Assembly: GCF_023243045.1 (NCBI RefSeq)
Contig: NZ_JALKFX010000005.1
Coordinates: 1 to 64,000, forward strand
DNA: 64,000 bases
Origin: Frankia sp. AgB32
GTDB taxonomy: Bacteria > Actinomycetota > Actinomycetes > Frankiales > Frankiaceae
Direction: 5' to 3'
The position numbers and the translations under genes are program-made. Under the pieces are notes generated by a model that was not told where the DNA came from, did not search any database, and worked only from the letters and a program-made list of their open reading frames with translations. Each line of letters begins with the position of its first letter. Position 1 is the stretch's first letter. This document shows positions 1-64,000 of the stretch, one piece after another.

Positions 1-497
1 CCCTGGTAGCCACGCGGACCCTGAGCGCCCTGGTAGCCACGCGGACCCTGAGCGCCCTGGTAGCCACGCGGACCCTGCGCGCCCTGCGCACCCTGCGCGC
101 CCTGCGCGCCCTGCGCGCCCTGGTAGCCACGCGGACCCTGGTAGCCACGCGGACCCTGGTAGCCACGCGGACCCTGGGCGCCCTGCGCGCCCTGCGCGCC
201 CTGCGCGCCCTGCGCACCCTGGTAGCCACGCGGACCCTGCGGACCCTGGTAGCCACGCGGACCCTGCGGACCCTGAGCGCCCTGGTAACCACGCGGACCC
301 TGCGGACCCTGCGGGCCACGCTTGTCCTTGTCGAAATCAATGTCGATGTTCAGCGGGTTCTGGGTGGGGCTGACGACGGGAGCCGCCGCGTTGGCGGCCA
401 CCGCCTGGCCGATCGCCATGGGACCGAGCACACCGCTGGTGGCGGTCACCAGAAATGCGGCTCTGACAACGGCCTTGTTCAGGGACTTACGGTTCAC
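1..497 (-). CDS. Secreted collagen-like Gly-X-Y repeat protein (3' part beyond window)
   Basis: Read on the minus strand from a GTG at 497, with the ribosome site AAGAGGT just upstream. The first ~40 residues form a basic start (MNRKSLNKAVVRAAF) followed by a hydrophobic stretch ending near AANAAAP, which is a plausible signal peptide. A short linker (NPLNIDIDFDKDK) follows. From about residue 60 to the window edge the protein is pure collagen-like triplets built from GPQ, GPR, GYQ and GAQ, arranged as blocks such as GPRGYQGAQ. The underlying DNA is a nested repeat with a core of 9-18 bp, so length is probably variable between strains. The C-terminus and any anchor lie outside the window. The frame has no stop as far as base 1. 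A surface or matrix role is inferred from the family only. Confidence 0.85.
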   Translation of the reverse strand, partial: MNRKSLNKAVVRAAFLVTATSGVLGPMAIGQAVAANAAAPVVSPTQNPLNIDIDFDKDKRGPQGPQGPRGYQGAQGPQGPRGYQGPQGPRGYQGAQGAQGAQGAQGAQGPRGYQGPRGYQGPRGYQGAQGAQGAQGAQGAQGPRGYQGAQGPRGYQGAQGPRGYQ

Positions 498-510
498 AAT
501 TACCTCTTAG

Positions 511-1313
511 TTATTCGTAGGAAAGGCGTTGTTCAGGTAGCAGGAATTTCAGCCGGGACGAGCTCATCTGCACGCCACAGCCGCCGATCGCATGAATGCG
601 CTCAGAGCTGGCGTGGGTTCCGGGGGAGAGATGTCCACATCCCAGCCACCCAGTCCGTATCAGAGAGTTTCAGGTGTCCGCAGTCGAGCAGCGATGGCCA
701 GCGAAGGCGCTGGGCTGGCCAGGACATGGCGCTCAAGTAGGTGGATTCAGCCGCGGGGCCACAGCTGTAGCGGTAGGCGAGGAGAGAATGGGATGGCGAG
801 GTCGGGACAGGAGGGTCAACAGGTCCCAGAGGTGCGCGAGAAGCAGGTCCGAGGGATATATGGAGCAAGAAGGCGGCAGCGAGGGGTCCCATGGACTCGC
901 CTGCCGGATTCTTCTCCGCTCGATTCCTCGCGTTACCGGATCGGTGCAATACAACCTTTGCCGCCTGTGCCGCCCCTGAGTGGAACCGGAGCGATTCGGC
1001 GTGATGGTGCCGCCTGGCCAATACCTCCTCTCCGTCACCTCAGCGGCATCTTGTGCTGTCTACGACTGGCGTCTGTCTGGTGACGACGCCGGCGCGAACA
1101 TCGGCAGCGCGCCGAACTTTTTCGGCGGCTCGCCGGTCGGCTCCCGACGGCTCATATCGATATCAGATGAGGAGATCATTGCCGGCGCGACACGCCGACC
1201 GGTGATCATGCCGGAGCGGCCGACTCCCACACCCTGATCTGGCGGGATTTTCCGGCGGTCGGGCGCTCCGGAGTTCTAATTCTCACCGACCTACCAAGCC
1301 GGAACCTCCGCGC
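511..1313. other. Gene-poor intergenic stretch
   Basis: About 800 bp between the collagen-like gene, transcribed leftward, and a TetR gene, transcribed rightward. Several frames stay open for 100-160 codons on both strands. Their translations are rich in Arg, Ser, Gly and Trp and show no domain, periodicity or credible ribosome site. It may hold the promoters of both flanking genes and gene debris, but nothing specific can be supported. Confidence 0.5.
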
Positions 1314-2060
1314 ATGTCGACAGCTACCGATGGACGCATTTTCTGCCGGATGGGGGCCTCGGGGACGGGGCCGGCGACGAAGGTCCGAATCCGACCTCAG
1401 GGGATACCTTCCACATGTCGATGCGAGCACCGGCCGGACCGAATCAAGCCGCATCCAGTACGTACGCCGCCATCCGCACCTGACACTCAGTGGGACGACT
1501 ATCGCCAGTCACAGCGGGATCCGATCGCGGACGCGGTCATCCGGGCGGTGTCGCGCTCGCAGGGCGGACCCATCGACGTCACGCTGGTCGCGTCGATGGC
1601 GGGAATGAGTCGTAAGACTTTCTACAAGTACTTCGACTCCCTCGGCGAGGCAGTGATCTCCGCCCAGAGCATGGCGCTGCGGTCGCTGTCGATCGCCCAT
1701 CCCAACGGGCCGACCGGCACACCCCTGGATCAGGTGATAACCCAGCTCCGGTGGGTTGCGCAGATGCCACCGGACCATGTACAGGTGATCAACATGGTCG
1801 ACTTCTCGATGCGCTCACTCGGCGTGGACCCGGAGCAGCAGAAGGGATTCCTCGGGGAGTTCGGAGCCGGTTGGAAGGCGTTCATCAATGTCGTCCACGC
1901 TGGTCAGCGGGACGGCACGATACGGGCGGACATCGAGCCCCACATCCTCGCGGAAAATCTCGGCCGGGCTGTGCTCGGTATTGGCGGTGGCCGAGTGCGG
2001 TGGGGATCCGGACCGCAGGTCCGCCGATGCCGTCGAGTTCGAACTACGGGTCTGGCGTGA
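1314..2060 (+). CDS. TetR-family regulator with a probably frameshifted C-terminus
   Basis: A TetR-type helix-turn-helix is visible at roughly residues 70-110, with the recognition region VASMAGMSRKTFYKYFDS. A helical ligand-binding half follows. The annotated start is the only ATG in frame, but the first ~60 residues do not resemble the family and a later non-ATG start is possible. The family-like sequence ends at RAVLGI near base 1980. After that this frame becomes Arg-rich, whereas the next frame reads AVAECGGDPDRRSAD and then VEFELRVWRDFL up to a stop at 2115, which resembles a normal TetR C-terminus. A single-base indel near 1978-1985 is therefore likely. No obvious target gene is adjacent, and the HTH half is intact. 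Confidence 0.6.
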   Translation: MSTATDGRIFCRMGASGTGPATKVRIRPQGIPSTCRCEHRPDRIKPHPVRTPPSAPDTQWDDYRQSQRDPIADAVIRAVSRSQGGPIDVTLVASMAGMSRKTFYKYFDSLGEAVISAQSMALRSLSIAHPNGPTGTPLDQVITQLRWVAQMPPDHVQVINMVDFSMRSLGVDPEQQKGFLGEFGAGWKAFINVVHAGQRDGTIRADIEPHILAENLGRAVLGIGGGRVRWGSGPQVRRCRRVRTTGLA

Positions 2061-2148
2061 CTTCCTGACCCCGGCCCCGACATCCGCCGCGTCCGACGGC
2101 GCGGCTCTGGAGTAGGAGGGCCACCGCCGCGCCGATCTCAGCCGACTC

Positions 2149-3945
2149 TCAGCCCACGACGTCAGCGCTGCGCGCAGACAGGACAGGGAGCACGATCGTG
2201 CCGGGACGTTCCGGGTCGTGCTGAAGAGTCTGGGTCGCGACGTGCATCGTCGTCCCGGACACGAGCGGCTCGGCACCGCCGAGGTTGCGCGCGTAGCGGG
2301 GATGCGCCCCACAGGAGACCTGGACCCTGATCCGATGGCCGGGCGCGAACCGGTGGGCGGCCGGCCACAGCTCGAGCCGGGCGGCGCGCACCGTCCCGGC
2401 CGGCGTGTCCGGTTCGGGCGCGAGTCGTATCAGTCGGTCGCACACGTTCATCGAGGCGCCGGAGGGATACACGTCGCACAGCCGGACGAAGACGTCGAAG
2501 GTCGTCCGGTCGGAACTGATCGGGATCGACGCCGTCACGGTACCGGCGATCTCCACCGCGTCGGGCAGCGGCGGGCCGGTGTAGGTCAGCACGTCGGGAC
2601 GGGCCTCGAGGATCCGGTTGTCCGTCACGCCGGCGGCCCGGCCCAGGTGGGGGCCGCCAACCGACGGCGTCGGATCGGCCGGGTCGTAGCGGATGACGTC
2701 CGCCGCGGCGCCGGCCGGGGGCACCGTGCCGGCCGGGGGCACCGTGGTCGCCAGCAGTCCGCCGGGGTGCAGGTGCAGCGCCGTGGGAACGGTGCCCGGT
2801 GGCGGCCAGTCCGGAAACTCCCGCCACCCGCCGCCCACGCCGGTGACGAACGCCCGGACGTGGGCGGGTGGCGCCGCGGCGATGCCGCGGGTGTGGGCGT
2901 CGAGAAACGTGAGGGTCTCCCGGGTGGTGGTGCCGACCGCCGACCCGGCCAGGTGGGTCCACGGGCCGACGACCAGGCGGGGCGGGTTGCCCGCGGCGCG
3001 CAACACCTGATGGCTCTCGAGCTGCCAGGGCAGAAAATGGTCGTACCAGCCGGTGACCATCAGCACAGGGGCGGTGACGTCCGGGAGGGTCGGCCGGTGG
3101 TCCAGACGGGTCCAGTACTCGTCGGGCGGGGCGTGGGTCAGCCAGTCCTGGAAGAAGCCGACCCGGCGGCCGGTGGCGACGGCGTCGGCGTCGGCCAGTG
3201 GCAGGGTCGCGAACCCGCGCCTCAGCGCCCGCGGACCGCCGCGGGAGGCGTCGGCCAGGTGCCTGGCCAGCCCGCCGCGGCCGTGCAGGGTCGTCACCAG
3301 CCGTGTCCATTCCAGGGCGTTGGCCAGGGCGAACGAACCGCCGTCATAGGCGGACAGCGCGAAGTGCGGGGTCGTGTTCGTCGGGACCACCGCGGCGAGG
3401 CGCGCTTCCATCTCCCCCGCGACCGCCCACTGGGTGTAGCCGAGGTAGCTGCCGCCGATCGTCGCCACGACATCGCCGCACCAGGGCTGGCGGCGGATCC
3501 ACGCGAGCGCGCCGAGCCCGTCGGCCTTCTCGTGGACGTAAGGCTCGAAGGTGCCTTCCGAACCGAAGGTGCCCCGGCAGCTCTGCACCACCACCTGGTA
3601 GCCGCGTTCGGCGAACAACCGGCCGTGCAGCAGGCCGAAGATCCCTCGGCGTCCGTACGGCGACCGGACGAGCAGGACCGGGTGCGGCGAGCGCGGCCCG
3701 ACAGCCGCCGCGGTGGGAGCCGCCGTGTCGCGCGCGGGCGACAGCCGAGGCAGCGGGTAGTACCGGTCGGCGAGCAGGATGTGCCCGTCGGCACCGGGTA
3801 TCGGAACATCACGGTCCACCCGGACCCGGTGGGTGGCCGGCGGCAGGCGCAGGCGCCGGGCAAGCAGTCGGCTCGCGACCGACATCCGCCACACCCTCCC
3901 ACCGGCGGTCAGCAACCGCGCGACGAGACGGTAACCACGGGTCAC
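2149..3945 (-). CDS. CocE/NonD-type acyl hydrolase (X-Pro dipeptidyl-peptidase S15 family)
   Basis: A 598-residue protein with the full CocE layout. An alpha/beta-hydrolase domain carries the nucleophile motif GGSYLGYTQW (Ser about residue 166), preceded by the typical QSCRGTFGSEG. The middle has TGWYDHFLPWQ and a GPWTHLAG motif supplying the acid/His side. A C-terminal beta-sandwich domain (PF08530-like) follows. Family members cleave acyl esters or amides, and the substrate cannot be read from sequence. The N-terminus is long and basic (MTRGYRLVARLL), so a later Met about 20 codons in is an alternative start. No signal peptide is clear. The gene stands alone next to a stretch of pseudogene debris. 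Confidence 0.85.
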   Translation of the reverse strand: MTRGYRLVARLLTAGGRVWRMSVASRLLARRLRLPPATHRVRVDRDVPIPGADGHILLADRYYPLPRLSPARDTAAPTAAAVGPRSPHPVLLVRSPYGRRGIFGLLHGRLFAERGYQVVVQSCRGTFGSEGTFEPYVHEKADGLGALAWIRRQPWCGDVVATIGGSYLGYTQWAVAGEMEARLAAVVPTNTTPHFALSAYDGGSFALANALEWTRLVTTLHGRGGLARHLADASRGGPRALRRGFATLPLADADAVATGRRVGFFQDWLTHAPPDEYWTRLDHRPTLPDVTAPVLMVTGWYDHFLPWQLESHQVLRAAGNPPRLVVGPWTHLAGSAVGTTTRETLTFLDAHTRGIAAAPPAHVRAFVTGVGGGWREFPDWPPPGTVPTALHLHPGGLLATTVPPAGTVPPAGAAADVIRYDPADPTPSVGGPHLGRAAGVTDNRILEARPDVLTYTGPPLPDAVEIAGTVTASIPISSDRTTFDVFVRLCDVYPSGASMNVCDRLIRLAPEPDTPAGTVRAARLELWPAAHRFAPGHRIRVQVSCGAHPRYARNLGGAEPLVSGTTMHVATQTLQHDPERPGTIVLPVLSARSADVVG

Positions 3946-4029
3946 CGCGGCGGCAACGTCGACGCGCGCGGTGGAGCGTGTGGCATGGGCCGCACCGCGG
4001 CGGGCGTGAGCTCGGCCGTGCGCGGTCGG

Positions 4030-4071
4030 TCAGGCCAGCGTGTGCCCGCCGTCGACCAGGATGACCATCAA
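4030..4071 (-). pseudogene. Short relic of an SDR C-terminus
   Basis: The minus strand reads MVILVDGGHTLA followed by a stop. This resembles the conserved last residues of many short-chain dehydrogenases (VDGG then H/M-T/L). Only about 12 codons survive and nothing upstream in the frame resembles an SDR. It is too short to be certain, but it borders four further gene relics. Confidence 0.35.
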
Positions 4072-4125
4072 CCTTTCGCGGGTTGCGACAGCCACGCGAC
4101 TATGGGGTTGATTAACCAGTTGAAG

Positions 4126-4379
4126 TCAGGATGTTTGATCGCGCGACCACTCGTGAGCGAGTACTGAGTACAGGATGCTGTCGCGCCATGCACCGTTGGT
4201 GTGGACGTGGTCGCGAAGGTTTCCTTCCTCGGTGAATCCGAGGTTCTTCACGACAGCGATGGATGCCTTGCTATCAGGTCCAATAGCAGCGGTGATGCGG
4301 TGCAGGTCGAGAATGTCGAATCCGAAGCTGACCAGCCGATCCGGATCACGATCGTTGTAGCGGCTCCGGTCGGGCTGAC
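4126..4379 (-). pseudogene. GNAT acetyltransferase (RimJ/RimL-like) C-terminal fragment
   Basis: The minus strand reads about 84 codons ending in a stop at 4126-4128. The peptide includes GFDILDLHRITAAIGPD, SKASIAVVKNLGFTEEG and NLRDHVHTNGAWRDS followed by ILYSVLTHEW. This is the acetyl-CoA-binding second half of a RimJ/RimL-type N-acetyltransferase, including the N-S-ASxxVxxxLGF signature. The N-terminal half and start codon are missing; upstream the sequence runs into the next relic on the other strand. Its codon use is noticeably less GC-biased than its neighbours, which suggests foreign or long-decaying DNA. Confidence 0.75.
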
Positions 4380-4425
4380 ATGAGGTCCCCGGCCGGCGCC
4401 GGTGACTGATGGAAGGGATGTCGAG

Positions 4426-5240
4426 ATGGCCACGGAGTTGGACACGGCGATCGAGGTTGTGATATCGGAGCCGTTTACCCCGGGGTGGGAGCGTATCCCG
4501 GGGATCTCGGTGGACGGCCGGTTGCTGCGGATCGAGCCGCGGGAGTGCTTCTTCCAGCGCAGCGGGCGGCCGACGTGGCTGCGGTGGACTGGCAGACGGT
4601 GGTCGAGGGGCTGTTGTCGCTGCCGGAGACGGAGTCCGCGACGGTGGAGCAGCAGGCGTTGGACTTCGTCCGTTCGTTCGGCCAGCGGCCAGCGGACGGC
4701 GGATCCGGCGGATCCGGCGGCGGTCCTGCGCACGGCGGACGAGGTGTACAGCTATCTGTTCTCGTCGACCGTGCTCGATGACCCGGACCTGGATGTGACG
4801 GCCCAGGAGCTTCGGATTCTGCGTGAGTCGGGGACGCTGGCGGCGCTGAACCGGGTGGAGCTGTCGGGAGAGATCGCCGACATCGGTCCGGCGTGGTTCT
4901 TCGCGGCGACGGCGGAGGTCCGTGCACAGGACCGCCTCGGCGGACGAGATTCCACGGGTGGACCGCGCCGCGTTGGCGGAGTTGCCGGCTGACGCACTGG
5001 CGTATCTTCATCAACTTCGGTCCGAGGGTCGGTGGGTGGACACCGCCTGGTTGAAGGGCCCGTTGGCGATGCTGAAGGATCATGCCGTCCCGTTGTCCGA
5101 CGGGGCGGAGAATGGAACCGTTCGGGCTGTGTCACAGCGAGTTTCACCCGACCAGCCTGCATATCGGTCGCGGCGGTTGGCGTCTGGTGGACTGGGCGCG
5201 GGCGTTCGAGGGACCGGGACTGCTTGACCTGGCGTCATGG
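4426..5240 (+). pseudogene. APH-like phosphotransferase gene, multiply frameshifted and truncated
   Basis: The gene starts at ATG 4426 (MATELDTAIEVV...) behind GGAAGGGA. The homologous reading then hops between frames. After RECFFQRSG it continues in the next frame as DWQTVVEGLLSLPETES. It returns near 4690 for VLRTADEVYSYLFSSTVLDD. It moves again near 4930 for DEIPRVDRAALAELPAD. Finally, after about 5110, it reads LCHSEFHPTSLHIG and WRLVDWARAFEGPGLLDL. The last block matches the catalytic-loop region of aminoglycoside-phosphotransferase-like kinases (H-x-E-x-H-P, LVDWxxxxxGPGLLDLA). At least four frame changes, plus abrupt fusion to an opposite-strand transporter relic near 5240, show it is dead. 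Confidence 0.75.
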
Positions 5241-5582
5241 CAGGGAAGACCCGCGCCTCCCAGCCGACGAACACGACGGGCAGCACCACCGCGGCGGCGA
5301 ACGCGTCCAGCACGCCGGCGGACACCCAGCCGCGCACCGGCGCCTCGATGATCGCCCACAGCAACGCCACCAGCGTCAGGATCGACAGCGCGGCGCCGAC
5401 AGGGTCGAGCCGGCGGGCGGCCGGATCCCACGAGTCGGGCACGAACAGATATCCGGCAAGCAGCACGAGGGCCACGACCGGCAGGTTGACCAGGAACACC
5501 GATCCCCACCAGAAATGGCGCAGCAGCACGCCGCCGGCCAGCGGTCCGCACACCGAGCCGACCGCGGACACCCCCGACCAGA
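5236..5582 (-). pseudogene. DHA2-type MFS transporter internal fragment
   Basis: On the minus strand about 115 codons encode the middle of a drug:H+ antiporter-2 family protein: SAVGSVCGPLAGGVLL, then WGSVFLVNLPVVALVLLAGY, then RRLDPVGAALSILTLVALLWAIIEAP. This is the end of the antiporter motif-C helix and the following two or three membrane segments. Both ends are cut. Upstream it abuts the truncated dehydrogenase at about 5583, and downstream it abuts the APH-like relic at about 5238. No start, stop or flanking helices remain. Confidence 0.75.
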
Positions 5583-5583
5583 T

Positions 5584-5988
5584 TCACATGGTGTGCGCGC
5601 GCACGCCGGCCGCCCCCGTGCCGGCCGCCGGGGTGTCCACCAGGGTGGCGCCGTGCCCGGCGGCCAGGTCCGCGAACTCGCGCACGGCGTCGGGAAGCTC
5701 GGTCGAGATCAGCCCGACCACGTGCCCCGGCTTCGCGCCGTCGAGCAGCGAGTCCTCGCCGCGCAGCACGGCGGCGGCCTGCTCCGCGGTGCGCACGCAG
5801 ATCAGGGTGATGTCGCTCGCCGCGGCGACCTCGGCCGGACTGCCCACCGCCGTCGCGCCGGCGGCCACCGCCGGCGGTGTCGCGGCAGGCACGGCGTCGT
5901 ACACGGTGGTCGCCAGACCGCTGGCGGCGAGCTGCTCCCCGATCGGCCCACCAAGGTCTCCGAGCCCGATCATCCCAACCCTCGTCAT
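5584..5988 (-). pseudogene. 3-hydroxyisobutyrate-dehydrogenase-like gene, N-terminal half only
   Basis: Starts at ATG 5988 (MTRVGMIGLGDLGGPIGEQLAAS), with a textbook Rossmann GxGxxG. It continues through the family pattern TLICVRTAEQAAAVL and a GATLVDTPAAGTG region, the substrate-binding DAPVSG-type motif. It stops after about 134 codons, where related beta-hydroxyacid dehydrogenases have about 290. The C-terminal helical half with the catalytic Lys is absent. The coding sequence breaks off at the junction with the DHA2 transporter relic, so a deletion probably joined the two. Confidence 0.75.
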
Positions 5989-6005
5989 GAGGCCATCGTC
6001 ACACA

Positions 6006-6334
6006 TGCCGCGGACCGGGCATCCGATCCGACGGGCCTGCGCAGCCGCCGCCCCGGCCCCGGCCAGTCCGGTCGACGTGCGGTTCTGCGTCCGACGGATC
6101 GATGCGACGGCCCCGCCCCGGACAACCAGCGACCATGGGCGAGCGCCGGCGGCCGATTCCGGGATCAGGCGCTCCGCCGAACATGCCTCCCGGTTCCGCG
6201 ACGCACGCCTCGAACAGTCTCCGACGGTCCGTCCCGCTCAGGCTGATCTCGTCGACGGGCTGGCACCGGGACGCGACGTCGCCGCCGTCAGGGCGTTTGA
6301 CCCGCCAGCCGGCGTAGGGCGACGTACCGTGTCC
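6006..6334. other. Intergenic, no supported gene
   Basis: About 330 bp before the crotonase operon. Reading frames are open on both strands but give low-complexity Arg/Pro/Ser peptides without motifs. It may contain a further decayed piece, but nothing recognisable. Confidence 0.4.
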
Positions 6335-6362
6335 GTCGTCACGTCGTCACGTCGTCACGTCG
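6335..6362. repeat. Tandem 8-bp repeat, three copies
   Basis: Three perfect copies of GTCGTCAC followed by a partial fourth, about 60 bp upstream of the crotonase start at 6423. The position is compatible with a promoter or operator spacer. Confidence 0.85.
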
Positions 6363-6422
6363 GGACGGGGACGGCCGTGACCGGCTCAGGAGACAGGTCC
6401 CGACCGGGGCAGGAGGGACGTC

Positions 6423-7217
6423 GTGACGGTACCCAGCAGCGACAGCGTCGCCGAGCGCCCGGCGGTCGGCTACGCCCTCGACGGGCCGGTCGCCTGGCTG
6501 ACGATCGACCGGCCGGAACGCCGCAACGCCCTGTCCGCCGAGGTGCGCGCGGGCCTGTGGGCCGGGTTGCGGCGGTTCCGGGACGACGACGGCGCCGCGG
6601 TCCTCGTCCTGACCGGCGCCGGGGACAAGGCGTTCTCCGCCGGCGGTGACCTCAAGGAGATGGCGGCCGAGACGTTGCGGGTCCCGCCGCCGGACTGGTT
6701 GCCGCAGCTCGGGCGCAACATCGAGATCGACAAGCCAGTCATCGCCGCCGTCAACGGCGTCGCCTACGCCGGCGGGTTCCTGCTGGCCCAGTACGCCGAC
6801 CTGGTCGTCGCCGCCGAGCACGCCCGGTTCGCGATCACCGAGGTGAAGGTGGGGCGGGGCACCCCGTGGGCGGCGCCGCTGCCCTACCTGCTGCCGCCGC
6901 GGGTCGCGATGCACCTGCTGCTCACCGGCGAGCCGATCTCCGCCCGGCGCGCCTGCGAGCTGGGCCTGGTCAACGAGGTGGTGCCTGCCGACCAGCTGCA
7001 CGCCGCCGCGGGCGACCTCGCCCGGCGCATCGCCGCGAACGCGCCGCTGTCGGTGCGAGCGGCGAAGAAGACCGTCGGGCTGCTGGCCAGATACCCGCTG
7101 GAGCAGGCACTCGAGGTGGCCGAGCGGCTGTGGGCGCCGGTCTACCACAGCGACGACGCCCAGGAGGGCCCGCGGGCCTTCCGGGAGGGACGCCCCCCGG
7201 TGTGGAAGGGACATTGA
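6423..7217 (+). CDS. Enoyl-CoA hydratase/isomerase (crotonase) family protein
   Basis: A 264-residue crotonase started by GTG behind a strong AGGAGG. It keeps the family layout: an N-terminal VAWLTIDRPERRNAL, the first oxyanion-hole region GDKAFSAGGDLKEM, the second oxyanion-hole region NGVAYAGGFLLAQYADLVVA, and a C-terminal helical lid. The second region has a Gly-rich turn of the hydratase type. At the glutamate positions of true hydratases it has AEHARFAITEVKVG, so one Glu is present and the other is unclear. It ends one base before the AtuA-family gene, so the two are an operon. A role in isoprenoid or branched acyl-CoA breakdown is inferred from that pairing. Confidence 0.88.
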   Translation: MTVPSSDSVAERPAVGYALDGPVAWLTIDRPERRNALSAEVRAGLWAGLRRFRDDDGAAVLVLTGAGDKAFSAGGDLKEMAAETLRVPPPDWLPQLGRNIEIDKPVIAAVNGVAYAGGFLLAQYADLVVAAEHARFAITEVKVGRGTPWAAPLPYLLPPRVAMHLLLTGEPISARRACELGLVNEVVPADQLHAAAGDLARRIAANAPLSVRAAKKTVGLLARYPLEQALEVAERLWAPVYHSDDAQEGPRAFREGRPPVWKGH

Positions 7218-7218
7218 G

Positions 7219-7261
7219 GTGAGGGACACCGAAGTCAGGGACACCGAAGTCAGGGACACCG
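7219..7261 (+). repeat. 15-bp in-frame tandem repeat at the AtuA start
   Basis: The unit GTCAGGGACACCGAA, with a GTGAGG variant in the first copy, is repeated 2.8 times from the start codon onward and encodes VRDTE-VRDTE-VRDT. The length is a multiple of three, so the frame is kept. Confidence 0.85.
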
Positions 7262-9117
7262 GCGCGACAACCGACAGGCGCCCGGTGCGCGTCGCGAACT
7301 GCTCCGGTTTCTACGGGGACCGCCTCGACGCGGCCCGACTCATGGTCGACGGCGGGCCGATCGACGTCCTCACCGGCGACTACCTCGCCGAGCTGACCAT
7401 GCTCATTCTGTGGAAGGCCCGCTCCCGCGGCGGGCCCGGCTACGCGCGGACCTTCGTCGACCAGGTCACCGACGTGCTGGGGACCTGCCTGGAGCGGGGC
7501 ATCCGGATCGTCACCAACGCCGGCGGGCTTGACCCCGCCGGGCTCGCCGCGACTGTGGCGAAGATCGCCGCCGAGCAGGGCCTGGCCCCGAAGATCGCCC
7601 ACATCACCGGCGACGACCTGGCCGACCGCCTCGGGGACCTCACCGCGGCCGGCGAACGCTTCACCCACCTCGACACCGGGCGCGACCTTGCGGGCGCCGG
7701 CATCGAACCGGTCACCGCCAACGCCTACCTCGGCGGCTGGGGCATCGCCGCGGCGCTCGCCGGCGGCGCCGACGTGGTCGTCACCCCGCGGGTCACCGAC
7801 GCCTCCCTGGTCCTCGGCCCCGCCGCCTGGTGGCACGGCTGGTCACCGACGGACTGGGACCGCCTGGCCGGCGCGGTCGCCGCCGGACACGTCATCGAGT
7901 GCGGGCCGCAGGCCACCGGCGGCAACTACGCGTTCCTCGAGGAGATCACCGACCTGCGCTACCCGGGCTTCCCGATCGCCGAGGTCGCCGCGGACGGCTC
8001 AGCCGTCATCACCAAGCATCCCGGCACCGGCGGGCTGGTCTCCGTCGGCACCGTCACCGCCCAGCTCCTGTACGAGATCGCCGGGCCCGCGTACGCGGGC
8101 CCTGACGTCACCGCCCACTTCGACACCGTGCGGCTCGCCCAGCAGGGCCCCGACCGGGTGCGGCTGGCGGGCACCCGGGGCGGCCCGCCCACCGACCGGC
8201 TCAAGGTCGTCCTGAACTACCTCGGTGGTTACCGCAACACCATGACGCTGGTCCTTACCGGCCTCGACATCGAACGCAAGGCCGCCTGGGCCCGCCGGGA
8301 ACTGTTCGACCTGCTCGGCGGCGAGGACTCGTTCGACGAGGTGGACGTGCGGCTGCTGCGCTTCGACCGGCCCGACGCCGAGTCCAACGCGCTGGCGACC
8401 GCACACCTGCGGATCACCGTGAAGGACGCCGACCGCGCCCGCGTCGGCCGGGCGTTCTCCAACGCCACCCAGGCTCTCGTGCTCGGCGGCTACGCGGGCG
8501 TGCACACCACCACCACCCCCACCGCCGAGAGCACCTACGGCGTGTACTGGCCGGCGACCGTCGACCGCCGCGTCGTCGACCAGCAGGTGGTCTTCGACGA
8601 TGGCTCGGTGGCGGCCGTCGCGCACAGTCCCGCCGACTCCGACTCACACCAGACCGCCGGCGGGGCAGCGGCCGGACAGGCGACCGCGGCCACTGCTGCG
8701 AAGCCGGTCGGCGCGGCGGGCGCAGCCGAGGCGGCGGGTGGGAACGAGGCGACCGTGCGGGTTCCACTCGGGCGGCTGGTCGGGGCCCGGTCCGGGGACA
8801 AGGGCGGCAACGCGAACGTCGGCCTGTGGGCCCGCGACGACGCGACCTACCGCTGGCTGCGGTCCACGCTGAGCGTCGAACGGTTCGTCGACCTGCTGCC
8901 GGAGGCGCGGGACCTGCCGGTCCGCCGCTACGAGCTGCCGAATCTGCGAGCGGTCAACTTCGTCGTCGTCGGCCTGCTCGGCGAGGGCGTCGCGTCGTCG
9001 ACCCGACCCGATCCCCAGGCCAAGGGCCTCGGCGAGTACGTCCGCTCCCGCCACATCGACGCCCCCGCCAACCTCGTCGCCGCCGGAACCACTCCGCAGA
9101 CGGCGGCCTTGCCCTGA
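7219..9117 (+). CDS. AtuA-family acyclic terpene utilisation protein (DUF1446)
   Basis: A 632-residue protein. The large first domain begins VRVANCSGFYGDRLDAA and contains TGDYLAELTMLIL, TNAGGLDP, GGWGIAAAL and ADVVVTPRVTDASLVLGP, all hallmarks of the AtuA/DUF1446 family. An Ala-rich linker (about residues 475-510) leads to a small C-terminal domain beginning VRVPLGRLVGARSGDKGGNANVGLWA, the AtuA-like ferredoxin-fold unit. AtuA is required for citronellol/geraniol catabolism in Pseudomonas, but its exact reaction is unclear, so the function here is by family. The start is GTG 7219, one base after the crotonase stop. The N-terminus carries a VRDTE repeat encoded by a 15-bp tandem repeat, and the mature protein may effectively begin after it. 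Confidence 0.88.
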   Translation: MRDTEVRDTEVRDTGATTDRRPVRVANCSGFYGDRLDAARLMVDGGPIDVLTGDYLAELTMLILWKARSRGGPGYARTFVDQVTDVLGTCLERGIRIVTNAGGLDPAGLAATVAKIAAEQGLAPKIAHITGDDLADRLGDLTAAGERFTHLDTGRDLAGAGIEPVTANAYLGGWGIAAALAGGADVVVTPRVTDASLVLGPAAWWHGWSPTDWDRLAGAVAAGHVIECGPQATGGNYAFLEEITDLRYPGFPIAEVAADGSAVITKHPGTGGLVSVGTVTAQLLYEIAGPAYAGPDVTAHFDTVRLAQQGPDRVRLAGTRGGPPTDRLKVVLNYLGGYRNTMTLVLTGLDIERKAAWARRELFDLLGGEDSFDEVDVRLLRFDRPDAESNALATAHLRITVKDADRARVGRAFSNATQALVLGGYAGVHTTTTPTAESTYGVYWPATVDRRVVDQQVVFDDGSVAAVAHSPADSDSHQTAGGAAAGQATAATAAKPVGAAGAAEAAGGNEATVRVPLGRLVGARSGDKGGNANVGLWARDDATYRWLRSTLSVERFVDLLPEARDLPVRRYELPNLRAVNFVVVGLLGEGVASSTRPDPQAKGLGEYVRSRHIDAPANLVAAGTTPQTAALP

Positions 9118-9119
9118 GA

Positions 9120-9515
9120 TCACCAGCGTGGGGGCGCTCCCCGAGGAAGGACGCGACGCCCTCGCGCAGCGCGACCTCGAACCCGCCGCCGGTCGCGGCG
9201 CCGCCGACCGCCGCGATGTGCACGGGCCGGTCCGGCGCCGTCATCGCGGCGTCGAAGGCGGCGACGGCGGCGGCGATCTCGTCGCGCGGGGAGGTCGCAA
9301 GCGCCCGCAGGTCCATGCCCGCGCAGAAGCTGACCTCGCCCGCGCCGGTGAGGACGAACGCCCGTGTCCCGTCCCCGGCGGCGCGGCGCAGGGCGGCGGC
9401 GAGCCGGTGCAGCCGTCGCCGGATCGTGGAGGTTGCGCGCGCCCGGCCGGTCCACGGTCACCACCGTGACCGGGCCGGCGCGTTCGATCCTGACCTCGGG
9501 TGCGTCGTCGGTCAC
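9120..9515 (-). pseudogene. Crotonase-family gene, frameshifted and 3'-truncated
   Basis: The minus strand starts at 9515 with MTDDAPEVRIERAGPVTVV then TVDRPGARN, a crotonase N-terminus. The frame changes near 9420, after which another frame continues LHRLAAALRRAAG, TRAFVLTGAGEVSFCAGMDLRA and HIAAVGGAATGGGFEVAL. This includes both oxyanion-hole regions (FCAGMDL and the GGA-GGGFE stretch). Only about half of the usual 250 residues remains; the sequence then runs into the end of the AtuA gene. It lies 2 bp from the SDR stop and was probably the second gene of that leftward unit. Confidence 0.75.
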
Positions 9516-9516
9516 C

Positions 9517-10275
9517 TCAGGTGATCAGCATTCCGCCGTCGACGGGGAGTAGCACGCCGGTGATGTAGGAGGCGGCGTCGCTGGACAGGAACACCGCCGC
9601 GGCGGCGAGTTCGCGTGGGTCGCCGGCCCGGCCCGCCGGCACCCGGGCCGCGAGCTGCCCGTCGAGGTAGCCGGGCAGGTACTGCTCGACCATCTCGCTG
9701 GGGAAGAAGCCGGGGGCGAGCGCGTTCACGCGGATGCCCTTGCGCCCGGTCCACTGCTGGGCGAGGTCCCTGGTCAGGCCGATGATCGCGGCCTTGCTCG
9801 TGCTGTAGGCGGCCTGCGGCAGGCCAGCGGTGGTGGAACCGAGCACCGAGCCGATGTTGAGGATGCTGCTGCCGGGGCGCATGACCCGCCCGCAGGCCTG
9901 GGCCATCCAGTAGGAGCCGTGCACGTTGACGTCGAGGACGTGGCGGAAGTCGTCCGGCTTCTCCCGGGTCGCCGGGCACGCCGAGGCGACGCCGGCGTTG
10001 TTGACGAGGATGTCGACCGCGCCGAAGGTCTCCACCGCTGCGGCGACGACCCGGTCGCAGTCCTCGACCTTCGTCACGTCGGCCTCGACGGCAAGGCACG
10101 CCCGGCCCGCCGCCTCGACGAGCCGGGCGGTGTCCGCGAGCCGGTCCACCCGGCGCGCGCAGATGACCACATCCGCGCCGGCCTCGGCGAATCCGGCGGC
10201 GAACGCGACACCGAGACCCGACGAGGCCCCGGTTATCAGCGCCACCCTGCCCGCCAGGCTGAAGCGCTCAAGCAT
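9517..10275 (-). CDS. Short-chain dehydrogenase/reductase
   Basis: A 252-residue classical SDR: cofactor motif TGASSGLGVAFA near the N-terminus, NNAGVAS, the catalytic Ser in ILNIGSVLGS, YSTSKAA (Tyr-x-x-x-Lys) and the end ITGVLLPVDGGMLIT. The start ATG 10275 (MLERFSLAGRVALIT) has GGGAGAAG eight bases upstream; longer upstream open sequence is unrelated. The Arg in VVICARR after the second strand suggests NADP use, though this is only suggestive. The presumed reaction is oxidation or reduction of a 3-hydroxyacyl- or alcohol-type substrate. A palindromic operator-like site lies about 50 bp upstream. Confidence 0.88.
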   Translation of the reverse strand: MLERFSLAGRVALITGASSGLGVAFAAGFAEAGADVVICARRVDRLADTARLVEAAGRACLAVEADVTKVEDCDRVVAAAVETFGAVDILVNNAGVASACPATREKPDDFRHVLDVNVHGSYWMAQACGRVMRPGSSILNIGSVLGSTTAGLPQAAYSTSKAAIIGLTRDLAQQWTGRKGIRVNALAPGFFPSEMVEQYLPGYLDGQLAARVPAGRAGDPRELAAAAVFLSSDAASYITGVLLPVDGGMLIT

Positions 10276-10322
10276 GGTCGGCTTCTCCCTCCCGGCCCGC
10301 GCTGCCAGCACGGACCGCAGCA

Positions 10323-10338
10323 CATAGTAGACGCTATT
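10323..10338 (-). promoter_or_regulatory. Operator-like site upstream of the SDR gene
   Basis: On the minus strand the site reads AATAGCGTCTACTATG. It matches ATAGCATCTGCTATG upstream of the KAS III gene at 13 of 15 positions and sits about 48 bp before the SDR start. A TetR-type regulator from this region is the natural candidate to bind it (inference). Confidence 0.55.
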
Positions 10339-10632
10339 CGAGCGTGGTTCCGCCGCCCGCGGCCGAGGGTCGGAGCCCGTTGAAGGCGACAGTGCGGTGC
10401 GACAGGGGTACGTTGACAGAGCCCGCCACGTGACCTCCGCTACAGCCGCCGAGCCCCTCGACCAACTTCCGAGCTCGCACCACCGTCCCACCCGACCACC
10501 CGCCGCCGCCACCCCGGTCCCGCGGGTGGCGGCGATATCCGGCCGACCCACCCAGGCAACATCTTCACGTGCTATGTTACGCCCGTTACGGTCCCTCCAC
10601 AGAACTCCCCTCACTGCGCCTTGGAGGGCGTC
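10339..10632. other. Divergent intergenic region between SDR and amidohydrolase
   Basis: It holds the leftward SDR operator and, near 10569-10580, a half-site-like GTGCTATGTTAC before the rightward amidohydrolase. No coding sequence is supported. Confidence 0.45.
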
Positions 10633-11762
10633 ATGGTCTCCGATCAGCCGGACGTCGTCGTGTCCGCCGACTGTTATGCGGGGGCCTCGCTTCTCGGCTA
10701 TCGAGACTATCTCCCGCGGGAATGGCACAACGATTTCGACCGATGGTCGCGAGATTTCGTGAATCCATGGCAGGACCTCGACGATATCTATGCGGATCGT
10801 AACTGGGACAGCGCCAAGCGATCATGCCACCTGGAAGCGGGCGGCATCGTCGCCGAGGTCATCTTCCCGAACACCGCGCCGCCGTTCTGTCCGCGGACAG
10901 CGCCGGTGGCCGGCCCTGCGTCGGCCGTCGACCACGAGCGCGGGCGGGGCGGGCTGCAGGCACACCGGCGCGCTGGGATAGCGCAGGTCCTGTTCAACGA
11001 CCCGGACGCGGCCGTCAGGGAGATCACCTGGGCCCGGGAGAACGGGCTGACCGGCGGCATCCTGCTGCCCGCGATCCCATCCGGCCCGCCCATCCCGCCG
11101 ATCTTCGACGACAGCTACGACCGGATCTGGGCCGCGTGCGCCGACCTGGACGTCCCCGTCAACCACCACGGCGGCCACCTCGGGCTGGTCCGGCTCGTCC
11201 ATCCGCAGGAGTTCACCTTCTCCTCGCAGCGCAACCTCTGGCCGATCATCTGGGCCGGCGTGTTCGAGCGGCACCCCGGCCTGCGTTACGTCGTCACCGA
11301 GCAGAGCTTCGACGGCGTGCTGGGCGCCGCCGCCACCCACGACGGCCTGCACGCTGTCCTCACCGGCGCGAGGGACCACGACACCGCGGACGCGATGCGC
11401 CAGCTCGTCGGCGCGGAGTTCATCTCCTCGCTGCGCCGCCCGCCGAGCGAGTACCTGCGGCAGAGCATCTGGTTCGGGGTGAGCTTCCTGCGCGCCGCCG
11501 AGGCCGGCCGCCGCCACGAGGCCGGCGTCGGGCGGATGATGTGGGGCGGATGATGTGGGGCAGCGACTATCCGCACTCGGAGAGCACCTGGCCGAACAGC
11601 CGGGCGTCCATCGCCCAGGCCGTCGCGGCCGTCCCGGCGGGCGCGGCCCGGCGCATCCTCGGCCTCAACCCGATCGACTTCTGCCGGTTCGACGCCGACG
11701 TGCTGACCTCGGCCGCCGCCCGGATCGGGCCGTCGCCGGCCGAGGTCCCGGCAGCCGCGTGA
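10633..11762 (+). pseudogene. Amidohydrolase (TIM-barrel decarboxylase-like), frame broken by a 14-bp duplication
   Basis: Start ATG 10633 behind GGAGGG: MVSDQPDVVVSADCYAG, then the amidohydrolase_2 pattern AEVIFPNTAPPF, RAGIAQVLFNDPDAAV, DVPVNHHGG and FERHPGLRYVVTEQ. The C-terminal metal-site block MMWGSDYPHSESTWPNS occurs in a different frame from the rest. The break is a perfect tandem duplication of GGCGGATGATGTGG at 11531-11558. Removing one copy joins the two frames exactly, giving about 370 residues. A second oddity lies near 10890-10975, where an expected stretch of about 15-20 residues before RRAGIAQ looks deleted. Relatives hydrolyse or decarboxylate cyclic acids; the substrate here is unknown. 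Confidence 0.8.
11531..11558. repeat. Perfect 14-bp tandem duplication inside the amidohydrolase gene
   Basis: Two adjacent copies of GGCGGATGATGTGG. Fourteen is not a multiple of three, so the second copy shifts the frame and produces a stop at 11553. Confidence 0.95.
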
Positions 11763-11794
11763 GCGGCGACCTGGCCCTACCGGGCGGCGGCGTC

Positions 11795-12445
11795 CTACCC
11801 GGCGGCGGCGTCCGGGTCGTCCCCGGGCCGCGTGAGGAGCCCGTGGACGAGGGCGCTCAGCATGACGGTGAACGTTCTGGCCCGGTCCGGGGTCCGGGCG
11901 AGGGCGACGACCGCCTCCTCGTCGAGACCCGGGCCCGCGGCCTCGCGGGCGCCCGCGGCGACGGCCTGCGCGGGCCAGTCCACGGCGTAGCGCTCGAAGG
12001 TGACGTGCTCGCCGACGAGCTGCATCACCCCGTTCGTCGCGTCCGCGACCCGCGTCCCGGTGAGCCCGGCGGCCGTGAAGTCCGCGGCGATGGCCCAGCG
12101 GGCCGGGCCGAGCAGGTCGAGCAGGACGCCGCGCTGGTGGGCGAGCTCGACCAGCCAGCGATGCCGGTCGATGTTGGCCGCCACCGACGTCGCGGTCGAC
12201 AGGATGCGCGCCACGGGCGAGTCCCCCGCCGTACCGACCGCGCCGAGAATCCCGCCGGCCCGTTCGACAACGGCGTCGAGAAGCTCCTCGCGGTTACCGA
12301 CATGCCAGTAGATCGCCGTCGGCGCGACTCCCAGCTCGGCGGCCAGCCGGCGCATCGAGAACTGCCGCACGCCGTGCCGTTCCAGCAGCGCCGTCGCGGC
12401 ATCGAGAACGCGGGCCGGAGTGAGGGATTCACGCACGGTCCGCAT
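11795..12445 (-). CDS. TetR/AcrR-family regulator (TetR_C-type ligand domain)
   Basis: A 216-residue regulator. The N-terminal HTH (residues about 8-55) contains LDAATALLERHG, FSMRRLAAELGVAPTAIYWHV and GNREELLDAVV. The YWHV recognition helix and the long C-terminal part with a DATNGVMQLV region resemble the TetR_C_1 group. It sits between the broken amidohydrolase and a small VOC/EthD gene pair, facing away from the latter. It may control either, but no clear palindrome is visible upstream. Confidence 0.85.
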   Translation of the reverse strand: MRTVRESLTPARVLDAATALLERHGVRQFSMRRLAAELGVAPTAIYWHVGNREELLDAVVERAGGILGAVGTAGDSPVARILSTATSVAANIDRHRWLVELAHQRGVLLDLLGPARWAIAADFTAAGLTGTRVADATNGVMQLVGEHVTFERYAVDWPAQAVAAGAREAAGPGLDEEAVVALARTPDRARTFTVMLSALVHGLLTRPGDDPDAAAG

Positions 12446-12585
12446 GTTACCGACCAGCCGCTCCCGACCGTTTCAGGCGCCCCGCCGGGAACGACCGACC
12501 CCTGGCCGGAAATGCACCGTAGCACATTCCACGCGGCCGCAACAGCAGAACTTCTCAGCACTGCCTCAATCTGAACTGCGACAAT

Positions 12586-12624
12586 CCGAACCGCGAAAAC
12601 CCGAACCGCGAAAACCCGAACGAG
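12586..12624. repeat. 15-bp tandem repeat upstream of the VOC gene
   Basis: Two perfect copies of CCGAACCGCGAAAAC and a partial third, ending just before the ribosome site (GAGAGGGAAGGG) of the next gene. Confidence 0.85.
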
Positions 12625-12636
12625 AGGGAAGGGCGA

Positions 12637-12834
12637 ATGAGTGTCCAGCAACTGGTCGACGGGCTCGGCCATCTGATCGATGGTGGGCTGGTCCGCAACG
12701 ACGCGGCGTTCCCGGTCGACGACGGCGGAACCGAGGTGATGGCGCCGACGCGGCTGGAGCGGTGGCCGACCATCGTGCCGTTCTTCACCGACCCGGACGG
12801 CTACCTCGTCGAGGTCGTCCAGCGCCTGCCCTGA
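12637..12834 (+). CDS. Truncated VOC (glyoxalase-fold) protein
   Basis: A 65-residue frame with a good ribosome site (GAGGGAAGGGCG) before the ATG. The second half, VDDGGTEVMAPTRLERWP then FFTDPDGYLVEVVQ, is the C-terminal betaalpha-beta-beta-beta module of a vicinal oxygen chelate protein, including the terminal metal-ligand Glu. A normal VOC protein has about 120-140 residues and two modules, so the first module is missing or replaced by the unrelated MSVQQLVDGLGHLIDGG. It could be a single-module protein but is more likely a deletion product. It precedes an EthD gene in the same direction. Confidence 0.5.
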   Translation: MSVQQLVDGLGHLIDGGLVRNDAAFPVDDGGTEVMAPTRLERWPTIVPFFTDPDGYLVEVVQRLP

Positions 12835-12898
12835 TCCGACCGGCCGCGACCCACGACCCACGACCCACGACCGCCCAGACGACCACGGAGGACATCTC

Positions 12899-13192
12899 AT
12901 GGCACAGGCCCGGCTCAGCGTCTTCTACCCGGCCACCGAAGGCGCGCCGTTCGACCACGACTACTACCGGGACGTCCACATCCCGCTGTGCGAGACGACG
13001 TGGAGCCCGTTGGACATCCGCGTCGAGCGCGGGATCAGCGGTCCGCACGTCGCGGCCGTGCACTTCACGTTCTCCTCCATGGACGAGCTGAACGCCGCCC
13101 TCGGCTCGCCGGGGACGAAGGCGCTCGGCGAGGACACGCCGAACTACACGACGCTCTCCCCCGCCATCCAGATCGGCGAGGTCGTCCGCTGA
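12899..13192 (+). CDS. EthD-family protein
   Basis: A 97-residue protein: LSVFYPATEGAPFDHDYY then RDVHIPLCETTW is the EthD signature (DxxYY-x-x-x-H-x-P), and the C-terminus PNYTTLSPAIQIGEVV is the last strand of the ferredoxin-like dimer fold. EthD proteins are small alpha/beta-barrel dimers often found with oxidative catabolic genes; most have no assigned reaction. The ATG follows ACGGAGGAC. It lies 64 bp after the VOC relic and 126 bp before the acyl-CoA dehydrogenase pair. Confidence 0.85.
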   Translation: MAQARLSVFYPATEGAPFDHDYYRDVHIPLCETTWSPLDIRVERGISGPHVAAVHFTFSSMDELNAALGSPGTKALGEDTPNYTTLSPAIQIGEVVR

Positions 13193-13318
13193 CCGCCGGC
13201 CCGGCCGGCACGCCCCGGTGACCAGCCAGCACCTGGATCGTGCCGGCCGCGGGCCGTAGCGACTACTGCCATCCGGTTGCCGGTGGTACGGGACCACCCT
13301 GAGCGAGGAGCGTGCGGC

Positions 13319-14485
13319 GTGCGGCGAGATCTGTTCGAGGCCGACCACGAGGCGCTGCGGGAGACGGCCCGCACCTTCGTCGAACGCGAGGTCGTCCCCC
13401 ATCAGGACGCCTGGCTGGAGCAGGGCCTGGTCGACAGGTCGGCCTGGCTCGCCGCGGGTGCCCAGGGGCTGCTGGGCATCGCCGCCCCCGCCGAGCACGG
13501 CGGTGCCGGCGAGCGGGACTACCGGTACCGGATGGTGCTGATCGAGGAGTTCGCCCGGGTCGGCGCGGCGTCGTTCAACGCCGGCACCTGCGCGCAGGAC
13601 GACCTGGTCGTCCCCTACCTGATGGACCTCGGCACCCCGGAGCAGCGCAAGGCGTGGCTGCCGCAGCTGGTCGCCGGCGAGGCGATCGGCGCGCTGGCGA
13701 TGACCGAGCCCGGCGCGGGCAGCGATCTGCAGGGCATCCGCACCACCGCGGTCCGCGACGGTGACGGCTGGCGCCTGTCGGGCAGCAAGACCTTCATCAC
13801 CAACGGCATCCACGCCGACGTGGTGATCGTGTTCGCCCGCACCGACCCGGACGCCGGGTCCCGCGGGTACAGCCTGTTCCTCGTCGAGAGCGCGGCCGAG
13901 GGGTTCCGGCGCGGCCGCAAGCTGGAGAAGCTCGGCCTGCGCGGCAACGACACCGCCGAGCTCTTCTTCGACGACATCGCGCTACCCGCCACGGCGCTGC
14001 TCGGCACACCCGGCCGGGGCCTGGGGCACCTGATGGAACGGCTGCCGCTGGAGCGGCTCTCGATCGGGGCGACCTCGTACGCGTTCGCCCGCGCCGCCTA
14101 CGACTGGACCACCGAGTACGTCTTCGAGCGCAAGGCGTTCGGCCAGCCGATCGGCGACTTCCAGCACACCCGGTTCACCCTGGCGGAGCTGTCCACCGAG
14201 CTGGACATCGCCCAGGTGTACGTGGACCGGGCGGTCCTCGCCCTGAACGACGGGTCGCTGACGCCGGTGGACGCGGCGAAGGCCAAGTGGTGGCTGACCG
14301 ACCTGCACAACCGGGTCGTCGACCGGTGCGTGCAGCTGCACGGCGGCTACGGCTACATGCTGGAGTACCCGATCACCCGGGCCTACGCCGACGCCCGCAT
14401 CCAGCCGATCTTCGGCGGCACGAACGAGATCATGAAGGAGATCATCGGCCGCGACCTCGCCCGCCAGCACCGCACGGACGGCTGA
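13319..14485 (+). CDS. Acyl-CoA dehydrogenase (about 389 aa)
   Basis: Standard ACAD fold: N-terminal helical domain (DLFEADHEALRETARTFVE), middle beta domain with ALAMTEPGAGSDLQGI and a KTFITNG FAD-contact motif, and a C-terminal helical domain ending QLHGGYGYMLEYPITRAYAD then IFGGTNEIMKEIIGR. The catalytic Glu is expected in the region before or at GGTNE according to class. I chose GTG 13319 because GAGGAG lies 7-8 bases upstream and the family begins there. It is separated by only 4 bp from a second, larger ACAD, so the two are co-transcribed. Substrate class is not determinable. Confidence 0.9.
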   Translation: MRRDLFEADHEALRETARTFVEREVVPHQDAWLEQGLVDRSAWLAAGAQGLLGIAAPAEHGGAGERDYRYRMVLIEEFARVGAASFNAGTCAQDDLVVPYLMDLGTPEQRKAWLPQLVAGEAIGALAMTEPGAGSDLQGIRTTAVRDGDGWRLSGSKTFITNGIHADVVIVFARTDPDAGSRGYSLFLVESAAEGFRRGRKLEKLGLRGNDTAELFFDDIALPATALLGTPGRGLGHLMERLPLERLSIGATSYAFARAAYDWTTEYVFERKAFGQPIGDFQHTRFTLAELSTELDIAQVYVDRAVLALNDGSLTPVDAAKAKWWLTDLHNRVVDRCVQLHGGYGYMLEYPITRAYADARIQPIFGGTNEIMKEIIGRDLARQHRTDG

Positions 14486-14489
14486 CCCC

Positions 14490-16301
14490 GTGCCAACCGC
14501 AACCTCCCGCGGCGATCTCATCTCCCGCCGGGACGTCGACTTCCTGCTGTACGAATGGCTCAACGTCGGGGCGCTCCCCGCCCGGGAGCGCTTCGCCGAG
14601 CACGGCCGGGAGACCTTCGACGCGGCGCTCGACCTCGCCGAACAGGTCGCTGCCGAGCACTTCGCCCCGCACAACCGGCTCGCCGACACGTGCGAGCCGA
14701 CGTTCGACGGCGAACGGGTCCACCTCATCCCCGAGATCGGCGCGGCGCTGGCGGTGTTCGCGAAGACCGGCCTGCTCGGCGCAACGATGGACGCGGGCGT
14801 CGGTGGCGCGCAGCTGCCGTCGGTGGTCGCCGGCGCCTGCTTCGCGTTCTTCCAGGCGGCGAACGTGGCGACATCCGGCTACCCGTTCCTGACGATCGCC
14901 AACGCGAACCTGCTGCTCACCCATGCCAGCTCGGAGCTCGTCGAGACGTTCGTCCGGCCGATGCTCGACGGGCGGTTCCTCGGCACGATGTGCCTGTCGG
15001 AGCCGCAGGCCGGCTCGTCCCTGTCGGACATCACCACCCGCGCGCAGCGGCAGCCGGACGGCGCCTACCGGCTGTTCGGGAACAAGATGTGGATCTCCGG
15101 CGGGGACCACGAGCTGTCGGAGAACATCGTCCACCTGGTGCTCGCGAAGATCCCCGGCGGACCGCCCGGGGTGAAGGGCATCAGCCTGTTCGTCGTCCCG
15201 AAGTGGCTGCTCGGCGCGGACGGCACGCTGGATGCGCGCAACGACGTCGCCCTCGCCGGGCTAAACCACAAAATGGGCTTCCGCGGCACGACGAACACCC
15301 TGCTGAACTTCGGCGAGGGCCGGCACACCCCCGGCGGCGAGCCGGGCGCGGTCGGCTACCTCGTCGGCGCGGAGCACCACGGCCTCGCCTACATGTTCTC
15401 GATGATGAACGAGGCCCGCATCGGGGTCGGCGCGGGCGCGATGGCGCTCGGCTACACCGGTTATCTGAAGTCGCTGCGCTACGCCCGCGAGCGGCCGCAG
15501 GGCCGCCCGCCGGCCGGCAAGGACCCGGCGTCGCCGCAGGTGCCGATCATCGAGCATGCCGACGTGCGGCGGATGCTGCTCGCGCAGAAGTCCTACGTCG
15601 AGGGGGCGCTGGCGCTGGTCCTCTACGCCGGCCGGCTGCTCGACGAGGAGCGCACCGCGCCGGACGCCGCCGCCCGCGAGCGCGCGCACCTGCTGCTCGA
15701 CACGCTCACGCCGATCGTGAAGAGCTGGCCGTCGCAGTGGTGCCTGGCCGCGAACGACCTCGCCATCCAGGTCCACGGCGGCTACGGGTACACCCGGGAG
15801 TACGACGTCGAGCAGCACTACCGGGACAACCGGCTGAACCCGATCCACGAGGGCACCCACGGCATCCAGGCCCTGGACCTGCTCGGCCGCAAGGTCGGCG
15901 CCCGCGGCGGCGCGGGGCTGACCGCGCTGGTCGAGACGATCACCACGACCGTCGGCGCGGGCCGGGCCGCCGGCGGGGAACTCGCTCCGTTCGCCGACCA
16001 GCTTGCCGCCGTCACCAGCCGGATCGTCGACATCACCGCGGCGCTCGGCGCCGAGCCGGACGCCGACGCCTGTCTCGCCAACGCCACCGTCTACCTGGAG
16101 GCCGTCGGCCACACCGTGATCGCCTGGCTGTGGCTGGAGCAGGCGCTGGCCGCCCATGGCAGGGACGGGGCGTTCTACGACGGCAAGCGGGCCGCCGCCC
16201 GCTACTTCTTCCGCTGGGAGCTACCGCGCACCGGCCCGCAGCTCGACCTGCTCGCCGCCCTGGACCGCACCACCCTCGACACCGACCCGGCCTGGCTCTG
16301 A
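14490..16301 (+). CDS. Acyl-CoA dehydrogenase, long FadE5-type with extra C-terminal domain
   Basis: A 603-residue ACAD. The N-terminus (SRRDVDFLLYEWLNV then TFDAALDLAEQVAAEHFAP) is typical of the longer FadE5/AcdB group. MCLSEPQAGSSLSDI and NKMWISGGDHE form the FAD/substrate face. VHGGYGYTREYDVEQHYRD then IHEGTHGIQALDLLGRKV ends the helical domain. About 120 further residues form the acetyl-CoA-dehydrogenase-like C-terminal extension. Start GTG 14490 follows the previous stop by 4 bp. It probably acts with its neighbour on CoA esters of a hydrophobic substrate. Confidence 0.9.
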   Translation: MPTATSRGDLISRRDVDFLLYEWLNVGALPARERFAEHGRETFDAALDLAEQVAAEHFAPHNRLADTCEPTFDGERVHLIPEIGAALAVFAKTGLLGATMDAGVGGAQLPSVVAGACFAFFQAANVATSGYPFLTIANANLLLTHASSELVETFVRPMLDGRFLGTMCLSEPQAGSSLSDITTRAQRQPDGAYRLFGNKMWISGGDHELSENIVHLVLAKIPGGPPGVKGISLFVVPKWLLGADGTLDARNDVALAGLNHKMGFRGTTNTLLNFGEGRHTPGGEPGAVGYLVGAEHHGLAYMFSMMNEARIGVGAGAMALGYTGYLKSLRYARERPQGRPPAGKDPASPQVPIIEHADVRRMLLAQKSYVEGALALVLYAGRLLDEERTAPDAAARERAHLLLDTLTPIVKSWPSQWCLAANDLAIQVHGGYGYTREYDVEQHYRDNRLNPIHEGTHGIQALDLLGRKVGARGGAGLTALVETITTTVGAGRAAGGELAPFADQLAAVTSRIVDITAALGAEPDADACLANATVYLEAVGHTVIAWLWLEQALAAHGRDGAFYDGKRAAARYFFRWELPRTGPQLDLLAALDRTTLDTDPAWL

Positions 16302-16493
16302 GCCCTCAACACCACCGGGGGACTGATCGCAGAGGGCTACGTCCACGGTCTGAACCTGACCACCGAGGCGGTGCGTCAGCGTCGCGGCACCGCCGCCAAC
16401 CTGCTCGACGACCCCCGGCTCGCCCTGGTCAGCGCCAGCCGCACCAGGTGCTGCTCAGCCGCTCCTGACCCCGGGCGCCAGAGCCAGACGTGA
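16302..16493 (+). pseudogene. Thiolase/lipid-transfer-type acetyltransferase C-terminal fragment
   Basis: Immediately after the ACAD stop, a frame without a start reads ALNTTGGLIAEGYVHGLNLT then TEAVRQRRGTAANLL and LALVSAS. The NT-GG-I-EG-x-HG-x-N pattern is that of the thiolase-like SCP-x enzymes found next to acyl-CoA dehydrogenases in actinobacteria. Only about the last 55 residues survive and the last part (RTRCCSAAP) is already shifted. The rest of the gene has been deleted, leaving the ACAD pair without the thiolase that would normally end the spiral. Confidence 0.75.
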
Positions 16494-16566
16494 CGAAGCA
16501 CATCATCGCTGCCGGATGGCGGTCGTGAAAGGATCGGCCACCAGGCGTTGAACTGGGAGGAACACC

Positions 16567-17229
16567 GTGGCGGAAACCGCCGAGAACGCCAGCGCGCGGG
16601 CCCCGCGGGACCGCTCGCGGCGCCGGGCGGTGGCGAAGGACCCGGCCGGGCGCACGCAGATCCTGTCCGCGGCCGTCGCCTGCATCCTCGAACTCGGCTT
16701 CTACCGGACGAGCACCAACGAGATCGCCCGGCGCGCCGGGGTGAGCTGGGGAGCGATCCAGTACCACTTCGGTTCCCGTGAGGCGCTGATGCTGGCGGCC
16801 GTCGACGAGCTCCACAACAACTTCCTGGGCACCCTCGACGAGCGCCACGTCGAGGGTGACACGCTCGCGCAACGCGTGGTGTCGCTCTACGACCTGCTCG
16901 CCGAGCACTACGGCCGGCCGATCTACCTCGCCAGCATCCAGATCATGCTCAACCTCCAGCACGACCCGGACACCTCACCGGCCGCCCTCGAGGCGCTCTC
17001 CGAGCAGCAGCGCCGCGTCGCCCACGAGGTCGCGCGGCTGCTCACCGAAACCCTCGGCCCGGACGCCGACGACGCCTCCCGCAGCGCGCTGTTCCACGCG
17101 ATCCGCGGGTTCGCCATCAGCAGCCAGCTCGCCGAGTGCGTCGCGCCCGAGAACACCGGGCAGCACGAGGCCGAGGCCCGCCGGTTCTTCCTCGCCGGTC
17201 TCGTCGCCGCCGAGGAGCGCCAGCGCTGA
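16567..17229 (+). CDS. TetR-family regulator
   Basis: A 220-residue TetR protein. The HTH spans about residues 30-75: GRTQILSAAVACILELGFYR, then TSTNEIARRAGVSWGAIQY and HFGSREALMLAAV. The ligand domain is helical and family-unspecific. GTG 16567 follows GGGAGG by six bases. It follows the ACAD pair in the same direction with a 73-bp gap after the thiolase relic, so it may regulate that cluster. Confidence 0.88.
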   Translation: MAETAENASARAPRDRSRRRAVAKDPAGRTQILSAAVACILELGFYRTSTNEIARRAGVSWGAIQYHFGSREALMLAAVDELHNNFLGTLDERHVEGDTLAQRVVSLYDLLAEHYGRPIYLASIQIMLNLQHDPDTSPAALEALSEQQRRVAHEVARLLTETLGPDADDASRSALFHAIRGFAISSQLAECVAPENTGQHEAEARRFFLAGLVAAEERQR

Positions 17230-17244
17230 CGTCCGCGGGCCTCG

Positions 17245-17563
17245 TCAGAGGTCAGCCGTGACAGGGCAGTGGTCGGACACGACGCCGCCGCGCACGTTGC
17301 GCCCGGCGCGCAGGTCGGCGTTCCCGTCGTTGAGCTCGTCCAGGCGATAGCGGGTGGTGATCAGCTCGTCGAGGCGCGGCCGGCCCTGTCGGTACAGCTC
17401 CAGCATGGCCGGGATGTCCTTCGACGGGCTCGACGCACCGAACGGCGAGCCCTGGAGGCCGCCATCCGAAGGCGGAGTTCACCCTGACGGGGCGGCTCCA
17501 CCTCCAGCTCGTGGATCTGCCACGTGCCGGCTGCTCCCACAACACAGCGGCCCTGGTCCGCAT
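17245..17563 (-). pseudogene. Zinc-type alcohol dehydrogenase: N- and C-terminal stubs joined, core deleted
   Basis: Minus strand from ATG 17563: MRTRAAVLWEQP, then a one-base shift, then TWQIHELEVEPPRQGELRLRM. This is the start of an NDMA/mycothiol-type MDR alcohol dehydrogenase. It is followed directly by GLQGSPFGASSPSKDIPAML, ELYRQGRPRLDELITTRYRL and DELNDGNADLRAGRNVRGG, the family's end, with a stop at 17245. About 35 N-terminal and 70 C-terminal residues remain of about 370. The catalytic zinc and Rossmann domains are gone. Gene order (convergent with the TetR gene) suggests it belonged to the same catabolic unit. Confidence 0.85.
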
Positions 17564-17891
17564 CTCGCGACCTCCGTGACGGGTGGTCCCGGTCACACGA
17601 TCAACAGCGTCCGCAGACAGTAACCAGCCCAGGCCCGGCCAGCAAAAGTTAGATAATTAAGCGCATCACGTTCTATGGCCGTCCGGCCGGGACCGCCAGC
17701 CCGCGCCCCTGCCGGCTGCCCGCGACGCCTGGACCGGACGTGATCTGTGCCGCCTCGGCCGGAGCGCGGCGCGCCGACCGGGCGGCGCCCGGCCGAGCGC
17801 GGATAGCCTCCCGTCCCGGGGCAGGTCGCGGTCAAAATGGATGGTCAGGGCGCGGCGGCGCCCGGGCGTGGGACGCGTCGGGGAGGTGTGG
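17564..17891. other. Intergenic with an AT-rich island
   Basis: About 330 bp before the next TetR gene. Around 17645-17665 there is an AT-rich stretch (AGTTAGATAATTAAG) that contrasts strongly with the surroundings and may be a promoter or operator for the divergent genes. No gene is supported. Confidence 0.45.
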
Positions 17892-18608
17892 ATGGACGAC
17901 GAGGGATTCGGTGCGCCGGCGGCGGGCGGGGGCCGGGCCGAGCCGAAGTCCCGCCGCGCCCCCTGGTCCGGCCGGGTGCCGGAGGCCGCCACCGATCCGG
18001 ACGCGGGCACGTCGACCCCCGCTCGAGACAAGATCATCGATGCCGCGACGGTCTGCATTCGACGCCGGGGGGTCGAACGGTCATCGATCAGCACGATCGC
18101 GGCGATCGCGGGCGTGTCCCGGCCAACCGTGTACGCCCGCTTCGACGCCCGGGAGGATCTGATCCCGGCGGCGCTGGAGCGCGTGGGGGTCGAGATCAGC
18201 CAGCGGGTCGTGGTGACCACCCGGCGCCGCGCCCGCAGCGCCAGCGAGTTCGTGGTGGAGGCGCTGATCGCCGTGCGGCGGGAGTTCCGGGCCGAGCCGG
18301 CCCTGGCGCCGATCATGGGGGTCGGGACGGAGCACCGGAACGCCCAGGAGGCGCTGTCGGCGCACGCGCTCGCGGCAGCCAGGCCCATCATCGCCCCGGT
18401 TGTCGGCTACAACCCGACACTGGGACCGCATCTGGACGAGATCGTCGAGACGTCGGTGCGCTGGCTGTTGTCACTGCTGATGTTCGACAGCGCCCGGACG
18501 ACCTCGGAGCAACGCCTGCGTGCCTACCTGCGGCGCACGATCGTCCCGGTGATCGACGCGCTGGCGGCCGAACCCGCCGGCGAGTCCTTCCCCGACACCG
18601 CAACCTGA
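17892..18608 (+). CDS. TetR-family regulator, candidate controller of the KAS III gene
   Basis: A TetR protein of 238 residues from ATG 17892, chosen because GGGAGG lies six bases upstream; a longer version from 17841 is possible. After a 45-residue disordered N-terminus the HTH reads DKIIDAATVCIRRRGVERSS then ISTIAAIAGVSRPTVYARF and DAREDLI. The ligand domain is helical (VVVTTRRRARSASEFVVEAL). The next gene downstream is the KAS III-like gene, in the same direction, with a perfect palindrome in between. Regulation of that gene by this protein is a reasonable inference. Confidence 0.85.
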   Translation: MDDEGFGAPAAGGGRAEPKSRRAPWSGRVPEAATDPDAGTSTPARDKIIDAATVCIRRRGVERSSISTIAAIAGVSRPTVYARFDAREDLIPAALERVGVEISQRVVVTTRRRARSASEFVVEALIAVRREFRAEPALAPIMGVGTEHRNAQEALSAHALAAARPIIAPVVGYNPTLGPHLDEIVETSVRWLLSLLMFDSARTTSEQRLRAYLRRTIVPVIDALAAEPAGESFPDTAT

Positions 18609-18803
18609 TCTCCGTCTGCCGCATCAACCGATCGATGAGCGACCCGTATCGCCTCGCGTGAGGGTGTTCAGCCCCGGCCGGACTACGATGTTGCCGACGC
18701 GGGTGCGCTCGTCGCCCGTCGTGGCCCGTCCCGGGGTCTCGCCGCCCGGCGCGACCAACCTACTTTCCCGCCACCTGCCGTCGACGTGTCCCCCGACGAG
18801 CCT

Positions 18804-18819
18804 CATAGCATCTGCTATG
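18804..18819 (+). promoter_or_regulatory. Perfect palindromic operator upstream of the KAS III gene
   Basis: CATAGCATCTGCTATG is a perfect 7-2-7 inverted repeat located 54 bp before the KAS III start codon. It closely matches the site before the SDR gene at 10323-10338. Size and symmetry suit a TetR dimer. Confidence 0.65.
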
Positions 18820-18872
18820 TTGCAGTGGAATTGCCCAGACGGATCGGGGCAGCGACGAAGGACGGCCAATCG

Positions 18873-19856
18873 ATGGCAGACGATGGTGCGCCGCAGGCGC
18901 CGAGGTGCGTCCCCCAAGCCGCTGGCGCCCAGCTCACCGGTCTGGGGGTCTACCGGCCGGCCGGGAGGCTGGGCAACGAGGAGCTGGGTGAGCGGTTCGG
19001 CCGACCCCCCGAGTGGATCCGGACCCGGACGGGCTTCGGCACCCGGCAGATCGCCGCGGCGGACGAGACCGTGCACGACATGGCGCTGCGGGCCGCCCGC
19101 GACGCCGTCCTCGACAGCCACGTCCCGCCCGAGCAGATCGACCTGATCATCGCGGCGAGCTGCAGCGTCGACCGCAGCCTCGGCGGAGTCGCCGCCTGGG
19201 TCGCGGCCGAGCTCGGGGCCGACCGGGCGAACGTGTTCGACCTCAACGCGGCCTGCGCCGGCTTCTGCTACGCGATCGCCACGGCCGCCGACGCCATCCG
19301 GGTCGGCTCGGCCCGCCACGCCGTGGTCGTCGCGGCGGAGAAGATGACCGCGTGGGTCGATCCGAACGACCTCGGCACCTCGATCATCTTCGGGGACGGC
19401 GCGGGCGCGGCCGTCCTCGGCGTCGGGGACCCGAGCGACATCGGGCCGGTCGTCTGGGGCAGCGACGGCTCGGCGGCCGAGCTCATCCACATCATCGACA
19501 AGACCCAGTGGATGCACATGGAGGGCCAGGCGGTGTTCCGCTGGGCGACGACGACCATTCCCGCGATCGCCCTCGCAGCCTGTGACGCCGCCGGCGTGGC
19601 GCCCACCGATCTCGCCGCCGTCATCCCGCACCAGGCCAACCTGCGCATCGTCGACACGATCGCGACCCGCCTCGGGGCGACCGGGGCGGTGGTGGCCCGC
19701 GACGGCGCCGACAGCGGCAACACCTCGGCGGCGTCCATCCCGCTCGCCCTGCACCGCCTGCGCCACGAGCGCGAGATCGCCTCCGGGGACCTCGCCCTGC
19801 TCGTCGGCTTCGGCGCCGGCCTGAGCTGGGCGGCGCAGGTCATCCGCGTGCCCTGA
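18873..19856 (+). CDS. 3-oxoacyl-ACP synthase III (FabH-like) ketosynthase
   Basis: A 327-residue thiolase-fold enzyme from ATG 18873, behind CGAAGGACGG. The catalytic Cys is in DLNAACAGFCYA (about residue 128), the His in IPHQANLRI (about 253) and the Asn in DSGNTSAASIP (about 283), so the C-H-N triad of KAS III is intact. The C-terminus GDLALLVGFGAGLSWAAQVI is typical. With no ACP or other FAS genes nearby, and catabolic genes all around, it may condense an unusual acyl-CoA or make a beta-ketoacid rather than start fatty-acid synthesis. It is preceded by the palindromic operator and a TetR gene. Confidence 0.88.
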   Translation: MADDGAPQAPRCVPQAAGAQLTGLGVYRPAGRLGNEELGERFGRPPEWIRTRTGFGTRQIAAADETVHDMALRAARDAVLDSHVPPEQIDLIIAASCSVDRSLGGVAAWVAAELGADRANVFDLNAACAGFCYAIATAADAIRVGSARHAVVVAAEKMTAWVDPNDLGTSIIFGDGAGAAVLGVGDPSDIGPVVWGSDGSAAELIHIIDKTQWMHMEGQAVFRWATTTIPAIALAACDAAGVAPTDLAAVIPHQANLRIVDTIATRLGATGAVVARDGADSGNTSAASIPLALHRLRHEREIASGDLALLVGFGAGLSWAAQVIRVP

Positions 19857-19889
19857 CCGGATGACGACCGTGCCTGCGGGCGGGTCGGC

Positions 19890-20330
19890 ATGATCGAACG
19901 TGCGACCGTCCGCGTCCCCGTGGCCGGCGCGCCGGAGACCGACGTCGACGTCGACGCGGTCGGGCGCCTCGTCGCCGGCCTGGACCTCGGCCCGGACCTT
20001 GGCGGCCCGGTCCTGCTCGGCGTCGGCCACTCCATGGGCGCGATGCTCGTTGCCTACCAGCAGGCCCGGCGGCGCCCGTACGCCGGCGTGGCGTTGCTCG
20101 GCTACTCCGGGCGGGCATGCCCGACGTGCTGACCCCCGCGGAGCTGGCGCTCGACGGCGATCCCGCGGGGGTCCGCGCGGCGATCGTCGAGCTGACCCGG
20201 ATCCGCTTCGGCCGGCCCCTCGTGCCCCCGGGCTCGGGTTCCGCGCCGAGGCTCGCCGGCCCGGACCTCTCCCCCGCCGCGACGTCACGCTGTTCGTGCG
20301 CGGACGGTCCGATCGCAGGCGCTCCGGCCT
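19890..20330 (+). pseudogene. Alpha/beta-hydrolase fragment with frameshift
   Basis: From ATG 19890 a frame reads VDVDAVGRLVAGLDLG then PVLLGVGHSMGAMLVAYQQA and YAGVALLGYSGR, an alpha/beta-hydrolase nucleophile elbow (GHSMG) and following strand. Near 20117 the homology moves to another frame (DVLTPAELALDGDPAGVRAA then IVELTRIRFGRPLVP) and fades by about 20300. The oxyanion strand and the catalytic His are not found. It follows the KAS III gene by 33 bp and may once have been its partner. Confidence 0.65.
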
Positions 20331-20402
20331 TGGACCGATCAGCAGGACAACGCCTGCGCGGTCGTCGGCGGCGGAGCCTGGCCGTGGCCGGCGGGGCGGC
20401 GC

Positions 20403-21230
20403 CTACCGTGGGTCGCGGTAGACCGGCGGGCGCTTCGCGAAGAACGACTCGACCGCCTCGATCTGGTTCGCCCCGCCGAACAGAGCGGTGATCTCCTCGC
20501 GTTCACGGGCGAGCTGCTCGGCCGCCGAACGTCCAGCCGGCGAACCCCCGGCCGGCTCGGTCAGCAGCCGTTTGCCGGCCCGCACCGCCTCCGGGCTGCG
20601 GGCCGCGATCTCGGCGGCGAGGGCCAGCGCGGCGGCGCGGGGGTCCGGCGCCTGCCGGGTTGCCAGGCCGAGCCGGACGGCCTCGGCACCGTCGACGGTC
20701 CGCCCTGTCCAGTAGAGCTCCTTGGCCACGTCCGGGCCGACGAGCCGAGGCAGGGTGAGGCTCGCGGTCAGGTCCGGGATGATGCCCCAGCGGATCTCGA
20801 GCAGGCCGAGCGAGGCGTCGGGGGCGACGATCCGCAGGTCCGCGCCGAGGGCGATCTGCAGTCCGCCGCCGAGGCACGGACCGTGGATCGCGGCGATCAC
20901 CGGCACCTCGAGCTCGGTCCACACCCACGCGGCCTGCTGACCGAGATGCGTGATCCGCCCGTCGGTGGCCAGAACCTCGACGAGCGCGGCCGCACCGCCC
21001 GCGGCGCCCGCCGCCATCTCAGAGAACATCGCGACGTCCAGGCCCGCGCAGAAGCCGCGCCCCTGCCCGGACAGCACGACCGCGCGTACCGCCGGCTGCC
21101 CGCGCAGGTCCTCGCCGGCCTCGGCGAGCGCCGCGAACATGGCCTGGTCCAGCGCGTTGATCTTCTCGGGTCGGTTGAGCCGGACATCCGCGACGCCATC
21201 GCGGATGTCGACCAGGACCAGCGGCGTCAT
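20403..21230 (-). CDS. Enoyl-CoA hydratase/isomerase family protein
   Basis: A 275-residue crotonase: VADVRLNRPEKINALDQAMF, first oxyanion site GRGFCAGLDVAMF, second IHGPCLGGGLQIALGADLRI, then ASLGLLEIRWGIIPDLTASLT. The LLEIRWGIIPD stretch resembles the ECH/ECI-like catabolic crotonases of actinobacteria that carry an Asp rather than the second Glu. ATG 21230 is chosen as the family-consistent start; the ribosome site is weak and the stop of the MaoC gene lies 22 bp upstream. It forms a leftward unit with MaoC and the MmpL exporter. Confidence 0.88.
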   Translation of the reverse strand: MTPLVLVDIRDGVADVRLNRPEKINALDQAMFAALAEAGEDLRGQPAVRAVVLSGQGRGFCAGLDVAMFSEMAAGAAGGAAALVEVLATDGRITHLGQQAAWVWTELEVPVIAAIHGPCLGGGLQIALGADLRIVAPDASLGLLEIRWGIIPDLTASLTLPRLVGPDVAKELYWTGRTVDGAEAVRLGLATRQAPDPRAAALALAAEIAARSPEAVRAGKRLLTEPAGGSPAGRSAAEQLAREREEITALFGGANQIEAVESFFAKRPPVYRDPR

Positions 21231-21252
21231 CGCTACAGCCCGGCAGTCCGGG

Positions 21253-21708
21253 TCAGACCGCGTACCGGGAGATGAACTCGGCGACGCAGGCCGGCTTGGC
21301 GGAGCCCTCCACCTCCACGGTGATCTGGGTGACCGACTGCACACCGCCCTTCACATCCTCGACGGAAAGGTTCTTCACGTGCCCGCGCACGCGCGCGCCC
21401 ACCGGCACCGGGGTGGGGAAACGCACCTTGTTCAGGCCGTAGTTCAGCGCCAGCTTGAAGCCGCTGAACTTCACGACCTCACCGAGCAGCGCGGGAACGA
21501 GCGACAGGGTGAGGAACCCGTGCGCGATCGTCTGCTTGAACGGGCCTTCCTTCGCGCGCTCGGTGTCCACGTGGATCCACTGATGGTCGTCGGTCGCGTC
21601 GGCGAACAGGTTGACCTGGGCCTGGGTCACCTCACGCCAGGGGCTCGTCCCCAGCTCCTGGCCGGCGACGGCCCGCAGTTCCTCGACGCCGTTGATGCTC
21701 TTCGTCAT
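21253..21708 (-). CDS. MaoC-family (R)-specific enoyl-CoA hydratase
   Basis: A 151-residue hot-dog-fold protein with the hydratase-2 motif DATDDHQWIHVDTERAKEGP FK (Asp and His catalytic dyad) followed by the TIAHGFLTLSLVPALL helix. The C-terminal strands end CVAEFISRYAV. It resembles the NodN/MaoC dehydratases of mycobacteria that hydrate (R)-acyl chains. ATG 21708 is preceded by GGAAGGATGAG. It lies 63 bp after the exporter stop and 22 bp before the crotonase. Confidence 0.9.
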   Translation of the reverse strand: MTKSINGVEELRAVAGQELGTSPWREVTQAQVNLFADATDDHQWIHVDTERAKEGPFKQTIAHGFLTLSLVPALLGEVVKFSGFKLALNYGLNKVRFPTPVPVGARVRGHVKNLSVEDVKGGVQSVTQITVEVEGSAKPACVAEFISRYAV

Positions 21709-21771
21709 GGGCTCATCCTTCCCTACCGGCCCGGCCCGCGCATCGGACCGGGCCAGTAGGGACTCCGCTGC

Positions 21772-24087
21772 TCAGGCGTCGCCGCGGGCCAGCTTCGACG
21801 GCCACCAGACCAGTCGGCCGATGTCGTAACCGAGGGCCGGCACGAGCACCGAGCGGACCAGGATCGTGTCGAGCAGCACGCCGAAGGCCACCGAGAAACC
21901 CACCTCGGAGAGGAAGACCACCGGCAGCACCCCGAGGACCGCGAACGTCCCCGCGAGCACCACACCGGCGGAGGTGATCACTCCGCCGGTCACGGCGAGA
22001 CCACGGACGATACCGCGGCGCGTGCCGTGGTTGAGCGTCTCCTCCCGCACCCGGGTCATCAGGAAGATGTTGTAGTCGATTCCCAGGGCGACCAGGAAGA
22101 TGAACGCGAACAGTGGGAAGCCCGGATCGGCGTTGGCGAAGTGGAAGATGTGGTTGAACACCACCGCGCTGACGCCGAGCGTCGCCGCGAACGACAGCAC
22201 GACGGTGACGATGAGCAGCACCGGCGCGACCAGGGCCCGCAGCAGCAGCCCCAGCACCACCAGGATCACCAGCAGCACGATCGGGATGATCAGGTTGCGG
22301 TCGTGGCGGGACGCCGACTGCGTGTCGAGGTTGATCGCGGACTGGCCACCGACGATCGCGTCAGCGCCCGCGACCGGGTGCACGGCCGAACGGATCGCCT
22401 TGATCGAGTCGTAGGCCGCGTCGGAGTCGTAGCGGTTTACCAGGGTTGCGTCCACCGCGATTCGACCGTTGACCGGGGAGACGCGCACTGCCGCAGCGGG
22501 GCACCCGTCCCTGCCGGCGGCCGGCGGCCGCTTCCCGGCCTTGACCAGCTCGGCGACCTTGGCGTAGTCGACCTCGACGCACACGGCCCCGGGACCGGTC
22601 GCCACGCCGTCGACCTTCGAGACGGCATCGATGACCGCCGGTACGGCCGCGGTGCTGGTGACGATGACGGCGGGCGCGCCCTCGCCCTGGCTGAAGTTCG
22701 CGTCGAAGATCTTCTGCCCGATGATCGCGTCGGGCTTGCCGCGGATGTTGTCGGTCGAGGACAGGCCGTCCGCCTTCAGCGTCGTGATGAGGCCGGCGCA
22801 GGCGAACAGCACCACCGCGGTGATGATCCACGCACCGCGGGCCCGGCGGACGAGTCCCTCGGCGAAGCGGACCCACCCGCCGTGGCCGGCGAGGTCGGTC
22901 TGGCCGTTGTCGGGGTGGTCGAAGTGGGGGATGCGGGGCCAGAAGATCCACCGGCCGGCGAGGACGAGGAAGACCGGCAGGAAGGTCAGCATGACCAGCG
23001 CGGTCGCCGCGATCCCGATGGCCGCGACCGGCCCAAGGCTGCGGGTGGAGTTGAGCTCGGCCAGGCTCAGGCACAGCAGGCCGAGGATCACCGTCACGGC
23101 CGAGGCGAAGATCGCCGGAGCGGCTCCTCGCCAGGCTGTGATCATTGCTTCGACCCGGCTCGCGTGCGTGTGCAGTTCCTCGCGGTACCGGCTGACCAGC
23201 AGCAGCGCGTAGTCGGTACCGGCGCCGATCACCAGGACGGACAGGATGCCCTGGCTCTGCCCGTTGAGCGTGAGCACGTTGTGCTTGGCCAGCGGGTAGA
23301 TGACCAGTGAGGAGACACCGAGGGCGAGCACCGAGCTGAACAGCGGGAAGAACCACAGCACCGGGCTGCGGTAGACGAGCAGCAGGATGCCGATGACGAC
23401 GAGCCCGGCCGCGAGCAGCAGCAGCCCGTCGATCCCGGAGAACGCATCGATGAACGCGACCAGCTGGCCACCCGGCCCGGCGGAGTGCACCACGAGCCCG
23501 GCCGCCGCGCCTTCGCGCGCCGCAGCGAGCACCGCCTTCTCTGCGTCGGCGATGTCCGGCCCCTTGACCTCCTCGGTGCCGTTCTTGCCGATCAGCGACA
23601 CCGAGATGCTCGCGACCTTTCCGCTACTGGCGAACCGGGGGGCGGCGGTCTGGCCGCCGTCCACGCCCTTGACCCCGGCGAGCCTGCGGACGTCACCAGT
23701 GATCTTCGCCTTGTCGGCGGCGGTCAGCCCGCTCTCGCGCTGGTAGACGATGAAGCCGGGGATCGTCTGCAGCGTGCGGAACTGCTGCTGGGCCTTGTCG
23801 ACCTTGGTCGACTCCGCGGAACTCGGCAGATACGCCGCGTTGTCGTTCTTCTGGACGTCACCGAGCTTGCTCTGGTAACCACCGCCGACCAGGCCGACCA
23901 GCAACCAGACGACAGCGAGCGCGCCGAAGACGTAGACGAAACGGGGACGCCTGCGCCGGCCCCCGCCCGCGTCGCCCGGCGCGCCGCCGGCCCACTCGGC
24001 CGTCGCGCCCGGCGCGACGGCCGCGGTCGCCGCCTCACCGCCGGCCGCCCGGCCGCCAGCCTGGATCTCGGAGTCTTCTCCGGCCAT
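21772..24087 (-). CDS. MmpL-family (RND) lipid/drug exporter
   Basis: A 771-residue membrane protein with two RND-like repeats. The first helix is FVYVFGALAVVWLLVGLVGG, followed by a large extracytoplasmic loop (about 190 residues) and a six-helix bundle including LVIGAGTDYALLLVSRYREE, the MmpL motif with charged proton-relay residues. The second loop and bundle contain FIFLVALGIDYNIFLMTRVREE, the matching motif of the second half. It ends VPALGYDIGRLVWWPSKLARG. A 30-residue polar N-terminus precedes helix one. ATG 24087 has GGTGGAG six bases upstream; ATG 24093 is an alternative. It heads the MmpL-MaoC-crotonase unit, suggesting export of an acyl lipid or antibiotic. Confidence 0.92.
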   Translation of the reverse strand: MAGEDSEIQAGGRAAGGEAATAAVAPGATAEWAGGAPGDAGGGRRRRPRFVYVFGALAVVWLLVGLVGGGYQSKLGDVQKNDNAAYLPSSAESTKVDKAQQQFRTLQTIPGFIVYQRESGLTAADKAKITGDVRRLAGVKGVDGGQTAAPRFASSGKVASISVSLIGKNGTEEVKGPDIADAEKAVLAAAREGAAAGLVVHSAGPGGQLVAFIDAFSGIDGLLLLAAGLVVIGILLLVYRSPVLWFFPLFSSVLALGVSSLVIYPLAKHNVLTLNGQSQGILSVLVIGAGTDYALLLVSRYREELHTHASRVEAMITAWRGAAPAIFASAVTVILGLLCLSLAELNSTRSLGPVAAIGIAATALVMLTFLPVFLVLAGRWIFWPRIPHFDHPDNGQTDLAGHGGWVRFAEGLVRRARGAWIITAVVLFACAGLITTLKADGLSSTDNIRGKPDAIIGQKIFDANFSQGEGAPAVIVTSTAAVPAVIDAVSKVDGVATGPGAVCVEVDYAKVAELVKAGKRPPAAGRDGCPAAAVRVSPVNGRIAVDATLVNRYDSDAAYDSIKAIRSAVHPVAGADAIVGGQSAINLDTQSASRHDRNLIIPIVLLVILVVLGLLLRALVAPVLLIVTVVLSFAATLGVSAVVFNHIFHFANADPGFPLFAFIFLVALGIDYNIFLMTRVREETLNHGTRRGIVRGLAVTGGVITSAGVVLAGTFAVLGVLPVVFLSEVGFSVAFGVLLDTILVRSVLVPALGYDIGRLVWWPSKLARGDA

Positions 24088-24158
24088 GCCCATCTCCACC
24101 CGATCTCGCGCGGTCTCGTCCTGCTCACGGTGATTCTGGCGCACCCCACCGACAGAAA

Positions 24159-24193
24159 TTTCCACCCCCGTCCCCGCGGGACGGATGGTGAAA
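24159..24193. promoter_or_regulatory. Imperfect inverted repeat in the MmpL leader
   Basis: The arms TTTCCACCCCCGTCCC and GGGACGGATGGTGAAA pair over about 15 of 16 positions around the centre CGC, about 70 bp before the MmpL start. It could be an operator or a leader hairpin. Confidence 0.45.
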
Positions 24194-24317
24194 TGCCATG
24201 TTGCGGCTCCATGACCGCCACATGGCCGAGCGGGGCGGCCCGATCGCTGTCCGAATCGCGACATGTGTCCTAGAACACGCTGGCGAACGGGTGGTACCAG
24301 CCGGGCCTGCGGGCGGG

Positions 24318-25178
24318 TCAGCCGAGGCTGTCCGCGGCCGCCCGCGCGGCAAGCAAGGTGTTGCGCAGCAGCATCGCGATCGTCATCGGCCCCACCCCGC
24401 CGGGAACGGGCGTCAGCAGGCCGGCCACCTCGCGCACGGCGTCCGCGTCGACGTCTCCGCGCAGGCCCTGCTCCGTGCGGTGCATGCCGACGTCGATGAC
24501 CGTGGCGCCGGGCTTCACCGCGTCCGCCCCGATGATCGCCTGCTGGCCGGCCGCGACGACGAGGACGTCCGCCCCGCGGCAGACCGCCGCGAGGTCCCGC
24601 GTGCGCGAGTGGCACACCGTGACGGTGGCGTTGCGGCCGATCAGCAGTTGGGACACCGGCCGGCCGACCAGTTCGGACCGGCCGACGACGACCGTGGGGG
24701 TACCCGCCAGCTCGACGTCGTAGGCATCGAGCAGCTCGATGATCCCCGACGGGGTGCAGGGCCGCAGGCCCGGCAGGCCCCGCGCGAGCAGCCCGACGCT
24801 CGCGGTCGTCAGTCCGTCGACGTCCTTGCCCGGCGGGATGCGCCCGACCAGGGCGGCGCCGTCGAGACCGGCGGGCACCGGCAGCTGCAGCAGGATCCCG
24901 GACACCGTCGGGTCCGCGGCCAGGGCGTCGAGCAGCGCGGCGACCTCCTCCTGCGGGGTGTCGGCCGGCAGGTGCTGATGCAGGTCGGCCATGCCCGCCT
25001 CCACACACGCCTTGCGCTTGCCGCCGATGTACACCGCGGACGCCGGGTCGTCGCCCACCAGCACGGTCGCCAGCCCCGGCTGCCGGCCGGTGGCCGCGCG
25101 GAACTCGGCGACGTCCTGGGCCACCTGCGCCCGCACCCGCGCGGCCACGGCCTTACCTTCGATGATCACTGCACTCAC
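24318..25178 (-). CDS. folD: Bifunctional methylenetetrahydrofolate dehydrogenase/methenyl-THF cyclohydrolase
   Basis: A 286-residue FolD. The catalytic region YIGGKRKACVEAGM (Tyr-x-x-x-Lys), LLQLPVPAGLDGAALVGRIP then PGKDVDGLT, the NADP site VVVGRSELVGRPVSQLL and the C-terminal GLLTPVPGGVGPMTIAML are all present. It interconverts 5,10-methylene-, methenyl- and 10-formyl-THF in the cytosol. The start is GTG 25178. It shares direction with the MmpL unit, 231 bp away, and is probably separately transcribed. Placement near an MTHFR-like gene elsewhere in the window may be coincidence. Confidence 0.95.
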   Translation of the reverse strand: MSAVIIEGKAVAARVRAQVAQDVAEFRAATGRQPGLATVLVGDDPASAVYIGGKRKACVEAGMADLHQHLPADTPQEEVAALLDALAADPTVSGILLQLPVPAGLDGAALVGRIPPGKDVDGLTTASVGLLARGLPGLRPCTPSGIIELLDAYDVELAGTPTVVVGRSELVGRPVSQLLIGRNATVTVCHSRTRDLAAVCRGADVLVVAAGQQAIIGADAVKPGATVIDVGMHRTEQGLRGDVDADAVREVAGLLTPVPGGVGPMTIAMLLRNTLLAARAAADSLG

Positions 25179-25429
25179 GTCGACCCCTCACCCTCACGCT
25201 CGATCCGCCGGCCAGGCCGGCGGCCACCCGACATCCGCCGCCGACCCGGCCCACCCCGCGGTCACCGCGGCCACCGCGGCCACCGCGGCCACCTGCCGTC
25301 ATCCGGACACCCCGCCGACAGCGGCTGGCGTGGTGGCACACCCCCGCGGCCGACGCCTCGTCCGAGCGTGCACGCTACGCCACGCGACCTCCCCCTCGTC
25401 GACCAGCCAGCGACGTCATAGCCTCGTAC

Positions 25430-25513
25430 CCATGGCGGCTTCGGTCCCATGGCGGCTTCGGTCCCATGGCGGCTTCGGTCCCATGGCGGCTTCGGTCCCA
25501 TGGCGGCTTCGGT
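25430..25513 (+). repeat. Five tandem 17-bp repeats containing a start codon
   Basis: Four perfect copies and one near-complete copy of CCATGGCGGCTTCGGTC. Each copy supplies an ATG (25432, 25449, 25466, 25483, 25500). Seventeen is not a multiple of three, so successive ATGs fall in different frames; 25449 and 25500 share the frame of the downstream methyltransferase. Confidence 0.95.
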
Positions 25514-26312
25514 GAACTTCGATCGCATCGCCGACCGGTACGACGAGACCCGTGGCGACGAGACCCCGTGGCGGCGAGGAACGCGGCGGCGAGGAACGCG
25601 GCCGGACCGTCGCCGCGGCCATCGCCCCACAGCTGCCGGGGCAGCGGCTGCTGGAGATCGGCGTCGGCACCGGCCTGATCGCGCGCGCCCTCACCGATCT
25701 CGGTCGACGGGTCACTGGCATCGACCTGTCCGAACAGATGCTCGCCCGCGCCCGCCGCCGCGTCCCGGGGCGCCTCGTGCGCGGTGACGCCTCGGCGCTG
25801 GCGCTGCGCGACGCCAGCGTGGACGCCTGCCTCGCCGTGCACGTGCTGCACCTCGTCGACGATCTCGACCAGGTCCTCGCCGAACTCACCCGGGTGCTGC
25901 GCCCGGCGGCCGGCTCGCGGTCGTCGGCGGCGGCGAACACAGCCTGTCCAGCGACGTCGGTACGGTGCTCCGACAGCTGCGGACGGCACTGCGCGCCACC
26001 AGTGACGTGCAGGACCTCTCGCAACGCGTCCTGGAGACCGCCGGGCGTCATGGGCTCACCCTCGCGGCGGACTTCGCGTTCGTCCGGGACGATCGCGAGA
26101 CGCTCATCCCGCGCGGCGCCGGCGCGGACATCGAGGCCCGGACCCACTCGCACCTGTGGGACCTGACGGACGCCCCGTGGACCGCCGTCGTCGAACCGGC
26201 GCTCGCCGCCCTGCGTGCGCTGTCCGACCCCGATCGGCCCCAGCCGACCGGCCGCAGCTCCCGGTCCCTGATCTTCGTGCGGCCGGGATCGGACATCACC
26301 GCGCCGCGCTGA
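25500..26312 (+). pseudogene. Class I SAM methyltransferase with +1 and -1 frame changes
   Basis: Starting in the last 17-bp repeat, the frame reads MAASVNFDRIADRYDETRGDE. The methyltransferase core then continues one frame over: LLEIGVGTGLIARALTDLG (motif I), VTGIDLSEQMLARAR, then DASVDACLAVHVLHLVDDLD and a post-motif helix. Near 25908 it returns to the first frame for LAVVGGGEHSLSSDV and about 110 more residues to the stop. The +1 comes from an extra C in a 16-bp near-copy (25557-25572) of the 15 bp at 25542-25556. The -1 looks like a lost G in CCCGG. A further perfect 15-bp duplication lies at 25570-25599. Unless ribosomes slip twice, the gene is inactive. Confidence 0.75.
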
Positions 26313-26345
26313 GCCTGCTCGCCCGGCTCGCGACAGCCCGGCCGG

Positions 26346-26915
26346 TCAGGTGCCGAACTGGCCCGCGGACAGCGGGCGCATCGCCGGCAGGCCTGGCGAC
26401 GCCGCCGCGCCCAGCCACAACCGCACCTCCCGCGACGTACGCAGCCGCACGACCCGAGCGGCGGCGCCGTGCCTGTCCAGCGCCCGCAGCAGGCGGATCC
26501 GGCTGTCCCGGGGGTAGTTCCACAGCCAGCGCAGGAACGCCATGTCCACCCGCTCGGGGCACTCGGGCGCCATGTCCGGCCGGGTCCGCCCGCGCCACCT
26601 GGCCCAGCGCCGCAGCGCCCGGCTGATCGTGACGCGGCGCGGCAGGTCGAGGAAGACGATCAGCTCGGCGGCGGGGATGCGCAGGTCCAGCGTGCCGCTG
26701 TAGTTGCCGTCCATCACCCACGCCGGTTTCGCCACGAGGCCGGCGACGATCGCGCACCACTCCTGCACCGGCGTCGCCACCCAGCCGGGCCGCCAGAAGT
26801 ACCGGTCGAGGTGCACCACCGGAAGACCGGCCTGGCGCGCAAGCTCCCGGGCGAGGGTACTCTTGCCCGCACCCCCACTGCCGACGACGAGGACCCGCTG
26901 GATGTCAGGGGTCAT
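26346..26915 (-). CDS. P-loop nucleotide kinase-like protein (FlaR/adenylate-kinase-like)
   Basis: A 189-residue P-loop protein: Walker A VVGSGGAGKSTLARELARQ, then HLDRYFWRPGWVATPV, a Walker B-like VMDGNYSGTLDLRI and LIVFLDLPRRVTISR, and a lid containing RTRPDMAPECPERVD. These match the family long annotated as DNA topology modulation protein FlaR, whose real substrate is unknown. ATG 26915 fits the family start; the upstream open frame has no homology. It converges on the methyltransferase relic. Confidence 0.82.
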   Translation of the reverse strand: MTPDIQRVLVVGSGGAGKSTLARELARQAGLPVVHLDRYFWRPGWVATPVQEWCAIVAGLVAKPAWVMDGNYSGTLDLRIPAAELIVFLDLPRRVTISRALRRWARWRGRTRPDMAPECPERVDMAFLRWLWNYPRDSRIRLLRALDRHGAAARVVRLRTSREVRLWLGAAASPGLPAMRPLSAGQFGT

Positions 26916-27086
26916 CGACGGGGGCCCGTCCGGGCCCGTCCCGAGCGTCTTCACGCTCTCAGTCTCCCATTGCGGCGAACGGTTGTGCTGCCGAACGTGG
27001 CCCTTCGGCGCACGTTGCACTCGGCGTCATCCCGGCGTCGCCGGCTCGTCGACGGGGCTCCCGTTTCGGACTCCGCGGTCCGCCTG

Positions 27087-28126
27087 TCAGCCCGCCCTCG
27101 GGTGCGCCGCGAAGAACTGCCACATGACCTCCGACGCGTTCGGCGCCGGCGGCGGCGCGTCGGCCTCGTTCCGGGGACGGGTCCCGCCCGGCCAGGCGTG
27201 CCCGGCTCCCTCGATGCTGTACAACTCCACCGCGACACCCGACGCGCACGACCCGTACACGTCGTGGCGGACGGCGCCCTGCTGGCTGCGGGTCGGCGTG
27301 GCCGCGCAGCCGTCGCGGCGGGTCCAGAACGACATCGCCTCGGCGACCGAGCGGTCAGCCCGCTCGTCGCCCTGCCGCAGGCCTGCCAGCGACGAATCGC
27401 CGCCGGCGTAGCGGACCTTCTGATCGGCGGTGCCGTGGAAGGCGATGACCGGGACGGGCTGGCTCGGCGCGCAGGTGACGGTGTCAAGGGCACCGGAGAC
27501 GGGCGCGATCGCGGCGATCCGGTCGGCGAGTTCACAGCCGAGCCGGTAGGCCATCATCCCGCCGTTCGACATGCCGGTGACGTAGATGCGGCGGGAGTCG
27601 ACCGCGTAGTCCCGGGCGACCTGGTCGAGCAGGGCGGCGACGAAGGCCACATCGTCCGGGCCCGTCTGGTGGGCGTAGCCACAGCAGGTACCGGCGTTCC
27701 AGGTCAGCAGCGCCGTCCCGAGCCGGCCGCCGCCGTTGGGGTAGACGGCGAGAAACCCGGCCTGGTCGGCCACTTCACTGAGGCCGGTCTGCTGCTCGAC
27801 CTGGGCCGCCAACCCTCCCGCGCCGTGCAGCACGACGACCACCGGCCGCGGGACGAGCTGGCCGCGGGACGAGCTGGCCGCGGACGCGGCGGGGACGTCA
27901 CCAGGTAGGTCCGCGCGCGCCCGCCGACGGTCAGGGTGTGCTCGGTGGTGCCGGCATGGGCGACCGCGCGCCCGGATGCGCCGGGCGACGCGGTCGGCGG
28001 CACCGCGGACAGCGCAGTCGCCGAGGGTGGCGGCCCCGCTGGTCCGGCCGTCGACCCACCGCAGCCCGCCAGGCTCGCGGCAACCGCGAGCACCAGCGCG
28101 GCCCTGGCCAGACCGGGCGGACCCAC
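27087..28126 (-). pseudogene. Esterase lipoprotein (CE1/PHB-depolymerase-like), out of frame by a 16-bp repeat
   Basis: The N-terminus lies in one frame from GTG 28126: MGPPGLARAALVLAVAASLA then GCGGS, a lipoprotein signal with lipobox LAGC, then HTLTVGGRARTYLVTSPP. The catalytic part lies in another frame: RPVVVVLHGAGGLAAQVEQQ, the Ser elbow VTGMSNGGMMAYRLGCE, VIAFHGTADQKVRY and EGAGHAWPGG. Together they give a complete secreted LpqC/feruloyl-esterase-type hydrolase. The frames are separated by two copies of a 16-bp unit (27844-27875). Removing both, or adding a third, restores one frame. The reading with zero copies (TSPPRPRPVVVVLHG) looks ancestral. Confidence 0.8.
27844..27875. repeat. 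Perfect 16-bp tandem repeat, two copies, in the esterase gene
   Basis: Two copies of GGCCGCGGGACGAGCT followed by a partial third (GGCCGCGGA). Copy numbers of 0 or 3 keep the esterase in frame; 1 or 2 do not. Confidence 0.95.
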
Positions 28127-28163
28127 CCACCGGTACCTGCCCCGGCGCGCGCCGCCGCCGCGA

Positions 28164-28286
28164 CCGACGCCGCACCCTCGGCCGACACCGCACCCTCGGC
28201 CGACACCGCACGCTCGGCCGACACCGAACCATCGGCCGACACCGAACCCTTGACGACACCGAACCCTTGACGACACCGTTGCCTCG
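28164..28286. repeat. 18/17-bp minisatellite upstream of the esterase lipoprotein
   Basis: Seven consecutive units. The first four are 18 bp (consensus CCGACACCGCACCCTCGG) and the last three are 17 bp (ACGACACCGAACCCTTG type). It lies 38 bp upstream of the esterase start in its leader. Confidence 0.9.
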
Positions 28287-28429
28287 ACCGGCCTGCCGGA
28301 TCGCGCCCTTGGTCTGAGCCGCGTCGGTCCGTGTCATGTCAAGGTCTGGTGTGCGCTCACGACGCCGACCGTAGCGGCGGGTGATGTGAGCTGGGTGAGA
28401 GATCGCGCCCGCCGCGACGGCGAGCCGGT

Positions 28430-29392
28430 TCAGTTCAGACCGCGGGAGTCCTGCTTGAGCGCCGTGTCGATGGTGAGTGCGGAGGCGACGACCATGCTGA
28501 GCAGTGGCTGCGGCAACGGCCTGTGCAGCTGGACCACATAGTTGTCGGCGGTGGTGAACATCGTCCGCATGAAGCCCTCCCAGGTCTTGGTGACCCGGGC
28601 GACCTCGGTCTCGGTGTGGTCGAAGATGGCGAAGTTCCACGCACGCCAGTTCTCGGCCTTGATCGACCCGATCGTCGCGCCACCCGACTGCAGGTCAAAT
28701 CTGATCTTGCCGAACACGTTCTGCTGGACGATGACGCCCAGCTCCCTGCCGTCGGGCAGCGAAACGATGACCTTGGACTTCAGCAGCTTCGCCGGCCGGT
28801 GCAACAGCAGCTGGACGACGCCGGCGGCGTCGCGAACCTCCAGCCGGTGGGAGAAGAACTGGTCCCAGGAGGTGAGGACGCGAGCGGCCTTCTTCAGCGC
28901 GCCCTGCCCGACCTCGACGACCGAGCCGATCTGGTTGCCCCGCTGGTCGAACACGGCGTACTCGGCGGCCAGCTCTATGATCTTGGTCTTCTGGTTGACG
29001 ACCAGCACCGGCTCGCTGAACAGCGTCCCTCCGCCAGGCCCGGCGGCCACCACTCCCGCCTCCTCGCGGACCTGCCGCTGCACCTTCTCCGGGCTGGCGT
29101 CCGTCCGCACCGCGGCGGGGTCCACGCCCTGCGGCGTCCCCCAGGTCGTCGTGGCCTGCCCACCCTGCTGAGGAGGGCCACCGTACTGGGCCTGACCGCC
29201 GTACTGGCCCGGCCCTCCGTACTGGCCCTGGCCGCCAGGCTGACCCCCGGGGGGACCCTGACCGGGACCGGCAGGTTGGACGGGTAGAGCCGCCGGCTGG
29301 GTGTGCTCGGTCCAGCGAGTGCCATCCCACCATCGAGCCCCGTGCTGCCCACTCGGATCGGCATACCAGCCTGGCGGGACCGTCTGCGTCAT
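28430..29392 (-). CDS. DUF2510 plus scramblase/LURP-one-like protein
   Basis: The N-terminus PPGWYADPSGQHGARWWDGT is a DUF2510 motif. It is followed by a Gln/Gly/Pro/Tyr-rich linker (about residues 40-85) built on GGQGQYGGPGQYGG-type repeats. The C-terminal ~200 residues (VVNQKTKIIELAAEYAVFDQ then GNQIGSVVEVGQGALKKAAR up to FAIFDHTETEVARVTKTWEG) have the scramblase/Tubby-like LURP-one pattern (PF03803). In actinobacteria such proteins are cytosolic or membrane-associated with unknown function; phospholipid binding is an inference. The start could also be GTG three codons earlier (29401). Confidence 0.85.
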   Translation of the reverse strand: MTQTVPPGWYADPSGQHGARWWDGTRWTEHTQPAALPVQPAGPGQGPPGGQPGGQGQYGGPGQYGGQAQYGGPPQQGGQATTTWGTPQGVDPAAVRTDASPEKVQRQVREEAGVVAAGPGGGTLFSEPVLVVNQKTKIIELAAEYAVFDQRGNQIGSVVEVGQGALKKAARVLTSWDQFFSHRLEVRDAAGVVQLLLHRPAKLLKSKVIVSLPDGRELGVIVQQNVFGKIRFDLQSGGATIGSIKAENWRAWNFAIFDHTETEVARVTKTWEGFMRTMFTTADNYVVQLHRPLPQPLLSMVVASALTIDTALKQDSRGLN

Positions 29393-29469
29393 GTCACCCA
29401 CTTTGGCATCGTGCGGCCGTTACGACCACACCCGCTCCGCCGGGCAACGTTCCGTCTCCCCGGCCAGGC

Positions 29470-31113
29470 TCAGACGGGCTGCTCGATGACCTGCCCGTTG
29501 TCGACGTGCAGGCGGCGGGTGACGGCGACGGTGTCCAGCATTCGACGGTCGTGGGTGACGAGCAGCAGGGTGCCGGCGTAGCCGGTCAGAGCTTCCTCGA
29601 GCTGTTCGAGTGCGGGCAGGTCCAGGTGGTTGGTGGGCTCGTCCAGCACCAGGCAGTTCACCCCGACCGCCTGCAGCAGCGCCAGGCCGGCGCGGGTCCG
29701 CTCTCCCGGCGACAGCGAGGAGGCGGGCCTGGTCACCTGGTCGGCGCCGAGACCGAACTTGGCGAACAGGGTCCGGACCTCGCCGGCCGGCCAGCCCGTC
29801 GCCTGTTCGGCGACTGCCACGGGGCTCACCTCGCCCCGGAACAGCCCACGGGCCTGGTCGATCTCACCGAGCCGCACTCCGGCACCGAGCGACTGGCTGC
29901 CGGCGTCGAGCGGAACACGACCGAGCAGGGCGCCGAGCAGCGTCGTCTTGCCACCACCGTTCGGACCGGTGATCACTATCCGGTCCGCCCACGCGACGGT
30001 GAGGTCGACCGGACCGAACGTGAACGCGCCTCGGCGCACCGTGGCCCCGGTGAGGGTCGCGACAACATCGCCGGAGCGGGGAGCGGCGGCGATCGACATG
30101 CGCAGCTGCCACTCCTTGCGTGGCTCCTCGACCTCCTCCAGCCGCTCGAGGCGGGTCTCGAGCGAGCGCACCCGGCCGGCGCTCTTCGTCGCGGCCTCGA
30201 TCCGCGCCCCGCGGGCTGCGCGGTCGCCGTCCGGGGAGCGCCGCTTGGCCCGTAGCGTTCCGCGCACGGACTGCTCCCGTTGCCGCTGGGCCTGGACGAC
30301 GAGGCCGGTGCGCTGGTCGGCGTAGTCCTCGTAGCGCTCCCGGGCCTGGCGGCGAGCGACCTCGCGGGCTTCCAGGTAGGCCGTCCAGCCTCCGGCGAAC
30401 AGGCTGAGGCCGTGATGGTGCGGATCGATCTCGGCGACGGTGTCGATGGTGCGGTCGAGGAACTCCCGGTCGTGACTGACGAGGACGAGGGCGCCGGACA
30501 GCTGCTGGACGAACCGTTCGAGCCGGTCGAGGCCATCGAAGTCGAGGTCGTTGGTGGGCTCGTCGAGAAGAGTGATGTCGAACCGGGACAGCAGGACGCT
30601 GGCCAGCGACCCGCGGGCGGCCTGCCCGCCGGACAGCGCCGTCGTCTGGCTGTCCAGGGCATCGGCGGGCAGGCCCAGGTCGGCGCAGACCTCCTCCGCC
30701 CGCGTGTCGAAGTCGGCGGCACCCAGCGTGAGCCAGCGCTCCAGCGCGACGCTGTAACGGTCGTCGGCGCCGACGGCGCCCTCGGCGAGTGCCTCGGCGG
30801 CCGCGTCGAGTTCGTTCTGGGCGGCGCCGACCCCGGTCCGACGGGTGAGGAAGGCCCGCAGCGTCTCGCCAGGACGGCGGTCGGGTTCCTGCGGCAGCAG
30901 GCCCACACCAGCCGTTGGCGGCGCGAGGTCGAGCCGGCCCTCGTCGAGGGGGATGAGGCCGGCGAGCGCCCGCAGCAGCGTCGACTTGCCGACCCCGTTC
31001 GGCCCCACCACCCCCAGCCGGTCACCCGGCGCGACGGTGAGGGAGACCCCGTCGAGGATGGTGGCTCCACCGCGGGTGACGGTGAGACCGGAGGCGACAA
31101 GGGTGGCAGACAC
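29470..31113 (-). CDS. ABC-F family duplicated ATPase
   Basis: A 547-residue soluble protein with two ABC ATPase domains and no membrane segments. Domain 1 has Walker A GPNGVGKSTLL, signature LSGGQAARGSLA and Walker B ITLLDEPTNDLDF. Domain 2 has GPNGGGKTTLL, LSPGERTRAGLALLQ and CLVLDEPTNHLDL. Between them a highly charged coiled-coil linker (about residues 245-330: REVARRQARERYEDYADQR) forms the ABC-F P-site tRNA interaction motif. ABC-F proteins act on stalled ribosomes or confer ribosome-protection resistance. Which class this is cannot be told from the linker alone. ATG 31113 is used. Confidence 0.92.
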   Translation of the reverse strand: MSATLVASGLTVTRGGATILDGVSLTVAPGDRLGVVGPNGVGKSTLLRALAGLIPLDEGRLDLAPPTAGVGLLPQEPDRRPGETLRAFLTRRTGVGAAQNELDAAAEALAEGAVGADDRYSVALERWLTLGAADFDTRAEEVCADLGLPADALDSQTTALSGGQAARGSLASVLLSRFDITLLDEPTNDLDFDGLDRLERFVQQLSGALVLVSHDREFLDRTIDTVAEIDPHHHGLSLFAGGWTAYLEAREVARRQARERYEDYADQRTGLVVQAQRQREQSVRGTLRAKRRSPDGDRAARGARIEAATKSAGRVRSLETRLERLEEVEEPRKEWQLRMSIAAAPRSGDVVATLTGATVRRGAFTFGPVDLTVAWADRIVITGPNGGGKTTLLGALLGRVPLDAGSQSLGAGVRLGEIDQARGLFRGEVSPVAVAEQATGWPAGEVRTLFAKFGLGADQVTRPASSLSPGERTRAGLALLQAVGVNCLVLDEPTNHLDLPALEQLEEALTGYAGTLLLVTHDRRMLDTVAVTRRLHVDNGQVIEQPV

Positions 31114-31186
31114 TCAACCATCTTCGCGCAGGCGTGCCGGAGCGCGGTCACTCCCCCGAGCCTGATCGCCCGCACCGCCGCCATCC

Positions 31187-32242
31187 TCAGCCGCCGAGCC
31201 CGGGCAGGGTCGGTTGCTGGTCCGGCAACGCGGGCTGCGCTGCCGCCGGGACGGCGCCGAGGCGGACGGCGGGCCTCGCGGCCGAGGCCCCGACCCCGGC
31301 ACCTTCAGCGAGCTCGCGCACCTGCGCGGTGATCCGGTCCCGGTACGAGCGGGGCGCGTAGGCGCCGTTGCCGTACAGCCTGCGGTAGGGCCCGACCAGC
31401 GCCGGATGATGCTCCCCCAGCCAGGCGAGATACCACTCCCGCGCGCCGGGCCGCAGGTGCAGGACGATCGGAGTGATCGAGGTGGCGCCGACCTGGGCGA
31501 TCTCCTGGACGGTCGCCGCCAGCGCGGCGGGCGAGTCCGTCAGGTACGGCAGGATCGGTGCCATCAGCACCCCGGCGCCCAGCCCACGCTCACGTAGCTC
31601 GGCGCACACCGCCAGCCGGCGGCGCGGATGAGGGGTGCCGGGCTCCACGAGCCGCCAGAGCTCGTCGTCGATGAAGCCCACCGACAGCGCCACCCCGACG
31701 TCCGTCACCTCCGCTGCCGCGGCAAGCAGTTCGACATCGCGCAACACGAGCGAGCCCTTGGTGAGCAGCGAGAACGGGTTGCGCGCGTCACGCAGGGCGG
31801 CGATGACCCCGGGCATGAGCCGGTAACGCCCCTCCGCGCGCTGATAGGGGTCCACGTTCGTGCCCATCGCGACGTGCTCGCCCCGCCAGCGACCGGCCGC
31901 AAGTTCCGTGCGCAGCCGCTCGGCCACGTTGACCTTCACGATGATCTTCGTGTCGAAGTCGCGGCCGGCGTCAAGATCCAGGTAGGTGTGGGTGGATCGG
32001 GCGAAGCAGTATCGGCAGGCATGCGAACAGCCGCGGTAGGGGTTCACCGTCCAGCGGACGGCCATCCGCGACGCCGGCGGCACCCGGTTGAGCGCCGACC
32101 GGGCGTGCACCTCGTAGAAGGTCATGCCCGCGAATTCGGGGGCGTCAAAGGTGCGGGCCACCGCGTCGCGCGGCAGCAACGCCCGCGCGGCGCCCGCATC
32201 GGTCGGCGCCTCGTCGGCGAGTCGTAGGTTGTCCCATCGCAC
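31187..32242 (-). CDS. Radical SAM protein, Rv2578c family
   Basis: A 351-residue protein beginning VRWDNLRLADEAPT at GTG 32242. The radical SAM cluster motif is CSHACRYCFARSTHTYLDLD (Cys-x3-Cys-x2-Cys), preceded by VNPYRGC. Further TIM-barrel motifs are HVAMGTNVDPYQRAEGRYRL, LLTKGSLVLRD and VGVALSVGFIDDELWRLVEP. This is the SplB-like Rv2578c group conserved across actinobacteria, whose substrate is unknown; repair or nucleic-acid chemistry has been suggested from SplB similarity only. The last ~30 residues are an Ala/Pro-rich tail. Confidence 0.9.
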   Translation of the reverse strand: MRWDNLRLADEAPTDAGAARALLPRDAVARTFDAPEFAGMTFYEVHARSALNRVPPASRMAVRWTVNPYRGCSHACRYCFARSTHTYLDLDAGRDFDTKIIVKVNVAERLRTELAAGRWRGEHVAMGTNVDPYQRAEGRYRLMPGVIAALRDARNPFSLLTKGSLVLRDVELLAAAAEVTDVGVALSVGFIDDELWRLVEPGTPHPRRRLAVCAELRERGLGAGVLMAPILPYLTDSPAALAATVQEIAQVGATSITPIVLHLRPGAREWYLAWLGEHHPALVGPYRRLYGNGAYAPRSYRDRITAQVRELAEGAGVGASAARPAVRLGAVPAAAQPALPDQQPTLPGLGG

Positions 32243-32290
32243 GCACCCATGAGAACATGCGTTCGAAACGAAGTCCAGGTGTCCGGCAGT

Positions 32291-32320
32291 CCGGCAACCC
32301 GGCAACCCGGCAACCCGGCA
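32291..32320. repeat. 8-bp tandem repeat, three copies
   Basis: Three perfect copies of CCGGCAAC and a partial fourth, about 50 bp upstream of the radical SAM start. Confidence 0.85.
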
Positions 32321-32446
32321 GGAGGTGCAGCGGTGCGCGCGTGGATGGCGAGGTGGATGGGCGGCTGGGCAGTGGCGCGGGGCGGCGCACGGCCAGGAGG
32401 TGGCCGCTGGCCGTTTCGGTTGCCGACGGGCTGGAGCCGTTTGAGA

Positions 32447-33262
32447 TCAGGCGCGCGGGCCGTCCCAGCCAGCCGGGAGGCTGTCCGGTATCCGCCAGGC
32501 CGGATCGGGCTGGAAATCCGTCCAGGTGCCGTCGAACGGGAACGCCCCCGCCTCGACCAGGCGCAGCAGCCGCTCCCCCTCGGCGCGCACGGCGTCGGCG
32601 TCGCGGACCCAGTAGTGGCCGGGGTAGGCGATCCGCTCGGCCAGCTCGTGCTCGTCCTTCCACTCCCAGTCGCGTTCCGGCGTCACCCAGACATCAAGAT
32701 CGTGATCGGTGGTATCGACTCCGACCAGCCCGTCCCGGCGCCAGGTGGTGGCCGGCTGCTCCAGGTTGATGTACCAGCGGACGAAGCGGCCCTGCCAGTC
32801 CCAGAACCACCACACCGAGTTGGCGCCCCGCGCAGGGACCAGCATGAAGATGTTCGGTCCGCGCCACACCGATGTCGTCATCACTGTCGGCTGGCGGATC
32901 CACTCCGCGAACGGCATGTCCCGCAGACCGCGGCCGTCCGCGCTCAGCTCGACCGCCATCGGGCAGCCGTGCGGGATCCACAGGCGCAGGCCGCGTTCGT
33001 CGTGCCCGACGACATGGCCGGTGCGGACGAAGACAAGGCGCTTCGTCGTGAACGACCGGTGCACGACGATCTCGCCGGGCGTGTACGGCGCGGCGGCCTG
33101 TACTCCCCGCGATCCGGTGCTCGACTCCGCCTCGGCGTCCGACCACGCGGCGGTTCCAGAGGCAGGGACGGTGTGACGTTCGGTTGGCGCACCGCGGGTG
33201 GATCCGGCTTCGGAGGGCGGCATCGCGCCGCCGGGATCGTTGACCGCGGGGCTGTCCGGCAT
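32447..33262 (-). CDS. DUF402 domain protein
   Basis: The last ~200 residues contain the DUF402 pattern: YTPGEIVVHRSFTTKRLVFV, RGPNIFMLVPARGANSVWWF then WDWQGRFVRWYINLEQPATT, TTDHDLDVWVTPERDWEWKD and DEHELAERIAYPGHYW. DUF402 proteins (FomD-like fold) often hydrolyse nucleotides or act as phosphodiesterases; the conserved Asp, Glu and Tyr set is present but the substrate is unknown. The first ~60 residues are disordered. ATG 33262 or GTG 33268 is the likely start; neither has a strong ribosome site. Confidence 0.8.
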   Translation of the reverse strand: MPDSPAVNDPGGAMPPSEAGSTRGAPTERHTVPASGTAAWSDAEAESSTGSRGVQAAAPYTPGEIVVHRSFTTKRLVFVRTGHVVGHDERGLRLWIPHGCPMAVELSADGRGLRDMPFAEWIRQPTVMTTSVWRGPNIFMLVPARGANSVWWFWDWQGRFVRWYINLEQPATTWRRDGLVGVDTTDHDLDVWVTPERDWEWKDEHELAERIAYPGHYWVRDADAVRAEGERLLRLVEAGAFPFDGTWTDFQPDPAWRIPDSLPAGWDGPRA

Positions 33263-33551
33263 TGTCACGGGCTGACTGTACGGCGAAGCACCCTCCCGGC
33301 CACCCCCCACCGACCTGCTGGACCACTGCACCGGTGCGCTTCGGCTGTCCCGAGGGACACAGACGCCCGGCCGGAACTCGGCGGAAACCGCGCCGCCATC
33401 TGGTCTCGTTTTGCTGGAGGCGCGGCCTCGTGGGCACCCGGCGGACCGGTTCCGCCTCCACGTCGCCAACGGAGGAGCGGCTCGCCTCGTGACCACCGCC
33501 GCATCGCCCCGACCCGCACTGCCGACCCCCGGCCCGTCACACGACGACCAG

Positions 33552-34571
33552 ATGCGCACAACCCGTCACGACGGTCCAGACCATCTGGTGATCTCCGAAC
33601 ATCCGGTGCTGCGCCGTTTCTGGTACGCGGCCTCCTTCGCCGCCGAACTGGGGTCCGAGCCGCTGGCCCGCACCGTCCTTGGTACCCGGCTGGTGCTGTG
33701 GCGGGCGGCTGCTGGGGAGGCGCCGAGTGTCGCCCTGGACCGGTGCGCCCATCGGGACGCCCCGCTGTCCCGAGGCTGGATCGCGAACTGCCACCTGGTG
33801 TGTCCGTACCACGGCTGGGAGTGGGACGCGGCCGGGCAGACCCGGCGGATTCCGCAGTTTCCAGACTCGCCGCTGCCAGCCCGCGGCGGCCTGACCATGG
33901 TCGCCTCGCAGGAACGTTACGGCCTGGTGTGGGTCTGCCTCGACGACGATCCGCTGGTCGGCATCCCGCCGGTGCCCGAGTACGACGATCCCGCCTGGCG
34001 GGTCGTCCCCGAATACGAGTTCGCCTTCGACTGCACGGCGATGCACCTGCTGGAGAACAACTTCGACCCCGGCCACGTCGCGTTCGTCCATCGCAACACC
34101 TTCGGCAACCCGGACCGCGCCGAGCTGACCGACACCGTCGTCACCCGCGAGACCTACGGCATCCGGACCGAGGGGCGGGTGCCGGTGGACTCCCGGCCCG
34201 GCGAGGCCGGCGAGACGGTGCGCACGACCGTGTCGCGGCTCTACGCCCCGTTCCACGCTCACCTGCACATCACCTACCCGGACGGGCTTCGGCACGTGAT
34301 GGTGAAGGCGATCACGCCGGTCGACGACAACCGCTGCGTGCTTACGCAGATCGTGCTGCGGACCGACGGCGAGGTGGACCGTCCCGCCGCCGACATCCTG
34401 GACTTCGACGTGGCGGTGGAAAACGAGGACCGCGACCTGCTCGAACTGCTGCCCACGCCGTTCCCCTTGGCGCCACACCTCAACGCGCACGTCCGCGCCG
34501 ACCGCAACAGCCTGGCCATCCGCCGCCTGTGGACCGATCTGGTAACTGGTCGGTGGTTGCCCACCTGGTAG
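33552..34571 (+). CDS. Rieske non-heme iron oxygenase, alpha subunit type
   Basis: A 339-residue protein. The Rieske 2Fe-2S site is DRCAHRDAPLSRGWIANC then HLVCPYHGWEWD (Cys65-His67, Cys84-His87). The mononuclear iron site is ENNFDPGHVAFVHRNTF (His175 and His180 with a downstream Asp in the region of DFDVAVENEDRD). This matches the single-component ring-hydroxylating or demethylating oxygenases that need a separate reductase, and none is nearby. ATG 33552 is used; GTG 33489 in the same frame has GGAGGAG upstream and is an alternative. Substrate is unknown. Confidence 0.88.
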   Translation: MRTTRHDGPDHLVISEHPVLRRFWYAASFAAELGSEPLARTVLGTRLVLWRAAAGEAPSVALDRCAHRDAPLSRGWIANCHLVCPYHGWEWDAAGQTRRIPQFPDSPLPARGGLTMVASQERYGLVWVCLDDDPLVGIPPVPEYDDPAWRVVPEYEFAFDCTAMHLLENNFDPGHVAFVHRNTFGNPDRAELTDTVVTRETYGIRTEGRVPVDSRPGEAGETVRTTVSRLYAPFHAHLHITYPDGLRHVMVKAITPVDDNRCVLTQIVLRTDGEVDRPAADILDFDVAVENEDRDLLELLPTPFPLAPHLNAHVRADRNSLAIRRLWTDLVTGRWLPTW

Positions 34572-34603
34572 GCCACCGCGCGCGAACCCGCGGGCCGGGG
34601 AGC

Positions 34604-35185
34604 CTAGAGTTCGTCGGCGCCGGGCGCGCCGTTGACCAGGATGTCGGCTCGGCCGGCGACGTCGTCGGCCGCGAGGTAGCGCTCCTCCTGGCCAGCCCAG
34701 CGGTCCCAGTGCGGGATGAAGGTGTCGCCGTCGCGGGCCAGCGCGCGCCGGCGGCGCAGCGACGCCGGCGCGGCGACGTAGACCAGGCCCGACAGGAGGG
34801 GGGCCGCCGCCCGCGCGCCGGCACCGACGCCCTCGACCACCAGCAGGCCGACCGGGTCGAGGGTCACCAGCGCTCCGTAACGTCCCGCCGCCCAGTCATA
34901 TCGCCGCCAGCGTGGCCGGCGACCGTCGGCGAGCGGCCGCAGAATGCCCTCCACGAGCTGCCCGACACCGGAGGCGAGCCCGTCCCAGCCGTCGTACAGG
35001 TCGTCCATCGGCAGGACGGGCGCCCCGAGGCGCCCCGCGACCGCCCGGGCGAGAGTGGTTTTTCCCCCGCCGGAACGGCCATCCACCGCGAGAACCCGGG
35101 TGTTGCCGGCCCGTGTGGGCCGGCGCGCAAACCACCGGGCGACCCGCGCCGCGGCCGCGTCGATCGAGTCCACTCGCAGTGACAC
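34604..35185 (-). CDS. Uridine-kinase-like P-loop protein
   Basis: Walker A VLAVDGRSGGGKTTLARAVA near residue 30 is followed by VLPMDDLYDGWDGLASGV, the typical uridine/cytidine kinase substrate loop, then RRYDWAAGRYGALVTLDPV and LLVVEGVGAGARAAAPLL, with RWAGQEERYLAADDVAGRA near the end. It is most like the uncharacterised actinobacterial uridine kinase-like family. GTG 35185 is chosen. The 3' end of the XRE relic lies 22 bp upstream, suggesting one leftward unit. Confidence 0.82.
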   Translation of the reverse strand: MSLRVDSIDAAAARVARWFARRPTRAGNTRVLAVDGRSGGGKTTLARAVAGRLGAPVLPMDDLYDGWDGLASGVGQLVEGILRPLADGRRPRWRRYDWAAGRYGALVTLDPVGLLVVEGVGAGARAAAPLLSGLVYVAAPASLRRRRALARDGDTFIPHWDRWAGQEERYLAADDVAGRADILVNGAPGADEL

Positions 35186-35207
35186 CCCCGCCGCGGACAG
35201 GCCCGGA

Positions 35208-35913
35208 TCAGTGGCGGTGCGGGGCGACCGCGAACTCCGGGTGCGCCCGCAGCCGGGAGAGCCGGTCACGGCTGTCGCCGTCACCCGGGGTGTAGATGAC
35301 CAGACGGTTGCCGGGCCGATCGGTCAGGTCGAGGCTGGTCGACCGCATCGCGATGTAGCCGACCTCCGGATACCAGAACACCTTGTCGCACGGGCGTGGC
35401 GGCGCCACGTCGTGGGTGGCCCACACTGGCGTACGCCTCGTTCCAGCTCAGCACGTCCGAGCGGGCGTTCATCAGCATGGCGGGCAACGGATCGAGGGCG
35501 CCGAGGATCGCGGGCGCATCCCGCGGGACGTCGTCGTCCTTGTCCGAGGCGGGCTGCGCCTGCGGCACGTCGGCCAGCCGGTGGAGATGCTGCCGCTCGG
35601 CGTCGTCGAGGCGCAGTGTGCGGGCGACGGCGTCGAGAACCTGGCCGCTGGCGTTGATGGGACCGCCCTGTTCCAGCCAGGTGTACCAGGTGACGCCCAC
35701 CCCGGCGAGCTGCGCGACCTCCTCGCGGCGCAGCCCGGGAGTGCGCCGGCGGGGGCCGGGCGGCATGCCGACCGCCTCCGGGCTGATGCGCTCACGCCGG
35801 CTGCGCAGGAACAACGCCAGCTCGCCGCGCCGTCGCCCGCGGGCGCCGAGGCGGGCCGGTGACACGGAGGAGATGTCTCGCACCGCGGCCGGGACCTTTA
35901 CGGGCGTCGTCAT
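35208..35913 (-). pseudogene. XRE regulator with MmyB-like domain, internal deletion and frameshift
   Basis: From ATG 35913: the HTH region LALFLRSRRERISPEAVGMP then GLRREEVAQLAGVGVTWYTW and LEQG, then MLMNARSDVLSWNEAYASVG, the start of the MmyB-type ligand domain. The frame then goes astray, and another frame supplies the domain's end: KVFWYPEVGYIAMRSTSLDL then RPGNRLVIYTPGDGDS to a stop at 35208. About 80 residues of the MmyB domain between these parts are missing. It is divergent from an MFS exporter that is also broken, as expected if the pair decayed together. Confidence 0.82.
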
Positions 35914-35955
35914 AACCACAGCCTCGCCGGAGTCGAGATGATGCGCCAGGTGCTG

Positions 35956-35994
35956 TCAGTACCAGTATGAGCAGGCTCTCGGTACCAGTACCAG
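35956..35994. promoter_or_regulatory. Direct repeats in the XRE/MFS divergent promoter
   Basis: CAGTACCAGTATGAG and GGTACCAGTACCAGG lie within 40 bp, three occurrences of a GTACCAGTA-like core. This is a likely operator of the divergent XRE regulator. Confidence 0.5.
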
Positions 35995-36014
35995 GTTGGC
36001 TCCACGCTCCATGC

Positions 36015-36895
36015 ATGTCGCGGAACACGCCAGCTGCCCCTGCACTGTCATCCCGTCGTGAACCACTGACCCGACACGGACCTTCCAGCTCCCAGGCCAC
36101 CCCGCCCGCCGCTGGGCGGGCCCGGGCCAGCGGGGTGCTGCTCGCCGTCATTCTGGTCGGGCAGTTCATGGCGGTCCTCGATCAGCATCGTGAACGTCGC
36201 CCTGCCCACACTGCGGGCCGACCTGGACGTCTCCGACGCCGGCCTGCAGCTGGTCGCCGCCGGTTACATCCTCGCCTACGCCGTGTTCCTGATCACCGGC
36301 GCTCGCCTCGGCGGCATCATCGGCTATCGGCGGGCATTCCTGCTCGGCCTCGCCGGATTCGCCCTCACTTCCGCCGTCTGCGGGGTGGCGCCGCAGACGG
36401 GGACGCTCATCGCCTCCCGGTTCCTGCAGGGTGCCAGTGCCGCGCTGATGACACCGCAGGTGATGAGCCTGATCCAGCGGAACTTCGCCGGGCCCGCGCT
36501 GGCCCGGGCTCTGGGGTACTTCGCGGCGGTGATCGCCGGTGGGGTGGTCGTCGGCGAGGCCGCCGGAGGGCTGCTCGTCAGTGCCGACCTGTTCGACACC
36601 GGCTGGCGGGCCGTCTTCCTCGTCAACGTGCCGATCGGACTGCTGCTGTTCGTCGCCGCGCCACGCGTCCTGCCGCGGGACGAGGCGCGGCACGGACCGT
36701 CCCTGGACGCGCCTGGCCTGTTCGTCCTGTCCGCCACGGTGCTGCTGTTCGTGCTGCCGCTGGTGCTGGGCCACGACCTGGGCTGGCCGGCGTGGGCGTT
36801 CGCGTCGCTGGCCGCGTCGGTCGTGCTCGCCGTCGTGTTCGTCGTGGTGGAGCGGCAGGTGTCCGCCGCCGGTGGGCGCCCGCTGAAGCGCGGCG
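36015..36895 (+). pseudogene. DHA2-type MFS exporter, frameshifted at the start and 3'-truncated
   Basis: From ATG 36015 the frame reads a polar leader and the first helix RASGVLLAVILVGQFMAVLD. An indel near 36180 then moves the homology to the next frame: SIVNVALPTLRADLDVSDAG, YILAYAVFLITGARLGGIIG then YRRAFLLGLAGFALTSAVCG, and so on through about seven more helices to VVFVVVERQVSAAGGRPL at about 36890. DHA2 proteins need 14 helices, and the second half is absent. The following 190 bp read as unrelated Arg-rich sequence up to the kinase gene. Confidence 0.82.
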
Positions 36896-37175
36896 TTCCT
36901 GACCCGCGGCACGGCACGCCAGCGGGCCTCGGCGGGCGTCCCGCAGTCGCCACCTGTCACCACCGTCGTCCCGTCGCAGGCCGCGCCAGCCGGGCTCGGC
37001 GAGGTCGCCGAGGTCGGGGCCGCCAGCAACGGGCTCGCGGCCGTGCCGGCGCTGGCGCCGCCGATCCTCGACGCCGAGCGGTGAGGTGACTGCCCCGTCC
37101 GTCCAGGTTCGGCCCGACAGGGATACTGGGACAGGACGGGGCATTCCACTGCGGCGGGGCGGGGCGGGAACGGCG

Positions 37176-39347
37176 ATGGCGGACCTCCCGGCCGGTGTCG
37201 AGCCGTTGGAGGACGACGACCCGTCGGCGGTCGGCCCGTACAAGCTCGCCGGCAGGCTCGGCGTCGGCGGGATGGGCACGGTCTACTACGGTCGGTCCCC
37301 CGCCGGGCGCCCGGTCGCCGTGAAGGTCATCCGTCGTGACTTCGCCCGCGAGCCGCACTTTCGCAGTCGTTTCGCGCGGGAGGCCCAGGCGGCGCGCCGG
37401 GTCGCCCGGTTCTGCACCGCCGAGGTGCTGGACGTCGACACCGACCGCGCCGAGCCGTACCTGGTCACCGAGTTCATCGAGGGCCCCACGCTGGCCGGGC
37501 GGGTGCGGCGCGGCGGCCCGCTCGACGCCGCCGAACTCGAACGCCTCGGCGTGGCCGTCGCGGGCGCGCTGGGCGCCATCCACGGGGCGAACCTGATCCA
37601 CCGGGATCTCAAGCCGGGCAACATCCTGCTGTCCCCGTCGGGCGCCCGGGTCATCGACTTCGGCATCGCCCGGTCGCTGGAGTCCACCACCACCCTGACC
37701 CACCGGGGGGTCATCGGCACTCCGGCGTTCATGGCACCGGAGCAGGCACTCGGCGAACCGCTGACACCCGCCGCCGACATCCATGCCTGGGGTGGGGTGA
37801 TGCTGTTCGCCGCCACGGGCCGCACCCCGCACGGCGAGGCGATCACCCCGGTACTGCTGTACCGCATCGTGCATGACCAGCCGGACCTCTCCGGCCTCGC
37901 CCCCGAGCTGCGCGACCTCGTCGAGTGGACGATGCAGCGCGACCCGGCGGCGCGTCCGACGGCGAGCGCCCTGCTGCTGCGGCTGACCGGAGCCACCCCC
38001 GCGCCGACCACCGTCGGCGAGATCGGCACACCTGGTTCAGCGGCTGTCCCCCGCCCGCCCGGCGCGGTACGCGACTCGCCCACGCGGCTTCTCCACGACC
38101 CGCGGCCGACGGCCGGGCAGGACATGCCCCAGGACGGCTCCGCCGAGGAACCCCGACGAGCCCGCCGGACACAACCAGCCCGCCGCCGCACGCCCTCCCG
38201 TCCGCGGTGGCCGGCGCACCCGCCTCGGTGGCCACTGGTGGCGGCCGCCATCGCCACGCTGCTCGCGACCGGCGGGATAGGACTCGCCGTGTCGCAGCGC
38301 GACCGCGGTGGGCCTACGGCGCCTTCGCCGCAGGCCACCGCCGCCGCAACCGCGGGTGTGATCACGCTGGCCGACTATCGCGGACGGACGAGTGCCGTGG
38401 CGGTGGAGCGACTTCGGCGGGCGGGGTTCGTGGCACGCAGCATGTCGGAGCCGAGCGGCGCGGCCTCCCGGGGACGCGTGATCGACACGTCACCCCCGGC
38501 GGGCACCCGCCTCGCCCCGGGCAGCACGGTGGTGGTGCGCATCGGCGACGGCTCGCAGGCCGAGGCCCGGGGTTGGCGGGTCTTCAAGCAGTACACCGAC
38601 AGCAGTTCGATCAACGAGAGCCCGATCATCCTCGTGAGCCCCGCCGGCGCCGAGCGTCAGGTCGGAGTCGGGGACAACCCGGCGCTCGCGCCGGATGGCA
38701 GCCGGGTCGTGTTCACCAGTACCGCCGGGGAGATCGTCAGCCTCCGGACCGCCGGCGGCGGGGACGAGCGGCAGCTCACCGACGAACCCGACGGGTCGTC
38801 CGACAGCGCGGTCTACTCCCCCGACGGTCGCACGATCGCCTACGCCCGCAACATCGGCGGCGTCTTCCTGATCAACGCCGACGGCGGCGGCCGCCAGCGG
38901 ATCAGCCAGGTCCGGGACGCCTTCGAGCTGTCCTGGTCACCGGACGGCACCAAGCTGGTCTATCGCAATGGCGCCGACCAGTCTCTCCACATTCTGGCCC
39001 GCGACGGCGCCGACCATGTGCTGACAGGCTCGCCGGTGCCGGGGGCCGGCGCGGGTGAGCCGGCCTGGTCCCCCGACGGCCACACGATCGCGTTCAGCAC
39101 CGCCGCGGGAGGCGTTTTCCTGATCGACGCGGATGGCGGCGAGCCTCTCCGGGTCGGCGGTTCCGGCACGTGGCATCCGAGCTGGTCGCCGCAGGGCGGC
39201 CTCGTGTACGTCGAGGACATGGCGGCGACCCAGTTCTTCGCGGCGACCGGCCCGGTCCACGTCATGAATCCCGATGGTTCCGGCGACCGCCTGCTCGGCT
39301 CCGGGACGGCGAGCGGCCCCGTCCGCTGGGCGATCCCCCCGGGGTGA
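37176..39347 (+). CDS. Membrane Ser/Thr protein kinase with PASTA domain and beta-propeller sensor
   Basis: A 723-residue protein. The kinase domain (about residues 20-285) has GRLGVGGMGTVYYG, VAVKVI (Lys50), IHRDLKPGNILL (Asp144), DFGIARS (161-163) and GTPAFMAPEQAL, so it looks active. A Pro/Arg-rich juxtamembrane segment and one helix (WPLVAAAIATLLATGGIGLA, about 350-370) follow. Outside there is one PASTA-like unit (TSAVAVERLRRAGF up to GSTVVVRIGDG) and a TolB/WD40-like propeller with repeated SPDGRTIAYARN, SPDGTKLVYRN and SPDGHTIAFST blades. PASTA units bind muropeptides in PknB relatives. ATG 37176 has GGGGCGGGAA upstream. Confidence 0.92.
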   Translation: MADLPAGVEPLEDDDPSAVGPYKLAGRLGVGGMGTVYYGRSPAGRPVAVKVIRRDFAREPHFRSRFAREAQAARRVARFCTAEVLDVDTDRAEPYLVTEFIEGPTLAGRVRRGGPLDAAELERLGVAVAGALGAIHGANLIHRDLKPGNILLSPSGARVIDFGIARSLESTTTLTHRGVIGTPAFMAPEQALGEPLTPAADIHAWGGVMLFAATGRTPHGEAITPVLLYRIVHDQPDLSGLAPELRDLVEWTMQRDPAARPTASALLLRLTGATPAPTTVGEIGTPGSAAVPRPPGAVRDSPTRLLHDPRPTAGQDMPQDGSAEEPRRARRTQPARRRTPSRPRWPAHPPRWPLVAAAIATLLATGGIGLAVSQRDRGGPTAPSPQATAAATAGVITLADYRGRTSAVAVERLRRAGFVARSMSEPSGAASRGRVIDTSPPAGTRLAPGSTVVVRIGDGSQAEARGWRVFKQYTDSSSINESPIILVSPAGAERQVGVGDNPALAPDGSRVVFTSTAGEIVSLRTAGGGDERQLTDEPDGSSDSAVYSPDGRTIAYARNIGGVFLINADGGGRQRISQVRDAFELSWSPDGTKLVYRNGADQSLHILARDGADHVLTGSPVPGAGAGEPAWSPDGHTIAFSTAAGGVFLIDADGGEPLRVGGSGTWHPSWSPQGGLVYVEDMAATQFFAATGPVHVMNPDGSGDRLLGSGTASGPVRWAIPPG

Positions 39348-39410
39348 CGCGGCATTCCGGCCCCGGCAGGCGTCAACACCGGGCCGGCCTACGGATCTGG
39401 GACGGCGGGC

Positions 39411-39442
39411 GGTGCGCCCCGGCCGGAAGGCCAGGGCGCACC
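39411..39442. terminator. Bidirectional hairpin terminator
   Basis: Outer arms GGTGCGCCC and GGGCGCACC enclose an inner GGCC-GGAA-GGCC hairpin. It lies between the convergent kinase (ends 39347) and small beta-trefoil-like gene (ends 39514). No U-tract, as usual in high-GC actinobacteria. Confidence 0.75.
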
Positions 39443-39513
39443 GAGAGGACGCCGCTCCTCACAGTCCGCGCGACGCCGGGCGGCCGGCCGACGGGTGAGC
39501 CGGCCAGGCCAGA

Positions 39514-39936
39514 TCAGCCGGCCGGCGTCAGGGCCCAGCCGCGGTCCTCGTCGAAGACCGGCGACAGGGCGACGAGCGGCGGGAAGATCAGGGCCGGGTG
39601 CAGGCCGAGGGTGAGCGGGTTGTCGACGACGCCGATGGTGAACGTGCCGGGCCGCGGGCCTTCGGAGATCCGCCACTCGCGCGGCTCCGGCCGCGGGAGG
39701 ACCCGCTCGAACACGTCGGGCTCACCCTCGAACCCGACGAAGAGAGGACCGGACGCGCGGCGGATCGTGTAGGTGCTGTCGCCGTTGCTTCCGTTACCTG
39801 AATTCTTGATTTCCCAGTCCTGCCCGGGCCCCTCGCCGGGCAGGAGGAAAAGGTTGCGGTTGTCGGGCGAGCTCAGGGTCAGATTGTCCCGGCCGTCGAT
39901 GCTGATCCGGTACACGCCGTCAGAGATCGTGCTCAT
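39514..39936 (-). CDS. Small beta-rich protein, possibly a beta-trefoil (I66-type inhibitor-like)
   Basis: A 140-residue protein from ATG 39936 behind GGGGAGAG. It has no signal peptide or membrane helix. It is made of short beta strands with Trp/Asp turns: DGVYRISIDGRDNLTLSSPD, GQDWEIKNSGNGSNGDST then YTIRRASGPLFVGFEGE, and PREWRISEGPRPGTFTIGVV. The threefold recurrence of a YxI / W-x-I/V strand pair about every 45 residues suggests a beta-trefoil like the I66 peptidase inhibitors reported in actinobacteria. That assignment is tentative; a cytosolic lectin-like or stress protein is equally possible. Confidence 0.55.
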   Translation of the reverse strand: MSTISDGVYRISIDGRDNLTLSSPDNRNLFLLPGEGPGQDWEIKNSGNGSNGDSTYTIRRASGPLFVGFEGEPDVFERVLPRPEPREWRISEGPRPGTFTIGVVDNPLTLGLHPALIFPPLVALSPVFDEDRGWALTPAG

Positions 39937-40400
39937 ACTCTCCCCGTTTCTGGTCATGCGGTGGCTGGCCTGATGAAGGCCGCAGTCGTACGGGATGGCA
40001 CACGCCTCGCGCCTCGGACACTCCGGGCCGCGACGCGGGTGGAGTACCGCCGACACGGCGACGTGCTCTCGACGCTGGGTGTGCGTGGGCCCGTGAGCAT
40101 GCTGTTCGGAGGTGCTGTTCAGGAGGTGCTGTTCAGGAGGTGCTGTGGCCCGCCCTTGGCGCCAGCGTCATCATGCCCGGCCAAGCGGCGGCGCCGGGCC
40201 CACGCCACTCGGCACTCCGATATGCGTTACATCGCCGACCGGTATGGGAGGGTTGTCGAGCTCGCGCATTTCATTGCGAAAGGCAACCCGCCCGGGAGAT
40301 CGACAGAAGCCATGCACTTCCCACCTTCGGCCGCACACTGCGGACAGCCCCAAGATAATTTATTCGTGCACTTATTAGCCCATACTTTGATTCGGCGCAA
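39937..40400. other. Intergenic with a 14-bp repeat and AT-richer 3' part
   Basis: About 460 bp. The left half may hold the promoter of the leftward beta-trefoil-like gene, and 40108-40148 is a tandem repeat. The right part (40330-40400, including AAGATAATTTATTCGTG and CATACTTTGATTCG) is unusually AT-rich and lies downstream of the rhomboid-like gene. No coding sequence is supported. Confidence 0.5.
40108..40148. repeat. 14-bp tandem repeat with Shine-Dalgarno-like core
   Basis: GGAGGTGCTGTTCA is repeated 2.9 times. Each copy contains GGAGGTG, a strong ribosome-site-like sequence, but no convincing gene follows. Confidence 0.9.
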
Positions 40401-41264
40401 TTACCGCTGAGCAGCTGTCGCGACGGCGGCGCCGGGCGCCTCCGTCGGATCCGCGGCCGGCGGGGCGGGCACGGATGCGCGGTCCGGATCGGCGCGGCGG
40501 CGCAGAGCGGGGACGGTCGCGGCGAGCGCGCCCAGAGCGAAGGCGGCGATGTGGCCGACGCTGTCGAGGTCGACGTCGACCACACCGTAGGTCATCGCCG
40601 GCAGGATGGCGACCAGCGCGAGCCTGGCGACCGTCCGCAGCTGGTGGCGGCTGGGCAGCACCACCACTGCCGCGAGGGAGGCCGCGACGACGTAGCTCGG
40701 ACCGACGTCCAGGATGTGCAGCGCGCTGGCGGGGAGCTGCCGGTCGGCCACCCGCAGCCCGAGGACGCCCTCCGAGATGAGCGTGGCGCCGGTGTGCCCG
40801 CCGAACAGCACCCCGAAAGCGGCCAGGCTGCCGACCGTGTACTCCAGTCCGCCGACCGCGAGACCGGCGAGAGCGACCCAGGGCGCGACCGGTCCATCGG
40901 TGACCCACGGGATGCTGCCCAGCAGAACTCCCAGCGGATGGTGCACGAGCTGGTCCAGGGTGGTGCTCGTCGCCCACTGCCAGCGGTGGGTCACCTCGGG
41001 GGCGGTAACGCGCATCACCCGGGCCGCGATCAGTGCCGCCACCAGCACCGAGGTCACCGGGAAGCGGCGTGCGAGGGAACCCCCGGCGGCCGCCGACGCC
41101 AGTACGCGCCGCGCCGAGCGGGCCGCGGCCGCGGTGCGGGCCACCGGCAGCCTCGTCGGCCTGCCGTCGAGGCGCGGCGCGGACAGGGGCGCGCCACCGG
41201 GCGACAGCGGGCTGGGCGCCGCGAACCCGCGTCGGCAGTCATGCCATGGATCTGGACGCTTCAC
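40401..41264 (-). CDS. Rhomboid-like membrane protein
   Basis: A 287-residue protein from GTG 41264. A basic N-terminus of about 65 residues precedes about six membrane segments: FPVTSVLVAALIAARVM, VAPWVALAGLAVGGLEYTV then GSLAAFGVLFGGHTGATLIS, DVGPSYVVAASLAAVVVLPS, LVAILPAMTYGVVDVDLDS and VGHIAAFALGALAATVPAL. The order of a small-residue Ser helix (GPSY) and a late GHxxAFxxG helix resembles the actinobacterial rhomboid-like family (PF20401 type). A true GxSG active-site motif is not evident, so it may be an inactive pseudoprotease. It ends in a Pro/Ala-rich tail. Confidence 0.72.
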   Translation of the reverse strand: MKRPDPWHDCRRGFAAPSPLSPGGAPLSAPRLDGRPTRLPVARTAAAARSARRVLASAAAGGSLARRFPVTSVLVAALIAARVMRVTAPEVTHRWQWATSTTLDQLVHHPLGVLLGSIPWVTDGPVAPWVALAGLAVGGLEYTVGSLAAFGVLFGGHTGATLISEGVLGLRVADRQLPASALHILDVGPSYVVAASLAAVVVLPSRHQLRTVARLALVAILPAMTYGVVDVDLDSVGHIAAFALGALAATVPALRRRADPDRASVPAPPAADPTEAPGAAVATAAQR

Positions 41265-41431
41265 GGAGCACCCCCACCCGACGAGGAACGCGTACATCCT
41301 TTTGTGACATCGTGACCTGGCTCGGCATTCCCCGTGACAGCACCAGCCATGCCGCCATGGGGATTTCCATAGTTCGGACGACTCCGCGGCGAAGGGCCGC
41401 CGATGTGCTGGGGTCGGGTGGCCGAGGCGGC

Positions 41432-42544
41432 CTACGCCCGGGCGGTCCTGGTCCGGGTGGTGTGCGCGCGGGGCAGCCGAACCTGTACCGCGCGGTGCGG
41501 GGCGAGGGACCAGGCGAGCCCGTCGCGCAGCGCCGGGCGCCACACGCCGAAGTCGTGGCCGCCGGGGCGCAGGCGCAGCACGACGGTGAACCCCGCCCGG
41601 GCAGCCAGGGTAGTGGCCATCGCGCGGGTGTCCCCGTACGCCTCACGGTCGGACACGCCGCAGTCGAACCAGATCCGCATCGGGGGATCCGCCGGCAGGT
41701 GCGCGGCGTAGCGGGCCGGGGTGTTCGCCGCGACGACGCGGGCCAGGTCGGCCCTGCGCCCGAACAGTCCGACCATCCCGCCGTCGTGGGTGGGTCGGTC
41801 CATGCCGGACATGTCGACGATCGTGGCGACCAGGTCGCGATGGCGCAGGCCCAGGTTGAGCGCGCAGAACCCGCCCGCGGACATCCCGGCGAAGGTGCGG
41901 TCGGTGCGCCCCGGCAGCACCCGCAGCCGGGCGTCGATCGTGGGGATCACGTCGTCGACCAGGTAGGTCTCGATGTGTTCGCCGGGCCGATCGACGCATT
42001 CGCTGTCGTCGAGCCAGCCATGGCTCAGGCGGGGGGCGACGAGGATCGCCGCCCGGTGGTCCGCGGCGAGCCACGCCCCGGTCTGCGCCGCCCGGTCCGC
42101 CCGGAACCAGTCGACGGGCACGCCCGGCGAGCCGTGCATCAGGTAGACCACCGGGAAGCGGGCGTGCGGCTCGCTGAAGTACTGCGGCGGGAGGTAGATC
42201 AGCGCCTGCTGGACGCCGAAGCCGCTGCGCACCCCGGGTATCCGCAGGGTCACGACAGTCCCCTGCGGGTGCGTGCGCGCCGGCGTGGCGGCGACGGCAA
42301 CCCGCGACGACGAGGCTGGCCATGACCTCACCCCGACGACGTCGTCCACGCGCGGCAGGTAGCTGTAGTGCGCGTTGACGAGGTCGGCGGCGGTGGCAAC
42401 GCTGAGCACGACGGCCAGGCCGGCCGCCGCGATGGTGACGGCCCGGCCACGGCGGGACAGCCGCACGCAGGTCACCCAGGCGGCGACCGCCAGGGCGCCG
42501 AGGCCCAGCAGGAACCACTTCCCGATGATGACGACCGAGCCCAC
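41432..42544 (-). CDS. Membrane-anchored esterase of the Esterase D/antigen 85-like fold
   Basis: A 370-residue protein. Two N-terminal hydrophobic segments (WFLLGLGALAVAAWVTCV and VTIAAAGLAVVLSVATAADL) place the catalytic domain outside. The domain has VVYLMHGSPGVPVDWFRADR, DECVDRPGEHIETYLVDDVI-type sequence, the nucleophile TFAGMSAGGFCALNLGLRHR (G-x-S-x-G) and a late RPGGHDFGVWRPALRDGLAW with the probable His. This is the organisation of the putative membrane esterases related to mycolyltransferase folds. Substrate unknown. The DUF2156 gene is 67 bp upstream in the same direction. Confidence 0.82.
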   Translation of the reverse strand: MGSVVIIGKWFLLGLGALAVAAWVTCVRLSRRGRAVTIAAAGLAVVLSVATAADLVNAHYSYLPRVDDVVGVRSWPASSSRVAVAATPARTHPQGTVVTLRIPGVRSGFGVQQALIYLPPQYFSEPHARFPVVYLMHGSPGVPVDWFRADRAAQTGAWLAADHRAAILVAPRLSHGWLDDSECVDRPGEHIETYLVDDVIPTIDARLRVLPGRTDRTFAGMSAGGFCALNLGLRHRDLVATIVDMSGMDRPTHDGGMVGLFGRRADLARVVAANTPARYAAHLPADPPMRIWFDCGVSDREAYGDTRAMATTLAARAGFTVVLRLRPGGHDFGVWRPALRDGLAWSLAPHRAVQVRLPRAHTTRTRTARA

Positions 42545-42611
42545 CAGCCACCCCCTGACACCGAACGCTCCGCACTCACCCGCGTGGCCGCTGCGCGGCG
42601 GCCGGCGGCAG

Positions 42612-44939
42612 TCAGGACACGCCCGGCGTCTGCGTCCGGCCGGTGTCCGCGCCGTCGTGGCGGTTGCCGCGACGGCGCCGCACGAGGCCGGCGGCGATCC
42701 GGCGGGGCCGGGACAGCCGGGCCCGCCAGCTGGGCCAGACGAGGAATGCCTCGGCCTCCAACATGGCGACGGCGATCCGGGGAAGTTCCGCGGTGGCCGG
42801 ATAGCAGACGAAGCGCGGCTGCCACGTCGGAGCGAACTTGGCGTTGAACCGGTAGAGGCTGTCGATCTGGAACCAGCGGGACAGGAACATCAGCAGTCCG
42901 CGCCAGCCACGGATGACCGGGCCGGCTCCGAGTCGCTCGCCGCGTTCCAGGGCCGAGCGGAAGAACGCGAAGTTCAGCGACAGGTGCCGCACGCCGAGGT
43001 CCGGGGCCTGGCGCAGGGTGCTGACGATGAGGAACTCGTTGAGGCCGTTGTCGGCTTCCCGGTCGCGCACCATGGCGTCCAGGGAGAGCCCGTCGCGGCC
43101 CCACGGCACGAAGTGCAGCAACGCCCGCAGCTGCGGCGCCACTCCCCCCGCGCCCGCTGCCTTCGCCGGCACGGCTTCGGCCTGCACGGCTTGTGCCTGC
43201 ACGGCCTTCGACGGCACGGCCTTCGACGGTGTGACCTTTGACGGTGTGACCTTTGACGGTGTGACCTTTGACGGGACGGCGTCGGCCGACGCGCTCCCGC
43301 GGACGGGGACGGCGCCGTCGTAGGCGAGGACGACGACGCAGTCCCCGTCGGCCGGATCGCCCAGCCGACCCAGCGCCATGGAGAACCCGCGCTCGGTCTC
43401 CGCGCCGCGCCAGGCCGCGGCCTGGCCCTTCACCCGGGCGATGGCGTCGGGATCGAGATCACGCACGCGGCTGGCAACGGCGGTGTAGCCGGCCCGTTCG
43501 ACGCGCGCGACGGCCTGCCGGACGTTGCGCATCGCCCGGCCCTCAAGGCTGAACGTGGCGGTGTCGACCACGGCCTCGTCCCCGAACTCCAGGGCGGTGA
43601 GTCCCGCCCTGGTCCACGCCGTCCCCCCGGGCTCCGAGCAGCCGATGACGGCTGGGGTCCAGGCGTGGTCGGCGGCCTCACGCAGGAACTCCCGCATAGC
43701 CCCGGGCCAGGCCTCCCGGTCCCCGAGAGGATCTCCGCTGGCCAGCATGACCCCGTTGACGACCCGGTAGGCGACGCAGGCCTTCCCGGTCGGCGACCAG
43801 ATCACCGACTTGTCGGAGCGCAGCGCGAAGTAGCCGAGCGAGTCGGCTCCCCCATGGCGCGCCAGCAGGTCACGGACCCGCACCTGGTCCTGCTCGGTGA
43901 GCCGTGGCCGCGGGCGCGGCGGGCGCAGCGCCAGGTAGGCCGTCATCCCGATCGTGCCGACGCCCAGGGTCAGCAGCACCCGGAACGCAAGGTCGGCGAA
44001 CCGATCTGTGGTGAACTGCAACGGGCCGGGGATACCGACGAGCCCCAGGACGATCTGTTCGAGCTGGGCCGACCAGGAGTGCGGCCCGGCGATGCGGTGT
44101 TCGCGCAGGTGCAGCAGCAGGAAGCCGTTCGCGATCGACACCGCGGTCAGCAGCAGGCCGACGCCGAGCGCCCGCCAGCGGGTCGATGGATCGCCCTTGG
44201 CCCGGAACTCGCCGCGGGCCAGCACGAGGGCGCCGAGCAACGCCGCCGACGCGGCCGCCTCGTCGTAGTCGAGGCCCTTGGCGACATGCAGGACGACGCC
44301 GACACCCAGCAGGACGACGACGCCCCGCCAGGCCCGCCGCTTGCGCCGCCGCAGTCCGGCCGCGAGCAACATCAGCAGCATGCCGACCACGACGGTGAAC
44401 GCCGCCGCCTGGCGCGATGCGGCGCCAGGCAGCAGAACCCGCAGGTCGGCCAGGCGCGTACGCCACTCGGGGGTCAGCGCCGACACCACGTCCAGCAGCC
44501 CGACGACGAAGGTCAGCAGCGCCGCGAGCCGCGGCACCCAGGGCCGGCCCGCGGCCGGCAGCTGCCACCGCCACCGCGCGCCGTCGGCCGGCCCACGGGA
44601 AGCCGGGCCGCCGGACGCGAGCCGGCCGGAGTCGACCTCCGGTGCGCGGGACGCCACGCCGGCAGGGTGCGGGCCCGCGGCACCCGGTGCGGCGGGGTGC
44701 AGGCCGTCGGACGTCGCCGGGTCGGACGGGACCGCGCCGACGGCCGTGGCCGGGCGGACATCGGCCCGCCCAGCGGCCGGACCGGGCGGCCGGTGGCCGC
44801 GCGACGACGACCTGGCGCGCCGGCTCGTGACCCGTCCGATGGTGCGCGCCGCGGCGCCCCGGGCGTGCCCAGGATCCCGGGTCGGCCCGGTGCCACGGCC
44901 GAGATTGGTGCCCGAGCCGGCCCCACTCGAACTACTCAT
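42612..44939 (-). CDS. DUF2156/lysylphosphatidylglycerol-synthase-type membrane protein
   Basis: A 775-residue protein. After a 130-residue disordered N-terminus there are about six membrane segments (LAALLTFVVGLLDVVSAL, AFTVVVGMLLMLLAAGL, GVVVLLGVGVVLHVAKGL and so on). A C-terminal GNAT-like DUF2156 domain follows: ADSLGYFALRSDKSVIWSPT, VMLASGDPLGD, SLEGRAMRNVRQAVARVERA, DAMVRDREADNGLNEFLI and RFNAKFAPTWQPRFVCYPAT. This matches the MprF/LysX-type phosphatidylglycerol aminoacyltransferase half, giving lipid aminoacylation as the probable role. Inside the catalytic domain, between VRGSA and APQLRALLHFVPWG, an insertion of PSKVT/PSKAV repeats is encoded by a 15-bp tandem repeat. The long disordered N-terminus makes a later start possible. 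Confidence 0.82.
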   Translation of the reverse strand: MSSSSGAGSGTNLGRGTGPTRDPGHARGAAARTIGRVTSRRARSSSRGHRPPGPAAGRADVRPATAVGAVPSDPATSDGLHPAAPGAAGPHPAGVASRAPEVDSGRLASGGPASRGPADGARWRWQLPAAGRPWVPRLAALLTFVVGLLDVVSALTPEWRTRLADLRVLLPGAASRQAAAFTVVVGMLLMLLAAGLRRRKRRAWRGVVVLLGVGVVLHVAKGLDYDEAAASAALLGALVLARGEFRAKGDPSTRWRALGVGLLLTAVSIANGFLLLHLREHRIAGPHSWSAQLEQIVLGLVGIPGPLQFTTDRFADLAFRVLLTLGVGTIGMTAYLALRPPRPRPRLTEQDQVRVRDLLARHGGADSLGYFALRSDKSVIWSPTGKACVAYRVVNGVMLASGDPLGDREAWPGAMREFLREAADHAWTPAVIGCSEPGGTAWTRAGLTALEFGDEAVVDTATFSLEGRAMRNVRQAVARVERAGYTAVASRVRDLDPDAIARVKGQAAAWRGAETERGFSMALGRLGDPADGDCVVVLAYDGAVPVRGSASADAVPSKVTPSKVTPSKVTPSKAVPSKAVQAQAVQAEAVPAKAAGAGGVAPQLRALLHFVPWGRDGLSLDAMVRDREADNGLNEFLIVSTLRQAPDLGVRHLSLNFAFFRSALERGERLGAGPVIRGWRGLLMFLSRWFQIDSLYRFNAKFAPTWQPRFVCYPATAELPRIAVAMLEAEAFLVWPSWRARLSRPRRIAAGLVRRRRGNRHDGADTGRTQTPGVS
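43195..43275. repeat. 15-bp in-frame tandem repeat inside the DUF2156 gene
   Basis: Three perfect copies of GACGGTGTGACCTTT (43225-43269) with diverged copies on both sides, such as GACGGCACGGCCTTC at 43210. On the gene strand it encodes PSKVT units. All are multiples of three, so the frame is kept. Confidence 0.9.
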
Positions 44940-45327
44940 CCACTCATCGTCCCCCGAGGAGGTAACTGCTACAGCACAGGGTCGGGCCGAGAATAGCCGG
45001 CCGATCGGCTGTTTCCCGACGATCCTCCCGGCCGTGGCGGTGCCTTCGGCGGTCCCGCCAGGTAGCGCTCAGGTGGCCCATCGTCGCCACAACGTAGAAC
45101 CAGTCGCACCACTGCAGGTCAAGACGCACGCACCGCGGCCACCCGGGTCGGGTCGACGCACTTCTGTCCGCGCTGCGCCGTGGTGTGCTGGCCAGCACGT
45201 CACCAGTCACCTCTGGCGGCGACGCTGCCGCGATGCCGCGGATACAGGATGTAGCAGCCACAGGGGGTGCGGTGTCGCGATCAATGATCGTGCCGGCGTC
45301 GACGGATGCACGCGGGCCGGACCTGCC
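44940..45327. other. Divergent intergenic region DUF2156/parA
   Basis: About 390 bp containing the promoters of two divergent units. The partial inverted repeat GCCGGCCGATCGGC lies near 44998-45011. No gene is supported. I looked for parS-like palindromes and did not find a convincing canonical one. Confidence 0.45.
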
Positions 45328-46263
45328 GTGCGGGTGATCGCGGTCGTCAACTACAAGGGCGGCGTCGGTAAGACGACGCTGACGGCGAACATCGGTGCGC
45401 AGATCGCCGCCTGGGGGAAGCGGGTCCTGCTCGTCGACCTGGATCCGCAGGCGAGCCTGACCTTCTCCTTCCTGCGTCCCGAGCAGTGGCGGGCGGGACT
45501 GGCCGAGAGCCGGACGATCAAGAACTGGTTCGAGGCGTGGCGGATGGATGGCCCCAGGCTGTCGGTGGAGCCGCTGATCAGCTCGCCGCCGGTGGTGAAC
45601 GACCGCATCGCGTCCGGCAGTGGCACCCTCGACCTGATCGCCTCCCACCTGTCGCTCGGCGACGTCGAGATGAATCTGGCCGCCCGCCTGGGCGGCGCGG
45701 AGGTCCACCGGTCGACGCGGCACTACTTCGACGTCTACCTGCGGCTCGCGGCGGCACTGGCCACCCTGCCGCGCCCGGGGTACGACCTCGTGCTGCTCGA
45801 CTGCCCGCCGAACTTCGGCGTGTTGACCCGGGCGGCGGTCGCCGCCTGCGACCAGTTACTCATCCCCGCCCGGCCGGACGAGCTGTCCACCCTGGGCATC
45901 GAGCATCTGCAGTCGAGGCTGCGCCGGTTCGTCTGGGAGTTCAACCAGATCGTCGACCTACGCTCGGACCAGGGGCCCATGATCCGCAAGCTGCAGCCGG
46001 CGATCCTCGGCGTCGTCTTCACGATGGTCCAGCTCTACGCGAGCCGCCCGATCGCGGCGCTGCGCCCCTACCTGACACAGACCCGCGAGCTGGGGCTACC
46101 GGTGTTCGACGCCATGGTCCGCGAGAGCAACAGCCACTTCGCCGGCGCCGCCCGCGCGCAGATTCCCGCCATCCTCTCCGACCAGCTCTCCCCCGCCCTG
46201 GCCTGGGAACTGCGCCATCTCGTCGAGGAGTTCCTCGCCCGCGTCCGGACGGCTCAGCCGTGA
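45328..46263 (+). CDS. ParA/Soj-family ATPase (orphan, no ParB)
   Basis: A 311-residue P-loop ATPase from GTG 45328. The deviant Walker A is VVNYKGGVGKTTLTANIGAQ, then VLLVDLDPQASLTFSF, Walker B YDLVLLDCPPNFGVL and LLIPARPDELSTLGIEHL, with a late FDAMVRESNSHFAGAARA. The signature Lys of Walker A is present, so dimerisation-dependent ATPase activity is expected. The ~40-residue extension between switch I and II (SSPPVVNDRIASGSGTLDLI) marks it as a non-chromosomal ParA type. The only partner is the small gene overlapping its stop by 4 bp, so it probably positions something other than the chromosome. Confidence 0.88.
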   Translation: MRVIAVVNYKGGVGKTTLTANIGAQIAAWGKRVLLVDLDPQASLTFSFLRPEQWRAGLAESRTIKNWFEAWRMDGPRLSVEPLISSPPVVNDRIASGSGTLDLIASHLSLGDVEMNLAARLGGAEVHRSTRHYFDVYLRLAAALATLPRPGYDLVLLDCPPNFGVLTRAAVAACDQLLIPARPDELSTLGIEHLQSRLRRFVWEFNQIVDLRSDQGPMIRKLQPAILGVVFTMVQLYASRPIAALRPYLTQTRELGLPVFDAMVRESNSHFAGAARAQIPAILSDQLSPALAWELRHLVEEFLARVRTAQP

Positions 46264-46760
46264 CCGACACGACCGCGCCGGACGCGCCGGCGGGCGCCGC
46301 CGGTGACGCCGTCCGGCTGAGCTCCCTGCTGCTCGCCCAGGTCGCCGATCTGCTCGCGCAGCTGGCTCCGCGCCAGCTCGACGACCTGATCGCCGGCCGA
46401 GCCCGGCTGGCGATCGTCCCCTCGGCCGAGGCCGGCGGCTCCACCTCGGCCGCCGCGCCGATGGCCGCGCCCCGGGCGCAGGGCCCGGCGCGGATCCGAC
46501 GGCCCCCGGCGCCACCGGCGGCGATCGACGTCGAGGCCCTGCGCGCGGCGCTGCTCGCCGCCGCGAGCCGGGAGCAGGCCGCCGCGCGCCTGGCCGAGCT
46601 TGGCCGGGTGTCGGTGCCTCAGCTGCGCGCCCTGGCCGAGGCGCTCGGCGTGGACGGTGTCGGCGGCCGCGACCCGAAGGCCACCGTCCTACGCAAGATC
46701 GTGGATCAGACGGTCGGATTTCGGCTCAGCGCACGTGCCATGCGCGGCCCCGACCTCTGA
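46260..46760 (+). CDS. Small ParA-coupled protein of unknown function
   Basis: A 166-residue protein whose GTG overlaps the ParA stop (GTGA), so translation is coupled. Residues about 15-45 form an amphipathic helix (VRLSSLLLAQVADLLAQLAP then RQLDDLIAGRARLAIV). An Ala/Pro linker follows. The C-terminal ~70 residues (LRAALLAAASREQAAARLAE then SVPQLRALAEALGVDGVGGR and DPKATVLRKIVDQTVGFRLS) look like a SAP/Rho-N-type helix-extended-helix module that could bind DNA or RNA. It could be the adaptor or cargo protein of the ParA. I do not recognise a named family. Confidence 0.75.
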   Translation: MTDTTAPDAPAGAAGDAVRLSSLLLAQVADLLAQLAPRQLDDLIAGRARLAIVPSAEAGGSTSAAAPMAAPRAQGPARIRRPPAPPAAIDVEALRAALLAAASREQAAARLAELGRVSVPQLRALAEALGVDGVGGRDPKATVLRKIVDQTVGFRLSARAMRGPDL

Positions 46761-46792
46761 GGCTCACCGCGACCCGCGGCGGCACCCGCGAC

Positions 46793-46824
46793 GATCCGGC
46801 CCCGCCGGGCGGCGGGGCCGGATC
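46793..46824. terminator. Strong bidirectional hairpin terminator
   Basis: A perfect 14-bp stem (GATCCGGCCCCGCC paired with GGCGGGGCCGGATC) with a GGGC loop, between the convergent ParA-partner gene and the MFS exporter. Confidence 0.88.
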
Positions 46825-46828
46825 CGGG

Positions 46829-48325
46829 TCAGCCGACGTGCGCCGGCACGCCGTCCGTGGTCGCCGCCGAGTCCCGGCCGGCGGTCACGAGGACGGCCAC
46901 CACGATCGCGGAGAGGGCGATGAAGACCGCGGCCCAGATGAAGGCGGTGGTGTAACCCTCGATCTGGGACTGGTCGACGGCCCGCGGGCCGTGGTGATCG
47001 GCGAGGTAGCCGGTCACCGCGGTCGCGTAGACCGTGTTGAGCAGCGCGGTCCCCAGCGCGCCTCCGACCTGCTGGGTGGTGTTGACCAGCGCGCTGGCAA
47101 CCCCGGCGTCATGCATGCCGACGCCGACAAGCGCGACGCTCGACAGCGGCACGAACGACAGGCCCATGCCGAAGCTGATGAGCAGCTCGGACGGAAGGAC
47201 GTGGGCGACGAAGCTGGTGTCGAGCCCGATCCCCACCAACAGGGCCATGCCGATCGCGGCGAGCAGGCCACCGCCGGTGGCGAGCACCCGCGGGCCGACC
47301 CGCGGGAGAAGCTGGCTGGCCATGCCGGCCGAGACGATGATCCCACCGCTGAACGGGAGGAACGCGAATCCGGTCTTCAGCGCGCTGTAGCCCAGGGTCT
47401 GCTGGAAGTAGTAGGTGAGGAAGAGGAACATCGAGAACAGGCCGGCGCCGGTGAGCAGGCAGGCGAGGAACGACCCGCCCCGGTTGCGCTCCAACGCCAC
47501 CCGCAGCGGCAGCAGCGGGGCGGTCGACCGCGACTCGATGACGACGAACAGGACGAGCAGCGCCACCGACCCGATGAGCAGCCCGAGGGTGCGCGGATCG
47601 CTCCAGCCGTCCTCGGCGGCCAGGGTGAACCCGTACACGAGGGCGACGAGACCGCCGGTGACGGTCAGTGCGCCAGGCAGGTCGTAGCGGGCCTCACCGG
47701 TCGCCCGGCTCTCCCGGACGATCGGCGCGGCGGCAGCGGCGGTGATCAGCGCGATCGGCACGTTCACCAGCAGGCACCAGCGCCAGGAGGCGTATTCGGT
47801 GAGGATGCCGCCGACGATCAGGCCGATGGCCGCGCCGCCGCCGGAGATGGCGCCGTAGACGCCGAACGCCCTGGCCCGCTCCTTGCTCTCGGTGAACGTG
47901 ACCGTGATCAGCGACAGCGCGGCCGGGGCGAGCACCGCGGCGAACGCACCCTGCAGGGCGCGGGCGGCGAACAGCAGCCCCGCGTTGGGGGCGACACCAC
48001 CGAGCGCCGAGGCGAGCGCGAAGCCGAAGAGCCCCAGCATGAAGGCCCGCTTGCGGCCGAGGTAGTCGGCGATGCGGCCGCCGAGCAGGAGCAGGCCGCC
48101 GAACGCGAGGGTGTAGGCGGTCACCATCCACTGCCTGTTGGCGGTGGAGATGTGCAGCGACGACTGGGCGTGCGGAATGGCGATGTTCACGATCGACGCG
48201 TCGAGGACGACCATGAGCTGCGCGACCGCGATGATGCACAGCGCCAGCCAGCGGCGAGGGTCGGGCGTTCCGTCGGCCACGCCCACCGGATCGGGCGCTG
48301 TCCGGCGGTCGACGGTTTCGGTCAC
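46829..48325 (-). CDS. DHA2-family MFS multidrug exporter (14 TM)
   Basis: A 498-residue intact transporter. Helix 1 is LALCIIAVAQLMVVLDASIV followed by NIAIPHAQSSL. Motif A is LLLGGRIADYLGRKRAFMLG. Motif C, GVYGAISGGGAAIGLIVGGI then LTEYASWRWCLLVNVPIAL, defines the antiporter branch. Twelve to fourteen helices run to IWAAVFIALSAIVVAVLVTA. It exports hydrophobic drugs by proton antiport. A TetR gene lies 216 bp upstream in the same orientation and is its probable repressor. This is the only intact MFS gene of three in the window. Confidence 0.92.
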   Translation of the reverse strand: MTETVDRRTAPDPVGVADGTPDPRRWLALCIIAVAQLMVVLDASIVNIAIPHAQSSLHISTANRQWMVTAYTLAFGGLLLLGGRIADYLGRKRAFMLGLFGFALASALGGVAPNAGLLFAARALQGAFAAVLAPAALSLITVTFTESKERARAFGVYGAISGGGAAIGLIVGGILTEYASWRWCLLVNVPIALITAAAAAPIVRESRATGEARYDLPGALTVTGGLVALVYGFTLAAEDGWSDPRTLGLLIGSVALLVLFVVIESRSTAPLLPLRVALERNRGGSFLACLLTGAGLFSMFLFLTYYFQQTLGYSALKTGFAFLPFSGGIIVSAGMASQLLPRVGPRVLATGGGLLAAIGMALLVGIGLDTSFVAHVLPSELLISFGMGLSFVPLSSVALVGVGMHDAGVASALVNTTQQVGGALGTALLNTVYATAVTGYLADHHGPRAVDQSQIEGYTTAFIWAAVFIALSAIVVAVLVTAGRDSAATTDGVPAHVG

Positions 48326-48541
48326 GTGGAGGCTCCTTGCCAGGAAGGTCGGAACCGGACGGACCGGTTACCGGCGTTCGACAACTGGGACCGACGGCAT
48401 CGCGACGGCCCCGGCGACAGGACACAGGGAAGACGAGGCGGATCACTACGGGGTGACGGAGCCGACCGCCCCCGCGGGTCCCGTGGAGCGCTCCGCGCTG
48501 CAGCTCGGAGCGTTCGATCGTATGTTCGGAAGACTATCAGT

Positions 48542-49162
48542 TCACGACGCGGGCTCCGCCGGGATTCCCGCGCGGCCGGCGAGCAGGGGCAGCGCAAGTT
48601 CGTCGACGAGGTGATGGACGAACGCGTCATCCAGCGCCTCTCCAGTGACCAGCAGCCGCATAAAGATCATCGAAACGATGACCTCGACCAGCGGACCCGG
48701 GTCGGCGGATTCGGGCAGGTCTCCCCGCTTCACCGCGCGCTCCAGCAGGCAGCAGCACATCTCTGCCTTGTGCTGGCGCATGTTGGTCTGGATGACCTCG
48801 GCGAGCTGCGGTGACTCACTCGCCGCCCGCAGGACGCCGACGAGCAGCGCCCCCTCGGGGCCGGACGCGGCCTCGATCATGAGGCGCACCTGGGCCACCA
48901 GGTCGTCGCGCAGGGACCCGGTGTCGGCGGGGATGTTGTCGACCGGTGCGCGCCGGCGCAGGGCCTCGATGACCATCTCGTCCTTGCTGGACCAGCGCCG
49001 GTAGATCGTCGCCTTGCTGGCGCGGGCCAGGTTCGCCACGGCGACCATGCTCATCCGCTCATAGCCGACCTCGACGAGCAGCTGCAGCGCGGCGTCGAGG
49101 ATCGCCTGCTCCCGGGCATCGTCCCGGGGCCGTCCGCGGCCTGCGCCGCAGGGGATGTTCAC
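48542..49162 (-). CDS. TetR-family repressor, probable regulator of the MFS exporter
   Basis: A 206-residue TetR protein from GTG 49162, behind GAGGAGG. The HTH reads REQAILDAALQLLVEVGYER then MSMVAVANLARASKATIYRRW and SSKDEMVIEAL. The C-terminal domain is of the TetR_C_16/AcrR-like type (VIQTNMRQHKAEMCCCLLER then ALDDAFVHHLVDELALPLL). A perfect palindrome 59-71 bp upstream is a likely auto-operator. Gene order TetR-MFS fits drug-inducible efflux. Confidence 0.88.
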   Translation of the reverse strand: MNIPCGAGRGRPRDDAREQAILDAALQLLVEVGYERMSMVAVANLARASKATIYRRWSSKDEMVIEALRRRAPVDNIPADTGSLRDDLVAQVRLMIEAASGPEGALLVGVLRAASESPQLAEVIQTNMRQHKAEMCCCLLERAVKRGDLPESADPGPLVEVIVSMIFMRLLVTGEALDDAFVHHLVDELALPLLAGRAGIPAEPAS

Positions 49163-49220
49163 AACCTCCTCCCCTCCTTCGGAGACCCCACGATTGCGGG
49201 CGTCCCTGAGCTCATGAAAA

Positions 49221-49233
49221 CAGTACCGTACTG
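49221..49233. promoter_or_regulatory. Palindromic operator of the TetR gene
   Basis: CAGTACCGTACTG is a perfect 6-1-6 inverted repeat between the divergent TetR and hydrolase genes. A further TACTG half-site follows immediately. The core GTAC symmetry is typical of TetR operators. Confidence 0.65.
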
Positions 49234-49330
49234 TACTGGAACTCGCGACGCCGACATCGACGTGTCGCCGACCACATCGTCCCGACCGATCCGGCGCCGC
49301 GGCAACGCGCGGACACCGCCGCCGCCAGGG

Positions 49331-50410
49331 ATGATGGTCGGGCCCACAAGGTCGACCAAGCGCGGCCGACCGATCACCACCCGAGAGGATCCCGTCATTC
49401 CCGCCGTACAGCGCCGCCACACCGCCGCCGCCGCGGCCTGCGCCGCACTGGCAGCGGGGGTCGCCGTTGCCACCCGGGCCACCGGGCGGCACCCGCGGCT
49501 GCCCGGCGGACCCAGGGCCACCGAGTTCTCCGGCGATCACAGCGCGACCCCGCCGGGCACCTGGGAGCTGCGGGACGTGCCCTACGCGCGGCTGTCCGCG
49601 GCGCAGCGCCTCGACCTGTACCGGCCGACAGCGCCGTCGAGCGCCGACGCCGGCGCGCGCCGCCTTCCGGTGGTGCTCACGATCCACGGCGGAGCTTTCG
49701 CGCTCGGCGACAAGCGCGACGACGCTCCGGTCGTCGCCACGCTGCTGGCGGCCGGCTACGCCGTCGCGGCCGTCAACTACCGGCTCTCCGGAGAGGCCCG
49801 CTTCCCCGCCGCGGTCCAGGACGTCAAGGCGGCCGTGCGGTGGTTGCGCGCGCATGCGGACGACCACGGCCTCGACCCGGATCGGATCGCGGCGAGCGGC
49901 CAGTCCGCCGGCGGCTATCTCGCGGTCATGCTCGGCGCGACGGCGGGCGTGGCGATGTACGACGACCCGCGCCTCGGCAGCCCGGGCGTGTCCAGCGCCG
50001 TGCAGGCCGTCATCGACTTCTACGCCCCGGTGAACTTCGCCTCCATGGACGAGCAGGCCCGCTCGAACCCGCGCTGCGCCCCCGCGGATGCCCAGCACGG
50101 TCGCGCCGGCTCCCCGGAGTCCCGCTTCCTCGGCCGCACGGTCGCCACCGCACCCCAGCTCGTGCGGGCCGCGAGCCCGCTGCACTATCTGGGTCGCGCG
50201 GCGCTGCCGCCGTTCCTCATCGAGCATGGCGACGCCGACTGCGTCGTACCACACGGACAGTCCCTGGAACTCGCCGAGGCGCTGCGGGCGGCGGGCGCCC
50301 CCGCGGTCGAGCTCACGATCATCCCCGGAGCCGGCCACGGCGCCCTGTTCCCGGCGGCGCCGCGGATGGCCGCGGTGGTGGACTTCCTGGATCGGGCCCT
50401 CGGGCGCTGA
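49331..50410 (+). CDS. Alpha/beta-hydrolase of the hormone-sensitive-lipase (family IV) type
   Basis: A 359-residue protein with a hydrophobic N-terminus (HTAAAAACAALAAGVAVATR) suggesting export or anchoring. The HSL oxyanion motif is VVLTIHGGAFALGDKRDDAP. The nucleophile lies in RIAASGQSAGGYLAVMLGAT (GQSAG) and the acid/His in EHGDADCVVPHGQSLELAEA and PGAGHGALFP. AVNYRLSGEARFPAAVQDVK is the family's YRL motif. It acts on short acyl esters or peptides. The start is uncertain: ATG 49331 is used because ATG 49214 lies before the TetR operator. Confidence 0.85.
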   Translation: MMVGPTRSTKRGRPITTREDPVIPAVQRRHTAAAAACAALAAGVAVATRATGRHPRLPGGPRATEFSGDHSATPPGTWELRDVPYARLSAAQRLDLYRPTAPSSADAGARRLPVVLTIHGGAFALGDKRDDAPVVATLLAAGYAVAAVNYRLSGEARFPAAVQDVKAAVRWLRAHADDHGLDPDRIAASGQSAGGYLAVMLGATAGVAMYDDPRLGSPGVSSAVQAVIDFYAPVNFASMDEQARSNPRCAPADAQHGRAGSPESRFLGRTVATAPQLVRAASPLHYLGRAALPPFLIEHGDADCVVPHGQSLELAEALRAAGAPAVELTIIPGAGHGALFPAAPRMAAVVDFLDRALGR

Positions 50411-50556
50411 CCGCCCGGCCCGCTCGGATCCGACGCCACGGCGGCGGGCCGCCCTCCCGCTGACCTCGCCATTCCCGACTCGCTCCCCTGGACCGATATC
50501 TCTGCTCCAGATAAGCTCTGTAACAGACCTAATTGTCAGGGATCGGTGAAAGATCG

Positions 50557-51396
50557 GTGAGCACCGTGAGCCCGTTGGTGGAGATCGTCGTCATCGCCCT
50601 CGTCTGCGTCGCGTCGGGCTGCCTGGGCAGCCTGCTGGGCCTGGGAGGCGGCACGTTCATCGTGCCGATCCTCACCCTCGCGTTCGGCCTCGATGTGCGG
50701 CTCGCGATCGGCGCGTCCGTCATCTCCGTCGTCGCCGGCAGTGCCGCGGCCTCGCCGCGTTACCTCGACCAGGGCTTCGCGAACCTGCGGATCGCGGTCA
50801 CCCTCGAGGTGGCCACGGTGAGCGGGGCCGTCGGCGGCGCCCTGCTGGCCGGCCACCTCAGCGCCCGCACCCTGTACGTCGTGTTCGGCACGGTGCTGGC
50901 GTTCAGCGCCGTCCAGATGCTGCGCAACCGGCAGGAACGGTCCGGGCTGGCAGTGCCGGGCGACCGGATCGCCGACGTGCTGACCCTGCACGGCAGCGTC
51001 ACCGACGGCCAGCGCCAGCGCGCTTACCAGGTGACCAGGACCGCCACCGGCCTGACGATGATGACCGCCGCGGGCGCGGTCAGCGGGCTGCTCGGCATCG
51101 GCTCCGGCGCGATGAAGGTGCCGGCCATGGACCTCGCGATGCGGCTGCCGATCAAGGTGTCGACGGCGACGAGCAACCTGATGATCGGGGTGACCGGCGC
51201 CGCCAGCGCCGTCGTCTACCTGCAGCGCGGTGACGTGGTGCCGGCGCTGGCCGCCGCGGTGGCGATCGGCACGGTCGTCGGGGCGCGCCTCGGCTCCCGG
51301 ATGCTCGCCGGGGTGCGGACGACGACCCTGCGGGCGGTGTTCCTCGTGGTGCTGCTCGTCATCAGCGCCCAGATGCTGCTGCGCGGGCTGGCCTGA
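50557..51396 (+). CDS. TauE/SafE (TSUP) family membrane permease
   Basis: About 279 residues from GTG 50557, with about eight helices in two repeats: IVVIALVCVASGCLGSLLGL then GGGTFIVPILTLAFGLDVRL, and TGLTMMTAAGAVSGLLGIGS followed by GAMKVPAMDLAMRLPIKVST. The pseudo-twofold G-x-G-GG-x-x-x-VP motif is the TSUP signature. TSUP proteins move sulfite, sulfoacetate or organic acids. The following DUF1634 gene overlaps it by one base. Confidence 0.9.
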   Translation: MSTVSPLVEIVVIALVCVASGCLGSLLGLGGGTFIVPILTLAFGLDVRLAIGASVISVVAGSAAASPRYLDQGFANLRIAVTLEVATVSGAVGGALLAGHLSARTLYVVFGTVLAFSAVQMLRNRQERSGLAVPGDRIADVLTLHGSVTDGQRQRAYQVTRTATGLTMMTAAGAVSGLLGIGSGAMKVPAMDLAMRLPIKVSTATSNLMIGVTGAASAVVYLQRGDVVPALAAAVAIGTVVGARLGSRMLAGVRTTTLRAVFLVVLLVISAQMLLRGLA

Positions 51397-51833
51397 TGAC
51401 GGACGACGGACGGACGCGAGAAGGGGCAGGTGGCGGCATGACCATCACAGCGCAGGGCGAAACCCCGGAGGTCGGTGCGCGGGCGGTCGCTGTCGTGCTC
51501 CGGGTGGGCGGCGTCCTCGGCATGGCGCTCGTCCTCGCCGGGCTGGCCACGGGACTCAGCGAGAACGGTGCGGCGTGGGTGCACGGTACGGGTGGCGGCC
51601 TGCTCGACGGGTCCGCGGCGCTGCGCCTGTCCGACCTTGCCAGCGGGCTGCGCCACGCCCGGTCCAGCGCCGTCATGCTGCTCGGCATGGCCGTGCTGGT
51701 CGCGACCCCGGCCGCCGGGGTCGCCGCGGCGGGACTCGCCTGGCTGCGCTCGCGTCAGCCGTGGTTGGCCGCGGTCGCCGCGGTCGTGATCCTGCTGCTG
51801 GTCGTGGCCGGCGGCCTCGGCGCCGCGGAATGA
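51396..51833 (+). CDS. DUF1634 membrane protein, TSUP partner
   Basis: A 145-residue protein with three hydrophobic helices (VLRVGGVLGMALVLAGLATG, AVMLLGMAVLVATPAAGVAA, WLAAVAAVVILLLVVAGGL). DUF1634 genes are habitually coupled to TSUP permeases, and here ATG overlaps the preceding TGA (ATGA). It may be an auxiliary subunit; its mechanism is not known. A start at ATG 51438 is possible. Confidence 0.85.
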   Translation: MTDDGRTREGAGGGMTITAQGETPEVGARAVAVVLRVGGVLGMALVLAGLATGLSENGAAWVHGTGGGLLDGSAALRLSDLASGLRHARSSAVMLLGMAVLVATPAAGVAAAGLAWLRSRQPWLAAVAAVVILLLVVAGGLGAAE

Positions 51834-51929
51834 GGCGCCGGCGGCGCATCGTGACGGGATGATCCGGATTCCCCCGCGTCCACGGCGACCGGCGACCACC
51901 GGGCGGCCCAGCCGGGTTCCCGTACCGAG

Positions 51930-52331
51930 ATGGGAACCCTGGGCGACCACCTCGGCCCGCACGACCACGCGACGGCGATCTCCCTGCCGGTGCCGGCGGC
52001 GGCCAGCCACGACGCGCTGACGTGGGTCCGCGCCGTGTTCGTGGGCGCGCCGGCGTCGATGCGGCCGGCGCTGGTCGCCGGCTGGCGTGTCGGGCTGCGC
52101 CTGCGGCTGGGCCCGATCCGCTCCGCCGAACACGTGCCCGGCTGGTCGATCACCGAAAACGCGCCCGCACGAGCGGTGCTGACCGCGTCGTCGCCACTCA
52201 TGGACGCGGGGAACATCGCGGTGGTCGACCAGACAGGACGTGGCAATGGTCCGTCCGGGCCTTTCCGACCGCTCCGCCGAACGGGTGGCGAAGCCGTTAC
52301 TGTTGCGGAGTTTCCACGCATCAGCCCGTGA
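51930..52331 (+). CDS. Uncharacterised protein with possible DUF2867-like core
   Basis: An open frame of 133 codons. Residues about 12-95 (HDHATAISLPVPAAASHDAL then TWVRAVFVGAPASMRPALVA and GWRVGLRLRLGPIRSAEHVP) have the composition and W/G pattern of actinobacterial DUF2867-type small proteins. The last ~40 residues (DQTGRGNGPSGPFRPLRRTG) look shifted; an adjacent frame reads DRTWQWSVRAF and may be the real C-terminus. Coding but possibly broken. Confidence 0.45.
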   Translation: MGTLGDHLGPHDHATAISLPVPAAASHDALTWVRAVFVGAPASMRPALVAGWRVGLRLRLGPIRSAEHVPGWSITENAPARAVLTASSPLMDAGNIAVVDQTGRGNGPSGPFRPLRRTGGEAVTVAEFPRISP

Positions 52332-52464
52332 CCGATCTGCCACGCTCCCAGGCGGGCGGACGCCGGGAGCGTGCACGGAAACCGTGCGCGCCTGCCTCTC
52401 GGAGGGGCGCCCAGGGAGCTTCGCCGCAGACCAGCCAGCCGCCTACTCGGGAAACGGAAGCGCC

Positions 52465-53280
52465 ATGACCGCCGATCGCCCTGACATCGTGCCGGCCGCC
52501 CTGGACATCGACGTTCCGCATTCTGCGCGAATGTACGACTACTACCTCGGCGGAAAGGAGAACTTCCGCGCCGATCGGGAAGCAGCGGAAAAAGTCATCG
52601 CCGCCGCTCCGGAGGCGCCACTGATGGCCCGGGAGAACCGGGCGTTCATGAACCGTGCCGTCGCCCACCTCGCCGCCGATCACGGCGTCCGGCAGTTCCT
52701 CGATATCGGTACCGGCATTCCGACCGGTCCGAACCTGCACGAGATCGTCCAGGCGATCGACCCGGCCGCCCGCATCGTCTACGCCGACTACGACCCGCTG
52801 GTACTCACCCACGCCCGGGCGCTGCTCGGCGGCACCCGCGAGGGCCGCACCGCCTACCTACAGGCCGACCTGCGCGAGCCGCTGCCCCTGCTGGCCTCCG
52901 ACGAGGTGCGCGACACCCTCGACCTCACCCGCCCGGTCGGACTCTGCCTGGTCGCGATCCTGCACTTCATCACCGACGAGGAGGACCCGTACGGCGTGGT
53001 GCGCACCCTGCTCGACGGTCTGCCCTCCGGCAGCTACCTGACGCTGTCCCATGCCGTCTCCGACGCGGCCACCGCCGGCGCGGGCTCGATCGTGTCGACC
53101 TACCAGAAGTCCTCCTCCAGTCTCACCCTGCGCACGACCGAGCAGATCCGCGCCTTCTTCGACGGCCTCGACCTGCTGGACCCCGGCGTGACCCTCGTCC
53201 CGGCCTGGCGCCCCGCCGGACCGCTGCCCGACGGCCACGAGCGGGTCTGGATCGCCGGCGGCGTCGCGCGGCTGCCGTAG
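52465..53280 (+). CDS. DUF574-type SAM-dependent methyltransferase
   Basis: A 271-residue protein: DIDVPHSARMYDYYLGGKEN then FRADREAAEKV is the PF04672 signature. Motif I is VRQFLDIGTGIPTGPNLHEI, then ARIVYADYDPLVLTHARALL and RPVGLCLVAILHFITDEEDP. This large actinomycete-specific family, many copies per genome, has few assigned substrates and is often near XRE regulators of development. ATG 52465 follows GGAAGCG. Confidence 0.9.
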   Translation: MTADRPDIVPAALDIDVPHSARMYDYYLGGKENFRADREAAEKVIAAAPEAPLMARENRAFMNRAVAHLAADHGVRQFLDIGTGIPTGPNLHEIVQAIDPAARIVYADYDPLVLTHARALLGGTREGRTAYLQADLREPLPLLASDEVRDTLDLTRPVGLCLVAILHFITDEEDPYGVVRTLLDGLPSGSYLTLSHAVSDAATAGAGSIVSTYQKSSSSLTLRTTEQIRAFFDGLDLLDPGVTLVPAWRPAGPLPDGHERVWIAGGVARLP

Positions 53281-53349
53281 TCGCCGCAGGTCAGGCGCTC
53301 GAAAGTCGATCTGCCCGACGCGGATAGGCGGGTTTTGCTAGAGTCCCTG

Positions 53350-53478
53350 TCAGGTCTTGAGCGCCAGCGTTCAGCCCCGGCTTGCTGGCCGGCAACCCTG
53401 CGTCCGCACTGGGGTGCCCCGGGTGATGACAGGGCTGCGGCAACCCGCCAGCGGCAAGTGCCGACCCGTCACGGGTCC
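53350..53478 (+). promoter_or_regulatory. SAM-IV-like riboswitch
   Basis: The leader contains the conserved actinobacterial core GCGCCAGCGTTCAGCCCCGG, CTTGCTGGCCGGCAACCC and TGGGGTGCCCCGGGTGATGA. P1 pairs GTCA with TGAC. P2 pairs GCCAGC with GCTGGC. CCCCGG and CCGGGG elements can form the second helix and pseudoknot. This matches the SAM-I/SAM-IV clan as I know it. It ends just before the ribosome site AGAGGAG of the downstream gene. It should repress translation or transcription when S-adenosylmethionine is abundant. Confidence 0.82.
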
Positions 53479-53491
53479 AAGAGGAGCGACA

Positions 53492-54928
53492 TTGACCTCG
53501 ATCGTTTCTGTCATGCCCGAATCCGCTCGCCGCCCGGTGGTTCCCACCCAGCCGGGCGAGCCTGCCGCCGCTGGTGACACGGGACCGGCGGCAGCGCTGC
53601 TGGCCGTGCGGGGTGCCGGGCTGGGCGTGCCGCTCGTCGGCGGCGGCCGGGTGGAGTACGCCAACCTCGACTACGCGGCCAGCGCGCCGTGCCTGTCCGC
53701 CGTCGCCGAGCACGTCGAGCGGGTGCTGCCCTACTCGGCGAGCGTGCACCGCGGGGCGGGGTTCGCCTCCCAGGTGTGCACGTCGCTGTACGAGGGCGCC
53801 AGGGCGGACGTCGCCCGGTTCGTCGGCGCCCGCGACGATGACCTCGTCCTGTTCACCCGCAACACCACCGATGCCGTCAACCTGCTGGCCCGCGCGCTGC
53901 CCGCGGACGCTGGCGACGTCGTGCTGTTCGACCTGGAACACCACGCGAACCTGCTGCCGTGGCGCGGGCGCGGGGCGCGCTGCGTGGCGACCCGGTCGAC
54001 CCTGGCGGAAAGCCTGGCCGCGTTGGACGCCGAGCTGCGGGCCGCCCCGGTGGCCCTGCTCGCGGTGACCGGGGCGTCGAACGTCACCGGCGAGGCGCCA
54101 CCGCTGGCCCGCCTCGCCCGGCTGGCGCACGCCGCCGGCGCGCGGATCTTCGTCGACGCCGCGCAGCTCGCGCCGCACCGCCGGGTCGACATGGCCGCGC
54201 TCGGGGTCGACTACCTCGCCTTCTCCGGCCACAAGCTCTACGCGCCCTTCGGCGCCGGGGTGCTCGTGGGGGCGGCCGACTGGCTGGACGCGGCGACGCC
54301 GTACCTGGCCGGCGGCGGCGCCGTCCGCGAGGTCGGTACGGACGCCGTCGACTGGGCCACCGGCCCCGCCCGGCACGAGGCCGGCACGCCCAACCTCGCC
54401 GGCGCGACCGCGATCGCCGCCGCCTGCCGCACGATCGCCGCGTTGCCCGCCGGTGCCTGGGAGCAGCACGAGACCCAGCTGCGCGAGCGACTGCTGCGCG
54501 GACTGGACGCGCTGGACGGCGTCGTGATCCACCGGATCTGGGCGGACAGCGACGAGGTCGGCGGCGCCGGGATCGGCGTGGTCGCGTTATCGCTGCCCGG
54601 GCACGACCCCGGCCGGGTCTCGGCCTACCTCTCGGCCGAGCACGGCATCGGCGTGCGGGCCGGCCGGTTCTGCGCGCATCCGCTGCTGGCCCGCCTCGGC
54701 GTCCCCGGCGGCGCGCTGCGCGCCAGCGTCGGCGTCGGCTCGACGACCGAGCACGTCGACCGCCTGCTCGACGCCCTCGACAGCTACCTGCGAGTCGGCA
54801 CCGGCTGGACCTACGCCGTCCGCGACGGCCAGTGGCAGCCCGCTCCCGACGACCGCCGCCCACCGCAGTGGGTCGAGGACTTCGCCACCGGCCCGGCCGC
54901 AGCCGGCGCCTCGCCCTGCGGCACCTGA
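53492..54928 (+). CDS. Class V aminotransferase-fold PLP enzyme (cysteine-desulfurase-like), SAM-regulated
   Basis: About 478 residues, started by TTG 53492 with AGAGGAG at ideal distance; ATG 53513 is the alternative. Class V features: NLDYAASAPCLSAVAEHVER, SVHRGAGFASQVCTSLYEGA, TRNTTDAVNLLARALP, FDLEHHANLLPWRGRGARCV, FVDAAQLAPHRRVDM and the PLP Lys in YLAFSGHKLYAPFGAGVLVG. GVRAGRFCAHPLLARLGVPG supplies a Cys in the catalytic loop region of SufS-like desulfurases. The SAM riboswitch directly upstream indicates a role in sulfur-amino-acid metabolism or sulfur release. The C-terminal ~50 residues (TGWTYAVRDGQWQPAPDDRR) are a distinctive tail. Confidence 0.9.
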   Translation: MTSIVSVMPESARRPVVPTQPGEPAAAGDTGPAAALLAVRGAGLGVPLVGGGRVEYANLDYAASAPCLSAVAEHVERVLPYSASVHRGAGFASQVCTSLYEGARADVARFVGARDDDLVLFTRNTTDAVNLLARALPADAGDVVLFDLEHHANLLPWRGRGARCVATRSTLAESLAALDAELRAAPVALLAVTGASNVTGEAPPLARLARLAHAAGARIFVDAAQLAPHRRVDMAALGVDYLAFSGHKLYAPFGAGVLVGAADWLDAATPYLAGGGAVREVGTDAVDWATGPARHEAGTPNLAGATAIAAACRTIAALPAGAWEQHETQLRERLLRGLDALDGVVIHRIWADSDEVGGAGIGVVALSLPGHDPGRVSAYLSAEHGIGVRAGRFCAHPLLARLGVPGGALRASVGVGSTTEHVDRLLDALDSYLRVGTGWTYAVRDGQWQPAPDDRRPPQWVEDFATGPAAAGASPCGT

Positions 54929-54997
54929 CCGCCTCCAGCCGCGCTCCCAGCGCCACGAGCCGTAGCGGCCGGTTCCGAACCGACCGCCCGCGCCGTC

Positions 54998-55041
<44 letters not shown>

Positions 55042-55278
55042 CGGAGCGTGACGTCCAGCGGCGTCGGCGCGCGCAGGTGGGTCCCTCTGGACGACAATCC
55101 GGGCGCGAACCCGACCTCGTCGCCCTGTGTGATCTGGACCTTCGAGATCTGCCGGACGCAGGGACGGCGGTCCGTCCACGATCATCCTTTCTGGGGCCTC
55201 GCCCGGGGTGGACGGATACCGACCAGGCGGGCGCGGCGATGGGTGTCCCCCGGACCGTCCGGGCACGGACGCAGGTGA

Positions 55279-55294
55279 ACCTTTAACAGAAGGT
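55279..55294. promoter_or_regulatory. Inverted repeat before the MTHFR-like operon
   Basis: ACCTT-TAACAG-AAGGT is a perfect 5-bp inverted repeat 19 bp before the first ATG, in a locally AT-rich stretch. Candidate operator or promoter element. Confidence 0.45.
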
Positions 55295-55312
55295 CTATCG
55301 ACTCGAAACCGC

Positions 55313-56514
55313 ATGTCGATGGCCTCGCCCGACAGTGTTGGCGTGATGAACATCGGGGCGTTCGCCGAGGCCACCTGGCGTGGCGCGGTCGCCCGATGCC
55401 CCAAGCAGATGGTGCACGGCCCCTGCGCGGGAGTATCTGAGGACGGGCTCTGCGAGGTCCCCGGCACCGGTCCGTGCTCGTTCCTCGACGCCCTCGCCGC
55501 CTGGCCGTACGCGCCCCCCGACTGGCGGCGGCTGGCGCTGGCGGGCCCAACGCGGCCCAGCCCGCCACGGCCGCCGAGCCCGACACAGCCGTCCAGCCCC
55601 TCACGGCCGGCCGATCCGCGGCGGGTGTCCGCTCTGCGGCGGCCGTGGCGTTTCGGGCGGTGGCGGCGGTGCGGCCGGTTGTCGTCGCCGACCTGCCGGC
55701 GGCCGCGCTGTCCGCGGACAGTCTGCGGGCAAGCGCCGCCGTGCTCGCCGAGGCTGCCGACGCCTGCCTGCTCGGGGATCACGGTGGCGCGCGGGTGCAG
55801 TTTCCGCCGTCGTACCGGGCTCGGCTGCTCACGGACCTCGGGGTGGCGGTATGGGCGGGGATCAACTGCCGGGACCGCAACCGGGTCGCGCTCGAGGGTG
55901 AGATCGCTGCCTGCGCCGACGCGGGCGTGACCGGGCTGCACTGCGTCACCGGCGACCATCCGGCGCTCGGTCACCGGGCCGACGCGCCGGGAGTGTTCGA
56001 CCTGGACAGCCTCGACGTCGTCGCGCTGGCCCGCAGCCGCGGGCCGCTGGTGTCGGTGGCGCACGCGCCGGCCGCGCCGCCGGCGGACCGTCGCCTCTCC
56101 CGGCTCGACGCCAAGATCGACGCTGGTGCCGACGTGGTGTTCGTCGACCACTGCGGCGGCCTGGAGCCGCTCGCCGACGCGGTGGCCGCGCTGCGCGACA
56201 CGGGTTTCGGCGGGACGGTGCTCGGCTGCGTGCCGGTGGTGACGAGCGCGGCCAGCGCGGCCGTCGTCGCGTCCTTCGCCGGTCCCCGCCTGCCCGCCGG
56301 TTACCTGGAGGGGATCATGGAGGCGGTCGATCCGCGGGTGTCGGGCGTGCGCGCCGGGGCGGAGCTCGCCGAACGGATGCTGGCGCTGCCCGGCGTCGAC
56401 GGGATCAACCTCTCCGGTGGCGCGCGGCCCGGCCACGAACTTGCAGCCGCGGGCGCCACCGCCGAGATCGCCCGCCGCATCCTCGGCGTTCATCCCCGGG
56501 CGGCACTCTCATGA
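55313..56514 (+). pseudogene. MTHFR-like protein split by a frameshift (zinc-knuckle domain plus TIM barrel)
   Basis: From ATG 55313 the frame encodes the MTHFR C-terminal-type cysteine domain: NIGAFAEATWRGAVARCPKQ then MVHGPCAGVSEDGLCEVPGT and GPCSFLD, with CPK-x2-HGPC-x-GV and later Cys residues. Between about 55540 and 55660 the homology passes to another frame through an Ala/Pro-rich linker. It then reads VRPVVVADLPAAALSADSLR, VAVWAGINCRDRNRVALEGE, GVTGLHCVTGDHPALGH and VDPRVSGVRAGAELAERML, a methylenetetrahydrofolate-reductase-type TIM barrel with the folate-site TGDHP motif. Both halves look well conserved, so the shift is recent, a sequencing error or recoded. This is the first gene of a six-gene operon. 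Confidence 0.75.
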
Positions 56515-56557
56515 GCGGCACCTTCATGAGCGGCGCTGTGATGCGGGCGGTGCGGTC

Positions 56558-57868
56558 ATGAGCTGGCTGCGCGGCGCCACGACGGCGGACGGCGACGTCG
56601 TCGACGTGGAGATCGCCGACGGGATGATCCGCCAGGTCGTCCCGTCGACCGACCAGGCCGGGCGCACCGGGCGCACCGGGCCGGACGACGTCGACCTGAC
56701 CGGGCAGGTGCTGCTCGCGTCGTTCGTCGAGCCGCACGCGCATCTGGACAAGGCGCTCACCGCGTCGCTGGCCCGCAACGTCACCGGGGACCTCGCCGGC
56801 GCCATCGAGGCCATCCAGACGCTGCTGCCGGCCTCGACGGTGGCGGACTTCGCCGCCCGCGCCGAGGCGGCGCTGCGCATCCACCTGGCGCTGGGCACCA
56901 CCCACATCCGCACGCACGTCAACGTCGGCGTCCAGTCGGGCATGCGGGCGTTGGAAGCGCTGGTCGACGTGCGGGAACGCTGGCGTGGGCTGGTCGAGCT
57001 GCAGCTCGTCGCGCTGGTGTCGAACCCGCTGTCCGGACAGCCCGGCCGGGATCTGCGCCGGGCGCTGGCGGAGGGCGCCGACGTCGCCGGCGGCTGCCCG
57101 CACCTCGACCCAGAGCCGCACCAGGCCGTCGCCGTCTGCCTCGACGCCGCCGGGGAGGCCGGGCTTCCCCTGGACCTGCACACCGACGAGACCCTCGACC
57201 CGAGGCTGCTCACCCTCGCCACCCTCGCCGACCTGGTCACGCGCACCGGATTCCGGCACGGGGCGGCGGCGAGCCACTGCGTGAGCCTGTCGATGCAGCC
57301 GCCGAACGTGCAGGACCGGGTCAGCGAGCAGGTCGCCGCCGCCGGGGTCGGGATCGTCACGCTGCCGCAGACGAACCTGTTCCTGCAGGGCCGCGCGCAC
57401 GCCGTCGGCACCCCGCGCGGGCTGACCGCGATCGGGCCGCTGCGCCGCGCCGGGGCGGTCGTCGCCGCCGGTGGGGACAACCTGCGGGACCCGTTCAACC
57501 CGGTCGGCCGCGGCGACGCGCTGGAGACGGCGTCGCTGATGGTCACCGCCGGCCATCTCGGCCCGGACGAGGCCCTGGCGTCGGTGAGCGCGGCGCCGCG
57601 CGCGCTGCTCGGGCTGCCACCGGTGTCACTGACCCCGGGCAGTCCGGCGGATCTGGTGGCACTGCCCGCCGGCAGTGCCCTGGAGGCGCTCGCCGCCGCT
57701 GGTGCCGCCCGCACGGTGTGGCGCTCCGGGCGGATCGTCGCCCGCACCCGGGTCCACAGCGAGCTCGCCGCGCCCGCCGCGGCACCCGCCCGACCCACCG
57801 GCGGCGCCCGCCGCGCCGACGGTGTTCCTGCTGCGCACGCGAACCCCGAAAGGGAGGCAGTCTCGTGA
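56558..57868 (+). CDS. Cytosine-deaminase-like amidohydrolase
   Basis: A 436-residue protein from ATG 56558. Metal-dependent hydrolase motifs: FVEPHAHLDKALTASLARN (HxH and Lys of the CodA type), TTHIRTHVNVG, LPLDLHTDETLDPRLLTLAT (H-x-D/E), ASHCVSLSMQPP and VVAAGGDNLRDPFNPVGRGD with the final Asp. These are the CodA/N-isopropylammelide-type residues for deamination of N-heterocycles. It lies 43 bp after the MTHFR-like gene and its stop overlaps the ABC ATPase start, so the heterocycle is probably what the transporter imports. A glycine-poor Ala/Pro tail ends the protein. Confidence 0.87.
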   Translation: MSWLRGATTADGDVVDVEIADGMIRQVVPSTDQAGRTGRTGPDDVDLTGQVLLASFVEPHAHLDKALTASLARNVTGDLAGAIEAIQTLLPASTVADFAARAEAALRIHLALGTTHIRTHVNVGVQSGMRALEALVDVRERWRGLVELQLVALVSNPLSGQPGRDLRRALAEGADVAGGCPHLDPEPHQAVAVCLDAAGEAGLPLDLHTDETLDPRLLTLATLADLVTRTGFRHGAAASHCVSLSMQPPNVQDRVSEQVAAAGVGIVTLPQTNLFLQGRAHAVGTPRGLTAIGPLRRAGAVVAAGGDNLRDPFNPVGRGDALETASLMVTAGHLGPDEALASVSAAPRALLGLPPVSLTPGSPADLVALPAGSALEALAAAGAARTVWRSGRIVARTRVHSELAAPAAAPARPTGGARRADGVPAAHANPEREAVS

Positions 57869-58662
57869 CGATCACAGACACGACCGGCGTCGCCGCCGGC
57901 ACCGGCGACGCGGCGGCGGCCGGTGCGAACGCGGCGCCGGCGCTGCGCTTCGCCGGAGTGCGCAAGCAGTTCCGCGACGGCACGGTCGCGCTCGTCGACA
58001 CCGACCTGACGGTGCGCCCCGGCGAGTTCGTGTCGGTCGTCGGGCCGTCGGGCTGTGGGAAGAGCACGCTGCTGCGGATCGCCAGCGGCCTCGACGACGC
58101 CACCGGCGGGACGGTGGACGTCGCCTCGCGCAACGTCGGCTACGTCTTCCAGGACGCGACGCTGCTGCCGTGGCGCAACGTCGCCGCTAACGTGGGGCTG
58201 CTCGCGGAACTGGAGCACATGGACAAGGCCGAGCGCAGCCGCCGGATCGGCGAGGCCATCGGCCTGGTCGGGCTGACCGGGTTCGAGAAGCACCTGCCGC
58301 ACGAGCTCTCCGGCGGCATGCGGATGCGCGCGTCACTCGCCCGCTCGCTGGTGCTCGACCCGTCGATCTTCCTGTTCGACGAGCCGTTCGGCGCCCTGGA
58401 CGAGATCACCCGGGAACGACTCAACGACGAGCTGCTGCGGATGTTCGTGCTGCGCCGCTTCGCCGCGCTGTTCATCACCCACTCGGTGGCCGAGGCGGTG
58501 TTCCTGTCCACCCGGGTGGTGGTGATGAGTGGCCGGCCCGGGCGGGTGAAGGCGGACCTGGCCGTGCCGTTCGACTATCCGCGCTCCCCGGAGCTGCGCT
58601 ACCGGCCCGAGTTCGCCGCCCTGTGCGGGGAGATCTCCGGACACCTCAGGAGCGAGGCATGA
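57865..58662 (+). CDS. ABC transporter ATPase, nitrate/taurine/NMT1 type
   Basis: A 265-residue ATPase from GTG 57865 (overlaps the previous stop by 4 bp; GGGAGG upstream). Walker A VVGPSGCGKSTLLRIASGLD, Q-loop YVFQDATLLPWRNVAANVG, signature ELSGGMRMRASLARSLVL, Walker B IFLFDEPFGALDEITRERLN and H-loop FITHSVAEAVFLSTRV. The LPWRNV sequence after the Q-loop is diagnostic of the SsuB/TauB/ThiZ subfamily. It pairs with the permease, whose ATG overlaps its stop. Confidence 0.93.
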   Translation: MTITDTTGVAAGTGDAAAAGANAAPALRFAGVRKQFRDGTVALVDTDLTVRPGEFVSVVGPSGCGKSTLLRIASGLDDATGGTVDVASRNVGYVFQDATLLPWRNVAANVGLLAELEHMDKAERSRRIGEAIGLVGLTGFEKHLPHELSGGMRMRASLARSLVLDPSIFLFDEPFGALDEITRERLNDELLRMFVLRRFAALFITHSVAEAVFLSTRVVVMSGRPGRVKADLAVPFDYPRSPELRYRPEFAALCGEISGHLRSEA

Positions 58663-59651
58663 GCGCCCCGGTGCCCGCCGCGACCGACACCACCGGAACC
58701 GACTCCTCCCGACCCGACGCCACCCGACCCGACAGCTCGCAGGACGGGGCTGCCGGGCCCGCGTCGGCAGCCGCGGTGGCCGCCGCCTCCCGGGGCGCGG
58801 GTGCGCCGGACGCGTCGGGCTCGGCGACCCGATCCGGCCGGGCCCGCCGGTCCCGAAGCGGAAGCGGCAACGGGCCGATCAGCCTGGTTGTGCTGCCCGC
58901 GGCGGTGTTCGGGCTGTTCATCGGCCTGTGGTACGCCGTGTCCGAGGGGATGCTCAACCAGCAGCAGCGGTTCATGCTGCCGCCGCCGCACGAGGTCGTC
59001 CGGATCGGTTTCCTCGACGGGAAGAACTTCTCGTCGATGATGAGCGCGCTGAAGCTGACCAGCGAGGTGACCTTCGCCGGGCTGGCCATCGCGATCGTCA
59101 TCGGTGTCCTCGTCGCGGTGGCCATGAGCCAGGCCAGGTGGATCGAGAACTCGCTCTACCCGTGGGCGGTCGTCGTCCAGACGGTGCCGATCCTGGCGCT
59201 GACGCCGGTGCTGAGCTTCTTCTTCGGGTTCGCGCTGACGAGCCGGATCATCGTCTGCGTCATCATCGCGTTCTTCCCGATCGTGTCGAACACGCTGTTC
59301 GGGCTGCAGTCCGTCGACCGGGGCATGCACGAGCTGTTCACCCTGCACCACACCGGGCGCCTCACCCGGCTGTGGAAGCTGCAGATCCCGGCGGCGCTGC
59401 CGTCGATGTTCACCGGGTTCCGCAACGCGGCGGGGCTGGCGGTGATCGGCGCGATCGTCGGGGAGTTCGCCTTCAAACAGGGCGATCCGGGGCTCGGCAC
59501 GAACATGTCGGTGTTCACCTCCCGGTTGGAGGGCGAGCGCCTGTGGGCGACCACGCTCACCGCGAGCCTGCTCGGCATCGCGGTCTTCGTCTTCTTCGGT
59601 TGGCTCGCACGCCGCGTCGTCGGCCGCTGGTACCAGCCGAAGCGCGGCTGA
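58659..59651 (+). CDS. ABC transporter permease, SsuC/TauC/ThiX type
   Basis: A 330-residue permease with a 70-residue disordered Ser/Ala N-terminus, then six helices: ISLVVLPAAVFGLFIGLWYA, VTFAGLAIAIVIGVLVAVAM, WAVVVQTVPILALTPVLSFF then FGFALTSRIIVCVIIAFFPI, NAAGLAVIGAIVGEFAF and TTLTASLLGIAVFVFFGWLA. The EAA-like loop is RLTRLWKLQIPAALPSMFTG. ATG 58659 overlaps the ATPase stop (ATGA). Confidence 0.92.
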   Translation: MSAPVPAATDTTGTDSSRPDATRPDSSQDGAAGPASAAAVAAASRGAGAPDASGSATRSGRARRSRSGSGNGPISLVVLPAAVFGLFIGLWYAVSEGMLNQQQRFMLPPPHEVVRIGFLDGKNFSSMMSALKLTSEVTFAGLAIAIVIGVLVAVAMSQARWIENSLYPWAVVVQTVPILALTPVLSFFFGFALTSRIIVCVIIAFFPIVSNTLFGLQSVDRGMHELFTLHHTGRLTRLWKLQIPAALPSMFTGFRNAAGLAVIGAIVGEFAFKQGDPGLGTNMSVFTSRLEGERLWATTLTASLLGIAVFVFFGWLARRVVGRWYQPKRG

Positions 59652-59700
59652 CCCGTCCCGCGACACCACCCCATCCGGGCCCGCTCGGGCTGTTCACGTT

Positions 59701-59718
59701 CTGGCCCACGTGGGCCAG
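59701..59718. promoter_or_regulatory. Perfect 18-bp palindrome between permease and binding-protein genes
   Basis: CTGGCCCACGTGGGCCAG is perfectly self-complementary and lies 22 bp before the binding-protein TTG start. It may be a stabilising or attenuating hairpin that lets the binding protein be made in excess, or an operator. Confidence 0.6.
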
Positions 59719-59740
59719 TAGATCCAGGGGGAGACCTCAC

Positions 59741-60946
59741 TTGAGCACATTTCGGCGACGTCCCGCGCGGCTTGTCGCGCTGACGGCGACCGCCACCGCG
59801 CTCGCCCTCACCGCCGCGGCCTGCGGCAGCAGTGGCAGCGACGGGACGTCCAGCGCCGCCGCGCCCTCCGCGGCCGGCGGCGCTGTGCCCGCCCAGTACG
59901 ACCTGAAGGCCGCTGGCTGCCCGTCGACGGTCGTGCTGCAGACGGACTGGAACCCGGAGTCCGAGCACGGCGGCCAGTACCAGCTTCTCGGTCCCAACCC
60001 CAAGATCAATTCGGGGGCGAAGTCGGTCACCAGCGAGCTGGTCGCGCACGGCGGCGTCGACACCGGGGTGAAGCTGGAGATCCGCGCCGGCGGCCCGGCG
60101 GTCGGCTTCCAGACCGTGACGTCGCAGCTCTACAAGGATTCCAACATCACGCTGGGCTATGTCAGCACGGACGAGCAGATCGCACTGTCGAAGACCCAGC
60201 CGACGGTGGCGCTGCTCGCCGGCCTGGAGAAGAGCCCGCAGATCATCCAGTGGTCGCCGGAGAAGCACCCGGACTGGAAGGCGATCGCGGACATCGGGAA
60301 GACGAACACCAAGGTCCTGTACTTCCAGGGCGCCGCGTACATGGACTACTTCACCGGATCGGGCATTCTCAGGGCCAGCCAGATCGACGGCAGCTACGAC
60401 GGGACGCCGACGAACTTCGTCGCCTCCGGCGGCGACGTCGCCGTGCAGGGTTTCGCCACCTCGGAGCCCTACACCTACGCGCATGAGGTCCGGTCGTGGG
60501 ACAAGCCGATGAAGTACCAGCTCATCGCGGACGCCGGCTTCAACTTCTACCAGCAGGCGATCGGCGTTCGCAAGGACAGGCTCGCCGCCCTCAAGCCCTG
60601 CCTGACGAAGCTGATTCCCATCATGCAGCAGGGTGTCGTCGACTTCGTGGGTAACCCGGCGGCGACGAACAAGCTGATCCTGAACCTCGTCGACAAGTAC
60701 GACAACGGCTGGGTCTACAGCGAGGGCGTCGCGAACTACGCCGTGTCCACGATGAAGTCGCTGGGCATTGTCGGTAACGGTGCGAACAGCACCCTCGGTG
60801 ACTTCGATGACACGCGCCTGCAGAAGCTCATCGATATTCTGGGTCCGATCTACCAGCAGCAGAACAAGCCGATCCAGGCCGGACTGAAGCCGTCGGACCT
60901 CGTCGACGGCAGCTTGCTGGACGCGAAGATCGGGCTGGGTTCGTGA
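59741..60946 (+). CDS. ABC transporter substrate-binding lipoprotein (NMT1/THI5-like)
   Basis: A 401-residue protein started by TTG 59741 behind GGGGGAG. The signal peptide and lipobox are RLVALTATATALALTAAACG with Cys lipidated. The mature part CPSTVVLQTDWNPESEHGGQ then SGAKSVTSELVAHGGVDTGV, NITLGYVSTDEQIALSKTQP and QAIGVRKDRLAALKPCLTKL has the NMT1/SsuA/ThiY-like two-lobe pattern, with the DWNPESEHGG region near the usual pyrimidine site of ThiY. It is the periplasm-side ligand catcher for the transporter upstream. Two Cys residues near the ends may form a disulfide. Confidence 0.9.
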   Translation: MSTFRRRPARLVALTATATALALTAAACGSSGSDGTSSAAAPSAAGGAVPAQYDLKAAGCPSTVVLQTDWNPESEHGGQYQLLGPNPKINSGAKSVTSELVAHGGVDTGVKLEIRAGGPAVGFQTVTSQLYKDSNITLGYVSTDEQIALSKTQPTVALLAGLEKSPQIIQWSPEKHPDWKAIADIGKTNTKVLYFQGAAYMDYFTGSGILRASQIDGSYDGTPTNFVASGGDVAVQGFATSEPYTYAHEVRSWDKPMKYQLIADAGFNFYQQAIGVRKDRLAALKPCLTKLIPIMQQGVVDFVGNPAATNKLILNLVDKYDNGWVYSEGVANYAVSTMKSLGIVGNGANSTLGDFDDTRLQKLIDILGPIYQQQNKPIQAGLKPSDLVDGSLLDAKIGLGS

Positions 60947-61027
60947 TCAGGACGGATAGCTGACGGAGATGTCGGACTCCACCCTCGCGGCCTCGCGGGG
61001 CGGCCAGGCCGCGCGACGCTGCCCACC

Positions 61028-62338
61028 GTGACCCCGCTCGACCCGGCCGCGCTCGACGCCCTCGCCGCGGAACTCTCCGCGCTTGTCGGCGCGGACGCGG
61101 TGCACCGCGATTCCTCGACCCTGCTGTCGGCGTCGACGGACTGGGCGCACATGAGTCCGGTCCTCGCGCCGCTGCTACCCGGCGGCGTCGCCGACGTGGT
61201 GGTCCGCCCACCCGACGCGGCCGGGATCGCGGCGGCCGTCGGCGCGGCCCACCGCCACCGCATCCCGGTGACCGTGCGCGGCCAGGGCACCGGCAACTAC
61301 GGCCAGGGCATCCCGCTGTTCGGCGGCCTGGTCCTCGACACCTCCGCGGCCACCCGCATCCTGTCCGTCTCCGACGGCTGGCTCACCGCGGAGGCCGGCG
61401 CGTCGTTCGTCCTGATGGAGAAGGCCGCCGCGGCCACCGGGCAGGAGCTGGCGATCCTGCCGTCCACGGTCGGCAGCACCGTCGCCGGATTCATCGCCGG
61501 TGGCTCCGGCGGCACCGGGTCGATCGCGAACGGCGCGATCTGGGACGGCTACCTGCGCTCCCTGCTCGTCGTGCCGTGCACGGACGACGCGACGCCGGTG
61601 GCGGTGCCGTTCCCGGAGAACACGGCGATGGCGCACGCGTTCGGGGTCTCCGGCGTGATCGCCGAGGCGACGGTGGCGCTGCGCCCGGCGCGGCGCTGGA
61701 CCGGGCTGTACGCGTCGTTCCCCACCCTGCACGGCGCCGTCGCCGCAGGTGAGGAACTGTTCGACCTGGATCCGACGCCGCGGCTGCTGTCACTGGACGA
61801 GGCGGGGATCATCGCCACCTACCGCCCGGCGGACCCGGCGCTGCCCGCGGACCGGGTGAGCGTGCGCGGCATCGTCACCGAGGACAGTGTCGACGCGGCG
61901 AGCGCGGTCGTGGCCCGCCACGGCGGCCGCGTCGACGCGGTACGCCCCAAGGGTCCCGCGCACATCGCGTCGCTGTCGTACAACCACACCACCTACCGCG
62001 TCCGCAAGGTCCGCCCGGAACTGACCCACCTGCAGTGCATGGGGCCGGGCCTCACCCGCCGGCGCGCCGAGGTCGCGGCGCTGGCGCCGGAGTCGCTCAT
62101 CCACCTGGAGGGCTTCCTCACCGCGAACGGCCGCGACTGGGTCGCCATGCTGTTCCTGCGCTACGACGGCGCCGACGACCTCTACGACCGGATGGCCCGC
62201 CTCGCCGACGTCGAGGTCCACGTCGACGACCCGCACACCTGGGAACTGCACCACGGCCGCCTCGACGCCGTACGCGCCGCCGCCGCCCGCTTCGACCCCG
62301 ACGGCCTGCTCAATCCGGGCAAGCTGCCACCCGCCTGA
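61028..62338 (+). CDS. FAD-linked oxidoreductase (GlcD/VAO type)
   Basis: A 436-residue enzyme from GTG 61028. The PCMH FAD-binding domain contains ADVVVRPPDAAGIAAAVGAA, VTVRGQGTGNYGQGIPLFGG and FIAGGSGGTGSIANGAIWDG. The C-terminal cap (LLSLDEAGIIATYRPADPAL, ALAPESLIHLEGFLTANGRD, FDPDGLLNPGKLP) ends with the family's terminal NPGK. The VAO group oxidises alcohols, 2-hydroxyacids or amines. Placed 81 bp after the transporter, it is probably the oxidative step of the same pathway. Confidence 0.9.
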   Translation: MTPLDPAALDALAAELSALVGADAVHRDSSTLLSASTDWAHMSPVLAPLLPGGVADVVVRPPDAAGIAAAVGAAHRHRIPVTVRGQGTGNYGQGIPLFGGLVLDTSAATRILSVSDGWLTAEAGASFVLMEKAAAATGQELAILPSTVGSTVAGFIAGGSGGTGSIANGAIWDGYLRSLLVVPCTDDATPVAVPFPENTAMAHAFGVSGVIAEATVALRPARRWTGLYASFPTLHGAVAAGEELFDLDPTPRLLSLDEAGIIATYRPADPALPADRVSVRGIVTEDSVDAASAVVARHGGRVDAVRPKGPAHIASLSYNHTTYRVRKVRPELTHLQCMGPGLTRRRAEVAALAPESLIHLEGFLTANGRDWVAMLFLRYDGADDLYDRMARLADVEVHVDDPHTWELHHGRLDAVRAAAARFDPDGLLNPGKLPPA

Positions 62339-62350
62339 GCCCCGCGAGGA

Positions 62351-62839
62351 TCAGCGGGAGGCGGGCGAGCGGTACTTCTCCCGCAGCCGGTCCCACACCT
62401 GCGGCGCGACGAGGCGGCTGACGTCGCCGTCGCGGCTGGCGACGTCCTTGACCAGGCTGGAGCTGAGGAACGAGTACTCCGGCCGGGCCGCGATGAACAG
62501 CGTCTCCACCTCGGAGAGACGGCGGGTCATCTGGGCGATCTGGAGTTCGTACTCGAAGTCGCTCACGGAACGCAGGCTGCGCACGATCGCGGTGATGCCG
62601 TTGCGCAGGCAGAAGTCGGCGAGCAGGCCGTCGAAGGTGGCGACGCGGACGTTCGCCAGGTGCGCGGTGGTCGACATCAGCATGGCCACCCGCTCGTCGA
62701 CCTCGAACAGGCAGCGTTTCGAGACGTTCGGCAGCACCGTCACGACGAGCTCGGCGGTGAGGGCCGCGGCTCGTTCGATGATGTCGACGTGCCCGACGGT
62801 GACCGGGTCGAACGATCCCGGACAGACTGCTCGACGCAC
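62351..62839 (-). CDS. coaD: Phosphopantetheine adenylyltransferase
   Basis: A 162-residue CoaD: RAVCPGSFDPVTVGHVDIIE (GSFDPxTxGH), ADFCLRNGITAIVRSLRSVS then DFEYELQIAQMTRRLSEVET, and YSFLSSSLVKDVASRDGDVS (the SSSxVK motif). It converts 4'-phosphopantetheine and ATP to dephospho-CoA. GTG 62839 with GGAAGG directly upstream is chosen over longer frames. It converges on the oxidoreductase gene. Confidence 0.95.
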   Translation of the reverse strand: MRRAVCPGSFDPVTVGHVDIIERAAALTAELVVTVLPNVSKRCLFEVDERVAMLMSTTAHLANVRVATFDGLLADFCLRNGITAIVRSLRSVSDFEYELQIAQMTRRLSEVETLFIAARPEYSFLSSSLVKDVASRDGDVSRLVAPQVWDRLREKYRSPASR

Positions 62840-63074
62840 CCTTCCACCACCTCCACGGATCAACCACGACCGCCAGAAAGATCACATCGTGACACGGCGT
62901 CGGGCACGCGGCGCCACTTTTCACTCACGCTTCGGAGTGTTGCTGCGCCGGTCAGGGGCGCGGTCGGGTCACCATCAGGACCGACTCCGGGCCCGAAGGG
63001 GCCGCGGGTTCGCGGGTGCTCGCCGAGGCGGCGGCACGAACGGGCCATCACGAGCCGGACGGGAGTGCCACCAG

Positions 63075-64000
63075 ATGGGCGGCCGGGAGCCTGGACATCT
63101 CGCCGGCGGGCGCCGGACACACCTGATGGTCGCGGCGGTCTCGATGGCGGGTTCGATGCTCGTCGCCGTCCCCGAGCCGGCGGGGGCGGGCGCGCAGGCG
63201 GGGCTGTTCGCGCCGGCCGCCGACTACCTCTCCGGGCACGGCCCGACGTCGGTGTCCGTCGGTGACCTGCGCGGCGACGGGCGCAGCGACATCGTCACGG
63301 TCAACGCCGGCGACGGCACGGCCTCGGTGCTGCTGGCCACCGGCGACGGGACGTTCTCGGCGCCGCGGATCTACCCGGTCGGGCCCGGGCCGACCGGGCT
63401 GGACATCGGCGACCTCAACGGCGACGACGTGCCCGACCTGGCGGTGTCGAACCAGTTCAACGCGTCGGCGACGGTGCTGTTCGGCAACGGGGACGGCACG
63501 TTCCGCCCGCCGCTGGTCCTGCCGGTCGGCTCGGGCCCGTCGGCGGTGGCGATCGCGGATGTCACCGGCGACGGGGTCACGGACATCGTCGTCACCGACC
63601 AGTTCGACGGCACGGCGGCGGTCCTCGTGGGCAACGGCCACGGCGGTTTCGCGCCGCCGCGGTTCACGCCGGTCGGGCCGAGCCCGTCGTCGGTGGCCGT
63701 GGGTGATCTGACCGGTGACGACGTGCCGGACCTGGCCGTCACCGACGCCGGGAACGCCACGGTGGTGGTGTTGCCGGGCAACGGCGACGGCACGTTCGGG
63801 GTCGGCCGGCCCTACCTGACCGGGCCCGGCCCGTCCTCGCTGGACATCGGTGACCTCACCGGTGACGGCGTCGACGACCTCGCGGTCACGAACTCCGGGA
63901 ACGCGACCGTGTCCGTGCTCCCGGCGACGGGCAACGGCGGGCTGGGGGCCCCGCGGACCTACCTCGCCGGGCCGGGGCCCTCGTCGATCACCATCGGGGA
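63075..64000 (+). CDS. Secreted FG-GAP/VCBS repeat protein (3' part beyond window)
   Basis: The frame is open from ATG 63075 to the window edge. A basic leader and hydrophobic stretch (HLMVAAVSMAGSMLVAVPEP then AGAGAQAG) form a signal peptide. From residue about 45 there are repeats of about 48-50 residues, each with VGDLRGDGRSDIVTVN, IGDLNGDDVPDLAVSN, IADVTGDGVTDIVVTD or VGDLTGDDVPDLAVTD followed by ATVLFGNGDGTF. The D-x-D/N-G-D-x-x-D calcium loop and GNGDGTF are FG-GAP signatures; each repeat is one blade of a beta-propeller. At least five to six blades are visible. Start codon choice is tentative. Confidence 0.88.
   Translation, partial: MGGREPGHLAGGRRTHLMVAAVSMAGSMLVAVPEPAGAGAQAGLFAPAADYLSGHGPTSVSVGDLRGDGRSDIVTVNAGDGTASVLLATGDGTFSAPRIYPVGPGPTGLDIGDLNGDDVPDLAVSNQFNASATVLFGNGDGTFRPPLVLPVGSGPSAVAIADVTGDGVTDIVVTDQFDGTAAVLVGNGHGGFAPPRFTPVGPSPSSVAVGDLTGDDVPDLAVTDAGNATVVVLPGNGDGTFGVGRPYLTGPGPSSLDIGDLTGDGVDDLAVTNSGNATVSVLPATGNGGLGAPRTYLAGPGPSSITIG

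Follow-up and report, generated by a model that had tools for sequence, protein, structure and literature searches.

A conserved actinobacterial operon in Frankia sp. AgB32 proposed to import and degrade a nitrogen heterocycle, possibly a pterin from folate

Which compound is served by a run of genes that sets an MTHFR-like protein beside a CodA-like amidohydrolase, an ABC transporter and an FAD enzyme? The locus lies in a stretch of 64,000 nucleotides of Frankia sp. AgB32 (the window), for which an initial annotation proposed import of a nitrogen heterocycle, its deamination and oxidation, and transfer of a one-carbon unit to folate. The coding regions that it named do share one direction; all are read on the + strand, between about 55313 and 62338:

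55313..55591, + strand, N-terminal part of the MTHFR-like gene, frame 2, with the DUF5981 zinc-type motif CPKQMVHGPC...C...C
55514..55519, + strand, run of six C, site of the change from frame 2 to frame 1 relative to relatives
55546..56514, + strand, frame-1 region for the MTHFR-like TIM barrel, in a different frame from the zinc motif
56511..56561, + strand, putative 16-codon ORF with 4-bp overlaps (by eye) with the MTHFR stop and the amidohydrolase start
56558..57868, + strand, CodA-like amidohydrolase (Amidohydro_3), proposed pterin-type deaminase, from Pfam, NCBIfam and sequence comparison
57865..58662, + strand, ABC transporter ATPase of taurine/nitrate type, from Pfam and NCBIfam
58659..59651, + strand, ABC transporter permease, from Pfam and NCBIfam
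59741..60946, + strand, substrate-binding protein for the transporter, lipoprotein-like, probably starting at the TTG that follows AGGGGGAG
61028..62338, + strand, FAD enzyme of VAO fold, closest solved relative 6V42

Five genes are intact, namely those of the amidohydrolase, ATPase, permease, lipoprotein receptor and FAD enzyme. Pfam matches across the locus comprise MTHFR, DUF5981, Amidohydro_3, ABC_tran, BPD_transp_1 and FAD_binding_4; the ABC_tran match contains LLPWRNV, in line with the LPWRNV-type ATPase annotated earlier, and the annotated VAO flavoenzyme is likewise recovered. The reported 4-bp overlaps are present between amidohydrolase and ATPase (57865-57868, GTGA) and between ATPase and permease (58659-58662, ATGA), and, by eye, a 16-codon ORF links the MTHFR stop (56512-56514) to the amidohydrolase start at 56558, overlapping both. 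We propose that the operon serves to take up and catabolize a nitrogen heterocycle, of which a pterin from folate, or a similar compound, is the likeliest (probability about 0.5). The basis lies in which genes are present, how far they are conserved, what they are homologous to and where the frame breaks; a substrate and reactions are inferred from these.

The arrangement is more than chance. In 10 of the 15 Frankiaceae loci fetched the genes come in the same order (a contig end cuts one of them), and the order is kept in other genera and, with or without the MTHFR gene, in other families. Around the amidohydrolase, most of 80 named actinobacterial loci hold parts of the set. The operon is not local, and the genes are clearly not adjacent in AgB32 only. 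Three loci (G228, G163 and G225) carry amidohydrolase, ATPase, permease, receptor, FAD enzyme and creatininase genes in one run, and a fourth (G277) has a similar run with an inserted SDR gene. An MTHFR gene lies near the same operon in three further families and four Klenkia loci. Within 9 kb, the loci of aquatic Acidimicrobiia showed no MTHFR gene; for two genes of the luciferase family there, the best family, at sub-cut-off scores of 170 and 152 bits, is methylene-tetrahydromethanopterin reductase.

The FAD enzyme provides the strongest clue to the substrate. It matches 6V42 at E 5.3e-47 over residues 12-433 (next chain, 4.1e-13), and its predicted model superposes on 6V42 with Z 40.3 and an rmsd of 2.5 over 425 residues (next entry, Z 31.8), a full-length relationship that stands clear of other VAO enzymes in both sequence and fold. 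The PDB title of 6V42 names a flavin oxygenase "involved in folate catabolism", and it is from this title that the folate link comes; the identity of 30% is a level that does not fix a substrate. The FAD enzyme occurs in only 20 of the 80 named loci, which would allow for more than one substrate across the wider family.

A similar operon, with an FAD enzyme closer to 6V42, occurs in rhizobia. Rhizobium ruizarguesonis TA1 (plasmid pTA1_1) and Rhizobium sp. CCGE532 carry, on a plasmid in each case and in one run, genes for a receptor, ATPase, permease, 'cytosine deaminase', FAD enzyme and NAD(P)H oxidoreductase, with a creatininase gene upstream in both and RidA in TA1. The FAD enzyme of TA1 and the 6V42 sequence share 66.2% identity. 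Between the rhizobial and AgB32 loci the amidohydrolase, ATPase, permease, FAD enzyme and creatininase share 32-47% identity (E 1e-38 or better). The two systems differ in gene order, in a receptor just 25-26% identical, and in the FMN-reductase-type gene and, in TA1, the RidA gene that the rhizobial operon has in addition; an MTHFR-like gene is absent from both annotated Rhizobium regions. Among four plasmid regions around distant amidohydrolase homologues, one has the rhizobial set and three lack it. No paper describing the rhizobial operon was found in the literature searched, which fell short of most subscription papers. The initial annotation knew of no characterized pathway with this combination; the closely similar operon in Rhizobium, with a FAD enzyme whose solved relative is by its title involved in folate catabolism, goes part of the way towards a known counterpart with an assigned substrate.

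The amidohydrolase resembles CodA in its catalytic apparatus. The metal ligands of CodA are the two His of PHxH, two further His and an Asp, joined by a catalytic Glu, and all are kept in the AgB32 enzyme, whose PHAHLD, LHTDE, ASHC and GGDN align with CodA (1k6w). Gln156, the substrate glutamine by which CodA recognizes pyrimidines, has no counterpart: at that place AgB32 has Ser and the aligned relatives have Ser, Gly, Asp, Asn, Val or a gap. The best NCBIfam match of the AgB32 enzyme is PRK07583, at 238 bits against an equivalog cut-off of 403, and it falls below the cut-off of every NCBIfam model matched; the CodA-type hydrolase of the annotation is better called CodA-like. The TA1 enzyme belongs to PRK07583 (699 bits), the same best family, and like that of AgB32 it lacks the CodA substrate glutamine and has a DN-RDPF motif. 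By description, the deaminases of Variovorax sp. F1 and Agrobacterium (Arad3529), which deaminate the pterin or folate ring, are comparable, and in V. paradoxus an 'endoribonuclease' gene lies downstream of the pterin deaminase (available text of PMC9513972). We read this 'endoribonuclease' as RidA-type; RidA-type genes are also found in TA1 and in some Acidimicrobiia clusters.

The receptor is less easily placed. It has no Pfam match to NMT1 (PF09084, cut-off 20.5 bits), and a distant operon homologue reaches 17.3 bits, below that cut-off. Its similarity to the Rhizobium receptors (25-26% identity, E 1e-9 to 1e-12), of which that of TA1 matches PF09084, is weak and is the reason for the NMT1 label; the annotated lipoprotein receptor stands, whereas its NMT1 type is not recovered by Pfam.

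About 5-8 kb downstream on the AgB32 contig, genes for a creatininase, a luciferase-like protein and a flavoprotein are joined by 4-bp overlaps, and further downstream lie a RutB/biuret-hydrolase-like isochorismatase and an AtzE/allophanate-type amidase; a metallo-beta-lactamase protein with an AtzH-like domain is also encoded downstream. The AgB32 amidase, metallo-beta-lactamase and cupin genes are 44-55% identical to those in the single G225 cluster. A luciferase-like monooxygenase, a RutB-like isochorismatase, RidA, a flavin reductase and HpxZ-like domains, which occur within related loci or close to them, recall the Rut pathway of uracil and the Hpx pathway of purines, but the gene sets differ and the matches to RutB, RutF and HpxZ lie under the family cut-offs: 148 bits against 378 for RutB, 73 against 255 for RutF (the G225 flavin reductase) and 74.7 against 135 for HpxZ of oxalurate catabolism (the G225 amidase domain). 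No folate or p-aminobenzoylglutamate hydrolase was found among the annotated neighbours, which were part of all neighbours.

These families suggest an order of events. The lipoprotein receptor and ABC transporter would import the heterocycle, the amidohydrolase would deaminate the ring, so that a pterin type becomes a lumazine type, and the FAD enzyme, by its relationship to 6V42, would oxygenate the ring next. The downstream creatininase-type hydrolase, luciferase-like monooxygenase and flavoprotein may carry out further hydrolysis and oxidation, with ureido-type fragments perhaps passing to the RutB-like hydrolase and the amidase beyond; the MTHFR-like protein would be accessory. The heterocycle import, deamination and oxidation proposed at the outset fit the homologies, and the pterin or folate option gains from 6V42 and the Rhizobium operon. 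A precedent for such chemistry is the lumichrome (riboflavin) cluster of Nocardioides simplex, in which an actinobacterium breaks down a pteridine-like vitamin ring with hydrolases and oxygenases, although its P450, TPP-dependent decarboxylase, xanthine-oxidase-like enzyme and catechol dioxygenase, as given in the available part of PMC12746152, form a set not seen at the AgB32 locus.

The main rival is an operon of the same kind for an oxidized or methylated purine of guanine or xanthine type, in which the compound is imported, deaminated, oxidized by a Rieske or flavin enzyme and ring-opened; we regard this as unlikely, if the best placed of the alternatives. Several neighbours in relatives also fit purines: an 8-oxoguanine-deaminase-like amidohydrolase lies near the operon in 18 of the 80 named loci, VanA- and VanB-type Rieske genes lie beside it in 6 and 7, a further such neighbour we read from its sequence as a putative phosphoribosyltransferase, and in Ensifer a distant amidohydrolase homologue adjoins xanthine dehydrogenase and an NCS2 permease. 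The HpxZ-like domain of G225 points the same way, as does the resemblance of the neighbour set to the regulon of the NMT1-motif xanthine riboswitch, which, in the available text of PMC7373994, contains NMT1/tauA transporters, PRK12393 deaminases and hpxDE-like Rieske enzymes. Against purines, however, the core FAD enzyme has a folate-catabolism oxygenase as its nearest relative, and a relative of a folate enzyme, the MTHFR-like protein, has been recruited to the operon. Furthermore, none of the six genomes of the genus searched gave a match to the 8-oxoguanine-deaminase-like gene at 1e-40 (there is one in each of five genomes of genus g7), and VanA is patchy, with matches of 67% or more in 5 of 11.

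Rather less probable is another heterocycle, for instance a pyrimidine, that of thiamine included, or a triazine of xenobiotic origin. N-isopropylammelide hydrolase is a further enzyme that the amidohydrolase resembles (E 8e-32), the Atz-like and RutB/biuret-hydrolase-like genes lie downstream, and NMT1-type receptors include binders of the thiamine pyrimidine. The absence of the pyrimidine-recognizing glutamine speaks against this, and the occurrence of the operon in Frankia, in Klenkia and in aquatic Acidimicrobiia favours a natural compound that is common.

The place of the MTHFR-like gene bears on the one-carbon step. The zinc motif (55346 to about 55519, with possible starts at 55313 or 55346) is in frame 2 and the barrel (from about 55546) in frame 1. 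In all 11 family loci compared, those holding both parts in full, the two share one frame, and frame-2 similarity to relatives stops at the six-C run 55514-55519; the AgB32 copy is therefore frameshifted, by either sequencing error or real mutation, and has no single intact reading frame in the AgB32 sequence. Both annotated domains stand, but in separate frames of this sequence. Of 17 Frankiaceae genomes having the operon's receptor, 10 hold a full in-frame gene and three are uninformative; besides the frameshifted copy of AgB32, Frankia sp. QA3 has a remnant of it, F. torreyi CpI1 a truncated gene and AiPa1 none, and all three keep the amidohydrolase and transporter genes. The subfamily has the look of an accessory: four members of the genus have lost it or have it in truncated or frameshifted form. 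Elsewhere in actinobacteria, the MTHFR-like family adjoins a methyltransferase-type gene.

The protein is nevertheless a recognizable MTHFR relative. It exceeds the Pfam cut-offs of MTHFR (PF02219, 30.5 bits against 24) and, through CPKQMVHGPC, of DUF5981 or 'MTHFR C terminal' (PF12225, 27.9 against 23), a zinc domain that we take to be MetV-type. A model of the Frankia canadensis orthologue (mean pLDDT 73.8 from only 11 rows, zinc part mostly under 50) has the MTHFR barrel fold, with Z 24.7 and an rmsd of 3.3 over 270 residues to Thermus MTHFR (1v93). Below canonical MTHFRs, the fold search found 3ijd, an uncharacterized 5-methyl-THF-binding protein (Z 19.9), then flavin-independent and SYK-6 MTHFRs (17.9-18.2) and other barrels (17.7 or less). 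VTGD aligns on LRGD of the canonical MetF of AgB32 (hhalign, probability 88, E 3e-6), whose aspartate is presumably the pterin-holding Asp120 of E. coli; this conserved aspartate suggests that the protein handles a reduced folate or pterin. The family differs from MetF in its N-terminal zinc motif, in Asp replacing the ITQ glutamine and apparently in Asp at the position of E. coli Glu28, the catalytic glutamate (available text of PMC11094777): fold ranges, which are not residue pairs, place E. coli 22 at model 98, and 28 would land on the invariant Asp104.

Transfer of a one-carbon unit from the degraded heterocycle to tetrahydrofolate through MTHFR as the central step, the initial proposal, is very improbable despite the fold, the kept aspartate and an MTHFR gene close to the operon in several families, because the gene is broken or absent in four Frankia genomes while the amidohydrolase and transporter genes stay; in addition, both annotated Rhizobium operons do without it, a second, canonical MTHFR lies elsewhere in the AgB32 genome, and MTHFR reduces a one-carbon unit already on folate and loads none.

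A pterin or similar heterocycle remains our preferred substrate, and a tentative and rather doubtful extension is that an MTHFR-like enzyme with an N-terminal zinc motif was built into an actinobacterial folate- or pterin-degrading operon not for methionine supply but to process reduced folates as they enter, or else an intermediate that is a reduced pteridine, with the luciferase-family pair of Acidimicrobiia performing an equivalent step. If so, the enzyme might, for example, remove the N5-methyl or methylene group from 5-methyl-tetrahydrofolate, or reduce a ring C=N, ahead of ring dismantling. Vitamin decomposition in nature is described as incompletely understood (PMC9513972) and cofactor catabolism as largely unexplored (PMC12746152), in the available text of each, and little is known of bacterial folate and pterin breakdown in soil and water past the first steps. 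A conserved operon of Actinomycetota with a receptor, a candidate deaminase, a candidate ring oxygenase and a rhizobial counterpart would attach named genes to this process, and would give the MTHFR-like family a second context besides its methyltransferase-type neighbourhood.

With high confidence, the six genes described here form a conserved operon for the uptake and catabolism of a heterocycle. They lie on contig C230 of a 6.68-Mb genome assembled in 274 contigs, which its relatives place in the genus Frankia.

Genes and elements at and around the operon in the window
53353-53466, + strand: SAM-IV riboswitch (92.3 bits, cut-off 38), 5' of the PLP gene listed next
about 53507-54928: cysteine-desulfurase-like PLP gene, in several Frankia also a close neighbour of this operon
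54998-55041: 11 perfect copies of the tetranucleotide GCCA, in the gap that precedes the operon
about 55313-62338, + strand: MTHFR-like gene, CodA-like amidohydrolase, ABC ATPase, permease, lipoprotein-like substrate-binding protein (the receptor) and FAD_binding_4 enzyme
63341-63973: 147-bp imperfect tandem repeats within an ORF called from about 63126

The amidohydrolase, ATPase and permease genes are linked by 4-bp overlaps, and a 16-codon ORF between the MTHFR stop and the amidohydrolase start has a 4-bp overlap at either end. Within 52000-64000, the SAM-IV element upstream of the neighbouring PLP gene is the sole riboswitch above its cut-off, with no NMT1-motif/xanthine riboswitch among the matches listed at E 1; promoter and terminator scans gave no useful result.

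The search for conserved neighbourhoods proposed in the initial annotation was positive, with the gene order kept in 10 of the 15 Frankiaceae loci fetched in addition to the window's own, and with parts of it recurring in other actinobacteria. One of the ten reaches its contig end within the receptor gene, before the FAD gene; the remaining fetched loci include two with a truncated MTHFR-like gene, one starting inside that gene, one with the MTHFR-like gene only (G015) and one without a match at 1e-8 (G006). Beyond the family, four genomes (G228, G163, G225 and G277) have the run amidohydrolase-ATPase-permease-receptor-FAD enzyme with a creatininase-family gene after it, an SDR gene being inserted in G277; among these four, the creatininase family was assigned by Pfam in G228 only. 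Another genome, G122, combines the amidohydrolase, ATPase, permease and receptor with MTHFR and VanB-like genes, and a FAD gene lies adjacent. The window itself encodes a Rieske/VanA-type oxygenase (33411-34571, + strand) 21 kb from the operon; it is 66-67% identical to one in the G122 cluster and is present at 67% identity or above in 5 of 11 Frankiaceae genomes searched, its own included.

A wider scan covered the best 80 named loci among the amidohydrolase matches listed, some of them from the genomes already mentioned, and all placeable loci are Actinomycetota. Because home-made gene callers miss or mis-start genes, neighbours within about 9 kb were counted by tblastn (1e-10). This gave the ATPase at 68 of these loci, permease 64, receptor 58, luciferase-like monooxygenase 42, creatininase 30, FAD enzyme 20, 8-oxoguanine-deaminase-like amidohydrolase 18, MTHFR 13 (3 partial), UbiD 12, VanB 7 and VanA 6, counts that contig ends depress and that unrelated copies of large families such as the ATPase may inflate. 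Outside Frankiaceae, the receptor family occurs in 12 of 358 class genomes, and an MTHFR-profile match at 1e-15 in 54, of which 19 were kept at 2.5e-73 or below. Both occur in three genomes, against 0.64 expected for the 19 kept (hypergeometric 0.02) and 1.8 expected for all 54 (0.27), kinship being ignored in either case. Given the latter comparison, co-occurrence alone is weak, and the link between receptor and MTHFR is supported instead by the two genes lying within 3.6 kb of each other in the three genomes that have both.

The closest solved relative of the FAD enzyme is PDB entry 6V42, titled as a flavin oxygenase "involved in folate catabolism", which is matched at E 5.3e-47 over residues 12-433 versus 4.1e-13 for the next solved relative. 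Similarly, the predicted model of the enzyme (17-row alignment, pLDDT 83.9) matches 6V42 at Z 40.3, ahead of the next entry at 31.8. A plasmid search with the window enzyme returned no match at E 1e-40, and the 6V42 sequence as query returned 141 plasmid records at 1e-40, 109 of them from Rhizobium. Two annotated Rhizobium regions, in R. ruizarguesonis TA1 and Rhizobium sp. CCGE532, hold receptor, ATPase, permease, "cytosine deaminase", FAD enzyme and NAD(P)H oxidoreductase genes in that order with a creatininase upstream; the TA1 region additionally has RidA together with a molybdenum oxidoreductase set. A third Rhizobium plasmid has a FAD-enzyme match and an amidohydrolase match about 60 bases apart in an unannotated region, and one more region is likewise unannotated. 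When regions were opened on an amidohydrolase match, one of four, itself one of the two annotated Rhizobium regions, showed the rhizobial set. The other three lacked it, from Ensifer (UbiD, xanthine dehydrogenase, NCS2 permease and another ABC type), Terrarubrum (creatininase and nucleoside deaminase) and Paracoccus (UbiX and NCS2 permease), so that a match to the amidohydrolase superfamily is by itself unspecific. The Frankia operon is a variant of the rhizobial operon, from which it differs in being actinobacterial, in carrying the MTHFR-like gene and in its different receptor.

The MTHFR-like protein appears to be an accessory of the operon. Its gene is split in the window: frame 2 encodes the zinc motif (DUF5981, 27.9 bits), frame 1 encodes the barrel (MTHFR, 30.5 bits), and similarity in frame 2 stops where six C follow one another (55514-55519). 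Zinc motif and barrel share one frame in all 11 family loci holding both in full (ten with the operon, and the operon-less L043 on a 4.3-kb contig). The operon receptor is found at E <1e-140 in 17 Frankiaceae genomes, among which the window copy is the frameshifted member and ten (G001, G002, G012 and G027-G033) have the full in-frame gene. In Frankia sp. QA3 (G005, L045) the gene retains just the zinc motif plus its final 48 residues, and in F. torreyi CpI1 (G011, L042) it ends after about 145 barrel residues, the other five operon genes all being present in both at 81-91% identity. AiPa1 (G007, L249, on a contig shared with L133) retains the amidohydrolase and transporter without MTHFR, with about 300 bases between the amidohydrolase and the PLP gene. 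Three of the 17 are uninformative on this gene: G009, whose contig starts inside it, and G034 and G008, neither of which counts as a loss because the contig of the former ends before the site and the operon of the latter has decayed. The genome also encodes a canonical MTHFR at another place (342.6 bits). With the operon gene frameshifted, a remnant, truncated or absent in these genomes, the earlier proposal that a one-carbon unit is passed to folate via MTHFR is not supported.

The predicted structure of the F. canadensis orthologue, whose zinc part is of low confidence, resembles an MTHFR barrel, with Z 24.7 to 1v93 and at least 21.9 to the other canonical MTHFRs shown. Lower scores go to 3ijd (19.9), an uncharacterised protein that binds 5-methyl-THF, to the flavin-independent and SYK-6 MTHFRs (17.9-18.2) and to other barrels (at most 17.7). 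The flavin-independent mycobacterial MTHFR was rejected as the counterpart, at Z 18.2 or less versus 21.9-24.7 for most canonical MTHFRs (SYK-6 MTHFR 17.9), and a fused-family MTHFR profile found no match among PDB chains at E 0.01. Alignment by hhalign places VTGD of the MTHFR-like protein on LRGD of the genome's own MetF, whose aspartate we take to be the pterin-holding residue, and replaces the glutamine of the canonical ITQ with Asp. The catalytic glutamate of E. coli MTHFR is Glu28 (PMC11094777). From aligned fold ranges only, this position is apparently an invariant Asp in the MTHFR-like protein.

In a 32-row tree with canonical MetF as a very long branch, 16 family members without a link to the operon group together with support (97/85), and the 15 operon-linked members fall on one side of a weakly supported branch (43/86; 41% of bootstrap trees), which makes a single recruitment to the operon possible rather than shown. 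Of the 8 loci opened for the unlinked MTHFR genes (L120-L127), 7 have an adjoining gene of 247-262 aa, which Pfam assigns to the class I methyltransferases in L120 and which looks similar in L126; four of the 5 members of this group that were inspected carry the CPK motif.

The window amidohydrolase retains the residues that we take to be the metal ligands and catalytic Glu of CodA. The CodA glutamine that presumably contacts the substrate is missing in the window enzyme, its aligned actinobacterial relatives and the Rhizobium enzyme, and the window and Rhizobium enzymes have DN-RDPF in common where CodA has DDVFDPW. On this pattern of residues, the window enzyme is CodA-like but probably not a cytosine deaminase. 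Pterin deamination is its proposed activity. The substrates of a Variovorax pterin deaminase include folate and pteroate, and V. paradoxus has an endoribonuclease gene downstream of its pterin deaminase gene (PMC9513972).

We consider a pterin from folate to be the most likely substrate of the operon, at a probability of roughly 0.5. The main rival, an operon serving a purine instead, appears unlikely. Riboflavin or lumichrome catabolism was rejected, as the enzyme set described in PMC12746152 differs from that of the operon. Full-text literature searches on the gene set, MTHFR types, riboflavin, 6V42, folate catabolism and pterin deaminase, in a collection lacking most subscription papers, listed no account of this operon.

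The receptor profile found no useful chain in the PDB. Paralogous receptors of the same family exist in Frankiaceae (G009:C188, G006:C647, G017:C162 and G000:C228), and three of the four (L111, L112 and L114) adjoin an ATPase, a permease and a gene that matches the 8-oxoguanine-deaminase-like amidohydrolase at 26-28%; given these neighbours, the family may have more than one ligand, of related kinds.

Further genes follow on the same contig.

Genes downstream of the window
about 67.0-70.8 kb, opposite strand: flavoprotein, creatininase and luciferase-like monooxygenase, joined by 4-bp overlaps
about 73.2-77.1 kb: amidase, metallo-beta-lactamase fold with AtzH-like domain, cupin and RutB-like isochorismatase

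The flavoprotein at about 67.0-70.8 kb is 45% identical to the CrtO-like flavoprotein of a larger conserved Acidimicrobiia cluster (L156, L166, L184-L187 and L195). That cluster comprises creatininase, UbiX, amidohydrolase, UbiD, a Mer-like luciferase-family gene, a luciferase-like gene, ATPase, permease, a second Mer-like gene and a second amidohydrolase, with the CrtO-like flavoprotein and RidA in most. In G225, an amidase, metallo-beta-lactamase protein and cupin, 49, 44 and 55% identical to those at about 73.2-77.1 kb, belong to a single cluster that also contains the operon genes and creatininase. The downstream genes and the G225 cluster support a route that would extend past the window, the ring being dismantled to ureido or oxalurate-type fragments.
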